Assembly (NCBI RefSeq): GCF_014279975.1
Contig: NZ_CP047936.1
Location: 2,542,001 to 2,606,000 of the forward strand
Origin: Synechococcus sp. BIOS-U3-1
GTDB taxonomy: Bacteria; Cyanobacteriota; Cyanobacteriia; PCC-6307; Cyanobiaceae
Direction: 5' to 3'
Length of the DNA stretch: 64,000 bases
The first letter of the stretch is position 1; each line of letters opens with the position of its first letter. Shown here one piece after another: positions 1 through 64,000 of the stretch. The notes under the pieces were generated by a model, which ran no database searches, was not told where the DNA came from, and worked only from the letters and a program-made list of their open reading frames with translations. The position numbers and the translations under genes were made by a program.

Positions 1-423
1 GGCACGCTCGGACGCTGCTATGCCGATCAGCTCATTAGCCAGGGAATCACTCCCGACTCGCTGATCGACCCCTCACCCATCAACGATGAGCGTGATTACA
101 TCACGCATCGCCTCAGGGAGACCCACGACATCACGCATGTATTGACCGGATTTGGAATCGATGGCGACAGTGAACTGGGCCTACAGGGATTCAACCTTGC
201 CCAGAACCGATCACCACTGGCGGTGATGCTGATCTTCGGAGGCATGCTCACGGCACTTCAGAACGATGAACCTCTGGCCCCAATGCTGCGCGCACTGGCG
301 AAAGGCTTCCAAATGGGACTGGATGCTGAGCTTGTGATCTCCCGCAAACTGGAAGAAGGCTGGGATCGCCCGCTCAACGAGTGGCGCAGTGAGCTGAGGC
401 TTCCTGAAGCAATCCCTAGCTGA
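1..423 (+). CDS. Coq4-family protein, 3' end (5' truncated by window edge)
   Basis: The frame is open from base 1 to the TGA at 421-423. The visible 140 residues begin GTLGRCYADQ and carry the Coq4 metal motif HDxxH-(11)-E: His codons at 124 and 136, Asp at 127, Glu at 172, within RETHDITHVLTGFG. Coq4 proteins act in ubiquinone assembly and decarboxylation in mitochondria and proteobacteria. Cyanobacteria make plastoquinone instead, so the substrate of this member is unknown; a role in prenylquinone metabolism is inference. The N-terminal part lies outside the window. Family assignment is fairly secure because the motif spacing is exact. Confidence 0.8.
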   Translation, partial: GTLGRCYADQLISQGITPDSLIDPSPINDERDYITHRLRETHDITHVLTGFGIDGDSELGLQGFNLAQNRSPLAVMLIFGGMLTALQNDEPLAPMLRALAKGFQMGLDAELVISRKLEEGWDRPLNEWRSELRLPEAIPS

Positions 424-488
424 TCCTTGCAGGCACACGGGCGCTATCGCACGAATGCAGGTATCACGGAGAGATAAGCCGTGAAGCA

Positions 489-1055
489 ATGTGGGGAGAC
501 GAGCCTCAGCTGCAGGCCTTCCGAGAACGACTGAAACTCCTACTGGTTGGACACCAGCAGGAGCTCAATCCGGAGAAGATCGTCGCAGCAGAAGGAGACA
601 TTCTGTTTCACCAGGGCGACTCGGTGAAGACATTGATGTTGCTGAACCAGGGCCGTGTCGCCGTTGACATTCATTTCGGCGATGAGATCCACACACTGGC
701 AGAAGTTGAGGCCGTGGAATTACTTGGCGAAGTTGGTTTCTTCGCTAATGGCAAGCACTACGCCGACTTCCGGGTTGTCAATGGACCCGCAAAACTGCTG
801 GCTATTCCAGGCCAAGCACTACTCCAGGCCATGTTGTTTGACTCTGATCTCGTGGTGGAGATGCTGTCACTGGTGAGTGAGCGCTGCCGCCGCGGCAATC
901 AGGTCATCGCCATGCTGCTGAGTGGCATTGAAGCCGTACATGACGATTCCCAGGAGAAAATCGAACAAGCAACGACAGAGCTTGGGGGCATCCATTTCTG
1001 CATCTCCAAAGCCAGCAAACAACTGCAGCAGCTACGTCAACGGCAACGAAGTTGA
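489..1055 (+). CDS. Stand-alone cNMP-binding-domain protein (copy 1)
   Basis: A 188-residue protein with a CRP-like double-stranded beta-helix domain over about residues 30-125 and a helical tail, but no helix-turn-helix, so it is not a CRP-type regulator. The phosphate-binding cassette is degenerate: Gly-Glu is kept (LLGEVGFF) but the Arg that binds the cyclic phosphate in CRP is absent (the stretch reads GKHYADFR). It may bind no cyclic nucleotide, or a different ligand. It is the first of three consecutive genes with this domain, upstream of a nucleotide cyclase on the other strand. A purine-rich GGAGA lies upstream of the ATG. Function is not known. Confidence 0.8.
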   Translation: MWGDEPQLQAFRERLKLLLVGHQQELNPEKIVAAEGDILFHQGDSVKTLMLLNQGRVAVDIHFGDEIHTLAEVEAVELLGEVGFFANGKHYADFRVVNGPAKLLAIPGQALLQAMLFDSDLVVEMLSLVSERCRRGNQVIAMLLSGIEAVHDDSQEKIEQATTELGGIHFCISKASKQLQQLRQRQRS

Positions 1056-1211
1056 ATGACTCACTCCATCCAGAGCCACCAGCACCAACAGGATCAGAGC
1101 ATCCGACAAGGGGATGGACATTGAGCAACGTCGGAACATGACGCTAAGGAAAGGAGAGATGCCTGATCTTCCAGGAACAGCCAGCATGCATGCAGCGGCT
1201 CCCCGCAATGC

Positions 1212-1787
1212 ATGAAGAGCGAAAACCAACAGCTCAACCAAATTCGTGATCGTCTGCGGATGTTGCTGAGCACCCATCTCTCCACAGTCAGCCATCAAAC
1301 GCTTACAGCAGCTGTGGGTGACGTGCTGATCCAACAGGACAGCCCTGCCGTAAAGGTGCTGATTGTGCAAACAGGGGAATTGAAAGTTGAGCGCTGTGAA
1401 CCAGGTGGCACGCCTCAAGTGATCGCCCGAATCGGACCGGATGAGCTGGTCGGAGAAATGGCGTTGATCGGTGATCAACACCACAGCGCAAGCGTCACAG
1501 TGAGTCGCGGACCGGCCGAGATCCTGGTGGTTAAGGCAGATGATCTACTTAAGGCTTCCATCTACGACAGCGACCTGGTGATGGAACTGCTGGCCCTAAG
1601 CAGCAGCCGCTGCCGCCAAACCAATCGCCATCTAACTTTCATCCTTGAAGCCCTAGGGGCTTTGGATCAAGAGGATTCCTCCGCACTGGATCGGTGCTGC
1701 AAAGAACTAGAGCAATGCTCTGATCCAGCCCTTTCCAATGCAGCCCGACGGTTGAGGCGACTGGCGCAAATACAGGAAAAACCATGA
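1212..1787 (+). CDS. Stand-alone cNMP-binding-domain protein (copy 2)
   Basis: A 191-residue paralogue of the preceding gene. Both share the architecture RLKLLL/RLRMLL start, beta-helix domain, a conserved YDSDLVMEL/FDSDLVVEM segment and a short helical tail. The cassette reads VGEMALIGDQHHSASV: Gly-Glu and the Ser-Ala are present, but the phosphate-contacting Arg is replaced by His. No DNA-binding domain is visible. A 156-bp gap separates it from copy 1. It probably acts as a small protein-interaction or ligand-sensing module in the same cluster; this is inference from context only. Confidence 0.8.
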   Translation: MKSENQQLNQIRDRLRMLLSTHLSTVSHQTLTAAVGDVLIQQDSPAVKVLIVQTGELKVERCEPGGTPQVIARIGPDELVGEMALIGDQHHSASVTVSRGPAEILVVKADDLLKASIYDSDLVMELLALSSSRCRQTNRHLTFILEALGALDQEDSSALDRCCKELEQCSDPALSNAARRLRRLAQIQEKP

Positions 1788-2078
1788 GAGAACAACCCCA
1801 TCTCCGCTGAATTCCGCGTCATGGCGAGAACCCCATCTCAGTGGTTACTTCACAGCCGTCGCAGGAATCAGCCGGGATTGATTGAGCCGTGGACATCCAT
1901 CAAGCGATGAAGCAAGTGGGGGGGTCTTCGCCAACGGTGTTCATAACGTCAACTGGTGCGAAGCTGTTTCAGACCCTGCGATTCAACACGGTCTTCCAGT
2001 CGAAGCGCACAGAGGAAGGGACTCACGACTGCCCATTGAGGCCAATGCCCTTAAGGTCAGACAAAGAGCAAAGCCCTC
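1788..2078. other. 291-bp intergenic region without a recognised gene
   Basis: The stretch lies between the second cNMP-binding gene and the cNMP-methylglyoxal synthase gene. Short open frames exist from about 1882, but they resemble no family I recognise and have no clear ribosome-binding site. No terminator hairpin or RNA gene was recognised. It presumably holds the promoter of the downstream gene. Confidence 0.4.
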
Positions 2079-2972
2079 ATGGATCGCAACGTGCTGATCG
2101 AAGCCCTGCAAAATGAAGGGAATCTGAAGCATTCGTTCAGCCCCGAAGATATTGAACTCATTGCTCAACACATGTCGATCAAAACGTTCGACAAGGACAG
2201 AATCATGATGGGCAAAGGAGAGCCTGCCGACTGCATGGCATTCCTTGTAGAGGGCCGGGTTCAGATTCTGGAAGATGAGAGACAGATTGCACTCCTTACC
2301 AAAGGCGATTTCCTTGGAGAAAGCCTGTTCTCAGACGAAGCAACACGCGTGGCAGATGTTCAAGCCATGGAGAAAACAACAGTCGGCCTATTCACAATTC
2401 ACGATTTCCATGATTTTTTAAAGACCAACCAAAGACTTGCGCTTCAATTCAGGGAAATCTTCAAGGCCGTTGAACGTGCCCGCGCCCAGCAACACGTGGC
2501 AGAAACATATATCGATAAACGCAAATACTTAGCTCTAATCGCTCATAACAACATGAAAGAAAGCCTGATGGAATTTTGCAGCATTCACGCTGAGAAGCTT
2601 GAAAAATTTCCCCTCATCGCAACAGGAACAACCGGCAGCATGTTGTACAAAAAAACTGGAATGTGTCTCAGCCGAAAAGTTGCATCAGGCCCTCTGGGCG
2701 GAGACCAAGCGGTAGGAACATTGATTTCCACGCAAAACATTAACGGCGTGATTTTTTTCAGAGATCCACTCTCTTCTCACCCACACCATGCTGATATCGA
2801 AGCTCTCGGACGTCTCTGTGATGTGTACCAGATCCCCTTTGCAACCAACCCTCAGAGCGGCGAAGCCATTCTCGACTACCTTCTCTCCGCCAAGGCAGAT
2901 CGCGAACTCCTTCCCAATCGTGTGTTGGAAGCCTACGTCAAAGGACAAAAGAAAGTCATCGAAGCAGGCTGA
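2079..2972 (+). CDS. mgsA: cNMP-binding domain fused to methylglyoxal synthase
   Basis: A 297-residue two-domain protein. Residues about 15-135 form a CRP-like cyclic-nucleotide-binding domain whose cassette keeps both key residues, Gly80-Glu81 (LGES) and Arg90 (TRVADV), unlike its two upstream paralogues. Residues about 146-270 match methylglyoxal synthase, which converts dihydroxyacetone phosphate to methylglyoxal and phosphate. His156, Asp209 (GPLGGDQ), His236 and Asp239 (PHHAD) align with E. coli His19, Asp71, His98 and Asp101; Asn157 stands where E. coli has Asp20. The phosphate-site ATGTTG motif is present. Typical bacterial enzymes have only the catalytic domain (about 150 aa). The fusion implies allosteric control of this glycolytic bypass by a cyclic nucleotide, probably made by the cyclase encoded 2 bp away on the opposite strand. 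Domain calls are strong; regulation is inferred. Confidence 0.88.
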   Translation: MDRNVLIEALQNEGNLKHSFSPEDIELIAQHMSIKTFDKDRIMMGKGEPADCMAFLVEGRVQILEDERQIALLTKGDFLGESLFSDEATRVADVQAMEKTTVGLFTIHDFHDFLKTNQRLALQFREIFKAVERARAQQHVAETYIDKRKYLALIAHNNMKESLMEFCSIHAEKLEKFPLIATGTTGSMLYKKTGMCLSRKVASGPLGGDQAVGTLISTQNINGVIFFRDPLSSHPHHADIEALGRLCDVYQIPFATNPQSGEAILDYLLSAKADRELLPNRVLEAYVKGQKKVIEAG

Positions 2973-2974
2973 AA

Positions 2975-4759
2975 TCAACCAGTCCTATCGACCCGATCAT
3001 GAGAAGTCCGAAGAGAAATCAAGCCAAAAACCTTGATTGCTTCCGGCCAACCCTTAACAAGGTGTTCTCCCAAATCCTGAACAACCACATCGTCAAGGAT
3101 TTGATCTCGAACATCACCACTCATTAAAATCGGGTAATCCGGAAACTGACGCGTAAGGGATTCCAGTCGACTCGCTAAGTTCACTGTCGCCCCAATCACG
3201 GTGTATTCCAACCGATCACTCGAGCCAAGATTGCCAGCAATCACTTCACCGCAATGAATGCCAATACCCTGACGCAGAGGTTCTAGCCCCTCCCTCTCCA
3301 GCTCTCTGTTCAGCTCCTCCAGGTTCGCCTGCATCGCGAGAGCAGTTCGCACTGCAGCCAGCGCCTCGACCCGATCTCCACGGTGAACGGGAACACCAAA
3401 TTCCGCCATAACGGCATCCCCAATGAATTTATCCAACAGCCCCTGCTCGAGCAACACAGGTGCTGCAATCGCCTCAAAATATCGATTCAACAAACCAAAC
3501 AGACTCTCTGCATCCATCACATTGCTGCGGGCAGTGAATCCGACCAAATCAGTAAACAGCACGACGCATCGCTCCCGTCGGCCGCCAAGACGCATCCAAC
3601 TCTCCTGACCCGAACGCAACATGTCGCGCATGAGGTTGGGCGAGACCCTTCTTGACAACACAGAGTGCAGAAATCGGCGCTGTACGCTCTCCTTCTGAAA
3701 CAAATCCCCAGTACGAAGAGCTCCTGCGACGAAAGGCATCAACGTCAAGCCAGCTGCAGGCAACCAAATGCCGTAGATCCAGGCGAGGATCGTCAGTCCG
3801 ATCGCCAACGCCCCAAGGGCAGCGGAGACGATCGCCGTACCAAGTGCCGTCGATGGCACAGCAATCCGCCAATTGCACAACAGCAACCAGATAACGACAA
3901 GGGCCGCCAGCGGCATCGCTGCCGGACTGCGAAACCCGCGTCCACTGCGCAATCCGGAGACAGCTGAAAGCAACACCTCAGAACCGCTCTGCTGTCCAAA
4001 TGGTGTCTCGAGCTGATCACCAAGAGAGGGAGCCGTAGAACCAATAATGACAACCTTGTCCCGCCAAGTGTTCTCCGGAAGCGTGCCCACAGCCCAAGCG
4101 GGGATCACCTGGATCGATCCTCTCGGCCCCAGAAAATCAATTCCATCGTCGCCTGATGATGGGGTCACTTCTGCTGCCAGATGCGCCAGTGGCAAAGGAT
4201 GTGGCCTGGGGAACGGTTCCAACATGGACTGGAGTCGCCCTAGGCCAGGAACAGATTGGACAACGCCAAACTCATCCATTGAAAAACCAGACAGACCCGC
4301 CTGGTAGTTGTTATCCCAGGGACGATGCAGTTGAGTCTGTTCAGAATCGTCCAGTTGCTGTCGAACAAGGGATGAACTGAGCAGAACTTTGTCTTGCCAT
4401 GGCTTCAGAGCATCCTGGAAAGCAATGTCATCTTCAGGGCCATAGCTGCTTGGCCCCGCATGCACGATGTTGAACACAACACGACGGGCACCGTGCCGCA
4501 AAACCTGTCGTGCCAAAGCAGCCTGCCTCTCTCTTGGCCAAGGCCAAGGACCGAACCCGGTCCACTGTGGATCCAGGGAGGCTTCATCAATCCCTAACAA
4601 CACGACGTCGTCGGAGACGGGAATCGAGCCACGCCACTGAAAGAGCAGCTGCCGACTTGCAGTATCCAAACGCCCAAGCCACGGCACAAGCACCAGAGGC
4701 AACAGCAAGGATGTGCGCCAAACGATAGGAATCAGGCGCTGACGAATCGATCCTGTCAA
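2975..4759 (-). CDS. CHASE2-domain class III adenylate/guanylate cyclase
   Basis: A 594-residue membrane receptor cyclase. An N-terminal membrane segment precedes an extracytoplasmic CHASE2 sensor (about residues 35-270, with the typical VVLLGIDEASL and KVVIIGSTAPS strands). Three membrane spans follow (about 280-350), then a cytoplasmic class III catalytic domain (about 395-575). Metal-binding Asp residues occur in VLFTDLVGFT and FIGDAVMAEFG. The purine-selecting Lys (LDKFIGD) and Thr (EYTVIG) fit an adenylate cyclase, and the transition-state Asn/Arg lie in VNLASRLE. It likely makes cAMP in response to an envelope signal. Its start overlaps the stop of the FecR gene by 4 bp, so the two form an operon. 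The cNMP-methylglyoxal synthase gene ends convergently next to it. Confidence 0.9.
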   Translation of the reverse strand: MTGSIRQRLIPIVWRTSLLLPLVLVPWLGRLDTASRQLLFQWRGSIPVSDDVVLLGIDEASLDPQWTGFGPWPWPRERQAALARQVLRHGARRVVFNIVHAGPSSYGPEDDIAFQDALKPWQDKVLLSSSLVRQQLDDSEQTQLHRPWDNNYQAGLSGFSMDEFGVVQSVPGLGRLQSMLEPFPRPHPLPLAHLAAEVTPSSGDDGIDFLGPRGSIQVIPAWAVGTLPENTWRDKVVIIGSTAPSLGDQLETPFGQQSGSEVLLSAVSGLRSGRGFRSPAAMPLAALVVIWLLLCNWRIAVPSTALGTAIVSAALGALAIGLTILAWIYGIWLPAAGLTLMPFVAGALRTGDLFQKESVQRRFLHSVLSRRVSPNLMRDMLRSGQESWMRLGGRRERCVVLFTDLVGFTARSNVMDAESLFGLLNRYFEAIAAPVLLEQGLLDKFIGDAVMAEFGVPVHRGDRVEALAAVRTALAMQANLEELNRELEREGLEPLRQGIGIHCGEVIAGNLGSSDRLEYTVIGATVNLASRLESLTRQFPDYPILMSGDVRDQILDDVVVQDLGEHLVKGWPEAIKVFGLISLRTSHDRVDRTG

Positions 4760-5526
4760 GGTGATGGAGCCGTAACCCCCAGTTCTCGCTGAATTTCAGG
4801 GAGAGTATCCAAAGGTGTTGAGAACCCGTTAATCAAACGGCTCTTCTGGAGTCGACGTTCAATTTCCTGTTCCGCAATCACCACGGGTGGCAGCCATGAG
4901 ACAGCAAGCGAATCGTCTTGTTGAACACGGCCATCAGGTTGAACACGTTTCAGATCTAACAACAACTGTTGACCACTATTCAGCGTGAAACTCTGACCAC
5001 TCCTGGTCGTCACCAAGACCTTGCCTTCCCAGCTGAAAATCTTGAACTGACTGTCGGTGAACTCAATGAACACCGTGGTGCCTTGGATGGAAGCCGTAGC
5101 CAGACGCGTCTTGATGGTGAACGGATGACGGGTCTGGGTGCCTGGATTGATCCAGCCGATGATCGATCCCTTCAATAATTCGACACTGGAAGAACCAAGA
5201 CGCAGCTGCGCATCGCCTCCCATCCTGAACTGGCGGCCGGTGCCAAGCATCACTTGCATGCGTCCTGGCTTTGTAGTGCGCAATAACGCATCGCTGCGTA
5301 ACAACTGACCAGAACGTGCATCAACCTCCGTCTTGCCAGGAAATCTGACAAAGGCAGGGCCATTAGGCACCTCGACGATGCGTGGCACAGCCGCCTGCGA
5401 AGGCAGACCGAACAAGGTTGTCCCCAACAAGAACGTGGCCACCTGGACACGAACCGATTGCCTCAACACATGCAACCCACATTTATCCAAGGCTGACAGA
5501 AAAGCACCAACGGCGCCACTAATCAA
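4756..5526 (-). CDS. FecR-domain periplasmic protein
   Basis: A 256-residue protein with a long N-terminal region ending in a signal-like hydrophobic stretch (ATFLLGTTLFG, then SQAA; about residues 30-46). A FecR domain follows, with the repeated pattern FRMGGDAQLRLGSSSVELLKG and TRLATASIQGTTVFIEF. FecR domains are extracytoplasmic and often relay signals to membrane partners. It is encoded upstream of, and overlaps by 4 bp, a CHASE2 cyclase. FecR/CHASE2-cyclase pairing recurs in cyanobacteria and proteobacteria as I recall, and suggests that FecR modulates the sensor. The start at 5526 is only 27 bp from the divergent phosphofructokinase start, so one of these starts may lie further downstream. 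Confidence 0.82.
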   Translation of the reverse strand: MISGAVGAFLSALDKCGLHVLRQSVRVQVATFLLGTTLFGLPSQAAVPRIVEVPNGPAFVRFPGKTEVDARSGQLLRSDALLRTTKPGRMQVMLGTGRQFRMGGDAQLRLGSSSVELLKGSIIGWINPGTQTRHPFTIKTRLATASIQGTTVFIEFTDSQFKIFSWEGKVLVTTRSGQSFTLNSGQQLLLDLKRVQPDGRVQQDDSLAVSWLPPVVIAEQEIERRLQKSRLINGFSTPLDTLPEIQRELGVTAPSP

Positions 5527-5553
5527 TCAAAAGGCAAAAACGTCCCTCAAGCG

Positions 5554-6921
5554 TTGCTGAGTCGAGAAGCAATTGCCAGATTAGGAGCAACCATCATTGA
5601 AGAACTCGTGGCATACGAAAACGTTCTTAATAACCCGACTACATTCGATTTTCGAATCGAAGAGCTTGGTGAAAACCAATACTCCAATCCCAGCAACAAT
5701 GCAGTTTTTATTGACAATACGGAGCGCATAATCTTTTCGAGCCAACTCAAAAACCTGAAGCATCAACTGGAAACATGTGCAGAAGTACTCTCATTTGAAA
5801 AAGCAGGCGCCCGTCGAAAAATTTTTCACAATCCAGAATCAACCCAAGCCGCCATCATTACATGCGGAGGCCTCTGCCCAGGGCTAAATAATGTCATCAA
5901 AGGATTGGTCAATATTCTCGAGCAGGATTACGGAGTCAAAAACATTCTTGGCATCCGCTATGGATACAAAGGACTCACGAAGGCATCAACTTATCCACCA
6001 ATCCAACTCAATTCTCTGATCGTCGATCAGATCCATAAACAGGGCGGAACCATCCTTGGATCATCTAGAGGGAGTCAGGATCCAGAAGAAATGGTGGACA
6101 TGCTCCAGGCAAAAGGAATCAATCTTCTATTTTGCATTGGCGGCGATGGAACTTTAAAGGGTGCTCAGGCGATTGCGGAAGCCGCAATCAGTCGCCAAGC
6201 GAACATCAGCATTGTCGGTGTACCTAAAACCATTGACAACGATCTCGGCTTTGTCGAGAAAACCTTCGGCTTTGAAACCTCAGTACAAACAGCATCGGAA
6301 ATCATCACATCAGCCCAACACGAAGCAGAAGGAGCTGAAAACGGCATCGGCATCGTGAAGTTAATGGGACGAGACTCAGGCTTCATCACTGCCACGGCAT
6401 CTCTCGCAAACTCTGTAGTTGATTACTGCCTAATCCCAGAAACCCCTTTTCAAATCGGCGGCCCGAACGGGATCTGCACGGCTATTCAACGAAGGCTTGA
6501 ACAAAAAAACCATGCCGTGATTGTCGTTGCAGAAGGAGCAGGACAGGAACTCTTTGCTAGCAACGAAAGCAAGATTGATGCTTCCGGAAACATCCTTAAA
6601 GAGGATATCGGAGAATTGCTCAAAGAAGAGCTGACAGCTCACTTCAAGCAACACAACATGACGATCAACATCAAGTATCTTGACCCGAGCTACCACATAC
6701 GAAGCGTTGCAGCCAATGCATCGGATGCTGTTTTTTGTCAGCTACTTGCCGAATATGCCGTCCATGCAGGAATGAGCGGGAAAACGAATCTTGTCATTGG
6801 TTACTGGAACAATTTCTTCACCCACGTCCCTATTCATCTAGCCACAAAAGAAAGGCGAATGGTTGATCTTGATAGCGCGCTATGGCGCGGCGTCATGAGC
6901 GCAACTCATCAAGAGAAATAA
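5554..6921 (+). CDS. pfkA: ATP-dependent 6-phosphofructokinase
   Basis: A 455-residue group A phosphofructokinase of the long type, resembling plant and trypanosome ATP-PFKs. An N-terminal extension of about 95 residues precedes the catalytic core beginning TQAAIITCGGLCPGLNNVI. The nucleotide site reads GGDGT (about residue 196): Gly rather than Asp after GGD indicates ATP rather than pyrophosphate as phosphoryl donor. The substrate motif PKTIDND (about 223) carries the Lys typical of this subgroup. The enzyme commits fructose 6-phosphate to glycolysis. The start used is TTG; no ATG occurs before the core, so the exact start is uncertain. It sits divergently beside the FecR-cyclase operon and close to methylglyoxal synthase, which consumes a downstream glycolytic intermediate. 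Confidence 0.87.
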   Translation: MLSREAIARLGATIIEELVAYENVLNNPTTFDFRIEELGENQYSNPSNNAVFIDNTERIIFSSQLKNLKHQLETCAEVLSFEKAGARRKIFHNPESTQAAIITCGGLCPGLNNVIKGLVNILEQDYGVKNILGIRYGYKGLTKASTYPPIQLNSLIVDQIHKQGGTILGSSRGSQDPEEMVDMLQAKGINLLFCIGGDGTLKGAQAIAEAAISRQANISIVGVPKTIDNDLGFVEKTFGFETSVQTASEIITSAQHEAEGAENGIGIVKLMGRDSGFITATASLANSVVDYCLIPETPFQIGGPNGICTAIQRRLEQKNHAVIVVAEGAGQELFASNESKIDASGNILKEDIGELLKEELTAHFKQHNMTINIKYLDPSYHIRSVAANASDAVFCQLLAEYAVHAGMSGKTNLVIGYWNNFFTHVPIHLATKERRMVDLDSALWRGVMSATHQEK

Positions 6922-7004
6922 CCCAATCACAATCATCAACTGGTCATGATGTCGTAAGACAGATCAAAGAACTATTTGATACTTTGCTGTCCAAGCCAGC
7001 AATC

Positions 7005-9698
7005 TCAGCCCCGAGCGTCTGATTGAAGTGTTGCCCCCAACTCCTGCCTTGCAGCATCCAAGGCTCCATCGAGAGCAGCACCATCACGACCTCCAGCCTG
7101 AGCCAGATTCGGGCGGCCACCACCACCGCCACCGCAGCGCTTGGCGATCCCGCCGATGAACTTGCCCGCTTGCTGGCCGTTGGCGATCACAGCTTTGCCG
7201 AAGGCTGCCACCAGAATCACCTTGCCTTGATCAGCTGGATCCGGTAGTCCACCGATCACCACCGCACCGGCCTCACCCAGCTGATCGCTCAGGTTCTGAG
7301 CAGCGCCTTGCAGACCGCTGCCATCCACACCATCAAGACGCTCAACCAGCAGCTGAAAGTCGCCAACAGCAACCGCCTTGGAGGCCAGGGCCGCTGATTT
7401 GGCAACCGCCAACTCAGCCTGCACAGCCTGCAGCGCCTTGCTCGTGGTCTTCAATTCGTCTTGAAGAGCGCTCACCCTGTCCACGATCTCGCCGGGCTGG
7501 GCTTTGAAGCGCTCTCCCAGCTGCCTGACCACAACATCGCGTTCATTGAGATAGGCGAGCACAGCAGGGCCTGCCACAGCTTCGATGCGACGGATGCCCG
7601 CTGCCACTCCACTTTCGCTGACAATCTTGAACAAACCAATCTCAGCGGTGTTGGCCACATGGGTGCCACCGCAAAGTTCCATCGACACACCAGGCACGTC
7701 GACAACACGCACCACATCGGCGTATTTCTCACCGAACATGGCTACTGCTCCAGCGGCCTTGGCCTTCTCGATCGCCATCTCCTGCACCTGGAGCTCATGG
7801 GCATCGGCGATCCAGCTGTTGATCAGAATCTCAATACGCTCCAGCTCCTCGAAGCTCACTGACCGCGGGCAATGGAAGTCGAAACGCAAACGATCGAAGT
7901 TCACCAGTGATCCGGCCTGACCAATGCCTGGATCCACCACCTGTTTCAAGGCCGACTGCAACAAATGCGTCGCGGTGTGATTGGCCTGGGCACGGCGACG
8001 GCAGGTCCGATCCACACGACCCTGCACGACATCGCCCACCACCAGCGTGCCGCGCTCAACACGGCCGCTGTGCACAAACACACTGCGGTTCCGGCTCACG
8101 GAGTCCACGCTGACAATCAGGCCATCGCCGTCATGGCCTTCACCGGCGAGTGTGCCGCGATCACCCACCTGGCCGCCCCCTTCGCCGTAGAAGGGAGTGG
8201 TGTCCAGCACCACCTGCACAGCATCACCGGCAATGGCTTGTTGAGCGGGGTCCCCATTCACCACAAGTGCCTGCACACTGCTGCTCTGCTCCAGCTGCTC
8301 GTAACCACGGAAATCGGTTTCATCAATCCCTGAGGCCACCTGATCAATGGCGTCCTGCAATGTGAGGTCAATGCTCACAGCAGCGGCTTTGGCGCGCTGA
8401 CGCTGTTGCTGCATCGCCACTTCAAATCCAGCCAGATCAACGGGCAGACCATGCTCTTCGGCAATTTCCTGCGTGAGCTCCAGCGGAAATCCGTAGGTGT
8501 CATAGAGCTCGAAGGCCTGGGCCCCGCTGATCTGCTTGGGCTGAGCTGCCAGCACATCCGCAAGCAGTTTCTCTCCCCGTTCCAGGGTCTCCAGGAACCG
8601 GGCTTCCTCGCGTTGCAGTTCCGCCAGGATCACCTCCTTGCGCTCAATCAACTGAGGATGCACCGCCTGCATCAGTGCAATGGCCGCCTCACCCATGGTC
8701 TTGAGGAACGGCTTGTCGATGCCCAGCAAACGTCCATGCCGCACCACCCGACGCAGCAACCGGCGAAGGATGTAGCCGCGGCCCAGATTGCTTGCCGTGA
8801 CTCCATCGCTGATCAATTGCGTCACGGCGCGACTGTGATCGCCGATCACCTTCAGCGACGTCTGACGCTTGTCATCCAGCGTTTGATAGTCGACATGAGC
8901 CAGATCAGCCGCCGCTTTGATCAGAGGAAAAATCAGATCGGTTTCGTAGTTATTGGGAACCTTCTGCAATATCTGAGCCATACGCTCAAGACCCATCCCC
9001 GTATCGATGTTGCGATTCGCCAGCGGTGTGAGAGTGCCCTCCGCATCGCGATTCGACTGCATGAAAACGAGGTTGTAAAACTCGATGAAACGGTCGTCGT
9101 CTTCAAGGTCAATTCCTTCGTCACCGAGTTCTGGCTTGAAGTCGTAATAGATCTCCGAGCAAGGACCACAGGGTCCTGTTGGGCCTGAAGCCCAGAAGTT
9201 GTCGGCTTCATCCATGCGGATGATCCGCTTTGGATTGACACCGACAACATCACGCCAGATCTGCTCGGCTTCATCATCTTCTCGGAAGACGCTCACCACC
9301 AGATTCTTCGGATCTAAGCCGTAGACGACTGTGCTCAGCTCCCAGGCCCACTCAATCGCCTGTTGCTTGAAATAGTCCCCGAAAGAAAAATTGCCCAGCA
9401 TCTCGAAGAAAGTGTGGTGCCGGGCGGTGCGACCCACGTTTTCGATGTCGTTGGTGCGAATGCACTTCTGGCTGCTGGTCGCACAGGGGGCAGGCCGTTG
9501 CTGCTGTCCGAGAAAGATCGGCTTGAACGGCAACATTCCTGCGATCGTGAGCAGAACCGTGGGGTCCTCGGGCACGAGTGATGCACTGGGCATCCGCCGA
9601 TGACCACGCTGCTCATAGAACGCGAGGAACGCTTCACGGATCTCCGCACCAGTGCGGGGACCAGCTGCTTCGTTTCGCGACGATCGTGCAACAGCCAT
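7005..9698 (-). CDS. alaS: Alanyl-tRNA synthetase
   Basis: Charges tRNA-Ala in the cytoplasm. The protein has the class II catalytic core (motif around HTFFEMLGNFSFGDYFK and the tRNA-Ala-specific RTNDIENVGRTARHHTFF), the editing domain with its HxxxH (NHTATHLL) and CGGTH zinc motifs, and a C-terminal coiled-coil plus Gly-rich C-Ala domain (RCGGGGGGRPNLAQAGG). Length is about 897 aa, normal for the family. I chose the ATG at 9698 (MAVARSSRN) over an upstream start at 9758 because the upstream start would run into the divergent gene beginning at 9734. No frameshift is visible. Confidence 0.97.
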   Translation of the reverse strand: MAVARSSRNEAAGPRTGAEIREAFLAFYEQRGHRRMPSASLVPEDPTVLLTIAGMLPFKPIFLGQQQRPAPCATSSQKCIRTNDIENVGRTARHHTFFEMLGNFSFGDYFKQQAIEWAWELSTVVYGLDPKNLVVSVFREDDEAEQIWRDVVGVNPKRIIRMDEADNFWASGPTGPCGPCSEIYYDFKPELGDEGIDLEDDDRFIEFYNLVFMQSNRDAEGTLTPLANRNIDTGMGLERMAQILQKVPNNYETDLIFPLIKAAADLAHVDYQTLDDKRQTSLKVIGDHSRAVTQLISDGVTASNLGRGYILRRLLRRVVRHGRLLGIDKPFLKTMGEAAIALMQAVHPQLIERKEVILAELQREEARFLETLERGEKLLADVLAAQPKQISGAQAFELYDTYGFPLELTQEIAEEHGLPVDLAGFEVAMQQQRQRAKAAAVSIDLTLQDAIDQVASGIDETDFRGYEQLEQSSSVQALVVNGDPAQQAIAGDAVQVVLDTTPFYGEGGGQVGDRGTLAGEGHDGDGLIVSVDSVSRNRSVFVHSGRVERGTLVVGDVVQGRVDRTCRRRAQANHTATHLLQSALKQVVDPGIGQAGSLVNFDRLRFDFHCPRSVSFEELERIEILINSWIADAHELQVQEMAIEKAKAAGAVAMFGEKYADVVRVVDVPGVSMELCGGTHVANTAEIGLFKIVSESGVAAGIRRIEAVAGPAVLAYLNERDVVVRQLGERFKAQPGEIVDRVSALQDELKTTSKALQAVQAELAVAKSAALASKAVAVGDFQLLVERLDGVDGSGLQGAAQNLSDQLGEAGAVVIGGLPDPADQGKVILVAAFGKAVIANGQQAGKFIGGIAKRCGGGGGGRPNLAQAGGRDGAALDGALDAARQELGATLQSDARG

Positions 9699-9733
9699 GG
9701 CGGATTCGGGCTTGAACAGCAGGTCCTCCCGCC

Positions 9734-10147
9734 ATGATCGCCTTTGAGCTGCCACCAACGTTGGCCGATAGCACCGCCGAGCAGAGTCGCGCAGCGTTGA
9801 GACTGCGCTCCCTGAGCTGGGCCCTGATCGCAGGATTCGCGGCAGGGCTGCTCAGCCTTCCCTTCGGAGTGGATCAGACGGTGCGATCCACCGGATGCGG
9901 ACTGTTCTACGGACTGCTGGCATTCCATCTTGTCCGTGTGGATCCTGAGGACTCACACCTCCAGGCTGGGCTGGTGGGGGCCGTCTGCGGGATACGCAGT
10001 TTGGGCATGTGCTTGCCAGCCCCTTGGGCAGATGCTGATTCCCTGGCATCATTAGGGAAGGATCTCGTTCTGGGGTGGTTGCCGTTGATCGGCAGTTCGC
10101 TCTTGTTACACGGAACCCAACGCATGTTGTCTGCGTCGCGGCCATGA
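9734..10147 (+). CDS. Hypothetical small membrane protein upstream of helicase
   Basis: A 137-residue protein with hydrophobic stretches at about residues 28-48, 54-68, 78-92 and 110-126, consistent with three or four membrane spans. I recognise no family. Its TGA (10145-10147) overlaps the ATG of the SNF2 helicase gene by 4 bp, implying translational coupling. It starts 35 bp from the divergent alaS start. Function unknown. Confidence 0.7.
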   Translation: MIAFELPPTLADSTAEQSRAALRLRSLSWALIAGFAAGLLSLPFGVDQTVRSTGCGLFYGLLAFHLVRVDPEDSHLQAGLVGAVCGIRSLGMCLPAPWADADSLASLGKDLVLGWLPLIGSSLLLHGTQRMLSASRP

Positions 10148-13100
10148 GCCTGCTGCACGCCACCTGGCTTCCGGCCATTCGTACTCCCAGCAGCTCCGGT
10201 CGAGCTGCTCTACTCGTGTGGGCTGACACCTGGCGTGTGGCCGAGCCGATGGGACCAGGCGCCACCCCAGCAATTCATCCCTTCGCCCTCAGCCCCGAGG
10301 AGCTTCGGGCCCTGCTCACGGCTCGTGACCTGCTGCCGGATGGAATCATCGACGCCACGGCCTGTCTCACACTGCCCAGTCGCAGCGTCAAAGCGAAACG
10401 CAAACGCTCTGCCCCAGCCGAAACGCCCTCCGAGGACGATCCGCCGTGGTGCGGTCTACCGCTCCAAGCCGGTGAACCGATTCCAAAAACCACTGAATGG
10501 TGGCCCTGGCAGGTTCAGGGCCTGGCCATCGAACCAATGGCCGCCACCGAGTGGCTGGCCAAGCTGCCGCTTTCAGGTCGTCATCCGGATCTGGCTGATG
10601 AGCTGCGCTGGTGGAGCCACATGCAGCGCTGGGCCCTGAGCCTGGTGGCACGAGGTCGTTGGCTGCCCCAGGTGGAACTGAGCAAAGGAGAGGGCTACCC
10701 CCACCGAGCTCGCTGGGTGCCCCTGCTCAATCGAGAGGAAGACCGTCGCCGCCTGGAGGATCTGGCAGCAGGCCTGCCCCTAGTTGCCACCTGCGCCCTG
10801 CCCTGGCGTGAACCGACCGGCCGACGCAGCAACCGAATGACACGGCTGCGTCCGGAGGCGATGCGAGCGGCCAATCCCGTGGCCTGCTGTCGACCCCGCA
10901 GCGGCCGACTGCGCGTGGCCACCCTGCTGGAAGACCTGCTGGATGCTCAACTGCGCAAAGGTTTCAGCCCTGATCAGGACGGCCTGGACCCACTGCTCTA
11001 CGCCTGGGAAGACGCTCTCAGCTCAGAAACCGGCGTGATCAACCTCAATGATGAGGATGCCGAGCGTCTGGCCACCGCAAGCCACCACTGGCGAGAGGGC
11101 GTGGCCGGCAATGTCGCTCCAGCACGAGCCTGCCTTGAACTGGCCACGCCGTCCGAGGGTGAGGAACTCTGGCCCCTGCGCTTCTTCCTGCAGGCGGAGT
11201 CGGACCCCACACTGAAACTTCCGGCCAGTGCTGCATGGGCTGCAGGCCCCCGGGGTCTTCAGCTGGGAGAGATTCCCGTGGAGCATCCGAGCGAAGTGCT
11301 TCTGGAAGGCATGGGCCGGGCTTTGACGGTGTTCGCACCGATCGAGCGGGGCCTAGAAAGCGCAACACCGGAAGCGATGCAGCTCACCCCTGCCGAAGCC
11401 TTCGTGTTGGTGCGCACGGCAGCACGCCAACTTCGTGATGTGGGAGTGGGAGTCGATCTGCCGCCGAGCCTTTCAGGTGGGCTGGCCAGCCGACTGGGGT
11501 TGGCGATCAAAGCGGAACTCCTCGAACGTTCGCGCGGCTTCACCCTGGGTGAGAGCCTCGACTGGAGCTGGGAACTGATGATCGGCGGCGTGACGCTCAC
11601 CCTGCGCGAACTGGAACGTCTGAGTGGTAAGCGCAGCCCGCTGGTGCGTCACAAGGGAGCATGGATCGAACTTCGGCCCAATGACCTCAAGAACGCTGAA
11701 CGCTTCTGCAGCGCCAATCCAGAGCTCAGCCTCGACGATGCCCTACGGCTGACCGCCACCGAGGGCGACACGCTGATGCGTCTGCCCGTGCACGCCTTCG
11801 ATGCCGGACCCCGGCTTCAGGGGGTCCTTGAGCAGTACCACCAGCAGAAATCACCGGATCCACTGCCAGCACCTGAAGGTTTCTGTGGGCAACTACGGCC
11901 TTATCAGGAACGTGGGCTGGGCTGGCTCGCCTTCCTGCACCGATTCGACCAGGGTGCCTGTCTGGCCGATGACATGGGGCTGGGCAAAACAATCCAGCTC
12001 CTCGCCTTCCTGCAACACCTCAAGGTGGAACAGGAACTGAAAAAACCAGTGCTGCTGGTGCCCCCCACATCAGTGCTGACCAACTGGAAACGGGAGGCAG
12101 CAGCCTTCACGCCTGAGCTCAATGTGCATGAGCACTACGGCCCCAAACGGCCCACCACTCTGGCTGCTCTTAAAAAAACTCTGAAGGATGTTGACCTGGT
12201 TCTCACCAGTTATGGACTGGTGCAGCGGGACATTGAGCTGCTGGAGAGTTTCGACTGGCAGGGAACGGTGATCGACGAGGCGCAGGCCATCAAGAATCCC
12301 TCTGCCAAACAGAGCCAAGCCACGCGCGATCTGGCCCGCACCCACAAGGGCACCCGCTTCCGCATCGCCCTCACCGGTACGCCGGTGGAGAACAGGGTGA
12401 GTGAATTGTGGGCACTGATGGATTTCCTCAACCCCAGAGTTCTGGGTGAGGAGGAATTCTTCCGCCAGCGCTATCGAATGCCAATCGAGCGCTACGGCGA
12501 CATGTCATCTCTGCGTGATCTCAAGTCGCGGGTGGGACCCTTCATCCTCAGGCGCTTGAAGACCGACAAGGCGATCATCTCTGATCTGCCGGAGAAGGTG
12601 GAACTCAGCGAATGGGTCGGGCTCAGCAAGGAACAGAAATCTCTCTATGCCAAGACTGTCGAGGACACCCTTGACGCCATCGCCCGTGCTCCGAGGGGTA
12701 AACGCCACGGACAGGTCCTGGGACTGCTGACCCGCCTCAAACAGATCTGCAACCATCCCGCCCTCGCTCTGAAGGAGAAGGACGCCAGCGAGGATTTCCT
12801 GCAGCGTTCCGCAAAGCTGCAACGGCTCGAAGAGATCCTGGAGGAAGTGATCGAGGCCGGCGACCGCGCTCTGCTCTTTACCCAGTTTGCGGAATGGGGA
12901 ACGTTGCTGAGGGAGTATCTGCAACGTCGCTGGCGCAGCGAGGTGCCCTTCCTCAGCGGCAGCACCAGCAAAACGGAGCGGCAGGCCATGGTCGATCGCT
13001 TTCAGGAAGATCCCCGCGGACCACAGCTATTCCTGCTCTCACTCAAGGCCGGTGGCGTGGGCCTCAACCTCACCCGTGCAAGCCATGTGTTCCACATCGA

Positions 13101-13344
13101 TCGATGGTGGAACCCAGCCGTGGAGAACCAAGCCACAGACAGGGCTTATCGCATCGGACAGACCAACCGGGTGATGGTGCACAAGTTCATCACCAGTGGC
13201 TCGGTGGAAGAAAAGATTGACCGCATGATCCGCGAGAAGTCCAGACTGGCGGAAGACATCGTGGGCTCCGGCGAGGAATGGCTCGGAGGACTCGAAATGG
13301 GCCAGCTCAAGGAGCTGGTGAGCCTTGAAGACAATCCCTCCTGA
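10144..13344 (+). CDS. SNF2/HepA-family DEAD-like helicase
   Basis: A 1066-residue SNF2-type ATPase. The long N-terminal half is the bacterial SNF2-associated region. The ATPase follows, with motif I LADDMGLGKTIQ (about residue 611), motif II DEAQ (about 710), motif III ALTGTP, and the C-terminal motifs FLSLKAGGVGLNL and ATDRAYRIGQ. Such proteins are double-stranded DNA translocases; the Anabaena member HepA affects heterocyst envelope formation, which does not apply to a unicellular marine strain. I chose the ATG at 10144, which overlaps the upstream stop as ATGA; an in-frame start at 10075 would overlap the upstream gene by more than 70 bp. A SWIM-domain gene follows after 4 bp, a pairing also seen in other bacteria. 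Confidence 0.93.
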   Translation: MSLLHATWLPAIRTPSSSGRAALLVWADTWRVAEPMGPGATPAIHPFALSPEELRALLTARDLLPDGIIDATACLTLPSRSVKAKRKRSAPAETPSEDDPPWCGLPLQAGEPIPKTTEWWPWQVQGLAIEPMAATEWLAKLPLSGRHPDLADELRWWSHMQRWALSLVARGRWLPQVELSKGEGYPHRARWVPLLNREEDRRRLEDLAAGLPLVATCALPWREPTGRRSNRMTRLRPEAMRAANPVACCRPRSGRLRVATLLEDLLDAQLRKGFSPDQDGLDPLLYAWEDALSSETGVINLNDEDAERLATASHHWREGVAGNVAPARACLELATPSEGEELWPLRFFLQAESDPTLKLPASAAWAAGPRGLQLGEIPVEHPSEVLLEGMGRALTVFAPIERGLESATPEAMQLTPAEAFVLVRTAARQLRDVGVGVDLPPSLSGGLASRLGLAIKAELLERSRGFTLGESLDWSWELMIGGVTLTLRELERLSGKRSPLVRHKGAWIELRPNDLKNAERFCSANPELSLDDALRLTATEGDTLMRLPVHAFDAGPRLQGVLEQYHQQKSPDPLPAPEGFCGQLRPYQERGLGWLAFLHRFDQGACLADDMGLGKTIQLLAFLQHLKVEQELKKPVLLVPPTSVLTNWKREAAAFTPELNVHEHYGPKRPTTLAALKKTLKDVDLVLTSYGLVQRDIELLESFDWQGTVIDEAQAIKNPSAKQSQATRDLARTHKGTRFRIALTGTPVENRVSELWALMDFLNPRVLGEEEFFRQRYRMPIERYGDMSSLRDLKSRVGPFILRRLKTDKAIISDLPEKVELSEWVGLSKEQKSLYAKTVEDTLDAIARAPRGKRHGQVLGLLTRLKQICNHPALALKEKDASEDFLQRSAKLQRLEEILEEVIEAGDRALLFTQFAEWGTLLREYLQRRWRSEVPFLSGSTSKTERQAMVDRFQEDPRGPQLFLLSLKAGGVGLNLTRASHVFHIDRWWNPAVENQATDRAYRIGQTNRVMVHKFITSGSVEEKIDRMIREKSRLAEDIVGSGEEWLGGLEMGQLKELVSLEDNPS

Positions 13345-13348
13345 CGCA

Positions 13349-14257
13349 ATGACCATCACCCCTAACAGCAGCGGCATCAACACCTCACTGAGTGACGAAG
13401 GGCTCGGGCAACAACCTTGGTGGGTTGAACAGTGGATGGAGCTGATCAACTCCTACCGCTTCAAAAAACGCCTTGAACGGGCCTGGACCTACGCCCGAGA
13501 AGGTCACGTAACGTCAATTCGCTTCGAAGGTCGACGGGTGCATGCCCGTGTTCAGGGAACCGATGAAGACCCTTACAAAGTGAAGCTCTGGCTGGATGTG
13601 CTGAGCGATGAGGACTGGGGCTTCGTACTGGAAGCTCTCACGCAAAAGGCCCGCTGGTCGGCACAGCTCCTGGCTGGAATCATGCCGGCGGACATCGAAC
13701 GAGCCTTTGCAGCCAGTGGCCGCCGGCTGTTCCCCTTCAAGCTGCAGGAGGTGCGCAGTGAATGCAACTGTCCGGACAAGGCCAATCCCTGTAAGCACAT
13801 CAGCGCGGTGTATTTCCTCATGGGAGAACGCTTCAGTGAAGACCCGTTCGTGCTGTTTCAGCTCAGGGGTCGCACACGAACGAAGCTGCTAGAAAACCTC
13901 GCAGAACATCGGCTCAAAGCTCTGCAGGTCAGGGCTGCACAAGCCAAGACTCAGCGCAAATCAAGGCCATCCGCGGATAGCGACGGGTCGAACCCCGACG
14001 ACACCATCACACCGCCGCATCCAGCGGTTCTGGACCCCACGCTCTGGTGGCGTTATGAAGCCAACCTGGACGGAGATCTGGTGGTGATCACCCCAGCAAT
14101 GGAAGGAGACACAGGCCTTGATGCGGCAGGCGATCTTCCCCTGGCTGAGGAGCCACGCTTCCCGGAATCAAGACCTCGCTTTCTGCAGCACCTGCGTGAT
14201 CAAGGTCAGGCTCTTGCGCAGCGAGCCATGCTGGAAGCCATGGCGGCCGGTGGCTGA
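13349..14257 (+). CDS. SWIM zinc-finger protein
   Basis: A 302-residue protein with a SWIM zinc finger, CxCx(n)CxH, at about residues 139-150 (CNCPDKANPCKH). SWIM domains bind DNA or proteins and occur beside SNF2 ATPases in bacteria. The N-terminal part (WWVEQWMELINSYRFKKRLERAW) is typical of the group. The ATG at 13349 lies 4 bp after the helicase stop; an upstream start at 13325 would overlap that gene. The pair probably forms one DNA-remodelling unit. The C-terminal 100 residues are low in recognisable features. Confidence 0.88.
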   Translation: MTITPNSSGINTSLSDEGLGQQPWWVEQWMELINSYRFKKRLERAWTYAREGHVTSIRFEGRRVHARVQGTDEDPYKVKLWLDVLSDEDWGFVLEALTQKARWSAQLLAGIMPADIERAFAASGRRLFPFKLQEVRSECNCPDKANPCKHISAVYFLMGERFSEDPFVLFQLRGRTRTKLLENLAEHRLKALQVRAAQAKTQRKSRPSADSDGSNPDDTITPPHPAVLDPTLWWRYEANLDGDLVVITPAMEGDTGLDAAGDLPLAEEPRFPESRPRFLQHLRDQGQALAQRAMLEAMAAGG

Positions 14258-14708
14258 ATCAGCGCCCTGGCAAACGCGTCAATCCCAGTGCCTGTCCTCC
14301 AGGCTGATGCTCTCTCACCAAAGGGCCTTTAGGCGGCCGCTGCTGACCAGTGGAGACCAGGCAACGGACCTGTTCAGCAGCGCCATCGCTGTACTCGCTC
14401 ATGACAACAGCCGTGATCCCCTCCTGATTTATGCCAATGCCACCGCTCTGCGTCTCTGGGAGCGGTCTTGGCAACAGATGATTGGCATGCCCTCCCGTTA
14501 CACGGCCGAGGAAGGAGCGCGTGAGCAACGAGCTTCTGCCCTTCAACGGGCGCAGAGTGAGGATGCTTTCGAGGGCTATAGCGGCGTGCGGGTGTCACGA
14601 ACCGGTCAACGATTCATGATCAACAACGCAAGAATCTGGACCCTCTGGGATGACAAAGGACGCCACTGCGGGCAAGCGGCAGCGTTTTCCAATTGGTATT
14701 GGCTCTGA
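14250..14708 (+). CDS. MEKHLA-domain protein
   Basis: About 152 residues matching the MEKHLA domain, a PAS-like fold: AVLAHDNSRDPLLIYANATALRLWE, then IGMPSRYTAEE, YSGVRVSRTGQRF and GQAAAFSNW. A GTG at 14250 is the likely start and overlaps the stop of the SWIM gene (14255-14257), so it is probably translationally coupled to the helicase operon. In plants this domain sits at the C-terminus of HD-ZIP III regulators; in cyanobacteria it occurs alone and may sense light, redox or a small ligand (inference). The next gene is a small heat-shock protein 175 bp away. Confidence 0.82.
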   Translation: MAESAPWQTRQSQCLSSRLMLSHQRAFRRPLLTSGDQATDLFSSAIAVLAHDNSRDPLLIYANATALRLWERSWQQMIGMPSRYTAEEGAREQRASALQRAQSEDAFEGYSGVRVSRTGQRFMINNARIWTLWDDKGRHCGQAAAFSNWYWL

Positions 14709-14724
14709 GTGACCTGCGGTGATG

Positions 14725-14776
14725 TTCGGTTGTTGCGACAAAGCTTTCGTAACAACCGAATCCGGTGGTCTAGACC
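14725..14776. promoter_or_regulatory. Cluster of dyads upstream of the small heat-shock gene
   Basis: Two inverted repeats lie in tandem. The first has perfect 10-bp arms TTCGGTTGTT (14725-14734) and AACAACCGAA (14751-14760), with a further self-complementary AAAGCTTT in the centre. The second is the perfect palindrome GGTCTAGACC (14767-14776). Related CGGTTGT half-sites recur just downstream near 14790. There is no T-run, so it is a poor intrinsic terminator; an operator for hsp20 or an RNA structure is more likely. It is not CIRCE, whose consensus differs. Confidence 0.5.
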
Positions 14777-14840
14777 GAACAGAATTGGGCGGTTGTCCCC
14801 CTGCTCAGAGTCAATCAGACCGCACATATTGGCGTTGTGG

Positions 14841-14877
14841 GTGATGTCAACACCCCATCAACATCACTCTTCAGGAG
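14841..14877 (+). promoter_or_regulatory. 5'-leader hairpin and Shine-Dalgarno site of the heat-shock gene
   Basis: Arms GTGATGT (14841-14847) and ACATCAC (14861-14867) can form a 7-bp stem ending 5 bases before the strong ribosome-binding site AGGAG (14873-14877). A competing stem GGGTG/CACCC is possible (14839-14843 with 14851-14855). The hairpin does not itself cover the AGGAG. A temperature-responsive leader is known for hsp17 in Synechocystis; similarity of function here is speculation. Confidence 0.35.
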
Positions 14878-14883
14878 TTACCC

Positions 14884-15297
14884 ATGATCACCCTTCGTCA
14901 ATCACCGTTTGATCTGTTTGAACGTCTCGACCAGCAACTTTCACAGGTCGAACGTGTGCCAGCCGCTGAAATTTACGAAACGGAGAATCACTACTCCATT
15001 CACCTGGAACTGCCCGGGGTGGTTCACGACAGCATCGACGTGAAAGCCAGCGACCGCAGTCTCAGCGTCAGCGCTGAGCGTCTGAATCCTCAGGCCAATG
15101 CAGCCGGTGAGGCCGAGGCGTCGGCAGATCACACCCTGCTCAGCGAGTTTCGCTACGGCAACTGGAGTCGCAGTTTTCGCTTCGCCCATTCTCTCGACCG
15201 CGATGCGCTGCGTGCCAGCTACCGCGACGGCATCCTCACCATCGAGGCTCCCAAAACGGACAACCGCACCACCGTGTCGGTGAAGGTGGAAAGCTGA
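14884..15297 (+). CDS. hspA: Small heat-shock protein, Hsp20/alpha-crystallin family
   Basis: A 137-residue ATP-independent holdase chaperone that binds unfolding proteins in the cytoplasm and at thylakoids. The alpha-crystallin domain spans about residues 27-125, starting PAAEIYETENHYSIHLELPGV and ending in the typical A-x-x-x-x-G-I-L-T-I motif (ASYRDGILTIEAPK). A strong AGGAG precedes the ATG. An intrinsic terminator follows 39 bp after the stop, so it is probably a single-gene unit. Length is normal for a cyanobacterial HspA-type protein. Confidence 0.95.
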   Translation: MITLRQSPFDLFERLDQQLSQVERVPAAEIYETENHYSIHLELPGVVHDSIDVKASDRSLSVSAERLNPQANAAGEAEASADHTLLSEFRYGNWSRSFRFAHSLDRDALRASYRDGILTIEAPKTDNRTTVSVKVES

Positions 15298-15335
15298 GAG
15301 CAGCGCATTGAGCCTCAACCAAAAGAGAACGGTTC

Positions 15336-15365
15336 AGCCCTCTGCCAACGCAGGGGGCTTTTTTT
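15336..15365 (+). terminator. Rho-independent terminator after hspA
   Basis: A 10-bp stem AGCCCTCTGC / GCAGGGGGCT (one G-U pair) with a CAAC loop is followed by a run of seven T. This is a textbook intrinsic terminator closing the heat-shock transcript and separating it from the TRAP operon. Confidence 0.93.
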
Positions 15366-15452
15366 GATTGCGAAACCAGGATCAAACCCGGAGCAATCGA
15401 TAATCTTGCCCAGACAGCGTCGTCTCCCAGGCGACCTACCCAGGAGCACGTC

Positions 15453-16574
15453 ATGCAACGTCGGCAGCTGCTCCGGACCAGTGGGCAAGCGCTCGCCGCT
15501 GCAGCCGGAGCCGGAGCACTGAGCGCCTGCACGATTCGTCGTGCTGAAACTGGTCGCAGCAGTGGCCTTCCCCAGGTGCGCTGGCGGATGGCAACAAGCT
15601 GGCCGGTCTCGCTCGACACGATTTACGGAGGAGCCGAAACCATTTGCGAACAGGTGAAAGTGATGAGTGGCGGAGGCTTCACCATCGAACCGTTTGCCGC
15701 CGGTGAAATCGTTCCAGGGCTTGAAGTGCTGGATGCCGTTCAAGCCGGCTCCGTGGAATGCGGCCATACGGCCAGTTACTACTACGTGGGCAAGAATCCC
15801 GCGTTCGCCTTTGGCACTGCCGTGCCCTTCGGGCTCACGGCTCAGCAACAGAATGCCTGGCTTTATCAGGGGGGCGGAAATGAGGCGATGGATGCCTTGT
15901 TTGCTGATTTCGGCGCCAAAAGCTTCCCTGCCGGAAATACTGGCGGTCAACTCGGCGGCTGGTTTAAGCGACCTGTCGACAATCTGGCGTCCCTCAAGGG
16001 CCTGAAGATGCGCATCCCAGGGCTGGGAGGCAAGGTGATGGCCAGCCTGGGGGTGAACGTGCAGGTCTTGCCAGGCGGCGAGATCTATCTCGCACTGGAG
16101 CGGGGAGCCATTGACGCCGCGGAGTTCACAGGCCCCTATGACGACGAGAAACTCGGCCTGCCAAAAGCAGCGAAGTACTACTACCCAGGCTGGTGGGAAC
16201 CCGGGCCCAGCCTGACCGCGTTAGTCAACCGCAGTGCCTGGGACAAACTGCCGGAGGAGTATCAGGCCATGTTCAGCACAGCCTGTTACCAGGCGAATAT
16301 GGGCATGCTCAGCAAATACGAACAACGCAACAGCGAGGCGCTGCTGAGACTGCGGCGACAGGGAATCAAACTTGAGGCCTACAGCAACGACATCCTCGAA
16401 GCGGCCAAGGAAGCCACCGGCGTGTTGTTTGCAGATCTGGCGGCTGACGATGCCAACTTCAGGGACCTTCTGGAACGCTGGCGCCTCTTCCAGAAGGAAA
16501 CCCTGAACTGGAATCGCATCAATGAACTGCCTCTGGCGACGTTCAACACCAGCATCGAGGGAGCTGCGGGATGA
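15453..16574 (+). CDS. dctP: TRAP transporter substrate-binding protein (DctP/TakP-like)
   Basis: A 373-residue binding protein for a tripartite ATP-independent periplasmic transporter. The N-terminus combines a twin-arginine-like start (MQRRQLLRTSG) with a hydrophobic segment and a lipobox LSAC (Cys26), so it is likely a membrane-tethered lipoprotein. The body has the DctP-family signature SLKGLKMRIPGLGGKVMASLG and a PGGEIYLALERGAIDAAEF substrate-site region in which Arg of KMRIPG contacts a carboxylate in the family. It resembles the TakP/2-oxo-acid branch (EFTGPYDDEKLGLPKAAKYYYPGWWEPG). The substrate is probably a carboxylate but cannot be fixed from sequence. The stop overlaps dctQ by 4 bp. 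Confidence 0.93.
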   Translation: MQRRQLLRTSGQALAAAAGAGALSACTIRRAETGRSSGLPQVRWRMATSWPVSLDTIYGGAETICEQVKVMSGGGFTIEPFAAGEIVPGLEVLDAVQAGSVECGHTASYYYVGKNPAFAFGTAVPFGLTAQQQNAWLYQGGGNEAMDALFADFGAKSFPAGNTGGQLGGWFKRPVDNLASLKGLKMRIPGLGGKVMASLGVNVQVLPGGEIYLALERGAIDAAEFTGPYDDEKLGLPKAAKYYYPGWWEPGPSLTALVNRSAWDKLPEEYQAMFSTACYQANMGMLSKYEQRNSEALLRLRRQGIKLEAYSNDILEAAKEATGVLFADLAADDANFRDLLERWRLFQKETLNWNRINELPLATFNTSIEGAAG

Positions 16575-17143
16575 GCGAACCTCTCTCCGGCGTGGTGCGC
16601 CTGTTCGATCGCCTCAATGCCGCGGCCGCCTGGCTGGCGCGCTGGTCCGTGCTGCTGATGCTGGCGATCGGAATCTGGAATGTTGTGGGGCGCTATCTGG
16701 GTTCTGCTGTCGGGATCAATCTCAGCTCCAATGGGCTGATCGAAGCCCAGTGGTACCTCTTCGATCTGATCTTTCTGCTGGGCCTTGGCTGGACCCTGCA
16801 AAAAAAGGGTCATGTGCGTGTGGATGTGCTGCAGAGCCGCTGGTCACCACGCCGCCGCAACCGTCAGGAACTGAACAGCATCCTGCTGCTGTTGCTGCCC
16901 TTCGCCTTCGGGGTGATGGCGATCTCGATCGCACCGGCACTGCGTTCCTGGAGCATCGCCGAGATGTCGCCCGACCCTGGCGGGCTGCCACGGACCTGGG
17001 TGAAATCGCTCATTCCCCTTGGCTTTCTGTTGCTGGGGCTGCAGGGGATCGCCGAAGCACTACGGCTGCGGCTGTCGCTCAGCAACCCCGAAGCAACTCA
17101 AGCTGCCGTTGAGCAGCACCAGGAGGGAGGCCCCACGCTGTGA
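16571..17143 (+). CDS. dctQ: TRAP transporter small permease (DctQ)
   Basis: A 190-residue inner-membrane protein with four hydrophobic spans (about residues 24-44, 59-79, 100-122 and 139-160). It carries the DctQ-type motif EAQWYLFDLIFLLGLGWTLQKKGHVRVD. It partners the large permease DctM in Na+-driven uptake of the ligand delivered by DctP. The ATG overlaps dctP's stop and its own stop overlaps dctM's GTG start, giving a tightly coupled operon. Confidence 0.92.
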   Translation: MSEPLSGVVRLFDRLNAAAAWLARWSVLLMLAIGIWNVVGRYLGSAVGINLSSNGLIEAQWYLFDLIFLLGLGWTLQKKGHVRVDVLQSRWSPRRRNRQELNSILLLLLPFAFGVMAISIAPALRSWSIAEMSPDPGGLPRTWVKSLIPLGFLLLGLQGIAEALRLRLSLSNPEATQAAVEQHQEGGPTL

Positions 17144-18531
17144 TCGAGATCGAAGCTCTGGGCTGGGTAATCAGCTTTGACCCTTCAGCAGTGCTGGCTC
17201 CCGGGATGTTTTTGGCGCTGATCGTGGCGCTGCTGAGCGGATTTCCCGTCGCATTCTGTCTTGGTGGAATTGGGGTGATCTTCGCCCTGCTGGGCATGCT
17301 CAGCGGAGAGATCGAACCACAATTCGTCACTGCCCTGCCTCAGCGAATCCTGGGGATCATGGCCAACTTCACCCTGTTGGCCATCCCCGCTTTTGTCTTC
17401 ATGGGTTCGATGCTGGAGATCTCCGGCATCGCCGAACGGCTGCTGGAAGCCATGGGTCGGCTGCTAGGGCGCCTGCGCGGTGGTCTAGCGCTAGCCGTAG
17501 TTCTGGTGGGTTCGCTGCTGGCGGCGACCACCGGCGTGGTGGCAGCGACCGTCACCACCATGGGGCTGATCTCCCTGCCGGCCATGCTGCGGGCGGGATA
17601 CGACAAAACCCTCGCCACAGGGGTGATTGTGGCGTCAGGCACGCTCGGGCAGATCATCCCCCCCAGCATTGTTTTGGTGGTGCTGGGGGATCAGCTTGGA
17701 ATTTCAGTCGGCGATCTCTTCATCGGAGCACTGCTGCCGGGCCTGCTGATGTCGGCCGTATTCGCCATCTACGTGCTGGTGATCAGTGCGCTCAAGCCGG
17801 AACTGGCCCCCGAACTCAAGCCCGAGCTCTCCGGCTCGAGTCATCCTCTGCAATTGGTGCAATCGGTGTTGCCACCGATCGCTCTGATCATGGCGGTGCT
17901 CGGGAGCATTTTCTTCGGCATTGCGACCCCCACTGAAGCGGGGGTGATCGGAGCGGTCGGCGCCATGGTGCTGGCAGGCCTCAATGGCGGCTTTAGCCGT
18001 CAACAACTCTCGAATGTCTGCGAGAGCACCATGCGGACTACCGCCATGGTGATGGCCATCCTGATGGGATCCACCGCCTTCAGCCTCGTGTTCCGAGGAG
18101 TAGGCGGCGATCAGCTGATTTCCGAACTGCTGCTCAACCTGCCGGGAGGGCGAGTTGGGTTCCTGGTGTTCAGCATGCTGATCATCTTCCTGCTGGGCTT
18201 CTTCATCGATTTCTTCGAAATCGCATTCATCGCAGTGCCGCTGTTGCTGCCCGCCGCTCGTCAGCTGCTGGGGCCCGAGGCTCTGGTTTGGTTTGGCGTG
18301 ATGATCGGCGCCAATCTGCAGACCTCCTTCCTCACGCCGCCCTTCGGCTTTGCGCTGTTCTACCTACGCGGCGTAGCTCCCGATGAAGTGAGCACTGGGG
18401 ATATTTATCGAGGCGCCCTGCCATTTGTCGGTCTGCAGGTTGCGGTCCTGGCCCTGATCATCGCGGTGCCGGGACTGGTGGACTGGTTACCCCGCCTGGC
18501 TGGAGCTCTCAGCCCGGGTCCGATGACCTGA
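17140..18531 (+). CDS. dctM: TRAP transporter large permease (DctM)
   Basis: A 463-residue, strongly hydrophobic protein of the ion-transporter superfamily with about twelve membrane spans; this subunit carries the transport path. Family-typical segments include FPVAFCLGGIGVIFALLG near the start, VASGTLGQIIPPSIVLVVLGD in the first half and LGFFIDFFEIAFIAVPLLLP in the second. The GTG start at 17140 overlaps the dctQ stop (GTGA). It ends 38 bp before flv3, and no terminator was seen between them. Confidence 0.94.
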   Translation: MIEIEALGWVISFDPSAVLAPGMFLALIVALLSGFPVAFCLGGIGVIFALLGMLSGEIEPQFVTALPQRILGIMANFTLLAIPAFVFMGSMLEISGIAERLLEAMGRLLGRLRGGLALAVVLVGSLLAATTGVVAATVTTMGLISLPAMLRAGYDKTLATGVIVASGTLGQIIPPSIVLVVLGDQLGISVGDLFIGALLPGLLMSAVFAIYVLVISALKPELAPELKPELSGSSHPLQLVQSVLPPIALIMAVLGSIFFGIATPTEAGVIGAVGAMVLAGLNGGFSRQQLSNVCESTMRTTAMVMAILMGSTAFSLVFRGVGGDQLISELLLNLPGGRVGFLVFSMLIIFLLGFFIDFFEIAFIAVPLLLPAARQLLGPEALVWFGVMIGANLQTSFLTPPFGFALFYLRGVAPDEVSTGDIYRGALPFVGLQVAVLALIIAVPGLVDWLPRLAGALSPGPMT

Positions 18532-18569
18532 AGATCTCCGTAAAGTTGGTTACAACGCGCGATTCGGTG

Positions 18570-20342
18570 ATGGTCACAGCAAGCCTGAACAGCACGAACT
18601 CCTCTGCTGTGATCCCTCGCCTCTCACTCCAGTGTGAGCCGATCGCCGCAGACAGCACCACCATCCGCTCCCTGGACTGGGAACGCAGCCGATTCGACAT
18701 TGAATTCGGTCTGCGCAACGGCACCACCTACAACGCATTTCTGGTGCGAGGCGAACGCACCGCCTTGATCGATACCAGCCACGCCAAGTTCCGCGACACC
18801 TGGGTGCCACTGCTCAAAGAACAGATCGATCCGAAGGCGATCGACCATCTGATCGTGAGTCACACCGAACCAGACCACTCAGGCCTGATCGGCGATCTGA
18901 TTGACCTCAATCCCGACATCGAGATCGTGGGTTCGAAGGTGGCGATCCAGTTCCTCAAAGATCAGGTGCATCGCCCGTTCAAGTCGCGAGCGGTGAAAAC
19001 CGGCGACGAACTAGATCTCGGCACCAGTGCTCACAGCGGCGTGCAGCATTGCTTCGAGTTTCTGAGTGCCCCGAACCTGCACTGGCCCGACACGATCTTC
19101 TCGTTCGATCACGGCAGCGGCATCCTTTACACCTGTGATGCCTTCGGACTGCATTACTGCTCCGAGGAGTTGTTCGATACGGACCCCGGTGCGATCGCAC
19201 CGGACTTCCGCTTCTATTACGACTGCCTGATGGGCCCCAATGCCCGCAGTGTTCTGCAGGCACTGAAGCGCATGGATGCACTACCGGAGATCAACACCGT
19301 CGCGGTGGGGCACGGCCCCCTGCTGCGCCAACACCTCAGCCACTGGCTGAACGACTACAGGGAATGGAGCAGCCAACGCAGCAAGGGCGACAGCTATGCA
19401 GCCGTTTGCTACCTCAGCCAGTACGGCTTTTCGGACCGCCTCAGTCAGGCCATCGCTCACGGCATCGGTAAAGCCGATGCGCAGGTTCAGCTGGTGGATC
19501 TACGGGCTACCGACCCGCAGGAACTGACCGCACTGGTCGGCGAAGCCAAGGCTGTGGTGGTTCCCACCTGGCCGGCGGAACCGGATGGTGAACTGCAGGC
19601 CTCAATCGGCACCCTGCTGGCAGCCCTTCAGCCCAAGCAACTGGTTGGGGTCTACGACGCTTTCGGTGGCAATGACGAACCGATCGATGCCATAGCAGAG
19701 CAACTGCGCAATCAGGGTCTGAAACCGGCCTTTGAACCGCTGCGCATCCGCCAGCTGCCACAGGGCGGCGACTACCAGCGCTGCGAAGAATCGGGCACCG
19801 ACCTTGGCCAGATCCTGACCAGGAAAAAATCCATCGAAGCGCTGCGCGGCATCGATGCCAACCTTGATAAGGCGCTGGGTCGCCTCACCGGAGGGTTGTA
19901 CATCGTGACGGCGAGCCAGGGCGAAGGTGACGCCCGCCGCAGTGGCGCGATGGTGGCCAGCTGGGTCGCCCAGGCGAGTTTCCGCCCGCCTGGCCTCAGT
20001 GTTGCCGTCGCCAAGGATCGAGCGATTGAAGCCCTGATGCAGGTTGGCGACAGCTTTGTAATCAACGTGCTGCGGCAGGATCGCTACAAGCCCTTGATGC
20101 AGCATTTCCTCAAGCGTTTCCCCCCCGGCGCCGATCGGTTCGAAGGGGTGAACGTGCTGCATGGCGCCGCTGAAGGTGGTCCGGTGCTCACGGACGCGCT
20201 GGCCTACCTGAGCTGCCGGGTGGAACAGCGGATGGAAGGACCAGACCACTGGATCATCTACGCGCTGGTGGAGCAAGGAAACGTGGCAGACATCGACGGG
20301 CGAACCGCCGTTCATCACCGCAAAACGGGTAATCACTACTAA
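18570..20342 (+). CDS. flv3: Flavodiiron protein Flv3-like
   Basis: A 590-residue class C flavodiiron protein: metallo-beta-lactamase-like diiron domain (about 30-270), flavodoxin domain (about 285-430) and C-terminal flavin-reductase domain (about 445-590). The canonical diiron ligands are present: HTEPDH, the His of PNLHWPD, Asp of TCDAFG and His of VGHGP. Flv1/Flv3 heterodimers reduce O2 to water with electrons from photosystem I and protect it under fluctuating light. Intact ligands mark this as Flv3-type. I chose the ATG at 18570 rather than a TTG at 18546. Its usual partner, flv1, lies 1.4 kb downstream beyond an AT-rich insert. Confidence 0.93.
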   Translation: MVTASLNSTNSSAVIPRLSLQCEPIAADSTTIRSLDWERSRFDIEFGLRNGTTYNAFLVRGERTALIDTSHAKFRDTWVPLLKEQIDPKAIDHLIVSHTEPDHSGLIGDLIDLNPDIEIVGSKVAIQFLKDQVHRPFKSRAVKTGDELDLGTSAHSGVQHCFEFLSAPNLHWPDTIFSFDHGSGILYTCDAFGLHYCSEELFDTDPGAIAPDFRFYYDCLMGPNARSVLQALKRMDALPEINTVAVGHGPLLRQHLSHWLNDYREWSSQRSKGDSYAAVCYLSQYGFSDRLSQAIAHGIGKADAQVQLVDLRATDPQELTALVGEAKAVVVPTWPAEPDGELQASIGTLLAALQPKQLVGVYDAFGGNDEPIDAIAEQLRNQGLKPAFEPLRIRQLPQGGDYQRCEESGTDLGQILTRKKSIEALRGIDANLDKALGRLTGGLYIVTASQGEGDARRSGAMVASWVAQASFRPPGLSVAVAKDRAIEALMQVGDSFVINVLRQDRYKPLMQHFLKRFPPGADRFEGVNVLHGAAEGGPVLTDALAYLSCRVEQRMEGPDHWIIYALVEQGNVADIDGRTAVHHRKTGNHY

Positions 20343-20496
20343 CCCCGCCACTTTTTCCTTCAACAGACTATTTTATCTATATCAATTCAACAAAACAAAA
20401 TAATATTTCTCGCCTGAAGCCTCTAAGACTTAGGTTCAACCTAGGCAATTAGGCCTTAACCGCAAACAGGCACCTCGCAATTTTTCCAAAAATTTT
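20343..20496. other. AT-rich left flank of the PhyH insert
   Basis: The base composition drops sharply after the flv3 stop (runs such as TTTTATCTATATCAATTC). No hairpin terminator, direct repeat or integrase site could be recognised. It presumably carries the promoter of the dioxygenase gene. Confidence 0.4.
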
Positions 20497-21309
20497 ATGG
20501 TCACAAAAAGTATCCAAGCAGTATGCTCTGAAGTCTTAGATTGTGGATACTCAATCATTGAAGACTTTCTGGACAAAAAAACAATAGATCAGTCGCAAAA
20601 AGCTCTAAGATGGTTAAATCTAGGACCGAGAGAAAGGATTGCTAATATAAAAGATGACTTATTCTATAATATCTCGTACAGCGATTACATATTAGAAGTC
20701 GCAAAATTATTCTTCGATGAAGAAGCAAAGCCCATTCAAAGCCTACTATTTAAATATCCAACTCAACAATTAATACACCAGGATACGGTACATTTTTCGA
20801 CATATCCAAACGACATGATGCTTGCATGCTGGATAGCACTTGAAGATGTATGCCTGGAAAATGGTACGCTTGAATACATTCCTTATTCCCATCTTCTCCC
20901 AACTTTTAGTAAGTATGATTTTCCTACGGAACATCGAGACCGTGGCCTAAAAAGCAAAGATCTTATCAAGGCTGCCTATTGCAAATACGAAAACAATCTC
21001 CAAAGAACAATAAAGAGTTTAAATCTGAGGCCAAAATATTTAAGCTGCAAAGCCGGCACCGCATTCATTTGGCATCCAAGACTTTGGCATGGTGGATCCA
21101 AACCGCGCAACGAAACACTCACTAGATATTCATATGTAACTCATTACGAGGCAGCAGAAACTCCTATTTATCTAAAACATTTCAATGGCCTACCTTTATT
21201 ACCTCGCTTAGAAAATCCAAAAGATTTGAAAAGTCAAAAGCAACTCTATCGATACGGCATATTTTCATTCGCCAATAGATTAGCCAAAATTCTAACTTTA
21301 CACATTTGA
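20497..21309 (+). CDS. Phytanoyl-CoA dioxygenase (PhyH)-family protein
   Basis: A 270-residue Fe(II)/2-oxoglutarate dioxygenase-like protein. The iron triad is visible: HxD in LIHQDTVHFS and the distal His in WHGGSKPRNETLTRYS, with the 2-oxoglutarate-binding Arg following. The segment MMLACWIALEDVCLENGTLEYIPYSH is typical of PhyH (W-x-A-L-x-D and N-G). Substrates of bacterial members vary widely, so the reaction is unknown. The gene is much richer in A+T than its neighbours and uses A/T-ending codons, suggesting horizontal acquisition. It sits between flv3 and flv1 and is not obviously related to oxygen photoreduction. Confidence 0.85.
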   Translation: MVTKSIQAVCSEVLDCGYSIIEDFLDKKTIDQSQKALRWLNLGPRERIANIKDDLFYNISYSDYILEVAKLFFDEEAKPIQSLLFKYPTQQLIHQDTVHFSTYPNDMMLACWIALEDVCLENGTLEYIPYSHLLPTFSKYDFPTEHRDRGLKSKDLIKAAYCKYENNLQRTIKSLNLRPKYLSCKAGTAFIWHPRLWHGGSKPRNETLTRYSYVTHYEAAETPIYLKHFNGLPLLPRLENPKDLKSQKQLYRYGIFSFANRLAKILTLHI

Positions 21310-21788
21310 GTTTTTTGCAACTATTTGTTTACACTCAATGCAATTAATTATCTAACTTCGACGGGATGCAGGATAAAGATCAAATCGAGAACAAGCAATA
21401 TCAACCAAGTAATTACAGAGCCTGGCCCTTGGCTTTGATCAAAAAAAATGCTCTCCAAACGAAAGCAATATTTCAATTTGCAAATTGACACGATTGACGC
21501 ATTCAAAAACAAAAACCTAAAGAATGCAAACAAGTCAGACAAAAAGCTTGGGGGAAATTTTACGTACACCAAAAACGCCATGCTAAAATAATATCTTGAA
21601 AACTGAACTAACAAACCTCCCCCTTTAGCTTGATGAGGCTCAAACGTCACCATCTGATCCAAATCTCCCATAATGAAGTAAACGTCTCAACTGATCAAGA
21701 ATTTTGAAAGGTGAATCACTCAATTGAAAACTGTTTTAAACCTCCTTGAGATCGCACTGCAAGACAAGAAAGTGGAGACTCACTACTG
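21310..21788. other. 479-bp AT-rich region without a convincing gene
   Basis: This is the right flank of the PhyH insert, with low G+C like the gene itself. An open frame on the minus strand (21348-21671, 107 codons) has no ribosome-binding site or recognisable family and looks accidental. The last part, just before the flv1 ATG, returns to normal composition and probably contains its promoter. No RNA gene was recognised. Confidence 0.45.
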
Positions 21789-23618
21789 ATGTTTTCAACC
21801 GTCGCGGCCAGCTCGGCATCCGCTGACCGGCAGGTGATCAGCCTGCCGATCGACCAGGGTCTGGTCTGCCTGCGCGGACTAAGCCCTCAACGGCTGCGAT
21901 TCGAGCTGGAATACGCGCTGGAGCGTGGCAGCACGGCCAACAGTTTCCTGTTCGAAGCCGGACCTGATGCAACGGGAGTTCAGCAACCCGCTGTTCTGGT
22001 ACATCCACCGGGAATGGCCTACAGCAGCGTTTTTGTTCCTGCTCTGCTGGAAGCTCTGCCCGCCACGGATCAGCCCCTGCTGATTGTCGTGGGGCACGTG
22101 AATCCCAACCGTGTGGCCTTATTGCAGGAACTGGCCGGGATTTATCCAGGCCTTGAACTGATCGCATCCAATCCCGGTGCCAAGCTGCTGGAAGAACTCT
22201 GGAATCAACGCAAACCGTCAACCCCCGGTGTTGAAGAGGAACCACCAGCACTGCCCCCGTTCCCACCACTGCAAGTGATCCGCAGGGAGCAGACGCTGGA
22301 GTTGAGCCATGGGCGCAGCCTGCTGTTGCTACCGGCACCAACGCCCCGTTGGCCAGGCGGACTGATGGCTTTCGAAGAGAGCCTGGGACTGTTGATGAGC
22401 GACAAGTTCTTCAGTGCGCACCTCTGCACGAACACCTGGGCGGAAGCCAACCGAATCAGCACCGAAGAGGAGCGTCGACATTTTTACGACTGCCTGATGG
22501 CACCGATGGCCCGCAAGGTGGACCTGCTGGTGGAGCGTCTGGAAGAACTGAGCATCCGCACGATTGCACCGGCCCATGGTCCCGCCATCGATGCCAGCTG
22601 GCGCAGCCTGCTGAATGACTACCGCCGCTGGGGGGAAAGCCACCAGCAATCCAGCCTGAATGTGGCTCTGCTGTTCGCCAGCGCTTACGGCAACACCTCT
22701 GCGATTGCCGATGCCCTGGCACGGGGCGTGAGTCGCACCGGGATCCGAGTCACCAACCTCAACTGCGAGTTCACACCATCGGAGGAACTCGTTGCAGCGA
22801 TCCAGTCTGCGGATGGAATTTTGATCGGCTCACCCACCCTCGGTGGACACGCTCCCACCCCAGTGGTCTCAGCTCTTGGAACTTTGTTGGCGGAGGGTGA
22901 CCGCAGCAAGCCAGTGGGAGTGTTCGGCAGCTTTGGCTGGAGCGGTGAGGCCGTCGACCTACTGGAAACAAAGCTGCGCGATGGCGGCTTCAGCTTCGGG
23001 TTCGACCCAATCCGGGTCAAATTCAGCCCTGATCGGGCCAAGGTGCAGGAGCTAGAAGAAATCGGAACCCGTTTCGCCCGCAAACTGCTGCAGGCGGAGA
23101 AGCGCGCTCAACGCCGTCATGCCGGAAGCATGAGCGAAAGCCGGAGCGATCCAGCTGTGCTGGCCCTCGGTCGGGTGGTGGGATCCCTTTGCATCCTCAC
23201 CACACGCAAGGGCGAACTCAGCGGTGCCATGGTGGCGAGCTGGGTCAGCCAGGCCAGCTTCACTCCCCCTGGACTGACGGTCGCCGTGGCTAAGGACCGC
23301 GCCGTGGAAGCCCTTCTGCACAAAGGCGATCGCTTTGCGCTGAACGTGCTGGCCGAGGGGCGCGAAAGCGGACCGATGAAACAGTTCCTACAACCGTTCA
23401 AACCTGGCGCCGACCGGCTCAGCGGACTGGAATTGGACGCCAGTCCCAATGAACAACCGCTGCTCCCCGAGGCGCTCGCATGGCTGGAGGGTCGAGTGAG
23501 CCAGCGGATGGAATGCGGAGATCACTGGTTGATCTATGCCGAGGTGGAGCACGGGGGGCTGTTGGACCAGGAAGCCTCGACGGCCGTCCACCACAGGCGG
23601 AGCGGCGCCAACTACTGA
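21789..23618 (+). CDS. flv1: Flavodiiron protein Flv1-like (degenerate diiron site)
   Basis: A 609-residue class C flavodiiron protein with the same three domains as Flv3. The diiron ligands are largely lost: the HxExDH motif is replaced by HVNPNR (VVGHVNPNRVALL), and the later His of the LHWPD position is Arg (PTPRWPGG). His of APAHGP is kept. This pattern is characteristic of Flv1, whose partner Flv3 has the intact site. The C-terminal flavin-reductase domain (LGRVVGSLCILTTRKGELSGAMVASWVSQASF) matches that of Flv3 closely. The ATG at 21789 follows a normal-composition leader. Confidence 0.93.
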   Translation: MFSTVAASSASADRQVISLPIDQGLVCLRGLSPQRLRFELEYALERGSTANSFLFEAGPDATGVQQPAVLVHPPGMAYSSVFVPALLEALPATDQPLLIVVGHVNPNRVALLQELAGIYPGLELIASNPGAKLLEELWNQRKPSTPGVEEEPPALPPFPPLQVIRREQTLELSHGRSLLLLPAPTPRWPGGLMAFEESLGLLMSDKFFSAHLCTNTWAEANRISTEEERRHFYDCLMAPMARKVDLLVERLEELSIRTIAPAHGPAIDASWRSLLNDYRRWGESHQQSSLNVALLFASAYGNTSAIADALARGVSRTGIRVTNLNCEFTPSEELVAAIQSADGILIGSPTLGGHAPTPVVSALGTLLAEGDRSKPVGVFGSFGWSGEAVDLLETKLRDGGFSFGFDPIRVKFSPDRAKVQELEEIGTRFARKLLQAEKRAQRRHAGSMSESRSDPAVLALGRVVGSLCILTTRKGELSGAMVASWVSQASFTPPGLTVAVAKDRAVEALLHKGDRFALNVLAEGRESGPMKQFLQPFKPGADRLSGLELDASPNEQPLLPEALAWLEGRVSQRMECGDHWLIYAEVEHGGLLDQEASTAVHHRRSGANY

Positions 23619-23707
23619 AGAGCTCACTGGATCAGTGATATCGACCAGTCAACAAGCATCAGCCTGAAAAAGTCGTCACAATTCAACCTCTGAAGTGCAC
23701 GCTGCTC

Positions 23708-24235
23708 ATGAGCAAGGCGAACAATCCTGAGGTGCTGGTGATTGCTGCCAGCAACGGCGAGAACCTCAAACTGGCCCAACGCTTCGTGGACCAGACACAC
23801 GCGCAGGGCAGCAGCGCTGATCTGCTCGACCTCACCACACTCGAGCTCCCCCTGTTCACACCGCGCGCGCAGGAACAAGGCATGCCGAATGGCGTGCAGC
23901 CCTTGCAGCAACAACTGATGGCAGCGCCCCGATGGGTGATCTGCGCACCTGAATACAACGGTTCGATTCCCCCGGTGCTGACCAATGCCATCGCCTGGCT
24001 GTCCGTTCAGGGAGATGACTTCCGATCTCTCTTCAACGGTCGGCCGATCGCCATGGCCAGCTTCTCCGGTGGCGGCGGCATGGAGCTGCTGGTGTCGCTT
24101 CGGATCCAGCTCACCCATCTCGGCGCCCAAGTTGTGGGGCGCCAACTGCTCAGCAATTACTCGAAAGCAGCGAAAGATGACAGCATTGCCGACCTCATCC
24201 AGCGCCTCATGCAAATGAAACCACTGCAGCTGTGA
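23708..24235 (+). CDS. NADPH-dependent FMN reductase-family flavoprotein
   Basis: A 175-residue flavodoxin-like protein. It has the N-terminal flavin phosphate loop region (VLVIAASNGENLKLAQRF), the flavin-binding PEYNGSIPPVLTNAIAWLS motif and a Gly-rich FSGGGGMELLVSLR segment. The family reduces FMN or quinones with NAD(P)H. Its position 89 bp after flv1 may be functional, for example supplying reduced flavin, but that is inference. Confidence 0.88.
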   Translation: MSKANNPEVLVIAASNGENLKLAQRFVDQTHAQGSSADLLDLTTLELPLFTPRAQEQGMPNGVQPLQQQLMAAPRWVICAPEYNGSIPPVLTNAIAWLSVQGDDFRSLFNGRPIAMASFSGGGGMELLVSLRIQLTHLGAQVVGRQLLSNYSKAAKDDSIADLIQRLMQMKPLQL

Positions 24236-24392
24236 ATGAATTCAGCAGCCAATGAATCAGAAACAAGCGTTGAATCAAGATTGGCCACTGAACCTCAAAC
24301 GGAAATCAATTCAAAAGAGAATCGGGATTTCATACACACACCACATCTAGCGCACTAAAATAGCGAGGTCACTAACAACTTCCATTCCCCGA

Positions 24393-24644
24393 ATGGGCAT
24401 GACCCAAGATCCTCAGTACGCGTTTCGCTATCGCGGCTTTGTTCTCTTGCAACAACGCAATAACAGTTGGCTCGTCAGACCAGAACGAAGCCCGATGAGG
24501 CTTTTGCCATTTCGCACCCCAACCTGTTCGCTGGCGGATGTGAAAGCACTATTGGATAGGCGACTGGAGCAGGACACAAGCCTGATCTCAGCCGCCACCA
24601 CCTCAGGCCGCCTGAGACTCAGGCCGCCTGAGGTGGTGGCGTAG
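24393..24644 (+). CDS. Hypothetical 83-residue protein
   Basis: A small protein (MGMTQDPQYAFRYRGF start; a second ATG lies at 24399). It has no domain I recognise, though FRYRGFVLLQQRNNSWLVRPE has the look of a small conserved cyanobacterial protein. Its last 17 codons lie in a large inverted repeat and overlap the end of a convergent gene. Function unknown. Confidence 0.6.
   Translation: MGMTQDPQYAFRYRGFVLLQQRNNSWLVRPERSPMRLLPFRTPTCSLADVKALLDRRLEQDTSLISAATTSGRLRLRPPEVVA
24593..24641. terminator. Near-perfect 24-bp inverted repeat across two convergent gene ends
   Basis: Arms at 24593-24616 and 24618-24641 are complementary over 24 bp with one mismatch and a 1-base spacer. Each arm starts or ends with CGCCACCACCTCAGG or its complement, and each inner half (CTCAGGCCGCCTGAG) is itself self-complementary. 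The structure encodes the C-termini of both flanking genes. No T-run follows on either strand. It may act as a shared bidirectional terminator or RNA-stabilising stem. Confidence 0.6.
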
Positions 24645-24879
24645 GCGATCCTTGAGACTGAATGGGAATTACAAGGGTTGCCCAGCGCTCAGGGCGCTCG
24701 GGACGTTGGCGTCTTGCTTGACGAATTCCAAAAGGAACCCGTAACACATTGGTGCCTTCAATGGTCAAGGTATGACCACGGCCGAGGGCAGCCTGCAAGC
24801 AATCAGGAATGTCGGGAAGCTGCAGAGAGTCTGAGGTCTGCTCCGTCGATTCAATTCGTTTTTTGGTGTCGCGACTCAT
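24619..24879 (-). CDS. Hypothetical 86-residue protein
   Basis: A small hydrophilic protein (MSRDTKKRIESTEQTS start) with a central LPDIPDCLQAALGRGHTLTIEGTNVLRVPFG segment and a Pro-rich tail encoded by the large inverted repeat. It overlaps the convergent gene ending at 24644 by 26 bp. I recognise no family. Composition and frame use are compatible with a real gene, but support is modest. Confidence 0.55.
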   Translation of the reverse strand: MSRDTKKRIESTEQTSDSLQLPDIPDCLQAALGRGHTLTIEGTNVLRVPFGIRQARRQRPERPERWATLVIPIQSQGSPTPPPQAA

Positions 24880-24940
24880 TGATTCCCCATTTGCGACGGT
24901 GAATGCTGTGCAGTGTGATCAAAGTTCGCATTGCACGATG

Positions 24941-24970
24941 AAAAACCGAAGATTAATTTCCGATTTCGGT
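24941..24970 (-). terminator. Probable terminator after gcvP
   Basis: Reading the minus strand, ACCGAA and TTCGGT form a 6-bp stem around a 14-base loop, followed by TTTT. It starts 5 bp beyond the gcvP stop, in the right place and orientation. The stem is short, so confidence is moderate. Confidence 0.5.
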
Positions 24971-24975
24971 AAAAT

Positions 24976-27942
24976 TTAACCCATTGACTGAGACGCAGTG
25001 GGTTTAGGCGCAGTGAGCTGAAGAGCAACCATGTCTTCAACGCTGGGGCAAGTGCAGATCAGATTGCGATCGCCATAGGCGTTGTCGATCCTGGCCACAG
25101 CGGGCCAGAACTTGCTTTGCCGCTGATCCGGCAACGGAAATGCAGCCTGTTCTCGGGAATAGGGACGATCCCAGTGGTCGGCCGTCACAGCGCTCAAGGT
25201 GTGGGGAGCGCGGCGCAGGGGATTGTTCTCACGATCGCTGACACCGTTTTCGATCGCAGCGACTTCAGCGCGGATCGCGATCATGGCGTCACAGAAGCGA
25301 TCCAGCTCTTCAAGACTCTCGCTTTCAGTGGGTTCAACCATCACCGTGCCCGCCACCGGCCAGCTGACCGTCGGAGCATGGAAGCCGTAATCCATCAAAC
25401 GCTTCGCCAGGTCATCCACCTCGAGACCAGCACTCCGACGCAGATCGCGCAGATCAAGAATGCATTCATGGGCCACGAGTCCTCCTTCTCCCCGGAACAG
25501 CACCGGGTAGTGGGAGCCCAGCCGATGCGCCAGATAATTGGCCGATAGCAATGCCACAGCGGTGGCCTGCCGCAGGCCAGCAGGACCCATCAAACGCAGA
25601 TACATCCAGCTGATCGGCAGGATGCTTGCACTACCTAAGGGGGCTGCAGACACCGCTGAAATGGCCTGGTCACCGCCGCTGGTCGTCAAGGGATGACCAG
25701 GGAGAAATGGCAACAGATGCTCTCCTACAGCGATGGGACCCACGCCTGGGCCACCACCTCCATGGGGAATGCAGAACGTCTTGTGCAGGTTGAGATGGCA
25801 GACATCTGCCCCAAATGCCCCTGGCCTGCAAACACCGACCTGAGCATTGAGGTTGGCGCCATCCAAATACACCTGACCGCCATGGTCATGAACAAGGCTG
25901 CAGATCTCGCGGATTCGGGTCTCGAACACCCCATGGGTTGAGGGATAAGTGACCATCAGCGCCGCCAAGGACTCGGCGTGCTCGGAGAGCTTGCTGCGGA
26001 GATCATCGACATCGACATTCCCCTGCTCATCACAGGCCACAGGCACCACACGCATGCCGGCCATCACCGCACTCGCTGGGTTGGTGCCATGGGCACTGGT
26101 GGGAATCAGACAGATATCGCGATGAGCCTCCCCGCGAGCCTGATGCCAGGCGCGAATCACCAGCAGACCAGCGAACTCCCCCTGGGAGCCTGCATTCGGC
26201 TGCAAGGAAACGCCAGCGAAACCGGTGAGCTCAGTCAACCAGCTCTCGAGATCCTGCGCCATGCGCTGATTGCCCTTCAACTGATCAGCGGGGGCGAAGG
26301 GGTGAATGCTTCCGAACTCCCTCCAGCTGACCGGTACCAGCTCCGCTGCAGCATTCAGCTTCATGGTGCAGCTACCCAGGGGAATCATCCCGTGCACCAG
26401 CGAAAGGTCTTTGCTGACCAGACGCTGGATATAGCGAAGCAACTCGGTCTCACTGCGATAGCGATGAAACACTGGCTGTTGCAGCCAGGGGCTGGAACGC
26501 AGCGGCAAACCAGTCAGAGCCTCGTCATGCTTGGCGATATCAGACAGTTCTGGACAATGGCCTCCAGTGGCCTCAGCCACCAGCGACAGAAGCAGAGACA
26601 CCTCCTTGTTATCGCTGAGCTCATCCAGGCTGATGCCGAAGCCTTGCGCCTGTTCGATCGCGGCACCATCGGGCAGGACACGCAGGTTGAAACCAGCTCG
26701 GGCTGCCAGCTGATGCACGAGCGGCGCCTGAGCACAGACCACATCAACACTGTCGAAGCGAGATCCTTGCGGTAAAGCGAGCCCAAGCGTGCTCAGTCCT
26801 TCTTCGAGCTGACAGCGCTGCTGCAGCAGGCGTCTAGCAATCGCCTCAAGACCTTCCGGCCCATGATGAACGGCATAGAACGAAGCCATTACTGCAAGCA
26901 GCACCTGGGCCGTGCAGATATTGCTGGTGGCTTTGTCTCGGCGGATGTGCTGTTCACGGGTCTGCAACGCCAGACGCAGAGCGACATTGCCCTCGCCATC
27001 TTTCGATTGCCCAACAATGCGACCAGGGACCTGCCGGCGGTAAGCATCACGGGTGGCAAAAAATGCCGCGTGGGGACCGCCTCCACCCATTGGCACACCG
27101 AAACGCTGCGCGCTGCCCACGGCGATATCGGCACCGAGAGCTCCGACCGGCTCGAGCAGCACCTGAGCCATCGGATCAATGGCCACCGTGACCAAAGCGC
27201 CATGCTCATGGGCCCTGGAGATACAGGAACGAGGGTCCCAGAGCCGGCCACAGCGTCCAGGCAGCTGCAACAACACTCCGAACACATCGTCACCCCACGC
27301 GAACTGATCCGGCTCAGCCACATCGAGCTGCACGCCGATTGGCTGGGCCCTGGTGCGCAGAACCGCCAGGGTCTGTGGCAACACGGCAGCATCAACGAGA
27401 AAACGGGTGGCTTCAGTTCGCTTACAAACGCCAAAGCTCATCGACATGGCCTCCGCTGCCGCTGTGGCCTCATCCAAAAGTGAGGCATTGGCGATCGGCA
27501 GACCGGTCAGCTCACTGATCAAGGTCTGGAAATTGAGCAATGCCTCGAGACGTCCCTGAGCGATTTCGGCCTGATAAGGGGTGTAAGCCGTGTACCAGGA
27601 GGGGTTCTCCAACACCTGTCGCTGGATCAACGCGGGGGTGACGGTGCCGTAGTAGCCGAGGCCGATCAAGGACCGCGCCACGCGATTCAAACCGGCAAGT
27701 TGGCGGAGTTCAGAAAGAGCTTGGGCCTCTCCAACTCCCTCCGGAAGCTGCGCCTGTGGCGGACTGGAATCGAGAATGTCCGGAGGCACGACGGCCTGCA
27801 GAAAGCGCTCAAGATCAGCAAAACCAAGCTGATCGAGCATCAGCTGATTGGCTGTGGATCCTGGGCCGATGTGGCGCTGCGCGAAGGGCGGAAGAGTCTT
27901 CGCTGAAGCGGTTTCCACCATGCGCTGGTCCAGCAGGGTCAT
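24976..27942 (-). CDS. gcvP: Glycine dehydrogenase (decarboxylating), P-protein
   Basis: A 988-residue P-protein of the glycine cleavage system, full length for the fused (alpha2) form. It decarboxylates glycine and passes the aminomethyl group to the lipoyl arm of GcvH. The N-terminus reads [21 protein letters not shown], and the pyridoxal-phosphate Lys lies in [18 protein letters not shown]. In cyanobacteria the system recycles photorespiratory glycine. It is downstream of gcvH on the same strand with a 57-bp gap, so probably co-transcribed. Confidence 0.97.
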
Positions 27943-27999
27943 GGTGGCGCTTCAGAAGGCGCCGACTGTAGGCAACTTGCGCCGGGCGACGATGTGATA

Positions 28000-28389
28000 T
28001 CAGGTCGCGGCAACCTTGGCGGCGTAGGTGCCAGCGTCCATCAACTGCTCAAACTGCGTCATATCGCTAGGACGGATCACCAGCAACCAACCCTCGCCGT
28101 GGGGATCCTTTTGGAGTTCTTCGGGATTGGCCAGCAGAGCTTCATTGCGCTGCAGAACCTCCCCACTCAGGGGGGCATACATCTCTTCAACAGCCTTGAC
28201 CGACTCAACAGTGCCAAAACTGTTGCCATGGCTGAGATCAGAACCCACCTCGGGGAGATCCACGAAAACGATGTCTCCGAGTTGATCCACGGCATAGGCA
28301 CTTAAGCCGATGCGGATCGAATCGGCGTCCTGCCAAGCGTATTCATGGCTGTCCGCATAGCGGTAGGAGGCAGGGAAATCGAAGGCCAT
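28000..28389 (-). CDS. gcvH: Glycine cleavage system H protein
   Basis: A 129-residue lipoyl carrier. The lipoylated Lys65 sits in GTVESVKAVEEMYAP, and HEYA near the N-terminus and the Gly-rich C-terminal hairpin are typical. It shuttles the aminomethyl intermediate between P, T and L proteins. It lies between a PLP lyase gene (19 bp upstream) and gcvP on the minus strand. No gcvT is present in the window. Confidence 0.97.
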   Translation of the reverse strand: MAFDFPASYRYADSHEYAWQDADSIRIGLSAYAVDQLGDIVFVDLPEVGSDLSHGNSFGTVESVKAVEEMYAPLSGEVLQRNEALLANPEELQKDPHGEGWLLVIRPSDMTQFEQLMDAGTYAAKVAAT

Positions 28390-28408
28390 CGGGCCGCACC
28401 AGCGTCTC

Positions 28409-29734
28409 TTAATCAGTCTGCGCCAGATTCAGATGTCCTGCCGCAGCCAGGGCTTGCAGCGCCTGGATCAGAGCTAACTCGACATGGGCGCGATGGGTAC
28501 CGCCCTGAACGTAGAGATTGAACGGCTCACGCAATGGCGCGTCAGCGGAGAACTCACTGGTGCTGCCATCGATAAAAGTGCCACCGGCCATCACCAGATC
28601 GCTGGCATAACCGGGCATCGCTGCCGGCACAGGGTCCAGGTAAGAACCCACCGGGGAGCAGGCCTGAAAGGCACGGCAAATCAGCTTGAGTGCCTCAGGA
28701 TCCCCTAGCTGTACGGCCTGGATCAGGTCACCTCGGGACGCGCCAGCAACGGGCTGTACCGGAAATCCGAGATCGGCGAACACACCAGCCACGAGATCAG
28801 CCCCGATCAAGGCTTCAGCCACCATCTGCGGAGCCAGAAACAATCCCTGCAACAACAGTCGGTGCAGATCAAAACCAGTCCCCCCTTCGCTGCCGATCCC
28901 TGGTGCAGTGAGACGACAGCAGGCTTGTTCCACCAGATCGGCACGTCCAGCGACGTAGCCACCAGCGGGTGCGATTGTTCCTCCGAGGTTTTTGATCAAT
29001 GAACCCGCGACCAGATCCGCACCCACCTCAGGCGGCTCCTGGGCCTCAACCAGTTCCCCATAGCAGTTGTCCACGAAGCAAACGCAATTGGGCTGCCGTT
29101 CGTGAATACGAGCACAGAGGCGGCCTATGGTCTGCACGCTGAGCGATGGGCGCCAGCTGTAACCGCAGCTGCGCTGGATCAGGATCAAGCGATGAGGTTG
29201 ATCAAGGGCCTGCTCCAGGGCTTGCTCATCCACAGCCCCGGCTTCGTTGAGCTGCAGCTCTTTGTAGTTGATGCCGAAGTCTTGAAGAGATCCTTGCCCA
29301 CTTCCACGCAGACCGATGACCTCTTCGAGCGTGTCGTAAGGACGACCCGTGATTGAAAGCAGGCGATCGCCTGGCCTGAGCACACCGAACAAGGCGGCGG
29401 CAATGGCATGGGTACCGCTCACAAACTGAAGTCGCACAGCCGCTGCTTCCGCACCGAGCACGCGTGCGAACACCCTGTCGATCACCTCTCGGCCCTGATC
29501 TCCGTGCCCGTAACCGCTCACGGAGGCGAAATGCTGGGTTCCCACCCGCTCTGCCTCAAACGCCGCAAGCACCTTCTGCAGACGATCGGCCACAGCAGCG
29601 GTGCGCTGTTCGGCAAGAGGCTGCTGACGCTCGCGCACAGCAGCGACCTTCCTGCGGGCAAATGCCCTGGCCTCACTGAGATTCATCCCCTGTACACCGG
29701 TGCTCTCTGCATAGCGATTTGAAGCCAGTGCCAT
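28409..29734 (-). CDS. Methionine gamma-lyase-family PLP enzyme (aluminium-resistance type)
   Basis: A 441-residue fold-type I PLP enzyme of the family annotated as methionine gamma-lyase-like or aluminium resistance protein. Visible motifs are FASVSGYGHGDQGREVIDRVFARVLGAEAA, FVSGTHAIAAALFG for the cofactor phosphate, CFVDNCYGELVE, and the Schiff-base Lys in AGSLIKNLGGTIAP. Real substrates are unsettled; a C-S lyase role is likely. A second in-frame ATG at 29686 (MNLSEARAF) is an alternative start. It heads the minus-strand run that continues into gcvH and gcvP; whether it shares their function is unknown. Confidence 0.88.
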   Translation of the reverse strand: MALASNRYAESTGVQGMNLSEARAFARRKVAAVRERQQPLAEQRTAAVADRLQKVLAAFEAERVGTQHFASVSGYGHGDQGREVIDRVFARVLGAEAAAVRLQFVSGTHAIAAALFGVLRPGDRLLSITGRPYDTLEEVIGLRGSGQGSLQDFGINYKELQLNEAGAVDEQALEQALDQPHRLILIQRSCGYSWRPSLSVQTIGRLCARIHERQPNCVCFVDNCYGELVEAQEPPEVGADLVAGSLIKNLGGTIAPAGGYVAGRADLVEQACCRLTAPGIGSEGGTGFDLHRLLLQGLFLAPQMVAEALIGADLVAGVFADLGFPVQPVAGASRGDLIQAVQLGDPEALKLICRAFQACSPVGSYLDPVPAAMPGYASDLVMAGGTFIDGSTSEFSADAPLREPFNLYVQGGTHRAHVELALIQALQALAAAGHLNLAQTD

Positions 29735-29848
29735 GGAAGAACCGCGAAAAGCCTGCTGTTTTCTTTTACATTCACATTCCCAACCAACTGTTTTGGTCTC
29801 GGCTGTCGCCGTGTCAACCGCAACAGAACTGGTTCAACGAGAAACTTC

Positions 29849-30760
29849 TTGGTTACTACCACTCCGGCAGCTACCACCTCAAACCGCGAATTGCGCATGC
29901 GTGCGGCGGTGATGGCGCCCCGTGAACGGCTACCGCGTAAACAGCGCAAATTCAAAGGTGGCACCACATCCTTCATGGTGGCCATGCACGTGCTTGCCAC
30001 CATTGCTCTGCTGCCGAGGTTCTGGAGCATTCAGGGAGTTGTGGCCCTCGCCGTTCTCTACTGGGCCACGGTGCTCGGGGTGACGCTAGGCCTGCATCGG
30101 CTGGTGGCACACCGAAGTTTTGAGGTGCCCCGCTGGCTCGAACGGGTGCTGGTGATCATGGGCACCCTGGCCGCCCAAAGCGGTCCCATCGACTGGGTGG
30201 CCTTGCACCGACACCACCACAAATTCTCCGATCAATCCAATGATCATCACGATGCAGGCCGGGGCCTTTGGTGGAGCCACAGCGAATGGATGCTGCACGA
30301 AATCCCCGCTCTCGAGCACAAGGAGCGATTTGGCGGCGACCTGCTGAAAGATCCCTTCTATGTCTGGCTAGATCGCTGGTTCCTTGTGCTGCAGATTCCG
30401 CTCGGACTGGCGCTTTATTACTACGGCAATGCAGCCCAGATTCATGGAGGCGGTGTTGGCCTGGTGCTGTGGGCCATTCCTCTGCGTTTAGTGGTCGTCT
30501 ATCACGTCACCTGGCTGGTGAATTCGGCAACACACGCCTTTGGTTATCGCAATTTCGACTGCCCTGATCTCTCACGCAATTGCTGGTGGGTGGCTGTTCT
30601 GTCGTTCGGAGAGGGTTGGCATAACAACCATCACGCCCATCCGGGCAGCGCCCGACATGGTCTGCGCTGGTTTGAGTTCGACATCACTTGGATGCACATT
30701 CGGATGCTGCAGAAGCTTGGATTAACCCGGCGCGTGCGTCAGGCGCGCTATCCCGGCTGA
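29849..30760 (+). CDS. desC: Acyl-lipid/acyl-CoA delta-9 desaturase (copy 1)
   Basis: A 303-residue membrane desaturase with the three His boxes HRLVAHR (about residue 82), HRHHH (about 120) and HNNHH (about 257), and WVALHRHHHKFSDQSNDHHD typical of DesC. It introduces the first double bond into membrane-lipid acyl chains, using ferredoxin in cyanobacteria. The TTG at 29849 is the furthest upstream start with a weak purine-rich site; ATGs at 29897 and 29912 are possible and would still keep the whole catalytic region. It ends 13 bp inside the convergent regulator gene. A paralogue lies at 31529. Confidence 0.92.
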   Translation: MVTTTPAATTSNRELRMRAAVMAPRERLPRKQRKFKGGTTSFMVAMHVLATIALLPRFWSIQGVVALAVLYWATVLGVTLGLHRLVAHRSFEVPRWLERVLVIMGTLAAQSGPIDWVALHRHHHKFSDQSNDHHDAGRGLWWSHSEWMLHEIPALEHKERFGGDLLKDPFYVWLDRWFLVLQIPLGLALYYYGNAAQIHGGGVGLVLWAIPLRLVVVYHVTWLVNSATHAFGYRNFDCPDLSRNCWWVAVLSFGEGWHNNHHAHPGSARHGLRWFEFDITWMHIRMLQKLGLTRRVRQARYPG

Positions 30761-31473
30761 GCAGCCATTCGCAACTCGGCCAGAAACGCCTCAGCGCTCT
30801 GGCCCTTGCTGCCTTCAAGAGCCATGTGTGTGGCATGAAGATCGAGGAACTCACCGTCGAGCTCCTCGGCGCTGTATTCCCGCAAACCAGCCATCACTTC
30901 GGCAAAACGATCACGGCGCTGGTTTTTGGTGACCGGATAGGCCTCCATCACCTGATCACGACACTGGCGCCAGGCCAGACCACGGCAAAGACTGTCGGCG
31001 ATCGCTGCACTCAAGGCAGCAGCTTCAGTTTGATCAATCCGCCAATCGAAGCCTGGCGGCAACGGTCCAAGGCCGACAAAGATTTCAAGCAGCTCTCCAG
31101 CACCGAGGGGCTCCCCATGGGCTGCGAGCAGGGGAACAGCACTGTCGCTCAGCACCCGCAGCAGGTCGGGGTGAACTTCCGCCAACTGATCGCGGATCGG
31201 ATCCAGGCCCTGATGCAGCACCGCATTCGCCTGGCCGAGAGCGAGAAAAACCTCCGGCCCCGGAGACGAAAGCTTGCCGTTACGGAGATTGGAGATCTGG
31301 GAGTTGTGCACGCGGCCGAGGTCCAACGCATCGGCCAGAGCAGGCAACACCTTGTGCGACCAGCCGTTGCGCTCATGCCACACATGAATGAGATGGGCCA
31401 TTGCCTGGCGCCCTTCCTCAAGACGCTGTCGGTAACCCTTGGTCACATGATCAGAACCGCTTGCCTTGTCCAT
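30748..31473 (-). CDS. Putative helix-turn-helix protein between two desaturases
   Basis: A 241-residue protein. The N-terminal third contains GWSHKVLPALADALDLG, then RVHNSQISNLRNGKLSSPGPEVFLALGQAN, which reads like an XRE/lambda-repressor-type HTH: the SQISNLRNGK segment fits a recognition helix and turn. The rest is helical and unrecognised. It is divergent from the second desaturase, and an 18-bp dyad lies 5 bp upstream of its start. That location suggests an autoregulating transcription factor for the desaturase genes. The HTH call is by eye and not certain. Confidence 0.65.
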   Translation of the reverse strand: MDKASGSDHVTKGYRQRLEEGRQAMAHLIHVWHERNGWSHKVLPALADALDLGRVHNSQISNLRNGKLSSPGPEVFLALGQANAVLHQGLDPIRDQLAEVHPDLLRVLSDSAVPLLAAHGEPLGAGELLEIFVGLGPLPPGFDWRIDQTEAAALSAAIADSLCRGLAWRQCRDQVMEAYPVTKNQRRDRFAEVMAGLREYSAEELDGEFLDLHATHMALEGSKGQSAEAFLAELRMAAQPG

Positions 31474-31477
31474 TGCT

Positions 31478-31495
31478 TGATACGTATCCGTATCA
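31478..31495. promoter_or_regulatory. Candidate operator between regulator and second desaturase
   Basis: Inverted repeat TGATACG-TATC-CGTATCA (31478-31495), with the overlapping perfect palindrome GATACGTATC (31479-31488). It lies in the 55-bp divergent intergenic region, immediately upstream of the regulator's ATG (31473) and 33 bp before the desaturase ATG (31529). The symmetry and position are those of a repressor operator serving both genes. Confidence 0.6.
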
Positions 31496-31528
31496 CGTGT
31501 AGTGTGCAGAGATAACCGGGATCAAGTC

Positions 31529-32461
31529 ATGGCACCAAGCGCGATTAGAACGCCTTCGCCACCCAGTCGGAAATCAGTTTCGCATCGTGGTCCAAGGCTG
31601 GCAATCAAGACCTACCAGCGCCCCAGCAGCAAGGCGCCGATGTCTCCAAAAACCGAAAAAAGCTGGGTAACGATCGGATTCATGATCGTGATTCATGCCC
31701 TGGCGCTGCTGGCGCTCGCTCCTGGCTTCTGGAGTTGGGAGGCCGTCACCAGCCTGCTGGTGCTGTATTGGGTTACCGCCTGCCTGGGTGTGACCCTCGG
31801 TTACCACCGACTGCTCTCACACCGCTCCTTCAGAGTGCCGCTCTGGCTGGAGCGCTTCTTTGCCACCTGCGGCGCCCTGAGTTGCCAGCATGGACCCATC
31901 GACTGGGTGGGGCTGCATCGGCATCACCACAAGCATTCCGATACGGATGCGGATCATCACAACAGCCACCGAGGCTTCTGGTGGAGCCACATGGGCTGGA
32001 TGTTCAATGCAATTCCGGCGATGAAGGACGTTCCCCGCATGGCAGGCGATCTCACCAAGGACCCCTACTACCGCTGGCTGAACAACTGGTTCCTGGTTCT
32101 GCAGCTGCCCTTAGCCGGCCTGCTGTTCTGGATCGGCAATGCAACAGGTGCCGGCGGCTGGGCCTTGGTGCTTTGGGGCATTCCCCTCCGTCTTGTCCTC
32201 GTCTATCACGTCACCTGGCTGGTGAATTCCGCCACCCACACCTGGGGCACCGTGGCCTTTGAAAGTGGCGACGCGTCCCGCAACAACAAGTGGGTTGCAG
32301 CACTGACCTTCGGCGAGGGCTGGCATAACAATCACCATGCCTTCCCCCATTCAGCGCGTCACGGCCTCCAAGCGGGTCAGATCGACCTCACCTGGGAGCA
32401 CATCCGTCTGATGCGCGCCCTGGGCCTGGCCACCAAAATTCGCCTGCCCGTGAAGTCGTAA
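31529..32461 (+). CDS. desC: Acyl-lipid delta-9 desaturase (copy 2)
   Basis: A 310-residue paralogue of the desaturase at 29849, with His boxes HRLLSHR, HRHHH (WVGLHRHHHKHSDTDADHHNSHRG) and HNNHH (GWHNNHHAFPHSARHG). It is therefore another fatty-acid desaturase acting in the membrane. I chose the ATG at 31529 rather than a GTG at 31502, which would consume most of the intergenic region. The two copies differ mainly in the N-terminus and the middle loop, so they may differ in chain position or temperature range. It is divergent from the putative HTH gene. Confidence 0.92.
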   Translation: MAPSAIRTPSPPSRKSVSHRGPRLAIKTYQRPSSKAPMSPKTEKSWVTIGFMIVIHALALLALAPGFWSWEAVTSLLVLYWVTACLGVTLGYHRLLSHRSFRVPLWLERFFATCGALSCQHGPIDWVGLHRHHHKHSDTDADHHNSHRGFWWSHMGWMFNAIPAMKDVPRMAGDLTKDPYYRWLNNWFLVLQLPLAGLLFWIGNATGAGGWALVLWGIPLRLVLVYHVTWLVNSATHTWGTVAFESGDASRNNKWVAALTFGEGWHNNHHAFPHSARHGLQAGQIDLTWEHIRLMRALGLATKIRLPVKS

Positions 32462-32503
32462 AGTGATCGACCGCTAATCAGACGTCGTCAGGATCGTTCT
32501 CCC

Positions 32504-32962
32504 ATGGCCAAGCGCGTACAAGTCGTACTCAATGAGGACGTTCTCAGCCTCGGCCGGGATGGAGATTTGGTGGAGGTTGCGCCTGGATACGCCCGCAACT
32601 TCCTGCTGCCCTTCGGGAAAGCTGTGCCTGTCACCCCTGCGGTGATGAAGCAGGTGGAGCACCGCAGGGCCAAGGAGGTTGAGCGCCAGGCTGCTCTCAA
32701 AGAAGAAGCTGTTGCCTTCCGCACAGCCCTCGACACCATCGGCCGCTTCACGGTCAAGAAGCAAACCGGGGAGGACGACGTGCTGTTCGGCACCGTCACC
32801 AATGGTGATGTGGCCGAGGTGATTGAAGAGGCCACCAAGAAGGAAGTCGATCGCCGAGACATCAGCGTTCCCGACATCCATCGGACCGGCAGTTACAAGG
32901 TTCAGGTCAAGTTGCACAGCGAAGTGACCGCTGAAATCAACCTGGAAGTGGTCAGCTACTGA
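32504..32962 (+). CDS. rplI: 50S ribosomal protein L9
   Basis: A 152-residue ribosomal protein with the L9 N-terminal motif [33 protein letters not shown], a long connecting helix (about 45-75, rich in Lys/Arg/Glu) and the C-terminal domain. Length is normal. It precedes dnaB, a conserved order in these cyanobacteria as I recall. Confidence 0.97.
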
Positions 32963-32978
32963 GCAACAACTAAAAATG

Positions 32979-33010
32979 ACTCTGATGTCACCGACAAGGT
33001 GCGTCAGAGT
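32979..33010 (+). terminator. Hairpin between rplI and dnaB
   Basis: ACTCTGA (32979-32985) and TCAGAGT (33004-33010) form a 7-bp stem, with an inner CACC/GGTG stem in between. The following sequence is GGTTCTTACTT, T-rich but not a clean run. It may be a weak terminator or attenuator that uncouples rplI from dnaB. Confidence 0.5.
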
Positions 33011-33037
33011 GGTTCTTACTTCTGAGCAGCTGCCGCC

Positions 33038-34456
33038 ATGGTGAGCGTTCCCGTATCCAGTCCCGGTGGCGAGTCCACCGAGGGGGAACGCCGTGGCTTC
33101 GGCAAAGGCCGCCGGCGTGAAGAGCCCAGCTTCGAGGCACTGCCCGATTCGATCCCACCTCAAAACCTGGAAGCGGAAGAGGCGGTGCTGGGAGGAATCC
33201 TGCTCGATCCAGACGCCATCGGTCGCGTCGCCGATGCGCTGCAACCAGAAGCCTTTTATCTCAATGCCCATCGCGAGATCTTCCGCACCGCGGTGATGCT
33301 CCATAGCCAGGGCAAACCAACCGATCTCACGGCAATGACCGCCTGGCTGGCGGACACCGGTGCACTCGAAAAGGTGGGGGGCAGCAGCAGGCTCGTGGAA
33401 CTTGTGGAGCGCGTGGCCTCCACCGCCTCGATCGAGCAGGTGGCGCGCCTGGTGATGGATAAATATCTGCGCCGGCAACTGATCCGCTCAGGCAATGAAG
33501 TCATCCAACTGGGCTTCGATCAAGGGCTGCCGATGGAGCAGGTGCTCGACAAGGCCGAACAAACGATCTTCGCCATCAGCCAGGAAAAACCGTCCAAAGG
33601 ACTAACGCCCACCGCCGAAATTCTCACCAGTACGTTCAACGAGATCGAGAGCCGCTCGCTGGGCACCTCGGTGGCAGGCATTCCGGTGAATTTCTACGAC
33701 CTGGACGCCATGACCCAGGGCCTGCAGCGCAGTGATCTGATCATCGTGGCCGGACGCCCGGCCATGGGCAAAACCTCGATCGTGCTCAACCTGGCCAAGA
33801 ACGTGGCCCAGTTGCACGATCTGCCCGTGTGCGTGTTCTCCCTGGAGATGAGCAAGGAGCAGCTCACCTACAGGCTGCTGTCAATGGAAGTGGGCATTGA
33901 AGCCGGCCGGCTACGCACGGGCCGCCTGCAACAGGAGGAATGGCCGCTGCTCGGCCAGGGCATCAACACGCTTGGCCAGCTGCCGATCTACATCGATGAC
34001 AAACCCAATTCCGGTGTGCTTGAGATGCGCTCGCTCTGCCGGCGACTGATGGCCGAACAGGGCAAGGAGCTGGGGCTGATTGTGATCGACTACTTGCAGC
34101 TCATGGAAGGTTCCACCCCCGACAATCGCGTCCAAGAAATTTCTCGAATCACCAGGGCTCTCAAAGGTATGGCCAGAGAACTGAACGTACCGGTGATCGC
34201 CTTGTCACAGCTCAGCCGTGGCGTGGAATCGCGCACCAACAAACGCCCCATGCTCAGCGACCTGCGCGAATCGGGCTCCATTGAGCAAGACGCCGACCTT
34301 GTGCTGATGATCTATCGCGATGAGTACTACAACCCGGAAACCCCAGACCGGGGCATCACCGAAGTGATCGTGACCAAGCACCGCAACGGACCGGTGGGCA
34401 CCGTGAAACTGCTGTTCGAGCCCCAGTTCACGCGCTTCCGCAACCTTGCCGCTTAA
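33038..34456 (+). CDS. dnaB: Replicative DNA helicase
   Basis: A 472-residue hexameric helicase that unwinds DNA at the replication fork. The N-terminal domain starts PPQNLEAEEAVLGGILLDPDAI. The RecA-like domain has Walker A GRPAMGKTS, Walker B LIVIDYLQLM, and the terminal motif SDLRESGSIEQDADLVLMIYRDEYY. No intein interrupts it. The gene order then breaks: instead of mnmG, a 12.8-kb segment with an AraC regulator and two giant proteins follows. Confidence 0.97.
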   Translation: MVSVPVSSPGGESTEGERRGFGKGRRREEPSFEALPDSIPPQNLEAEEAVLGGILLDPDAIGRVADALQPEAFYLNAHREIFRTAVMLHSQGKPTDLTAMTAWLADTGALEKVGGSSRLVELVERVASTASIEQVARLVMDKYLRRQLIRSGNEVIQLGFDQGLPMEQVLDKAEQTIFAISQEKPSKGLTPTAEILTSTFNEIESRSLGTSVAGIPVNFYDLDAMTQGLQRSDLIIVAGRPAMGKTSIVLNLAKNVAQLHDLPVCVFSLEMSKEQLTYRLLSMEVGIEAGRLRTGRLQQEEWPLLGQGINTLGQLPIYIDDKPNSGVLEMRSLCRRLMAEQGKELGLIVIDYLQLMEGSTPDNRVQEISRITRALKGMARELNVPVIALSQLSRGVESRTNKRPMLSDLRESGSIEQDADLVLMIYRDEYYNPETPDRGITEVIVTKHRNGPVGTVKLLFEPQFTRFRNLAA

Positions 34457-34464
34457 GCCTCAAC

Positions 34465-34707
34465 ATGTGGATTGGGCGCATCCTTCTGCTTGGTGTTGGC
34501 TCGTCCTACATCGCACGCTGGATCCTCAGTCCTCAGCGACATCGCAACTATGTGGCCGCTTGGCTCAAGGCACTGCACAAAACCACTGGTTGGCTGCCAC
34601 GCGGTCGACACAAGCTTCGACGCCTCGGGCGACGAAGCTTCCGCGCCACGCTCAAAGCCACCAACCGAAGATCAATGAAATCAGCAGAGAGCCTGAGAGC
34701 GCGTTGA
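34465..34707 (+). CDS. Small basic ORF after dnaB (hypothetical)
   Basis: An 80-codon frame starting 8 bp after the dnaB stop. It encodes a short hydrophobic N-terminus (MWIGRILLLGVGSSYIARWIL) followed by a strongly Arg/Lys-rich tail. Overlapping frames of similar size exist here, so the choice is uncertain. I recognise no family. Confidence 0.4.
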   Translation: MWIGRILLLGVGSSYIARWILSPQRHRNYVAAWLKALHKTTGWLPRGRHKLRRLGRRSFRATLKATNRRSMKSAESLRAR

Positions 34708-34720
34708 GGCCACAACCTTG

Positions 34721-35713
34721 ATGAAGCGGTCTGAAAAAAGCTTGGTGAAGCGCCTGGATGCCCGGTTTCAGACTTGCGCGGAACTTCAGGAACTGTTTCG
34801 GCCACTCTCACCCGATCTGGTCGCCGTTCAGCTCAGCCCTGGTCCTCTGCATGGGCGCGTGCGCATTTTTGTGCTGGGAAGCTACCGCTTCAACGTGCTC
34901 GAAACCAGCCAAAGCCTCTTTCTCAGCGGAACTCGGCGGACCAAGCCATGCACGCTGGCGATTCCCTTGACGGACGCGATGGCGGATCAGCCTTATCGCG
35001 CCCAGGGCATTGCCATGCCTTGGGCCGGTTTGATGGGCTACAACCGGTCGCTGAGCGATTTCGATCTCAGAGTGCCTGCCCGGGCAGCACTGGCAACCGT
35101 GGTGATCGGAAAGGAAGCCTTGCTGGAACGCCACACACAGCAAGGAGGTGGGCCACTCATGCTGAAGCGCTGGGAAAGCACCAACCAGCTGGAAGTCCAG
35201 ACAGACCTGCGTCTTCGGCTTCAGAAGCAACTCAACAACCTGGTGGAACGAAACCAGGACACCTGGAAACCGGAAGAGCCTGATCAACTGATCGAGACTT
35301 TGATTCGCTGCTTTGAAGCGCCAAAGAGTCAAACCATGCCCATAGCCAAACGGGAGACTCGCCACGAAGCAGCGATCGAATTGCTGCACTGGTGCGCAAA
35401 GAACACAAGCAAATCGCTGACCATGAATGAGCTCTCGGCCGAGCTGCATCAATCGCGGACATCGCTGTTCAAGGGATCCAGAGAGCACTTTGATTGCACG
35501 CCCTTACAACTGCATCGATCCATGCGCATGGACAAGGTTCGGCAACTGCTGCTGGGTCAAGGCCTTCGCCAGACAATCAAGCTGCAAGGGGTCGGAGCCA
35601 TCGCATCTGCCATCGGATTCACCAGTCGTAGCCACTTCGCACGGCAATACCAGCAGCACTACGGGGAACGACCGCAAGACACGCTCAACCGGAACAGCAA
35701 CACGCCTAACTGA
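34721..35713 (+). CDS. AraC-family transcriptional regulator
   Basis: A 330-residue regulator. The C-terminal 110 residues contain the two AraC-type HTH units: LTMNELSAELHQSRTSLFKGSREHFDCTPLQLHRSMRMDKVRQLL, then IASAIGFTSRSHFARQYQQHYGERPQDTL. The N-terminal half is an unrecognised ligand or interaction domain. The ATG at 34721 follows a GAGG; a TTG directly before it is the other option. It lies 171 bp upstream of the first giant protein gene in the same direction and may control it (inference from position). Confidence 0.88.
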   Translation: MKRSEKSLVKRLDARFQTCAELQELFRPLSPDLVAVQLSPGPLHGRVRIFVLGSYRFNVLETSQSLFLSGTRRTKPCTLAIPLTDAMADQPYRAQGIAMPWAGLMGYNRSLSDFDLRVPARAALATVVIGKEALLERHTQQGGGPLMLKRWESTNQLEVQTDLRLRLQKQLNNLVERNQDTWKPEEPDQLIETLIRCFEAPKSQTMPIAKRETRHEAAIELLHWCAKNTSKSLTMNELSAELHQSRTSLFKGSREHFDCTPLQLHRSMRMDKVRQLLLGQGLRQTIKLQGVGAIASAIGFTSRSHFARQYQQHYGERPQDTLNRNSNTPN

Positions 35714-35884
35714 AGAGAGTCCGGCAATGTCTCGCACTATCGGGCTCACACTGACGTTGGCAAATCTGGGAAATGTCCAAAAATTGGATGAGTGATTGCT
35801 GAGAGCCCCTCCCGATGTCAATACGACACGCCGAGCTGGCTGCGTTTGCTCTCAGATCCTTGACCCAGGGCTAAGGGGAATGCG

Positions 35885-38800
35885 GTGACCTCTTCAGCCC
35901 AGGAATCATTCAACGCGCCGACGCAGGAATCCACACAGGTTGGAGACCTGCAGGGGGATGGTTCGCAATGCTCAATGGACGACATATTCAATGCGTCTTC
36001 CTTGGAAGAAGCGAACCAGAAGAATCCAAACGAAACCAGTCGACTAGCAGAAACCCAGAATTCGCAGCAACCGATTCCAGAGGAACTGCCTCACTCCGGC
36101 GATGTCCTCCAGGAGAAGCAAGACGCAAGCCAAAAGCGTCCCGTTACCTCTGAATCTCTACAAGAGCTATGGCACCCACAACTTCAGGAGTGGGCAGAGC
36201 AAGGTGACTTACTTAATGCAGCCGTGCATGCGCTGCATCTCGATCCAAATCAACCACCGACAGAGCTCACAACTCTGGTGGAGCGACTGGTCGAGGGTGA
36301 AACCAGCGATCTTCCAAAGATTGAGTTGCTGCAACATACAGCAATGCCCGGTGCCGCCGGCGCCTATTCAGCCACAAAACAGACGATTTATCTCAACAGC
36401 GACTGGGCCAATACAACAAACCAATCAGAAATCGTCAAGGTACTAAGTGAAGAATTTGGTCACCATCTGGATTCAGTGGTGCATCCCCAAGACACCTCAG
36501 GCGACGAAGGAAAGATCTTCGCCGAGTTCCTAACAGGGGGACTCCATCAACATGACATCCATATTCATCAATCAGAAAAATGGCACATCAGTGATCAAGG
36601 CCAGATCAAAGTCAATGGTGAAGTCATTGATGTCGAATTCTCACAAACAAGCACTGCGCTTCAATGGATTCAAGTTGGCGATGAGATAGAAGGTCGCAAA
36701 AAACAAGCAAGATCTGGATACACCGTCAGCCTATCGAGCGACGGAAGCATTGTTGCCATTGGAAGCTGGAATGACCGCACGATTGGCAGTTCGCGAGGCA
36801 GCGTTGCTGTTTATCAGTTAGTTAACAATAGCTGGCAAGCGCTCGGCAATGTACTCAATGGAACTAACAACGGGGACCGCTTCGGAGCCCAAGTCAGTCT
36901 CTCAGCTGACGGATCAAGACTCGGCGTTGGCACCCCTCGAGATGATGATGGCGGAAAATGGGCTGGCAGCGTATCAATTTACGAGCTCCAAAGTGGTACC
37001 TGGACAAAGCTCGGCAGCAATATTGATGGCGTTAATGCAAATAATCGCGCAGGCGGATCCCTAGCCCTCTCGGGCGATGGCAGCACAGTCATCGTTGGAG
37101 CAGAGAGAGGACACACAAAACAAAAAGGATATGCCGGTGTCTACACATGGAATGGAACGACTTGGGGGCGTGTTGGCGCCCGCATAACAGGCACTCAGAA
37201 AAAAGAATATTCAGGCAAGTCAGTCGCGATCTCAGAAGATGGCAGCAGAGTTGCCGTTGGATCCTGGGCTTTCGATTCCAGCGGAAATGATCGTGGGCGC
37301 GTCAGGGTTTACGACAACGTTGGAGGCACCTGGACACTCAAATTCAACATTTTTGGCGAAAAAAAGAATGATTTCGCTTCATCTGTCTCTCTATCAGACA
37401 ATGGCAATATCCTTGCTTTAGGCGCAGCTCAGAACGACGGAGGCGGCAACAATTCAGGCCATGCTCGTGTTTATGACATCAGTGGATCAAGAGAGAAGCA
37501 ACTTGGCGATGACATCAATGGCACAACTGGTGGTCAACAACTTGGAGGCTCCGTCAGCTTATCCAGCAATGGGCAACGTTTAGCAGTTGGCGCCCAATAT
37601 GCCGATGGTACCCACTCCAATTCAGGGCGAGTCACGATCTTTGACTACAACAGTAGTAGTGATTCATGGACAAAAGTTGGCTCCTACATCAAGGGCGTCG
37701 CCACTGGAGATCGAGCCAGTGCTGGCATAACCGGACTCAGCCTGAGCGGCGATGGAAAGACTGTTGCCATCGGGGCGCCATTCCATGATGGCGACACAAA
37801 CGCGCTGAAAGACGCAGGCCACGTCAGGGTTTTTACAGCCAGTGGTCTCACCATTGCCCAGGCCAGCACTCCACTCGTCACAACAGAAGCCGGCTCCACT
37901 GCATCATTCACCGTCGTCCTCGACGCCAAACCCACAGACAACGTCACCGTCTCCATCACAGGCGACGACAGCACTGAACATTCACTCAGCGCCTCTTCGC
38001 TGACCTTCACCACCAGCAACTGGAATACAGCCCAGACCGTGACCGTCACAGGCGTTGACGACAGCCTCGACGATGGCGATATCACCACCACACTCACCGC
38101 CACCGCCTCCAACACCGGCGGTTATGCAGGCACTGAACAAGCCACCACCACTCTCAAGACATCCGACGACGACACCGCCGGCATCACCATTGCCCAGGCC
38201 AGCACTCCACTCGTCACAACAGAAGCCGGCTCCACTGCATCATTCACCGTCGTCCTCGACGCCAAACCCACAGACAACGTCACCGTCTCCATCACAGGCG
38301 ACGACAGCACTGAACATTCACTCAGCGCCTCTTCGCTGACCTTCACCACCAGCAACTGGAATACAGCCCAGACCGTGACCGTCACAGGCGTTGACGACAG
38401 CCTCGACGATGGCGATATCACCACCACACTCACCGCCACCGCCTCCAACACCGGCGGTTATGCAGGCACTGAACAAGCCACCACCACTCTCAAGACATCC
38501 GACGACGACACCGCCGGCATCACCATTGCCCAGGCCAGCACTCCACTCGTCACAACAGAAGCCGGCTCCACCTCCACATTCACCGTCGTCCTCGACGCCA
38601 AACCCACAGACAACGTCACCGTCTCCATCACAGGCGACGACAGCACTGAACATTCACTCAGCGCCTCTTCGCTGACCTTCACCACCAGCAACTGGAATAC
38701 AGCCCAGACCGTGACCGTCACAGGCGTTGACGACAGCCTCGACGATGGCGATATCACCACCACACTCACCGCCACCGCCTCCAACACCGGCGGTTATGCA

Positions 38801-41800
38801 GGCACTGAACAAGCCACCACCACTCTCAAGACATCCGACGACGACACCGCCGGCATCACCATTGCCCAGGCCAGCACTCCACTCGTCACAACAGAAGCCG
38901 GCTCCACTGCATCATTCACCGTCGTCCTCGACGCCAAACCCACAGACAACGTCACCGTCTCCATCACAGGCGACGACAGCACTGAACATTCACTCAGCGC
39001 CTCTTCGCTGACCTTCACCACCAGCAACTGGAATACAGCCCAGACCGTGACCGTCACAGGCGTTGACGACAGCCTCGACGATGGCGATATCACCACCACA
39101 CTCACCGCCACCGCCTCCAACACCGGCGGTTATGCAGGCACTGAACAAGCCACCACCACTCTCAAGACATCCGACGACGACACCGCCGGCATCACCATTG
39201 CCCAGGCCAGCACTCCACTCGTCACAACAGAAGCCGGCTCCACTGCATCATTCACCGTCGTCCTCGACGCCAAACCCACAGACAACGTCACCGTCTCCAT
39301 CACAGGCGACGACAGCACTGAACATTCACTCAGCGCCTCTTCGCTGACCTTCACCACCAGCAACTGGAATACAGCCCAGACCGTGACCGTCACAGGCGTT
39401 GACGACAGCCTCGACGATGGCGATATCACCACCACACTCACCGCCACCGCCTCCAACACCGGCGGTTATGCAGGCACTGAACAAGCCACCACCACTCTCA
39501 AGACATCCGACGACGACACCGCCGGCATCACCATTGCCCAGGCCAGCACTCCACTCGTCACAACAGAAGCCGGCTCCACTGCATCATTCACCGTCGTCCT
39601 CGACGCCAAACCCACAGACAACGTCACCGTCTCCATCACAGGCGACGACAGCACTGAACATTCACTCAGCGCCTCTTCGCTGACCTTCACCACCAGCAAC
39701 TGGAATACAGCCCAGACCGTGACCGTCACAGGCGTTGACGACAGCCTCGACGATGGCGATATCACCACCACACTCACCGCCACCGCCTCCAACACCGGCG
39801 GTTATGCAGGCACTGAACAAGCCACCGCAACGCTCAAGACATCCGACGACGACACCGCCGGCATCACCATTGCCCAGACTGGCACCACCGACGGCTCCGG
39901 CAATCTGCTCACAACAGAAGCCGGCTCCACCTCCACATTCACCGTTGTTCTTAATAACAAGCCAACGGCTGATGTCACCGTCTCCCTCACTGGCGACGAC
40001 AGCACTGAACATTCACTCAGCGCCTCATCGCTGACCTTCACCTCCAGCAACTGGAATACAGCCCAGACCGTGACCGTCACAGGCGTTGACGACAGCATCG
40101 TTGATGGCGACATCACCACCACACTCACCGCCACCGCCTCCAACACCGGCGGTTATGCAGGCACTGAACAAGCCACCACCACTCTCAAAACATCAGACAA
40201 CGACAATCCACCTTCCATTGCGGATCGAAGTGATGATGTTCTGGAAAGCACCAGCAGTGGCACGGAGCTGCTGGACCTGGCAGATGCGAATTCAGGCAAT
40301 GACACAGACCAAGATGGCGATGCCATTACCTATTCAATCAGTGACGGCAATGATGCCGACTTGTTTGCCATTGAAGCCTCAACAGGAAAGATCTCATTAG
40401 CCGCAGGACAATCACTGCATTATGAAACAAGTGATCTTCACACTCTGGAAATTACAGCAACTGACGGAGTTAAAACAACAACCGCTGATATCAGCATTAA
40501 CGTTATAGATGTCAATAATGCACCGGTCGCAGACGCCGACACAGGGTCGGTCAATGAAAACGAAACGCTAAGCAAGGCTGCAACAGCTGGACTGATCCTT
40601 GATAACGACACCGATAGTGATGGAGACAGCCTGGTCATCAGCAACTTTCATGCTGGTGACTTAAGTGAGGCATTACCAAGGATTGGCCAATTCAACACGG
40701 CTCTTGATGGTGATTATGGGCAACTAAGCCTGCAGACTGATGGCTCATATAGCTACACCGCCAACAAAGCAGCTGCCGATGCACTTGCTGCTGGCGAGAC
40801 GGGCATCGATATTTTTTCGTACAGAGTCAGCGACACCAAATTAACTGACAGGGCAGAACTTGCAATCACCGTCACAGGCGTCAACGACCAGCCCTTTCTC
40901 GTTGATGCGATTAAAACCAAAAAATATACCGAAGGACAGATTAATATTCCACTAATCATTGATGGCAGCCTCGACATCCGCGATGTCGATGACACTAATA
41001 TTGAGAGTGCAACGGTCTCCATCTCATCCACCACTTTCGTCAGCACAGAAGACACACTTGCGTTCACCAGTGTCTATGGAATCAGTAGTAACTGGAATTC
41101 CACGTCAGGCGTATTAACTCTCAGCGGCTCAGCAACAAAAGCAAATTATATCAATGCCCTGCAAACAGTTACCTATACCAACACCAATACCTCTAATCCC
41201 GAAGCCGGCGCGAGAACGATCCAATGGTTGGTGAATGATGGAGCAGCAAACTCCACAGCCATTGAATCCAATATCATTGTTCTTGGTCAAAATGATGCGC
41301 CCGAAGCGAGCAATGACACAGCGAGTGTCGATGGTGGCTCAACAGTTACAACGCAAACGAATCTGCTAGCAAACGACACCGACCCTGAAGGCCATTCTCG
41401 GTCCATTACCTCCTTCAGAATCGGAAACGAGCAAGAGTCAAATGCCGGGTTTTCGCCAGGGGCAACCGTTACTGGATCATATGGAAAAATGACCATCCAA
41501 TCGGATGGCACTTACAGCTATCAAGCCCAAGAGACAGCCGCCTACAAATTACTCGCGGGTGAGACGGCAACTGAAACGTATACATACACAATCACAGACA
41601 GTCAAACCGTCGACGAAGGAATTGATAGCGGTGAAATCACAATCACAATCACGGGAGTCAATGATTCGCCCACGGCAATTGATGACACTGCAAAAATTGA
41701 CGAAGACAGCTCGAAACAATTTGAAGATCACCTGGGAATCTTAAAAAACGACACTGATATTGATGGAGATCAACTTTACATCAAAAGTGTTCGAGCAGGA

Positions 41801-43654
41801 GCCGAAACTAGTAGGAGAAGTTTAAATACAGGCACAGATGGCGTATCACAAAACAGCACATCAGAAACTGAAACCCAAAGCAACGAAACTGTATCAGAAA
41901 CTCAAAGTGAAAGCTCAGATTCGGAATCCTCAAGTGAAAGCTCGGACACAGGAACTTCAAATGAAAGCTCAAAGTCGGAATCCTCAAGTGAAAGCTCGGA
42001 CACAGGAACTTCAAATGAAAACTCAGATTCGGAATCCTCAAGTGAAAGCTCGGATACAGGAGCTTCAAGTGAAAGCTTAGACACTGAAATTCAAAGCAAA
42101 AAAATCGAATCCGGAAATCAAAGCTCCAGCGTCAATAGTCTCAGTACCGAGATTAAAGGCACCTATGGCAGCTTAACTGTCAATCCGAACGGCTCCTATC
42201 GCTACACCGCCAACCTGGCGGATGCACTGGACAGTGGTGACAAGGAGATCGACCGCTTCACATACACCCTCACCGATCTGAGCAGCGATGACAGCGCTGA
42301 AATGGCCATTGAAGTGACAGGCATCAACGATGCTCCCGTCTTGGCCGCCATTACGGGTGGAACGATTGCTGACCAAACCAATTCATCTTCCCTGGTCACC
42401 AGCAACATTTCAGGCCAACTGTCCGGTACCGATGCTGACGCCTCTGCAGTCTTGAGCTTTGGAATCACTGGCAACAGCAGCTCTACGTCATCAGGCAACT
42501 ACGGCACATTGAGCCTCAATCGCTCGACCGGAGCCTACGAATACCTACCCACCACCGCTGTGATTGAAGCCCTCAATCAAGGTGACAGCGTTTCCGACTC
42601 CTTTGAGGTCTACGTCAGTGACGGCAGCCTCTCAGCAACCCAAACCTTTCAGGTCAACATCACTGGTGCCAATGACTCCAATGGAAGTAGCGGAGGTAGT
42701 GGAGCTGGCAGCACAGGCAGTGACAGTGGTAACAGCAACACTGATCGCTCTAACGCGACCCCCAGTGAACTGATCAAAAACACCGATGGCAGTGGCTTCC
42801 AAGTAACTGGAAGCAATGGTGTTTGGGTGCAACTAGAAGTGCTCAGAGCCAATGCCGACTGGCAGAACAGCCTGCAAATCGTGAACTCTGAAGGACATGC
42901 CATTGGCTCTATAGGTGCCACCAAAAATTCCACCAACATGGGGAGCAATGAGATCTTTCTAAGTGGAGGTAGCGAAATCAAATTTCATCAGTCAAGCAAT
43001 CATCAAAAACTCAATCACTCACCAAAATTACAAATCAATTCAGAGCTTGACAACAGCTTTTCACTTCACCTTGAAGATAGTGATCAGCAAAATCCAGACT
43101 ATGACGATCTATCGATCAAAATCACCAGCTCTCAACAGCCCAAGAATATCAACGCGTTCAAACTCTCCTCACAGCAGAATCGCATCAATGATCCGCTCTT
43201 GAAGATGACAGATCTCAATCCTGGCGGGACCAAGCTGCGCATCACATTAACCAGTGACTGTGGCGACACCAATCGGATTGCTTTTGTGAAACTCACCGCA
43301 AATGATCACGATGGATTCAGCGTTGGTGGAATTGCATCAACGGAGGAAAATACTTTTGAAGCCGCCGTTCGGGACAGCCTGATCAACCCGGGCGACACAG
43401 AGATTCTGATGCAAGGAAATAATGCAAGACAAATTGACTGGACATTCAATCAAAACGATGAAGGATTTTATGCTCCTGTCTTTATCAATCAGGAAACAGG
43501 CAATCTTGTCACCTACGGCGTCAACAATACGTTTAATGGAATGGGCTCGATCAAAAATTTAGGCGGCAACTTCTTCGGCTACGAAGACACACTCTCAGCT
43601 CAAGACTCCGACTGGGACTTCAACGACATGACCATGCTGGTGGAAATGATCTGA
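35885..43654 (+). CDS. Giant repeat-rich surface/secreted protein with DUF4114-like C-terminus
   Basis: A 2589-residue acidic protein with a GTG start. In order it has: a Gln/Ser-rich N-terminus without a classical signal peptide; a degenerate metalloprotease-like segment (SEEFGHHLD, about 192-200); seven FG-GAP-like repeats of about 55 aa (about 265-652), enough for one seven-bladed propeller; seven Calx-beta-like repeats of 112-115 aa (654-1440), six nearly identical; and a cadherin-like segment (about 1443-1540). VCBS-type repeats with D-x-D-x-D motifs follow (about 1545-2280), interrupted by a Ser/Glu tract (about 1990-2085), then a DUF4114-like domain (about 2292-2589) ending YEDTLSAQDSDWDFNDM. 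Such proteins are typically Ca2+-binding and exported by type I secretion; an adhesin or surface-layer role is inferred. The C-terminal domain is shared with the next gene. Confidence 0.85.
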   Translation: MTSSAQESFNAPTQESTQVGDLQGDGSQCSMDDIFNASSLEEANQKNPNETSRLAETQNSQQPIPEELPHSGDVLQEKQDASQKRPVTSESLQELWHPQLQEWAEQGDLLNAAVHALHLDPNQPPTELTTLVERLVEGETSDLPKIELLQHTAMPGAAGAYSATKQTIYLNSDWANTTNQSEIVKVLSEEFGHHLDSVVHPQDTSGDEGKIFAEFLTGGLHQHDIHIHQSEKWHISDQGQIKVNGEVIDVEFSQTSTALQWIQVGDEIEGRKKQARSGYTVSLSSDGSIVAIGSWNDRTIGSSRGSVAVYQLVNNSWQALGNVLNGTNNGDRFGAQVSLSADGSRLGVGTPRDDDGGKWAGSVSIYELQSGTWTKLGSNIDGVNANNRAGGSLALSGDGSTVIVGAERGHTKQKGYAGVYTWNGTTWGRVGARITGTQKKEYSGKSVAISEDGSRVAVGSWAFDSSGNDRGRVRVYDNVGGTWTLKFNIFGEKKNDFASSVSLSDNGNILALGAAQNDGGGNNSGHARVYDISGSREKQLGDDINGTTGGQQLGGSVSLSSNGQRLAVGAQYADGTHSNSGRVTIFDYNSSSDSWTKVGSYIKGVATGDRASAGITGLSLSGDGKTVAIGAPFHDGDTNALKDAGHVRVFTASGLTIAQASTPLVTTEAGSTASFTVVLDAKPTDNVTVSITGDDSTEHSLSASSLTFTTSNWNTAQTVTVTGVDDSLDDGDITTTLTATASNTGGYAGTEQATTTLKTSDDDTAGITIAQASTPLVTTEAGSTASFTVVLDAKPTDNVTVSITGDDSTEHSLSASSLTFTTSNWNTAQTVTVTGVDDSLDDGDITTTLTATASNTGGYAGTEQATTTLKTSDDDTAGITIAQASTPLVTTEAGSTSTFTVVLDAKPTDNVTVSITGDDSTEHSLSASSLTFTTSNWNTAQTVTVTGVDDSLDDGDITTTLTATASNTGGYAGTEQATTTLKTSDDDTAGITIAQASTPLVTTEAGSTASFTVVLDAKPTDNVTVSITGDDSTEHSLSASSLTFTTSNWNTAQTVTVTGVDDSLDDGDITTTLTATASNTGGYAGTEQATTTLKTSDDDTAGITIAQASTPLVTTEAGSTASFTVVLDAKPTDNVTVSITGDDSTEHSLSASSLTFTTSNWNTAQTVTVTGVDDSLDDGDITTTLTATASNTGGYAGTEQATTTLKTSDDDTAGITIAQASTPLVTTEAGSTASFTVVLDAKPTDNVTVSITGDDSTEHSLSASSLTFTTSNWNTAQTVTVTGVDDSLDDGDITTTLTATASNTGGYAGTEQATATLKTSDDDTAGITIAQTGTTDGSGNLLTTEAGSTSTFTVVLNNKPTADVTVSLTGDDSTEHSLSASSLTFTSSNWNTAQTVTVTGVDDSIVDGDITTTLTATASNTGGYAGTEQATTTLKTSDNDNPPSIADRSDDVLESTSSGTELLDLADANSGNDTDQDGDAITYSISDGNDADLFAIEASTGKISLAAGQSLHYETSDLHTLEITATDGVKTTTADISINVIDVNNAPVADADTGSVNENETLSKAATAGLILDNDTDSDGDSLVISNFHAGDLSEALPRIGQFNTALDGDYGQLSLQTDGSYSYTANKAAADALAAGETGIDIFSYRVSDTKLTDRAELAITVTGVNDQPFLVDAIKTKKYTEGQINIPLIIDGSLDIRDVDDTNIESATVSISSTTFVSTEDTLAFTSVYGISSNWNSTSGVLTLSGSATKANYINALQTVTYTNTNTSNPEAGARTIQWLVNDGAANSTAIESNIIVLGQNDAPEASNDTASVDGGSTVTTQTNLLANDTDPEGHSRSITSFRIGNEQESNAGFSPGATVTGSYGKMTIQSDGTYSYQAQETAAYKLLAGETATETYTYTITDSQTVDEGIDSGEITITITGVNDSPTAIDDTAKIDEDSSKQFEDHLGILKNDTDIDGDQLYIKSVRAGAETSRRSLNTGTDGVSQNSTSETETQSNETVSETQSESSDSESSSESSDTGTSNESSKSESSSESSDTGTSNENSDSESSSESSDTGASSESLDTEIQSKKIESGNQSSSVNSLSTEIKGTYGSLTVNPNGSYRYTANLADALDSGDKEIDRFTYTLTDLSSDDSAEMAIEVTGINDAPVLAAITGGTIADQTNSSSLVTSNISGQLSGTDADASAVLSFGITGNSSSTSSGNYGTLSLNRSTGAYEYLPTTAVIEALNQGDSVSDSFEVYVSDGSLSATQTFQVNITGANDSNGSSGGSGAGSTGSDSGNSNTDRSNATPSELIKNTDGSGFQVTGSNGVWVQLEVLRANADWQNSLQIVNSEGHAIGSIGATKNSTNMGSNEIFLSGGSEIKFHQSSNHQKLNHSPKLQINSELDNSFSLHLEDSDQQNPDYDDLSIKITSSQQPKNINAFKLSSQQNRINDPLLKMTDLNPGGTKLRITLTSDCGDTNRIAFVKLTANDHDGFSVGGIASTEENTFEAAVRDSLINPGDTEILMQGNNARQIDWTFNQNDEGFYAPVFINQETGNLVTYGVNNTFNGMGSIKNLGGNFFGYEDTLSAQDSDWDFNDMTMLVEMI
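37844..40204 (+). repeat. Tandem array of 336-bp coding repeats (six near-identical plus one diverged)
   Basis: Units begin at 37844, 38180, 38516, 38852, 39188 and 39524, each 336 bp (112 codons), and are almost base-for-base identical. A longer, diverged seventh unit starts at 39860. The third unit differs by STSTF instead of STASF. The unit is a Calx-beta-like beta-sandwich (start TIAQASTPLVTTEAG). Such identity points to recent expansion by unequal recombination or gene conversion and makes copy number likely to vary. Confidence 0.95.
41921..42082 (+). repeat. Three tandem 54-bp units in a Ser/Glu-rich tract
   Basis: Units at 41921-41974, 41975-42028 and 42029-42082 each begin TCGGAATCCTCAAGTGAAAG and encode 18 residues starting SESSSESSDTG. 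The period keeps the reading frame. It interrupts a VCBS-like repeat of the giant protein and looks like a minisatellite that can change linker length. Confidence 0.9.
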
Positions 43655-43856
43655 GGCGCTGGGGCCATTCCAGAGGTGGCACCGAATTCCAAACTCAGCA
43701 AGGAGCGATGCTTAGCGAACTGATCCACTCCCAAGACAGCGTTTCGCGTCAACATCTGTTTTGATCCCAATCGTGCAGAAATCAGCCGCCCTCCCCCATC
43801 AAGGGCAGCCCGCGGGGACAAAGCTTCTGAGAATGAGATGAGGAACGAATGAAACC

Positions 43857-46800
43857 TTGCTCACAACCTCCGCACTGTTCGAAGGCAGCATCGCCCTCGC
43901 GGAGAGGACCAAAAAGACGTCCTGCCAAGGGCAGAAAACAAGCAGCAGCCTCAAGCCCTACGGAGACAAGGAAACAAATCAACGCCGACAACGGGCGGAA
44001 CGTCTCGTTACGAGCAATCAGAACATCACAGATGTTGAATGGCTCCAGAGCCTGGATGACGACATCGCCTGGATCGAGGGTGATCCAATTGAAGAGATAT
44101 CGCAACGATTAGACCAGAGCAGGCAAGCAGGCCAAAAGATCAAGGATCTACATATTGTTGCCCACGGAATTAATAGTGAGCTCAAGCTCGGCAATACATT
44201 AGTCACCAAACAATATTTAAAAAAGTATTCCCAGCATCTTCAGAGCTGGAAACTTGATTCGATCTACCTCTGGTGCTGCAATCTTGGCAACAATGCAAAC
44301 CTTCTGTCAACCCTTGAATCATTAACAGGCGCAGAAGTCTTTGCTAGTAAAAATATTATTGAGCAAAACAATACAAGGATAGACAGCAACAAAGGAAATA
44401 CGGCTTATTTAGAGCAAATCATTTGCCCAAGGGAGATCGGAACATGGAAAGGAAATTTGATGTCCCCTGCCAATCATTACGTAACTGTTGAAAACGGCCA
44501 CTCAACAGGGTCACAACCAGCCAGTTATTTCAGCTTTGGAGCAGAGGATGAAGGCACTGGAGACGGCGTAGCTCTACTACGATCAATGCCATGGTGGGGT
44601 GATGCGGCACTCGCACAACAATGGGCAAATAACTCTCACTATGAATCACCTAACTTAAACCTTGATGGCGATATTGGCGGAAATGTTGAAGAGGTTGCAT
44701 TTGTATATGCATTAGGAACACGTCGATCTAGTGGCGTTACCACATGGTCATCAAAAAGGTTGGCAGATGATTGGGGCAGCGATGACGTCACGCGTTACTG
44801 GTCCGGTGGATTTGCAGTCGCCAAAACAACACTTAGCGGTATCACTATCAATCAAACTGGTACATCAGATGGATCAGGAAATCTTCTCACCACAGAAGCC
44901 GGTGGTTCTTCCACATTCACGGTCGTTCTGGATAGTCAACCCACAGGTGGAAATGTCACCATCTCCCTATCAGGTGTTTCAACGGATTCTGGCCTTGTCG
45001 CACGGGAATACTCCTTAAGCACAAGCACTCTCACCTTCACTAATGCAAACTGGGATACAACCCAATCAGTCACCGTTACAGGCGGCGATGATGATTACGA
45101 GGACGGCGATCGCACTTATACGTTAGTTGCTACTGCATCAAACACCGGGGGCTATGCCGGTACGGAGCGGGCAGTCACCAATGTCAAAAATACCGACAAC
45201 GACACCAACGGCATCACTATTGCCCAGACCGGAACAACTGACGGATCCGGCAACCTCATCACCACAGAAGCCGGAGGTACCTCTACATTCACCGTCGTTC
45301 TCGATGCAAAACCCAGTGGAAATGTCACTGTTTCTCTCTCTGGCAACGACGCCACCGAGAACACCCTGAGCGCCTCATCGCTCACATTCACAACCAGCAA
45401 CTGGAATACAGCTCAAACTGTCACAGTCACCGGCATTAATGACTCCACCGTCGATGGAGACATCACAACAACACTCACAGCAACTGCCTCCAATTCTGGT
45501 AATTACGCCGGCACCGAGTCCGATACCACCACCGTAAAGAACACCGATAACGACACCAACGGCATCACCATTGCCCAAACCGGTACCAACGACGGTTCAG
45601 GAAATCTCCTCACCACAGAAGCCGGCGGGTCCTCCACATTCACCGTCGTTCTTGATGCAAAACCCAGTTCAAATGTCACTGTATCTCTCTCAGGCAACAA
45701 CGACACCGAAAACACACTCAGCACCTCATCACTCACCTTCACCGACACCAACTGGAATACTCCCCAAACAGTCACCATCACTGGCGTTAATGACGATATC
45801 GATGATGGAAACATCACAACAACACTCACTGCCACAGCATCAAACACTGGTGGTTATGCCGGCAGCGAAACATCAACCGTCACGGTCAAAAACACCGATG
45901 ACGACACTAATGGCGTCACCATTGCCAAAACCGGAACCAACGATGGTTCCGGGAATCTCCTCACCACAGAAGCCGGTGGGTCCTCCTCATTCACCGTCGT
46001 TCTTGATGCAGAACCAACATCCAATGTCACCGTTTCCACCACTGGAAATGATGCAACAGAAAACTCTCTGAGCGCAGATTCACTTACTTTCACCAGTTCT
46101 AACTGGAACTCAGCTCAGACCATCACTGTCACAGGCGTTGATGATGACATCGTGGATGGCGACATCACCACCACACTCGCCGTCACCGCTAACAACGCTG
46201 GTGGTTACGCCGGAACCGAATCAGCAACCACCACGGTCAAGAACACCGACGACGATAGCGATGGCGGCAGTAGCAGTAGCAGTAGCAGTAGCAGTAGCAG
46301 TAGCAGTAGCAGTAGCAGTAGCAGTGGTAATAACAACACCGATCAGACTCCTTCAAGCCTGAGTGAGCTGATCAGCAACAACAATGGCACTGGCTTCCGC
46401 GTGACTGGAACCAGCGGTGTTTGGGTCCAAATGCAAGTGCTCAAAGCCAACGCCGACTTGCAGAACAGCCTGCAGATCGTGAACTCTGAAGGACATGCCA
46501 TTGGCTCCGTGGGTGCCACCAAAAATTCCACCAACATGGGAAACAATGAGTTCTTCCTAAGCGGCGGAAGTGAAATCAGGTTTCATCAGTCAAGCAATCA
46601 TAAAAAACTCAATCAGTCCCCAGATCTGAAAATCAATCCAGAGCTCGACAACAGCTTTATGCTGCATCTTGAAGATAGCAAAAACCAAGATGCAGACTAT
46701 AATGATTTATCAATCAAAATTACCACCTCTCAACAGCCCAAGAGCATTAATGCGTTCAAACTCTCCTCGCAGCAGAATCACATCAATGATCCGATCCTAA

Positions 46801-47252
46801 ACCTCACGGACCTCAATGCAGGCACAACAAAATTACGCCTGACCTTGCAAAGCGATTGCAGCAACACCAATCGTGTGGCTTTTGTGAAACTAGATGCAGA
46901 TCAAATCAATGGATTCACCATTGATGGCATTGCATCAACAGCTGGGAGCACCTTTGAAGAATCTGTGCGCGACAATCTGATCAACCCAGGCGACACTGAG
47001 ATCCTGATGACTGGAGAGAAAACAAGAGAGATTGAATGGACATTCAATCAAATCGATGAAGGATTTTTTGCTCCTGTCTTCATTAATCAAGAGACAGGCA
47101 AACTTGCCACTTACGGAATTACATTTTCCGGTGCAAAACATAACTCAATTAAAACTCTTGGCAGTAATTTCTTTGGCTACGAAGACACACTCTCAGCTGA
47201 AGACTCCGACTGGGACTTCAACGACATCACCATGATGGTGGAAATGATCTGA
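43857..47252 (+). CDS. Large DUF4347 / Calx-beta / DUF4114-like surface protein
   Basis: An 1131-residue protein. About residues 50-200 match DUF4347 (LHIVAHGINSELKLGN, then YLWCCNLGNNANLL), a domain found at the N-terminus of very large cyanobacterial adhesin-like proteins. Four Calx-beta-like repeats of about 117-124 aa start at residues 328, 452, 569 and 686. A tract of 19 Ser follows (from 46269), then a DUF4114-like C-terminus nearly the same as in the preceding gene (FFGYEDTLSAEDSDWDFND). No signal peptide is evident; type I export is likely. The start is uncertain: a TTG at 43857 opens the frame, while an ATG at 43849 with a good AGGA site is in another frame. It is probably co-regulated with the upstream giant gene. 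Confidence 0.85.
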   Translation: MLTTSALFEGSIALAERTKKTSCQGQKTSSSLKPYGDKETNQRRQRAERLVTSNQNITDVEWLQSLDDDIAWIEGDPIEEISQRLDQSRQAGQKIKDLHIVAHGINSELKLGNTLVTKQYLKKYSQHLQSWKLDSIYLWCCNLGNNANLLSTLESLTGAEVFASKNIIEQNNTRIDSNKGNTAYLEQIICPREIGTWKGNLMSPANHYVTVENGHSTGSQPASYFSFGAEDEGTGDGVALLRSMPWWGDAALAQQWANNSHYESPNLNLDGDIGGNVEEVAFVYALGTRRSSGVTTWSSKRLADDWGSDDVTRYWSGGFAVAKTTLSGITINQTGTSDGSGNLLTTEAGGSSTFTVVLDSQPTGGNVTISLSGVSTDSGLVAREYSLSTSTLTFTNANWDTTQSVTVTGGDDDYEDGDRTYTLVATASNTGGYAGTERAVTNVKNTDNDTNGITIAQTGTTDGSGNLITTEAGGTSTFTVVLDAKPSGNVTVSLSGNDATENTLSASSLTFTTSNWNTAQTVTVTGINDSTVDGDITTTLTATASNSGNYAGTESDTTTVKNTDNDTNGITIAQTGTNDGSGNLLTTEAGGSSTFTVVLDAKPSSNVTVSLSGNNDTENTLSTSSLTFTDTNWNTPQTVTITGVNDDIDDGNITTTLTATASNTGGYAGSETSTVTVKNTDDDTNGVTIAKTGTNDGSGNLLTTEAGGSSSFTVVLDAEPTSNVTVSTTGNDATENSLSADSLTFTSSNWNSAQTITVTGVDDDIVDGDITTTLAVTANNAGGYAGTESATTTVKNTDDDSDGGSSSSSSSSSSSSSSSSSSSGNNNTDQTPSSLSELISNNNGTGFRVTGTSGVWVQMQVLKANADLQNSLQIVNSEGHAIGSVGATKNSTNMGNNEFFLSGGSEIRFHQSSNHKKLNQSPDLKINPELDNSFMLHLEDSKNQDADYNDLSIKITTSQQPKSINAFKLSSQQNHINDPILNLTDLNAGTTKLRLTLQSDCSNTNRVAFVKLDADQINGFTIDGIASTAGSTFEESVRDNLINPGDTEILMTGEKTREIEWTFNQIDEGFFAPVFINQETGKLATYGITFSGAKHNSIKTLGSNFFGYEDTLSAEDSDWDFNDITMMVEMI
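46269..46325 (+). repeat. AGTAGC microsatellite encoding poly-serine
   Basis: About nine and a half copies of the hexamer AGTAGC encode 19 consecutive Ser between the last Calx-beta-like repeat and the DUF4114-like domain. Slippage by whole hexamers stays in frame and would only lengthen or shorten the linker. Confidence 0.95.
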
Positions 47253-47294
47253 GTTGTTAGCGCGCACAAACCTCTGGCGTTGGAGAATGAAGCC

Positions 47295-49271
47295 ATGACC
47301 GGCTCCACAGCTCCCACCGAAGTGTTCGACGTGATCGTCGTGGGAGGAGGCCATGCAGGCTGCGAAGCCGCCATCACCGCTGCCCGCCTCGGACTGAACA
47401 CCGCCCTGTTTACCCTCAATCTCGATCGGATCGCCTGGCAGCCCTGTAATCCAGCCGTTGGTGGGCCGGCCAAAAGCCAGCTGGTGCATGAAGTGGATGC
47501 TCTCGGCGGCGTCATTGGGCGCCTCGCCGATGCCACAGCCATCCAAAAGCGAGTTCTCAATGCCAGCCGCGGCCCTGCGGTCTGGGCCCTACGTGCCCAG
47601 ACCGACAAACGGCAGTATTCGCGCCAAATGCTGCAACTGCTGCAACACACTCCCAACCTGGCTCTGCGCGAAGCGATGGTCACCGGATTGGAAATCGACG
47701 GCGATCCAAACGGCGGCGGAGAAACCTGGAATCCAAGCCAAGGACCAGCTGCACGCATCAAAGGCGTGCGCACCTATTTCGGCAGTACTTATGGCGCCAA
47801 GGCCGTGGTGCTCACCGCCGGTACCTTTCTTGGGGGCCGCATCTGGGTGGGGCACCAGTCGATGGCCGCTGGCCGGGCCGGGGAGCAGGCTGCCGAAGGG
47901 CTGACCGAAGCCCTGCAGCAGCTTGGCTTCCACACCGACCGGCTCAAAACCGGCACTCCAGCGCGTGTCGATCGGCGCAGCATCGCTCTCGATCAGCTGG
48001 AAGAACAACCCAGCGACGCCGCAGATCGCTTTTTCTCTTTTGACCCAGGCTCATGGAGCAGTGGTGAGCAGATGAGCTGTCACATCACCCGCACCACAGC
48101 TGCAACCCATCAGCTGATCAAGGACAACCTGCACCTCACGGCGATCTACGGCGGCGTGATCGACAGCAAGGGGCCCCGCTACTGCCCCTCTATTGAAGAC
48201 AAGATCGTTCGCTTTGCGGACAAGGACAGCCACCAGATCTTCCTGGAACCCGAAGGTCGTGACACACCTGAGATCTATGTGCAGGGATTCTCCACCGGGC
48301 TCCCGGAGCCCATCCAGCTGCAATTGCTACGCAGCCTCCCAGGACTGGAACAGTGCGTGATGCTGAGACCGGCTTACTCGGTGGATTACGACTACCTGCC
48401 AGCCACCCAGCTGCTGCCGTCGCTGGAAACCAAGCGGGTGGAAGGGCTGTTCAGCGCAGGCCAGCTCAACGGCACAACCGGCTACGAAGAGGCCGCTGCT
48501 CAGGGCCTAGTCGCCGGACTCAACGCCGTTCGACGCATCCGCGGCCAGGAGGCGATGCACTTCTCCCGGGAGAGCAGCTACATCGGCACCATGATCGATG
48601 ATCTCGTGAGCAAAGATCTGCACGAGCCCTACAGGGTGCTCACCAGCCGCAGCGAATACCGCCTCGTGCTTCGCGGCGACAACGCTGACAGGCGCCTCAC
48701 CCCTCTAGGCCGGGAACTCGGACTGATCGATGACCGCCGCTGGCAGTTGTTCGAGCAAAAACTCGCTGCCATGGAAACCGAAAAACAGCGGCTGCAGAGC
48801 CAACGGCTCAAAGTGAGCGACCCGGTGGCAGCAGCTGTGGAAGCGGAAACCGGCGCACCAATCAAAGGGTCGATCACCCTGGCCGATCTGCTGCGCCGAC
48901 CAGGCATGCACGCAGCAGACCTCGTACGCCATGGCCTCGCCGATGCCGACCTGCCGCTACCCGTCAGAGAAGGGGCTGAGATTGATATCAAATACAGCGG
49001 CTATCTCCAGAGGCAACAGCAACAGATCGATCAGGTGAGACGTCAGGGCAAACGCAAACTGCCCGCAGGGATCGATTACGCCAACATCAACACGCTGTCA
49101 CGCGAAGCCCGCGAAAAACTGACCGACGTGCGCCCGCTCACCCTGGGACAGGCCAGCCAGATTCCCGGTGTCAGCCAGGCAGATCTCAGCGCCCTGCTCG
49201 TCTGGCTGGAACTGCAGCAGCGCCGCAACCAGAGCAAGGCATCACTCGCCTCCAGCGCAAACGCTCGATAG
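47295..49271 (+). CDS. mnmG: tRNA uridine-5-carboxymethylaminomethyl modification enzyme MnmG (GidA)
   Basis: A 658-residue FAD enzyme that, with MnmE, modifies U34 of certain tRNAs. It has the FAD-binding [10 protein letters not shown] motif near the N-terminus, [21 protein letters not shown], the family signature [15 protein letters not shown], and the C-terminal [26 protein letters not shown] chose the ATG at 47295; a TTG at 47280 would add five residues. It lies just beyond the island of giant genes. Length and motifs are normal. Confidence 0.97.
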
Positions 49272-49295
49272 CGTTGGTGGACTCACCGGTCTACG

Positions 49296-50054
49296 TTGCC
49301 CCCTCGAATCTCCACGTCCAAGGCTTACTGGAACCTGCGCGCCGAACAGGTCATGGACCGCGTGTTCACTGACGGAGACAACATCCTGAAGACCGTGCAG
49401 GTCCAGGTCTATCCCCAGACAGCTCAGTCAGCGCAGGGAGCTCAAGAAGCTCAGGCAGAAACAAACACTCTCAATCTCCCTGCACTCACCTGGCCGCAAG
49501 TGAGCCTGGCGGCCCTGGGTCTGATTGCCGTACTGGGCAGCAGCGGCCTGGCACTGCAGTGGAAGCTGAGCCAGCAGGCGCTGGAGCGGGAAGGCAATCT
49601 CGCCTTGATCGAACGACTGCGCAACAACCAACCCGTTCAAAGCAGGAACAACCAAAGCAAGCCTGCTCCAACAATCACATCGCAGACGGTCACGGAGCCG
49701 TTAACCGAAGCGACTTCAGAAGCAGACGAACTGGAGATCACCGCACTACCAAACGCAGCGGCGACAAAACTGGACCCGATCACGGTTCCACTGCCGACAA
49801 CCGAGTTCAGCAGCACCGCCTCAATCGCTGACCAAACACCATCAATCGCACCCCAACCTCTGCTGGTTGGTGTTGTCCACGCTGGCAACGGCGACGGCTC
49901 AGCCATCTTTCAACTCGGCGGGCTATCCCTCTCCACTGTTCCCGGTGAATCAATCGGCAACAGCGGCTGGACTCTGCAAAGCGTCAGCGCTAACGGCGCG
50001 GTCATTGAGCGATCGGGTGCAACTCAATCCCTCAGTGTCGGAGGTGCTTTCTGA
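49296..50054 (+). CDS. Membrane-anchored periplasmic protein with GspC/PilP-like domain
   Basis: A 252-residue protein. A short cytoplasmic start (KAYWNLRAEQVMDRVF) precedes one membrane span (about residues 68-88, VSLAALGLIAVLGSSGLAL), a long Pro/Thr-rich linker and a compact C-terminal domain. That domain reads LLVGVVHAGNGDGSAIFQ, then SIGNSGWTLQSVSANGAVIERSG, resembling the HR domain of GspC and PilP, which link inner-membrane and outer-membrane parts of secretion or pilus machines. The TTG start at 49296 gives the conserved-looking N-terminus; an ATG at 49353 is the alternative. No other pilus genes are in the window, so the role is uncertain. Confidence 0.65.
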   Translation: MPPRISTSKAYWNLRAEQVMDRVFTDGDNILKTVQVQVYPQTAQSAQGAQEAQAETNTLNLPALTWPQVSLAALGLIAVLGSSGLALQWKLSQQALEREGNLALIERLRNNQPVQSRNNQSKPAPTITSQTVTEPLTEATSEADELEITALPNAAATKLDPITVPLPTTEFSSTASIADQTPSIAPQPLLVGVVHAGNGDGSAIFQLGGLSLSTVPGESIGNSGWTLQSVSANGAVIERSGATQSLSVGGAF

Positions 50055-50059
50055 ACACC

Positions 50060-50662
50060 TTGAGCTCCCTGATTCCCTCCCCTTCCGTGCTGTGGGAAGC
50101 CCCCACATCCTCTGTTCTGGCTGGCGAGGAACCTGGCTGGCTGCCGGGCCCATGGCGACTGATGCTGTTGGGAGATGGCAGTCCCACCAGACACCTGCGC
50201 TTGCTCACTGGTCACAGCGTGCAAGTGAATTTGATCGCAATGGACGCGGACGACAGCCTCAACGACGCAACCGGCGGAGCACGTCCAGCGGAGGTTCAGG
50301 AACTGGAACCACCCCTGCTGCGCCGTCAGGTCTGGCTGAACTGTGGTGACACCACGCTCGCCTGGGCAGAAAGCTGGTGGAACAAAGACGAAGCCGAGCG
50401 CAATCTGAGCAACCGTGAGCAGCCGATCTGGCTCAGCCTCACCCAAGGGCGCTCAGAACTCTTCCGTGAGGTGGACGGACTGGCACTCGTCACGGAACCT
50501 TGGCTGGAAGAAGGATTTGGCGAACGCGGACCCTTCTGGAGCCGCCATTACCGCTTCTTCCGGCAAGGGAAAGAGCTCACCGTGATCCGTGAAGTGTTCA
50601 GCCCTGCTCTTGAGCGCTGGCTGGGCGAAGCGCCAAGACGACCGCTTCATGCAACGTCATGA
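50060..50662 (+). CDS. Chorismate lyase-like protein (DUF98 family)
   Basis: A 200-residue protein starting with TTG 5 bp after the preceding stop. PWRLMLLGDGSPTRHLRLLTG, LRRQVWLNCGDTTLAWAES and QGRSELFREVDGLAL match the chorismate pyruvate-lyase fold, in which an Arg and a Glu contact 4-hydroxybenzoate. Cyanobacteria use chorismate lyase to make 4-hydroxybenzoate, the ring precursor of plastoquinone. The C-terminal half (WSRHYRFFRQGKELTVIREVFSP) is typical of the cyanobacterial form. Assigned by eye; the family is likely, the exact activity less certain. Confidence 0.78.
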   Translation: MSSLIPSPSVLWEAPTSSVLAGEEPGWLPGPWRLMLLGDGSPTRHLRLLTGHSVQVNLIAMDADDSLNDATGGARPAEVQELEPPLLRRQVWLNCGDTTLAWAESWWNKDEAERNLSNREQPIWLSLTQGRSELFREVDGLALVTEPWLEEGFGERGPFWSRHYRFFRQGKELTVIREVFSPALERWLGEAPRRPLHATS

Positions 50663-50749
50663 AGAAAATCAGCGTTTGATGCGGATTTTCACTTGACAAC
50701 TTGCCGACTGGTGTACTGAAGCAATCATGGCCACATCGGCAATGGTTCC

Positions 50750-51181
50750 ATGGCGACCTCCACCTGGGTAACCCTCAACGATCTGGGCCGCAATTTCGGC
50801 ATCTCCTCCATCCACTGCGGCCGAGCTCTCGAGCATGAAGGATGGCGGGACCGACAGGGACGTCCCACGGACGCAGCGCTCACAGCAGGTGCCGTTGAAC
50901 AACGCACGCCACATAGGGGTGGACGTTCGGTGCTTTGGAACGCTGATCTCTGCGCAAACGTCCTGGAGCGATTTGGTTACAGACCCGTGACGCGATCTGA
51001 GCGCATCGGCCAATGGACAGATCTACTGGAGGCCATGACGGCTGGCTCCCCGTCGATCACCACCACCGCAGATCAGATGGCTGAAGAGCTGCCCACCGAT
51101 CTGGTGGAGGACGTCAACCATCAACTGAGCCGACGTGGCTGCAGCTATCAGGTGTGCCGGCCAGTCAGCAGCCGGCACTGA
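50750..51181 (+). CDS. Hypothetical protein with possible DNA-binding N-terminus
   Basis: A 143-residue protein. The N-terminal TWVTLNDLGRNFGISSIHCGRALEHEGWRD resembles a short helix-turn-helix of the kind found in phage or accessory regulators, followed by a predicted flexible loop and a helical C-terminus. I know of no characterised homologue. A TTGACA lies 52 bp upstream (50693-50698), but no good -10 is visible at the right spacing. It converges with the DUF1269 gene, with 12 bp between stops. Confidence 0.6.
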   Translation: MATSTWVTLNDLGRNFGISSIHCGRALEHEGWRDRQGRPTDAALTAGAVEQRTPHRGGRSVLWNADLCANVLERFGYRPVTRSERIGQWTDLLEAMTAGSPSITTTADQMAEELPTDLVEDVNHQLSRRGCSYQVCRPVSSRH

Positions 51182-51193
51182 GTTGCTTTTGGA

Positions 51194-51715
51194 TCAGGCC
51201 AACCGCAAGGCTTCGGCCTGCTTGCGGGCCTGCTCCAACTGTTCTTTGAGCTTCTCCTCATCCGTGTAGCTGAGGCTGGTGTGCACCAAACGGGCATTGG
51301 GCACGTGACGACGCAAGCGCTCAATCACGCGATCAGGCGTTGAATCCCGTACGAGTAGAGCCAGTGCTGCACTGCCCTCAGGCAGGGTTTCAGTGAGCTC
51401 CTTGAGAAACTTGTCGTTGATGCCAATGTCACTGAGAGCTCCTGAAGCAGCACCGGCACCGGCACCAGCGGCCACACCAAGCAGCGGGTTGGCGAAGATC
51501 AGTCCGATCAGCAGTCCCCAGAAGCTTCCGCCCATCGCACCGGCCGCTGTCGTATTGATGGCCTGACGAAGGTGCACGTGACCATCACTGCCATGTTCAA
51601 GGACCACAGCATCCTCGAGGGTGATCAGGTGCTCTTCCTGGATCGCCACCAGCTCAAGCCGAACCTGCTCAGCTTCTTCCACCTTCGGGAAACCAATCAC
51701 CACAAGATTGCTCAT
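51194..51715 (-). CDS. DUF1269 membrane protein
   Basis: A 173-residue protein of the DUF1269 family. It starts MSNLVVIGFPKVEEAEQVRLEL, followed by LITLEDAVVLEHGSDGHVHLRQ. A Gly/Ala-rich hydrophobic stretch (about residues 55-92, GSFWGLLIGLIFANPLLGVAAGAGAGAASG split into two helices) and an acidic helical tail follow. The family is widespread in bacteria; its function is not established. Normal length. Confidence 0.88.
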   Translation of the reverse strand: MSNLVVIGFPKVEEAEQVRLELVAIQEEHLITLEDAVVLEHGSDGHVHLRQAINTTAAGAMGGSFWGLLIGLIFANPLLGVAAGAGAGAASGALSDIGINDKFLKELTETLPEGSAALALLVRDSTPDRVIERLRRHVPNARLVHTSLSYTDEEKLKEQLEQARKQAEALRLA

Positions 51716-51759
51716 CGTGTTGATGCAATGGTCCCAACCATAGATAGGAATGCGGGCGC

Positions 51760-52368
51760 TTAATCGCGACGGCGACTGGAACGCGGCAAGGAGCGTCGAG
51801 ATGACGACCGAGAGGTTGGCGATGAGGCTGTTGGCGGTGAATGTGTTGGCGGAGATGATGTGGGCGAAGACCCAGGATCCACAACGGCATCACGGCTGAC
51901 AGATCGCTTCCAGCGCTCCACCCGGAAACTATCGTCTTCTGGCCAAACATCCTCACTATCAGACGGCTGCGAAGACGACCTCATAGACGCTGTCGAGGCC
52001 ACTGGCGGAGGCAACATCGGCTGGCGGCGGGAGAGCGCCTGGAGTGGGCGTTTGCGTCTGGCAGGCGTTGATCGTTCAACTGATGAAGGGACGTCCGCTC
52101 GCCCTTGGCGTGCGGACTGCAGACTCTGCGGCCGCTCAGACAGCTCACGCCAGTCATCCTCTTCATCCAACAGCCAGTCGATTCGGTCACCAACCCAACG
52201 ACCCATCGCGTCCAAGCGGGAGGCGCCATCCAGCCGGTCGAAACTGCGACGCCCCGGCCTGGCCCCCGAAACACCGTCCACGAGCTGACGTCCGGTGTCT
52301 AACCACCGGTCAAGCCGCCGGTCCAAGGGATCAGGACTGCGCTGCGAGCGTTGTCGACGTGAATCCAT
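51760..52368 (-). CDS. Hypothetical Ser/Arg-rich protein
   Basis: A 202-residue protein. A conserved-looking N-terminal half (DPLDRRLDRWLDTGRQLVDG, then GRWVGDRIDWLLDEEDDWRE) precedes a low-complexity tail of Ser, Pro, Thr and Arg. There is no membrane segment or recognised domain. The disordered, basic C-terminus could bind nucleic acid or a partner; this is speculation. It lies 44 bp upstream of the DUF1269 gene on the same strand. Confidence 0.65.
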   Translation of the reverse strand: MDSRRQRSQRSPDPLDRRLDRWLDTGRQLVDGVSGARPGRRSFDRLDGASRLDAMGRWVGDRIDWLLDEEDDWRELSERPQSLQSARQGRADVPSSVERSTPARRKRPLQALSRRQPMLPPPVASTASMRSSSQPSDSEDVWPEDDSFRVERWKRSVSRDAVVDPGSSPTSSPPTHSPPTASSPTSRSSSRRSLPRSSRRRD

Positions 52369-52377
52369 GCTCTGACG

Positions 52378-52473
52378 TTACCGACGTCTGTGCTGCAACC
52401 AACGCTCTCGTTGCAGACCAATCAGAACGATCGAAACACCACCAACCTCCAACACCCAGAGAAAAACCTCCAT
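52378..52473 (-). CDS. Possible 31-residue membrane peptide downstream of SprT gene
   Basis: An ATG at 52473 opens a 31-codon frame, MEVFLWVLEVGGVSIVLIGL followed by a basic tail, ending in TAA at 52378. One hydrophobic span plus a positive C-terminus is the layout of small thylakoid or membrane subunits, but I cannot match it to any known Psb/Pet/Psa peptide. It starts 5 bp after the SprT stop, with a GGAGG-like sequence inside the SprT gene end. It is below normal gene-calling length. Confidence 0.35.
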   Translation of the reverse strand: MEVFLWVLEVGGVSIVLIGLQRERWLQHRRR

Positions 52474-52478
52474 CCCGC

Positions 52479-53051
52479 TCAGCTCACCTCCGGTGCAGGT
52501 TCGTAGCGAAGCAGACAACTGGCATTCCAGCGACCCCCATGAAGCCGATCGCAGCACAATCGACACGCCGCCTGCCGCATCTTGCGGCGATAGGGAGTTT
52601 GGTGCCCGCACTGAGGACAGATCGCGATCCAACGCGGAGAGCTCTGCGGCACAGGAAAGCGATGGCGGACACTGACCTCGAACCGGTTCTGGGCCGCGTT
52701 GATGACCTCCATGCGATGCCGAAAGCAAGGTCCATGCCCTTCCTCTCGCTTCAGCACCAGGTCCACCCAGGCGTGGATCATCTCGTGACAGAGGGTGCTT
52801 TCCGTGGCCTCTCTCGGCAAAGGGTCCAGCAATGGTCTGGACAACACAATTTCACGCCCGAATGGAGGAGCCACTGCAGGGCCTCGTCGGTAGAGACCAG
52901 CTGTACGGCGCAGGCGACCATCACTCCAACGCAACGCCAGCAGGGGTTGATGTCCTTGGCAGAGGGCTCCCTCGAAATGCTCCCGATTCAGGCGATGAAA
53001 CAGAGGGAGCAGCGGCTCGAGCGGCATGAATGGCGAAGGCCTTGACAACAA
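52479..53051 (-). CDS. SprT-like zinc metallopeptidase
   Basis: A 190-residue SprT-family protein. The zinc-binding CHEMIHAW (HExxH) is followed by the family's GHGPCFRHRMEVIN, and a C-terminal zinc ribbon has CPQC, then CRLC. Eukaryotic relatives (Spartan) cleave DNA-protein crosslinks; bacterial roles are poorly defined. Starts at 53051 or 53027 (MPLEPLL) are both possible; the neighbouring divergent gene probably begins at 53119, so there is no conflict. Confidence 0.85.
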   Translation of the reverse strand: MLSRPSPFMPLEPLLPLFHRLNREHFEGALCQGHQPLLALRWSDGRLRRTAGLYRRGPAVAPPFGREIVLSRPLLDPLPREATESTLCHEMIHAWVDLVLKREEGHGPCFRHRMEVINAAQNRFEVSVRHRFPVPQSSPRWIAICPQCGHQTPYRRKMRQAACRLCCDRLHGGRWNASCLLRYEPAPEVS

Positions 53052-53118
53052 CGTCGGCCCAGTCTGCCTCCATCCAGCGGTCCGTCAGTCAGACTCTGCA
53101 CTCACTTGGAAACAGCTG

Positions 53119-53538
53119 ATGGATCTGGGTCTGGTGCGGGAGATCGGGAGCAAGGCCCTCCTGGCCGGTGGAGGCGCCCTGCTTCTTTATTGGACGGTCA
53201 CGGCCGTGAAGCTGGTCCTCAGCGCCCGCGGCATCAACCCGCTGATCAAGCAGTTTTTCACGCAGGTGGCGGCGGGTCGAGTGGATGCGGCCTATCTGCT
53301 CACCACCAAGTCGTACCGGCAGCACGTCAACCGACAGCAGTTCATTCGCTTCCTGGCTGGCCTGAAACTCAACCGCTTTCGCAACCTCAAATCGGGCCGG
53401 CCCCGCCTGCAAGAGGGCAGCATGATTCTCACCGTGAAGCTAATCGCGGAAAACAAGGAGGAGATGCCCCTCGACTTCACCTTCACCAAGGCGGAAGACA
53501 GCTGGAAAATCGAGCGCATCACCCCCGTCAAGAGCTGA
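53119..53538 (+). CDS. Membrane-anchored protein with NTF2/DUF4864-like domain
   Basis: A 139-residue protein with one N-terminal membrane span (about residues 12-32, ALLAGGGALLLYWTVTAV). A small extracytoplasmic domain follows: INPLIKQFFTQVAAGRVDAAYLLTTKSYRQHVNRQQFIRFLAG split between two helices, then beta strands ending DFTFTKAEDSWKIERI. This resembles NTF2-like DUF4864 proteins. The ATG at 53119 gives a clean membrane-anchor start; an upstream ATG at 53026 would overlap the divergent SprT gene. It lies 12 bp before ligA, so probably one operon. Function unknown. Confidence 0.72.
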   Translation: MDLGLVREIGSKALLAGGGALLLYWTVTAVKLVLSARGINPLIKQFFTQVAAGRVDAAYLLTTKSYRQHVNRQQFIRFLAGLKLNRFRNLKSGRPRLQEGSMILTVKLIAENKEEMPLDFTFTKAEDSWKIERITPVKS

Positions 53539-55650
<2,112 letters not shown>

Positions 55651-55735
55651 CAAGCATTGCCCATGGTCAATGCATCCGACCAAGGGATGTGATGGCGGAG
55701 ACTGAACAGGCAGTTATGTCCAGCATCTAGCCCCA

Positions 55736-56863
55736 GTGGACTCCTCATCTCCCCGTCGAAGCGTTCTGGACAATTTGTCCGGTGAGTGGAAGATCAACCT
55801 CGAAAACCGGATCCCACGCAAGGAGCTCTACCAGGCCCGAATCGCTTCATCCAAGCCCTCACTTGGCTTTTTCGTGCTGCTGCTGTGCGCAGCGGTGATC
55901 GCCACTCTGGGACTGATCGCCAACAGCACGGCGGTGGTGATCGGAGCCATGATCGTGGCGCCGCTGATGGATCCGATCCTCAGCCTCGCTTTTGCACTCT
56001 CCATCAGCAACAACAAGCTTGCAAAGCGCTCGCTGCTAACGGTTGTGATTGGCGTGCTCACCGTGATCGCCACCGCAGCATTGCTGTCATCACTACTGGA
56101 TGTCAGTGAGGTGAACCGAGAGATGACCTCCCGCACAGCGCCCAACCTGATTGACCTCGGAGTGGCCGTGGCGGCTGCTGTGGCCGGATCCTTCAGCATG
56201 ACCCGTGAACGGCTCTCCAATTCACTGGCCGGTGTGGCCATCGCCGTGGCATTGGTGCCACCACTGTGCGTCTGCGGCATCGGCCTGAGCATGGGCAATG
56301 AGGTGGTGGCGGTGTTTGGTCGCGGCACGGTGGCCGGTCTCACCAATCAGATCTCCGAAGGCTCCTTCCTGCTGTTTCTGGTCAATTTGATCGGGATCAC
56401 GGTGGCCAGCCTGTTCATCTTTCTCGTTCAGCGCTATGGAAGCGTCGTTCAGTGTTGGCGCAATCTGCTGGTGTGGCTGGCTCTACTTGGTTTGTTATGC
56501 GTTCCCCTGTCTTCAGCTCTGCACGACTTCAGCATCAGGCAGGAAATTGTCAGCAGGTTCGACACCTTCAAAGCAGGTCAGGTCAATCAACTCAAGATCA
56601 CCAGCAAGAACCCCTATCTGTGGCAGAGGGTGCGCCTGCTGTTCAGCAATGTGCGGGTACTTAACAACAAAGCCGACGTGGATCTGGTCTTCAGCGCACC
56701 AAAGGGTGTTCTCAGCGAAGAATTGGCCAATGAGCTCTCCGACACCATCATGAAAAGCGCCAAAGAAGAGTTCAACCTTGATGACGCCAAGATCACGATC
56801 AGCGTGATTCCCAATCAGATCAACAAATTCAGCGGTACTTCAGCGCTTCCATCAAGGCAATGA
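55736..56863 (+). CDS. DUF389 membrane protein
   Basis: A 375-residue protein with a GTG start. The membrane region (about residues 40-270) has the DUF389 pattern ATLGLIANSTAVVIGAMIVAPLMDPILSLAFALS, then GVAIAVALVPPLCVCGIGLS. A cytoplasmic or periplasmic domain of about 105 residues follows. The family is widespread and its transport or signalling role is not established. No enzymatic motif is visible. Confidence 0.88.
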   Translation: MDSSSPRRSVLDNLSGEWKINLENRIPRKELYQARIASSKPSLGFFVLLLCAAVIATLGLIANSTAVVIGAMIVAPLMDPILSLAFALSISNNKLAKRSLLTVVIGVLTVIATAALLSSLLDVSEVNREMTSRTAPNLIDLGVAVAAAVAGSFSMTRERLSNSLAGVAIAVALVPPLCVCGIGLSMGNEVVAVFGRGTVAGLTNQISEGSFLLFLVNLIGITVASLFIFLVQRYGSVVQCWRNLLVWLALLGLLCVPLSSALHDFSIRQEIVSRFDTFKAGQVNQLKITSKNPYLWQRVRLLFSNVRVLNNKADVDLVFSAPKGVLSEELANELSDTIMKSAKEEFNLDDAKITISVIPNQINKFSGTSALPSRQ

Positions 56864-57029
56864 ACAACTCAGAGAGAGATCACCCAACCATCTTCAGGTG
56901 GATCAAAACGGAGTGCGGTCGAGCCAAATATGCCGACCTCAGCAGCCGCAGCGGATTCGCATCCAAAACCCGGCTGGGTTGGTTTGTTGTAATCGCCGCT
57001 CTGCGTGACTGGCGTCTGCCTGATCCTGA
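56864..57029. other. Intergenic region with one doubtful ORF
   Basis: A 62-codon frame starts at 56860, overlapping the DUF389 stop as ATGA, and runs to 57048, 19 bp into the convergent TVP38 gene. Its sequence has no recognisable domain. I regard it as weakly supported. No terminator hairpin was recognised. Confidence 0.3.
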
Positions 57030-57671
57030 TCAGACCTCAGGATCCTGAACATCAGCGCCTGGTTCCTGAAGAGCTTTGCGGGCTGAGCGTCCCACCAGCC
57101 ACACCACACCCACCGTGGCCAGCACTCCCACGACCCGAAGCACCCAGGCCTGCGCGGAGGTCTCTCCAGCCAGCACCTCACCAAAACTGGCAGCGCTGCC
57201 GGCCAGAGCACCGAGAGCACAGAACAAAATCGTGCCGGGAATGATCCCGATCAGGCCGAGGTTGTAATCACGCAGGCTCACCTCACTCAATCCGTAAGCC
57301 AGGTTCAGCAAAGAAAACGGAAAAGCGGGGGAAAGGCGCGTGAGTAGCACCAAACGAAACCCCTCCCGACTGACGGCCTTCTCAATCGCCAGCAACTTCG
57401 GAAAACGACTCAGACGCTGCTGCGCCCAGCCCCTAAGCCAGTTCCTACCAAGAAGGAACGCAGCCTCCGCCCCAAGTGTTGCCCCGGCAAACACGATCAG
57501 GCTGCCCCACCAGGGTCCGTACAACGCACCGGCCAGCATCGAAGCCCAGATCCCCGGCAGCAGCAAAGTCACCCAGACGGCATAAAGAGGAATGAACAGC
57601 AGGGCTCCTGCGGGCGACTCCAGCCATGCAAGAAGAACGTCGATGTCAATCAGCTGAACGATTGCTTCCAT
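57030..57671 (-). CDS. TVP38/TMEM64-family (DedA-like) membrane protein
   Basis: A 213-residue protein with about six hydrophobic segments. It has the VTT/DedA-type motifs LPGIWASMLAGALYGPWWGSLIVFAGATLGAEAAFLLGR (split by a turn) and the conserved Arg in VLLTRLSPAFPFSLLNLAYGL, followed by YNLGLIGIIPGTILFCALG. Related proteins are lipid scramblases or transporters of undecaprenyl phosphate; the specific substrate is unknown. It is divergent from the binding-lipoprotein/MscS region. Confidence 0.88.
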   Translation of the reverse strand: MEAIVQLIDIDVLLAWLESPAGALLFIPLYAVWVTLLLPGIWASMLAGALYGPWWGSLIVFAGATLGAEAAFLLGRNWLRGWAQQRLSRFPKLLAIEKAVSREGFRLVLLTRLSPAFPFSLLNLAYGLSEVSLRDYNLGLIGIIPGTILFCALGALAGSAASFGEVLAGETSAQAWVLRVVGVLATVGVVWLVGRSARKALQEPGADVQDPEV

Positions 57672-57822
57672 CCTTCATCCATCAATGCCATCACTGTTCT
57701 TAGGACCACAGCAACAACACAACCGCACCTCACTGACTCAGACAACTCGTGACATCAGAACACTGACCCAACCCTTATCAGGCTTAGCGTTGAGCCCTTG
57801 GAAGGAAGACTTGCAGGCTGCT

Positions 57823-59097
57823 GTGCAACATCAACGTCTCCGGGCACCACTGATCCGACAGCGCCTGCTGTTGCTGGGGCTTCTCTGCACAGCTGGGCTG
57901 CTGAGCTCTTGCAGCACCAGCAGCGGTCGAACCCCAATCAAATTGCTTCGGGTGGCCCGCATCATGCCGACCGATGAGAGAGTCACCCCGACTGACAGTT
58001 CCAGGGACCGGAGGCGTTTACGCAGCTTTCAGAACAATCTTTGGGATGTGGTTCCAGGCCTGCGCATCCAACCCGCTCTCTATTCAGAAGCTGCCGTCCA
58101 ATCGGAACTGGAACGTCAGACCTCGAGCGGACTTGGGCCGGATCTTGTGATGGGCGATGCCCGCCTCATCCAACAACTCTTCGAAGCAAAGCTGCTGGAC
58201 CCTGTGCCCGTCACAGCAGAACAACGCAACGCCATCGCGCCAGGCTTACTGCAACGCGTCACCAACTCCGGCGGGGAGCTCACAGGTCTTCCTGTCTCTC
58301 AGTACCTCCAGCTCGCCTGTTACGACAAACGCAAACTCAAGGAGCCGCCGACAACGCTGGCACTGATGTCCAAACAAAGCGGTGAGGGTCAGGTGTTTGG
58401 CATTACCCAGAATTTTGAAGACCTCTACTGGAGCATGAGCGGGTTCAAGGCGGGCAACGCACTGGTGAGCTCCTTGCGAGGCCAACAACCCACTGCCGAA
58501 CAAAACCAGCGTTTGGTTCGCTGGCTCAGCTGGCTGCGGGATGCCAGCTATCAGCAGAACGTGATGTTCCTCAGGGATCAGGCCACCCTGCGCAAACAGC
58601 TGATTAATGGACAACTGCACTGGATCAGCTGCTGGAGCTCACAGTTACCTCAACTGAGAGAAGCGATGAAAGACAATCTCGGCATGACCCTTTTGCCCGC
58701 TGGACCCGCAGCTCCGGCCACACCCATCAGCAAACTCCAGGTCTGGGGTCTGGGCCGCAACTCCAGTCGACGCCAGCGGCAGACCGCAGAGGAGCTGATG
58801 CAATTCATCGTTCAACCATGGGCCCAGAAGACCTGGTCACTGCGTTTTCGAACCAACTACCCCGTGAATCCAGCAGCGGCCACGATCATTAACCGCCAGA
58901 TTCCAGGAATCAAGAATCTCTACATCTACACAGGCAAAGAAGAAATCAAAATTGGCGATGAGATTGTGGCTGCCATCGATTCAAATCCAAAACTTGCCAA
59001 AAGCATCCAAAACATCCTCAATGATGTGATTTTTGGGGCAAAAACTCCCGCCAAGGGAGCCAAGCGACTGCAGACCGTTTTGAGGTCATCCTCATGA
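57823..59097 (+). CDS. Solute-binding-protein-like lipoprotein (module A)
   Basis: A lipoprotein of about 424 residues (from a GTG at 57823) with lipobox LSSC (Cys30). An ATG at 57685 would add 46 residues before the signal and leave no promoter space. The body resembles family 1 ABC solute-binding proteins: GLGPDLVMGDARLIQQLFEAKLL, LPVSQYLQLACYDKR and RWLSWLRDASYQQNVMFL. It is clearly paralogous to the gene at 61874. Two Cys are shared (ACYDKR/ACYNKK and ISCWSS/ITCHAS) and could form a disulfide. No ABC permease or ATPase is nearby; instead its stop overlaps the start of an MscS channel gene by 4 bp. Confidence 0.8.
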   Translation: MQHQRLRAPLIRQRLLLLGLLCTAGLLSSCSTSSGRTPIKLLRVARIMPTDERVTPTDSSRDRRRLRSFQNNLWDVVPGLRIQPALYSEAAVQSELERQTSSGLGPDLVMGDARLIQQLFEAKLLDPVPVTAEQRNAIAPGLLQRVTNSGGELTGLPVSQYLQLACYDKRKLKEPPTTLALMSKQSGEGQVFGITQNFEDLYWSMSGFKAGNALVSSLRGQQPTAEQNQRLVRWLSWLRDASYQQNVMFLRDQATLRKQLINGQLHWISCWSSQLPQLREAMKDNLGMTLLPAGPAAPATPISKLQVWGLGRNSSRRQRQTAEELMQFIVQPWAQKTWSLRFRTNYPVNPAAATIINRQIPGIKNLYIYTGKEEIKIGDEIVAAIDSNPKLAKSIQNILNDVIFGAKTPAKGAKRLQTVLRSSS

Positions 59098-60476
59098 TGT
59101 CCACCTTCTCTAATCCTCTGATCACGGTGGCTCCTGGAGACATCCTGGTCGAAATGCTCAGTTGGCTGTCCTTTGTGGAGCGCTGGCCTGTTCTGATTCA
59201 GTTGATCCTGGTGCTAATCGTGCTGCTGATTGCACGGACACGCAGCATCCTTCTAAGGCGCAACCGACACCTTCAACGCCTGCTCAACCGAGCAGGTCTA
59301 CATCAACGCTTCCCGGATTCAATCCGCGTGTTGCTGGGGCCCGCTCTATTACTTTTGCTCGCAGGAGTCTTCGCAGTCGTACAAGTTCCCTACGGACTGC
59401 TGCGTTACTTCGGACTGCTCTGGCTGGGCTGGAATCTGTTCACTCCCTTAAAAGTGTTGGTGGAAAAAACTAATCCCCGCTTCCCGATTGGAGAAGTGGA
59501 AACAACACTATTCAAGCCAATTTATGTGTTCACAGCAACGTTGTCGCTGCTGAGCTTGCTCGGCAGTCAGGAGAATTTAGCAAGAATTGGGATCGCCAAT
59601 CTCTTCGAAGTTGAGATTACTCTCGGCAAATTGTATACGGCCATTGTGGCGATCTACCTGATCGTCACCATTGCATCCAGGCCAGCAGCACTAATGGCTT
59701 GGATGAGCGGTGTGATCTTCGGGGTGCAGAAACGCAATCAGCGCGGGCTGGAGTTGTTATTTCGCTACAGCGTAATCGGCATCGGCATCATCGGCGTGGC
59801 TTATTACATCGGCATCAACGGCAACGCCTTTATTGCAATCGCCGGTGGTTTGTCAGTGGGGATTGGTTTTGGCACCAAGGAAATCATCTCCAATTTCATC
59901 AGCAGCATCTGGCTGCTATTCGAAGGATCAGTCCGGCCTGGGGAGATCCTGATGATCAACGGTGATCCCTGCACCGTTCGCAAACTTGGTTTGCGCGCCA
60001 CACAGTTGAAGCGAGGTCGTGATGGAGCCGAACTACTGATTCCCAATCAGAACTTTTTCACCCAGGAGGCCGCGTCTTACACAGCGACAGAAACCTCTAG
60101 ACGCGACAGCGTGGTGGTGGGTGCTGCCTATCGACACGACCCCGACAAAATTATCGACATCCTGCTGGAGATCGCGGCAGACCATTCCAAGGTGAAGAAG
60201 TATCCGCCTGCAGCGGCATTTGTCACTGAATTTGCGGAATCCTCAATCAACTACAAGATGTTGTTCTGGGTGGCAAATCCTCTCGACGCCTTCAACGTGG
60301 GCAGTGATCTACGTCGTGCAATCTGGAAACGATTCGAGAAAGAGAACATCAGCATTCCCTTTCCTCAACGTCAGATCTATTCGATGGAGTGGCCTCCCAA
60401 AACGCAACAAAGCCTCAGGCCACAGTTGCAAGCTGAGCAGTCAATTGATCACGAACCATCAGACGGCGTGAGCTAA
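59094..60476 (+). CDS. MscS-family channel (module A)
   Basis: A 460-residue membrane protein. Four or five spans precede the MscS pore and beta domain: SVGIGFGTKEIISNFISSIWLLFEGSVRPGEILMINGDPC, in two parts here, then GAELLIPNQNFF and the alpha-beta C-terminal domain. MscS channels open under membrane tension and release solutes during osmotic downshift. Translation is coupled to the lipoprotein through ATGA at 59094-59097. It is closely similar to the truncated channel at 63133 but only distantly to the one at 60503. Confidence 0.9.
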   Translation: MMSTFSNPLITVAPGDILVEMLSWLSFVERWPVLIQLILVLIVLLIARTRSILLRRNRHLQRLLNRAGLHQRFPDSIRVLLGPALLLLLAGVFAVVQVPYGLLRYFGLLWLGWNLFTPLKVLVEKTNPRFPIGEVETTLFKPIYVFTATLSLLSLLGSQENLARIGIANLFEVEITLGKLYTAIVAIYLIVTIASRPAALMAWMSGVIFGVQKRNQRGLELLFRYSVIGIGIIGVAYYIGINGNAFIAIAGGLSVGIGFGTKEIISNFISSIWLLFEGSVRPGEILMINGDPCTVRKLGLRATQLKRGRDGAELLIPNQNFFTQEAASYTATETSRRDSVVVGAAYRHDPDKIIDILLEIAADHSKVKKYPPAAAFVTEFAESSINYKMLFWVANPLDAFNVGSDLRRAIWKRFEKENISIPFPQRQIYSMEWPPKTQQSLRPQLQAEQSIDHEPSDGVS

Positions 60477-60502
60477 GTTCGCCACTGCGACACACGAGTC
60501 TC

Positions 60503-61603
60503 ATGCCAGAGCCTCAACCAGCCGTGAGCTTCCACTTGCAATTCCTTCAGACCAACACTGGATTACTGGTGGGCACGCTGGCGCTTCTGGGTGCCTGGCT
60601 CCTGCTACAGCTGCTCAGCCGCCATGGACGCAACATAGGCAGCCAACTTGCAGCAGCAGTCCGTCGACCATTGCTGTTTGGGCTTGGCGTGTCGCTCTAT
60701 GCCAGCTGGATCATCCATCAGGTCAACCAGGAACTTGAGCTAGGGCTGGTCGCTCAGTCTCAAGTGAACAAGATCTCCACAACACTGGTGATCGCCAGCA
60801 TCACCTGGGCCCTGATGAATATCGGCCAGACCGTGCTGCGCTCTGCCTCGATGAGGCGATGGATTCAAATCGAGGATCAGCAGGATGAAGCCATGCTGAT
60901 CAATGTGATGAGCAGGCTCTACACCATTACTGTTCTGCTGATTACCGTTGCGGCCCTGATGGTGAACTTCGGGGTTCCCTCAGCCGCAATTGCCACGATG
61001 CTCGGAGGCGCCGGCATCGGCTTCTCATTCGCAACACAGCAGATCAGCCAAAACTTCCTCTCAGGCTTCATGCTGTTTTTCAACCGCCCTTTTCGAGAAG
61101 GCGACTGGATCAACGCGAACGATCTGGAAGGGACCGTCGAAAATATTGGCTGGTATTACACGCGAATTCGCACCTTTGACCGACGACCTTTATTCATACC
61201 GAATTCAGTATTCGCAACAAATCCGATCCAAAATCCCGGTGAAATGTATAACCGCAGAATTCGCGCCAATATCAGCTTGCGCTATGAAGATCTAGACAAA
61301 ATTGATGGCATCACGAAAGAAGTACGCCAGCGCCTTCAGCAACATCCAGACATTGATCAAAGTCAGATTATTCTTGTCAACTTCAACGAATGGGATGCGT
61401 CATCGATCAACATGATGGTTTACTGCTTCACCAAAACAACAGTATGGAAAGACTGGCTAGACATCCAACAATCGATTTTCCTTGAGATCGCTGGAATTGT
61501 TCAACGCAGTGGCGCTGATTTTGCCTTTGATTGCACCACACTATATCCTGCTCCAAATATCGCTCCAAATGCAATAAATACTGCTCTAGGCAGGCAAGAG
61601 TAA
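60503..61603 (+). CDS. MscS-family channel (second type)
   Basis: A 366-residue channel with three or four N-terminal spans, the pore region MLGGAGIGFSFATQQISQNFLSGFMLFF and the beta-domain FREGDWINANDLEGTVENIGWYYTRIRT. The FIPNS/NPIQN motif and a C-terminal domain follow. This looks like the YnaI/YbdG-type branch, different from the module A channel. It follows that gene by 26 bp, so all three genes probably form one transcript. Confidence 0.9.
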   Translation: MPEPQPAVSFHLQFLQTNTGLLVGTLALLGAWLLLQLLSRHGRNIGSQLAAAVRRPLLFGLGVSLYASWIIHQVNQELELGLVAQSQVNKISTTLVIASITWALMNIGQTVLRSASMRRWIQIEDQQDEAMLINVMSRLYTITVLLITVAALMVNFGVPSAAIATMLGGAGIGFSFATQQISQNFLSGFMLFFNRPFREGDWINANDLEGTVENIGWYYTRIRTFDRRPLFIPNSVFATNPIQNPGEMYNRRIRANISLRYEDLDKIDGITKEVRQRLQQHPDIDQSQIILVNFNEWDASSINMMVYCFTKTTVWKDWLDIQQSIFLEIAGIVQRSGADFAFDCTTLYPAPNIAPNAINTALGRQE

Positions 61604-61873
61604 AAAGGATTCTCTCTCCCAGCAAAGCCTAGAGACTCACCGCACATAGACTGAAACCTGGCAACCAAAACAAAGCATCAATGAATAATTTGCAAGCCAT
61701 CCAGACAGCTTCTGCTTTGCTTTGCTCATCAAGTTCAAAAATATCCGAATAATCTGAACAAGTGATTGGAGCGCATAAGCCGAACAATTACAATTATGCT
61801 CATTTTGTAATTTTTAGCTGATAGATCTAAACAATTATCGATAGCATGGCAAGCAGCAGCGATTAAGTTTGCA
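61604..61873. other. AT-rich intergenic region before module B
   Basis: 270 bp of AT-rich sequence with no open frame I trust. It probably contains the terminator of the upstream operon and the promoter of the next lipoprotein gene, but no clean hairpin or promoter boxes were recognised. Confidence 0.4.
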
Positions 61874-63136
61874 ATGCTGTTGCCAAGGCGTCCAAAAATC
61901 TCGCTGGTCATTGCTGCACTAGCCATTCCAAACCTCTTAATAGGCTGTGGCAAAGGCTTTCAGACACGAAACACACTCTTCATTGCTTATGGCATAGACG
62001 AAGTCAACTTCTCGAAGGCAACGAAAACACGCATTGAGGGGAGAATTGCGGAATTCACAGAAAATTTCAAACGGTCTCATCCCGAAGTTCAGGTTGTCTT
62101 GTCTGTTTACAAAGGCGGTCGAATTTGGGAAGATATTGTCAGAGATAGCACACTCGATTTAGGCCCAGATCTGATCATTTCAAATGAGATGATCATCAAA
62201 AGCCTTCACGAGGAAGGATTTGCAGCTCCGCTTCCAGCTCAAATCGATTGGGATCAGACATACGACCCATTACTAAAAGAAATTGCAAGCACTGATGGCC
62301 AATATATTGCAGCACCTTTTTTGACTTTTACACAGGTTGCTTGCTACAACAAAAAAACTGTTCCATCTCCACCTCAAACCATCCAAGAGCTGGAAAAACT
62401 CACCGCCAGCGGAACACGTGTCGGCTTATCTTTAGAGCCAGCAATGCTTCTATGGACAGCAGGTTCATTGGGCGCCATCAAAGAGATTAGTGCACTCGGG
62501 CTCAATGAAAGCAAAAGCACAGATACAAAAGCAATTCGCTCTTGGCTTGCTTGGCTCCGCAAAGCTGCGTTCTATCAAAATATTTCTTTCTTCAAATCTT
62601 ATGTACAAAAAGATACTTCACTGATCAACAATGAGCTCGACTGGATCACCTGTCATGCCTCAGAGATTGAAAAAATTCGCAACAAGATGGGGGCCTCTCT
62701 TGGAGTGTCTGCACTTCCGAATGGTGCACGAGCTTCGGCCTTCCCCTGGCCTACCTTTGTCTCCTTTGGAGTCGGAATAAATTCCAGCCCAAAACAACGA
62801 AATGCCGCTATTAAATATATTCAATCAAGCACGAATGTAATCGTACAAAGGCAGCTCATGCTCCGCAATGTCGACTTTCTAGCGACCAACAAACATGTGT
62901 CAATTCCAATTAGCAGCTCGCAAACACTGCAAGCCTTAAACACATCCTTTAACAAGCAGGTTAGAGGATATACGAAGGAGTGGCCTGGGGTCTTGCGCTT
63001 TTTAACGGGTCACAAGAATCATCCCAATCGATACCAAGAAGTTAGTTCCGCCCTCGCTGATCTAACCAGTGGCTACTTAAAAGTGGATCAAGCATTAGAT
63101 GTTATTTCCAACTTCAAACAGGGCAGCGAGCCATGA
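61874..63136 (+). CDS. Solute-binding-protein-like lipoprotein (module B)
   Basis: A 420-residue lipoprotein with a short signal (MLLPRRPKISLVIAALAIP) and lipobox LIGC (Cys25). It is a paralogue of the module A lipoprotein, sharing LGPDLIISNEMIIKSLHEEGF, APFLTFTQVACYNKK, SWLAWLRKAAFYQNISFF and ELDWITCHASEIEKI in the same order. The fold expected is a two-lobed periplasmic binding protein; the ligand is unknown. Its stop overlaps the downstream MscS start by 4 bp (ATGA at 63133). The gene is more AT-rich than module A. Confidence 0.82.
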   Translation: MLLPRRPKISLVIAALAIPNLLIGCGKGFQTRNTLFIAYGIDEVNFSKATKTRIEGRIAEFTENFKRSHPEVQVVLSVYKGGRIWEDIVRDSTLDLGPDLIISNEMIIKSLHEEGFAAPLPAQIDWDQTYDPLLKEIASTDGQYIAAPFLTFTQVACYNKKTVPSPPQTIQELEKLTASGTRVGLSLEPAMLLWTAGSLGAIKEISALGLNESKSTDTKAIRSWLAWLRKAAFYQNISFFKSYVQKDTSLINNELDWITCHASEIEKIRNKMGASLGVSALPNGARASAFPWPTFVSFGVGINSSPKQRNAAIKYIQSSTNVIVQRQLMLRNVDFLATNKHVSIPISSSQTLQALNTSFNKQVRGYTKEWPGVLRFLTGHKNHPNRYQEVSSALADLTSGYLKVDQALDVISNFKQGSEP

Positions 63137-64000
63137 ATGCAATTCTCAAGGAGCTCTCTGCCTGGCTTGGATATCTCGATCGTCAAGCCGTCAGCTGGCA
63201 ATTGGGATTCATTCTATTGGCCCTCATCGCAGCAACGATCTTGCACAAATACAGGAAGGGCCAACGTGTATCTTCCTCCCTCGACCTGCTCTTTGGTCCC
63301 CTACTGCTGCTGATACCCAGCCTTTTACTTAAACTCATTGCTGTTCCCACAGGAATCAGCACTCAATTCGGCTGGATCTGGAGTCTTTGGAACGTCGTGA
63401 GCTGGTTAGAGATAAAACTTCAAAGGAGATATAAGGCCTCTCGATTCACACCTTGGTTAGGCAAGGTGGTACGGCCAACCATTCTGGTCGCTGCCATTGT
63501 TTATTTTATCGATCGTCTGAGCAGTATTTCATCGATCGCACTCATTCAGATAGGCACCATTCTTGAGGCAGAGCTTGCGATCGGCAATGTTTTTGTATCA
63601 CTCGTGGGCCTCTATCTAATCTTCGTTTGTAGCCGAACAATCGCCTTTGTGATGGCCTGGCTGTTGCAAACTATTCTGAGAACAAAAACACAAAGTCGCA
63701 AACTACTCGAACAACTTATTCAATACCTCATCGTCGCTATCGGCACTTTGTTAATAGCCCTGCAGGCAGGTTTCAACGCCACGGCTTTGTTATGGATCTC
63801 AGGTGGTTTGTCCTTTGGCCTTGGTTTTAGCCTCAAAGAAATCATGACTAATCTTCTAAGCGGTATCTGGCTTTTACTCGAAGGTTGGATTCAACCAGGA
63901 GAAGTTCTAATGATCAACGGAGATCCCTGCCGAGTTACCAAACTAGGCCTCAGAGCCACTGAATTATCAAGATCACGAGATGATGCGACCCTATTGATTC
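63133..64000 (+). CDS. MscS-family channel (module B), 3' truncated by window edge
   Basis: The frame is open from the ATG at 63133 to the end of the window, giving 289 residues. Hydrophobic spans are followed by the MscS pore and beta domain, GLGFSLKEIMTNLLSGIWLLLEG, then QPGEVLMINGDPCRVTKLGLRA. It matches the module A channel almost position for position (IGFGTKEIISNFISSIWLL; MINGDPCTVRKLGLRA). The C-terminal domain lies outside the window. Coupled by ATGA overlap to the binding lipoprotein. Confidence 0.9.
   Translation, partial: MNAILKELSAWLGYLDRQAVSWQLGFILLALIAATILHKYRKGQRVSSSLDLLFGPLLLLIPSLLLKLIAVPTGISTQFGWIWSLWNVVSWLEIKLQRRYKASRFTPWLGKVVRPTILVAAIVYFIDRLSSISSIALIQIGTILEAELAIGNVFVSLVGLYLIFVCSRTIAFVMAWLLQTILRTKTQSRKLLEQLIQYLIVAIGTLLIALQAGFNATALLWISGGLSFGLGFSLKEIMTNLLSGIWLLLEGWIQPGEVLMINGDPCRVTKLGLRATELSRSRDDATLLI

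Follow-up and report, generated by a model that had tools for sequence, protein, structure and literature searches.

A conserved, essentially single-copy palindrome lies between the gene for a delta-9-type fatty acid desaturase, which we call d2, and a divergent gene for a putative regulator. We propose, with a probability of roughly 0.62, that the regulator is an XRE-type repressor that is dedicated to d2, controls its own gene, and acts at this palindrome. The locus was found in a 64-kb stretch of DNA (the window) from a genome that consists of a single contig of 2.71 Mb, and its features are as follows, with positions counted from the first letter of the window.

29849-30760, plus strand: d1, delta-9-type fatty acid desaturase (Pfam FA_desaturase, E 3.5e-18, one of the pair)
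30748-31473, minus strand: regulator, open reading frame of 241 aa from ATG 31473, with a predicted XRE-like fold in both halves
31477-31503, plus strand: putative core promoter of d2, enclosing the palindrome, from the sequence and its relatives
31478-31495, no strand: 18-bp dyad TGATACG-N4-CGTATCA with perfect 7-bp arms, as picked out by an earlier sequence-only reading
31479-31494, no strand: operator-like 16-bp palindrome, by comparison with the relatives' consensus GATACGGATCCGTATC
31529-32461, plus strand: d2, delta-9-type fatty acid desaturase (Pfam FA_desaturase)

The d1 and regulator genes are convergent and overlap by 13 bp, the regulator and d2 are divergent, and d2 is followed by a gene for ribosomal protein L9 (Pfam) and then, judged by eye, by one for a DnaB-like helicase. 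The FA_desaturase matches of d1 and d2 (E of 3.5e-18 and 3.2e-20) and their 54% identity confirm that, as the sequence-only reading had it, two paralogous delta-9-type desaturases surround an open reading frame on the opposite strand. Both contain the delta-9 histidine boxes HRX3HRSF, WXGXHRXHH, and GEGWHNNHH as given in passages of PMC2593844, with A for G in box 2 of d1, and both are predicted to be DesC-type delta-9 acyl-lipid desaturases. The 18-bp dyad lies 33 bp ahead of the d2 ATG at 31529, as originally described, and 4 bp (not the 5 bp first given) ahead of the regulator ATG at 31473. An alternative start at GTG 31446 (residue 10) would give a protein of 232 aa, with the dyad 31 bp off and nearly central between the regulator and d2 starts. 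Among 80 named relatives of the regulator, all Synechococcus or Prochlorococcus records, a start codon is found at the residue-10 position in 69 and is missing there in 11; residue 10 is the sole start, with no in-frame start upstream, in 47, some start exists further upstream in 32, and one has neither. Translation in the window may thus begin at GTG 31446 instead of ATG 31473, and we left the start between the two because of the 11 relatives with no start codon at residue 10.

The regulator has no family match of note in Pfam, NCBIfam, or PHROGs, and the window protein has no Pfam helix-turn-helix (HTH) match. Matches below the curated cut-off are found in its relatives, to HTH_3 in 13/39 and to HTH_31 in 9/39 (best E of 0.015 and 0.032), and the paralogue L177, which hhalign groups with the regulator family at 98%, matches HTH_31 with an E of 4.7e-5 and 24.1 bits against a cut-off of 27. 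An AlphaFold2 model built from a 39-row alignment (pLDDT 91.2, pTM 0.83) has twelve helices. When residues 13-140 were compared to known structures using VIA-align, XRE-type chains came top, with Z from 7.3 to 4.1: 2ofy (Z 7.3, rmsd 2.9, 80 aligned), C.BclI (6.6), HipB (5.0), and lambda repressor (4.1), while unrelated rows scored 3.4 and below. Residues 147-241 resemble C.Esp1396I (Z 6.7), which was found again when the C-terminal half was modelled separately (pLDDT 93.1; Z 7.1, rmsd 2.6, 74 aligned). Foldseek on PDB and BFVD gave no E below 0.6, and a profile search of solved structures gave chance-level matches only. Since Z is below 8 and the Foldseek E is above 0.6, we take the XRE resemblance as a likeness of fold. 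As for other regulator types, searches at E ≤1 matched neither TetR_N (Pfam, NCBIfam) nor Response_reg, the receiver domain (Pfam), and no MerR-type or kinase domain match turned up in Pfam or NCBIfam; TetR and MerR chains are also absent from the VIA-align lists, an absence that does not exclude such folds. Two features expected of an XRE-type regulator are seen, namely 1) a five-helix XRE-type HTH domain on the predicted model (Z below 8) and 2) a palindromic site at its own, divergent promoter, here the conserved 16-bp palindrome, which is operator-like by sequence. The regulator is thus most likely a DNA-binding protein with two folds of the XRE/lambda-repressor type, as modelled. Structure prediction therefore agrees with the putative HTH protein of the sequence-only reading, which had named the lack of an HTH fold as one outcome that would speak against it.

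The "clear operator" of the sequence-only reading would not stand on the window alone, because the 64-kb window contains 10 perfect dyads with 7-bp arms and a 4-bp spacer, and 106 when spacers of 0-12 are allowed; it is comparison that upholds a conserved, operator-like palindrome. The window copy at 31479-31494 differs from the relatives' 16-mer by one mismatch. At ≤3 mismatches, the window contains two sites against 0.11 expected (two sites were reached in 0/100 shuffles): the dyad itself, and 31940-31955 in the d2 coding sequence, with two mismatches. We rejected the latter as a second operator because its sequence follows from the codons for DTDAD; its equivalent is also found in the regulator-less genomes G089 (two mismatches) and G242 (four) and in three Prochlorococcus loci (four to seven). 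The search for further copies that the sequence-only reading had called for therefore found no copy ahead of d1 in the window at ≤3 mismatches, and no second site in the source genome at ≤1 mismatch. With the 18-bp dyad pattern at ≤2 mismatches, the whole genome has five other places, one of them in the d2 coding sequence, and a reversed control has one. A genome-wide regulon was among the readings that we rejected, and the local switch that had been suggested is supported as regards a local, essentially one-site arrangement. A consensus promoter/terminator scan of 31380-31600 found none, and no sigma-70 consensus. From TTGATA (31477-31482) together with TGTAGT (31498-31503), a weak -10 that reads TATAGT in many relatives, we infer a putative d2 core promoter at 31477-31503 with the palindrome inside it.

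To compare loci, we used 130 of them (the window's own, 29 others, the best 80 relatives, and 20 freshwater-type stretches), which were picked by regulator match and count some genomes twice. For the intergenic regions, removal of sequences more than 85% alike left 56 loci, 42 marine and 14 freshwater-type. These regions carry GATACGGATCCGTATC or related forms. In the 42 non-redundant marine loci, the dyad columns hold 1.43 bits, compared to 0.67, 0.62, and 0.73 in three flanks, and the fraction of complementary pairs is 0.768 at the dyad centre, with a mean over centres of 0.266 (sd 0.086) and 0.432 at the next palindromic centre clear of the dyad. The best palindrome of a sequence falls at the dyad place in 29/42 marine loci; single sequences are often not significant, since roughly 3 to 8% of shuffles also attain 7 of 8 pairs. 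A site with ≤4 mismatches to the 16-mer is present in 39/56 non-redundant loci, as opposed to 0.4% of shuffles. The 17 loci with no such site include 12 freshwater ones, whose regions in this count ended at the residue-10 equivalent, leaving the site incomplete in several; the palindrome is present in freshwater loci, with an altered right arm (GATACGGATCCGTACTGC). In HL-type Prochlorococcus, the GGATCC core is lost and GATA-N8-TATC is kept at the dyad place in 16/16 loci, with a second GATA-N8-TATC 29 bp closer to the regulator in 8 of the 16; at least one exact GATA-N8-TATC occurs in 44 of the other 94 loci, and two in none. Within the source's genus, 14 of 25 genomes have GATACGGATCCGTATC at ≤1 mismatch, one site each, and 11 have none at this threshold, with zero sites for a reversed-pattern control. 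Thirteen of these 14 sites fall at the regulator-d2 locus (11 placed by coordinates, those of G556 and G561 by tblastn), and the site in G034 is elsewhere.

The regulator is widespread in the source's family, where it was found in 254/300 genomes at E ≤0.001, a few of the matches being partial or weak. In a sample of the phylum, 29/292 genomes match it, all 29 in this family; seven more family members have no match, and the other 256 genomes appear, by list order, to be of other families. In all 130 loci, d2 is adjacent and divergent to the regulator. By contrast, d1 is convergent and downstream of the regulator in 63/110 marine and 15/20 freshwater loci, and is not beside it, despite room, in 50 loci (45/110 marine and 5/20 freshwater) that keep the regulator and d2; two loci have too little sequence to judge. 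We rejected joint control of d1 and d2, since there is no dyad before d1 and d1 is absent beside the regulator in many loci. The switch covering both desaturases that the sequence-only reading had proposed thus finds no support, d1 also being convergent with the regulator; its local-switch idea stands in part, with a temperature response and independence from the Hik33 route as conjectural elements. We read the regulator as specific to picocyanobacteria, with d2 as its constant partner and d1 not tied to the dyad.

The regulator and d2 also co-occur. When d2-type desaturases were called at a best E ≤1e-115, a threshold chosen after the gap in the data was visible, a hand count found them in 250/254 regulator-bearing and 4/46 regulator-less genomes (Fisher p 6.5e-42), an association weaker than the p-value suggests because of linkage, shared ancestry, and incomplete assemblies. 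The four regulator-bearing genomes without d2 (G097, G176, G254, and G275) are 82-89% complete. The four with d2 and no regulator are G089, G242, and G297, which belong to one genus (g5) and have d1 and d2 adjacent, and G025. No intact palindrome precedes d2 in these four sampled genomes, where the best upstream matches to the 16-mer have 5, 5, 5, and 6 mismatches of 16; G297 and G025 retain AATCCTTATC, a half-like remnant. These genomes, with the desaturase but not the switch, are a natural experiment.

Published work, in the passages of PMC7393227 and PMC9124967 available to us, describes DesC4 as absent from the warm clades II/III and DesC3 as core. Because most genomes of genus g5 hold the d1 type only, and no regulator, d2 is likely DesC4 and d1 likely DesC3, judged by distribution. 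According to excerpts of these and other reports (PMC12834511, PMC10294614, and PMC7779031 were consulted as well), desC4 is strongly changed in WH7803 at low temperature and under other stresses (PMC7393227), it is raised at high salinity in WH5701, and desA and desC are within cold-induced clusters in Prochlorococcus MIT9301, for which PMC2593844 lists one d9 gene. Such expression fits the idea of a switch and is not a test of it. The regulator is not mentioned in these accounts, as far as they were examined. In the wider literature, judged by titles, abstract openings, and some passages of the papers that were accessible, we found no study of it; the names of its loci in NATL2A and MIT9313, searched for directly, led to no paper either.

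How might the pair work? We infer that the regulator most likely 1) binds the palindrome, 2) represses rather than activates d2, and 3) controls its own gene. A regulator dimer would sit on the 16-bp palindrome between its own gene and d2. This site falls within what is presumed to be the core promoter of d2, beside the regulator start, and when occupied would leave the d2 promoter blocked. The regulator would also limit its own expression, and a membrane-stress signal, for which acyl chains, membrane state, temperature, and salt are candidates, would release it, raising DesC4. Were the regulator instead an activator, it would bind the same palindrome and raise d2, for example by altering the -35/-10 geometry as MerR-type activators do. 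The siting of the palindrome in the spacer that separates TTGATA from the weak d2 -10 would suit this, as would the inducibility of desC4 in the published data seen, and the retention of d2 in only 4/46 regulator-less genomes is what would be expected if d2 needs the regulator. However, neither Pfam nor NCBIfam gives a MerR-type match, and XRE-type regulators sited in a promoter spacer usually repress, which makes activation unlikely, if far from fanciful.

The remaining alternatives are weaker. Marine picocyanobacteria keep Hik33-type kinases, so the palindrome might serve some global regulator, such as a response regulator on the Hik33 route, with the regulator gene linked by accident; we find this improbable, since at ≤1 mismatch there is one site per genome, 13 of 14 beside the regulator, unlike the site of a global regulator, and the four sampled genomes with d2 and no regulator have no intact palindrome. 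It is more improbable still that the palindrome serves mainly autorepression with d2 as a passive neighbour. In genomes of Synechococcus and of freshwater types, the palindrome does touch the region where the regulator starts, but d2 is the constant partner of the regulator and tracks it across genomes, and its presumed promoter is overlapped by the palindrome as well. As for a chance inverted repeat, which the ten dyads of equal make-up in the window and the scores reached by shuffles might have suggested, the recurrence of the element at the equivalent place across relatives makes its probability negligible, and we rejected it on the comparison of the 42 marine loci, though not on the window alone.

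Dedicated repression of the kind we favour, by an XRE-type protein at the palindrome, has parallels. DesT is a TetR-family, acyl-CoA-binding protein whose gene adjoins desCB; the regulator has no TetR match and is XRE-like by predicted fold. In Pseudomonas aeruginosa, according to passages of PMC10634369, DesT represses desCB, a delta-9 desaturase operon, by binding its promoter, a dedicated role like the one proposed for the regulator, but it also binds fabAB, whereas the regulator's palindrome is found once per genome. The helical arrangement of XRE controllers and repressors (C.BclI, C.Esp1396I, ClgR, HipB, and lambda CI) is likewise predicted in both halves of the regulator, which differs in carrying two such folds at roughly double the length and in falling below all family-model cut-offs. 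These controllers and repressors use a small palindromic operator at a core promoter. The two-component systems Hik33 and DesK-DesR match the transcription of desaturases to the state of the membrane, but do so through a kinase in the membrane and a response regulator; the regulator described here has no receiver or kinase match. As read from the sequences, a regulator-operator arrangement apparently dedicated to d2 is real and conserved. Picocyanobacteria have few regulators, and such a pair for DesC4 would be a simple control point of a membrane-fluidising enzyme. Desaturase repressors as such are already known, and this pair is not described in the literature that we found, insofar as that could be consulted, in which the thermal niches of picocyanobacteria are tied to desaturase content (passages of PMC7393227 and PMC9124967).

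A possible phage connection also emerged. When 50,697 phage records were searched with the regulator by tblastn, the sole phage matched was cyanophage P-SS2 (in three records; E 3e-4), whose ORF103 (ACT65665.1) is homologous to the regulator over ~200 residues (hhalign probability 97) and differs from it in having 24% identity and no nearby operator copy, none being found at ≤3 mismatches within the surrounding 12.4 kb. Annotated as "similar to NATL2A_1270", ORF103 adjoins bet and the integrase and points away from a set of small ORFs and the replication genes, which is where a phage repressor would be expected. Its protein matches 29/292 cyanobacterial genomes, in 29/29 cases at the desaturase-linked regulator. 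No relatives of the regulator were found in IMG/VR, with the alignment or the P-SS2 protein as query, and the regulator has no match in PHROGs. Excerpts of PMC2593844 list as d9 genes PMN2A_1271 of NATL2A and PMT2172 and PMT2174 of MIT9313, the P-SS2 host, and we therefore take PMN2A_1270 and PMT2173, by position, to be the regulator. The P-SS2 authors reported no identifiable repressor in the phage, in the part of PMC2784084 that we saw, and ORF103 is a candidate for it. A tentative scenario, which we hold doubtful as a whole, is that a phage-repressor-type protein with two XRE folds became a near-core, one-site, direct desaturase switch in Prochlorococcus, Synechococcus, and Cyanobium, that its P-SS2 relative is the phage's unrecognised repressor, and that regulator and operator were lost together wherever the desaturase, or any need to switch it, was lost. 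If this were true, the most abundant phototrophs would owe their membrane control to a former phage-type switch.

Finally, the 13 genomes that were chosen for more than one regulator match all have a second, distant match, and one distant match (L175) lies, judged by eye, beside a plasmid-like replication gene.

In HL-type Prochlorococcus, where the operator-like palindrome is kept in the form GATA-N8-TATC, this element is paired, with the two copies 29 bp apart, in 8 of the 16 loci (e.g., L096 and L098). The exact form occurs at most once per locus in the other marine loci. In a clade of one genus (g5), comprising genomes G089, G242, and G297 (loci L118, L207, and L208, respectively), the desaturase genes d1 and d2 lie side by side in tandem; the regulator is absent from these loci, and the gap between d1 and d2 contains no intact palindrome.

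An operator look-alike with two mismatches lies within d2 (window 31940-31955), where it coincides with the codons for DTDAD. This internal element is frequent among Synechococcus relatives and is also retained in one genome without the regulator. A few bases 5' of the d2 ATG, a GGATCA motif (near window 31518-31523) is well conserved across marine loci and is perhaps a ribosome-binding site or an additional half-site.

Some genomes carry divergent paralogues of the regulator (L175-L191), one of which adjoins a plasmid-like replication gene, and several are followed by a partner ORF of one kind (~250 aa). A protein related to the desaturase regulator, ACT65665.1 (L192:5950-6690), is found in cyanophage P-SS2, its gene being placed where a phage repressor would sit; the P-SS2 authors report no identifiable repressor in this phage (PMC2784084). 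The window contains another regulator gene:

34718-35713, AraC-family regulator, downstream of dnaB (Pfam HTH_18, E = 2.7e-13)
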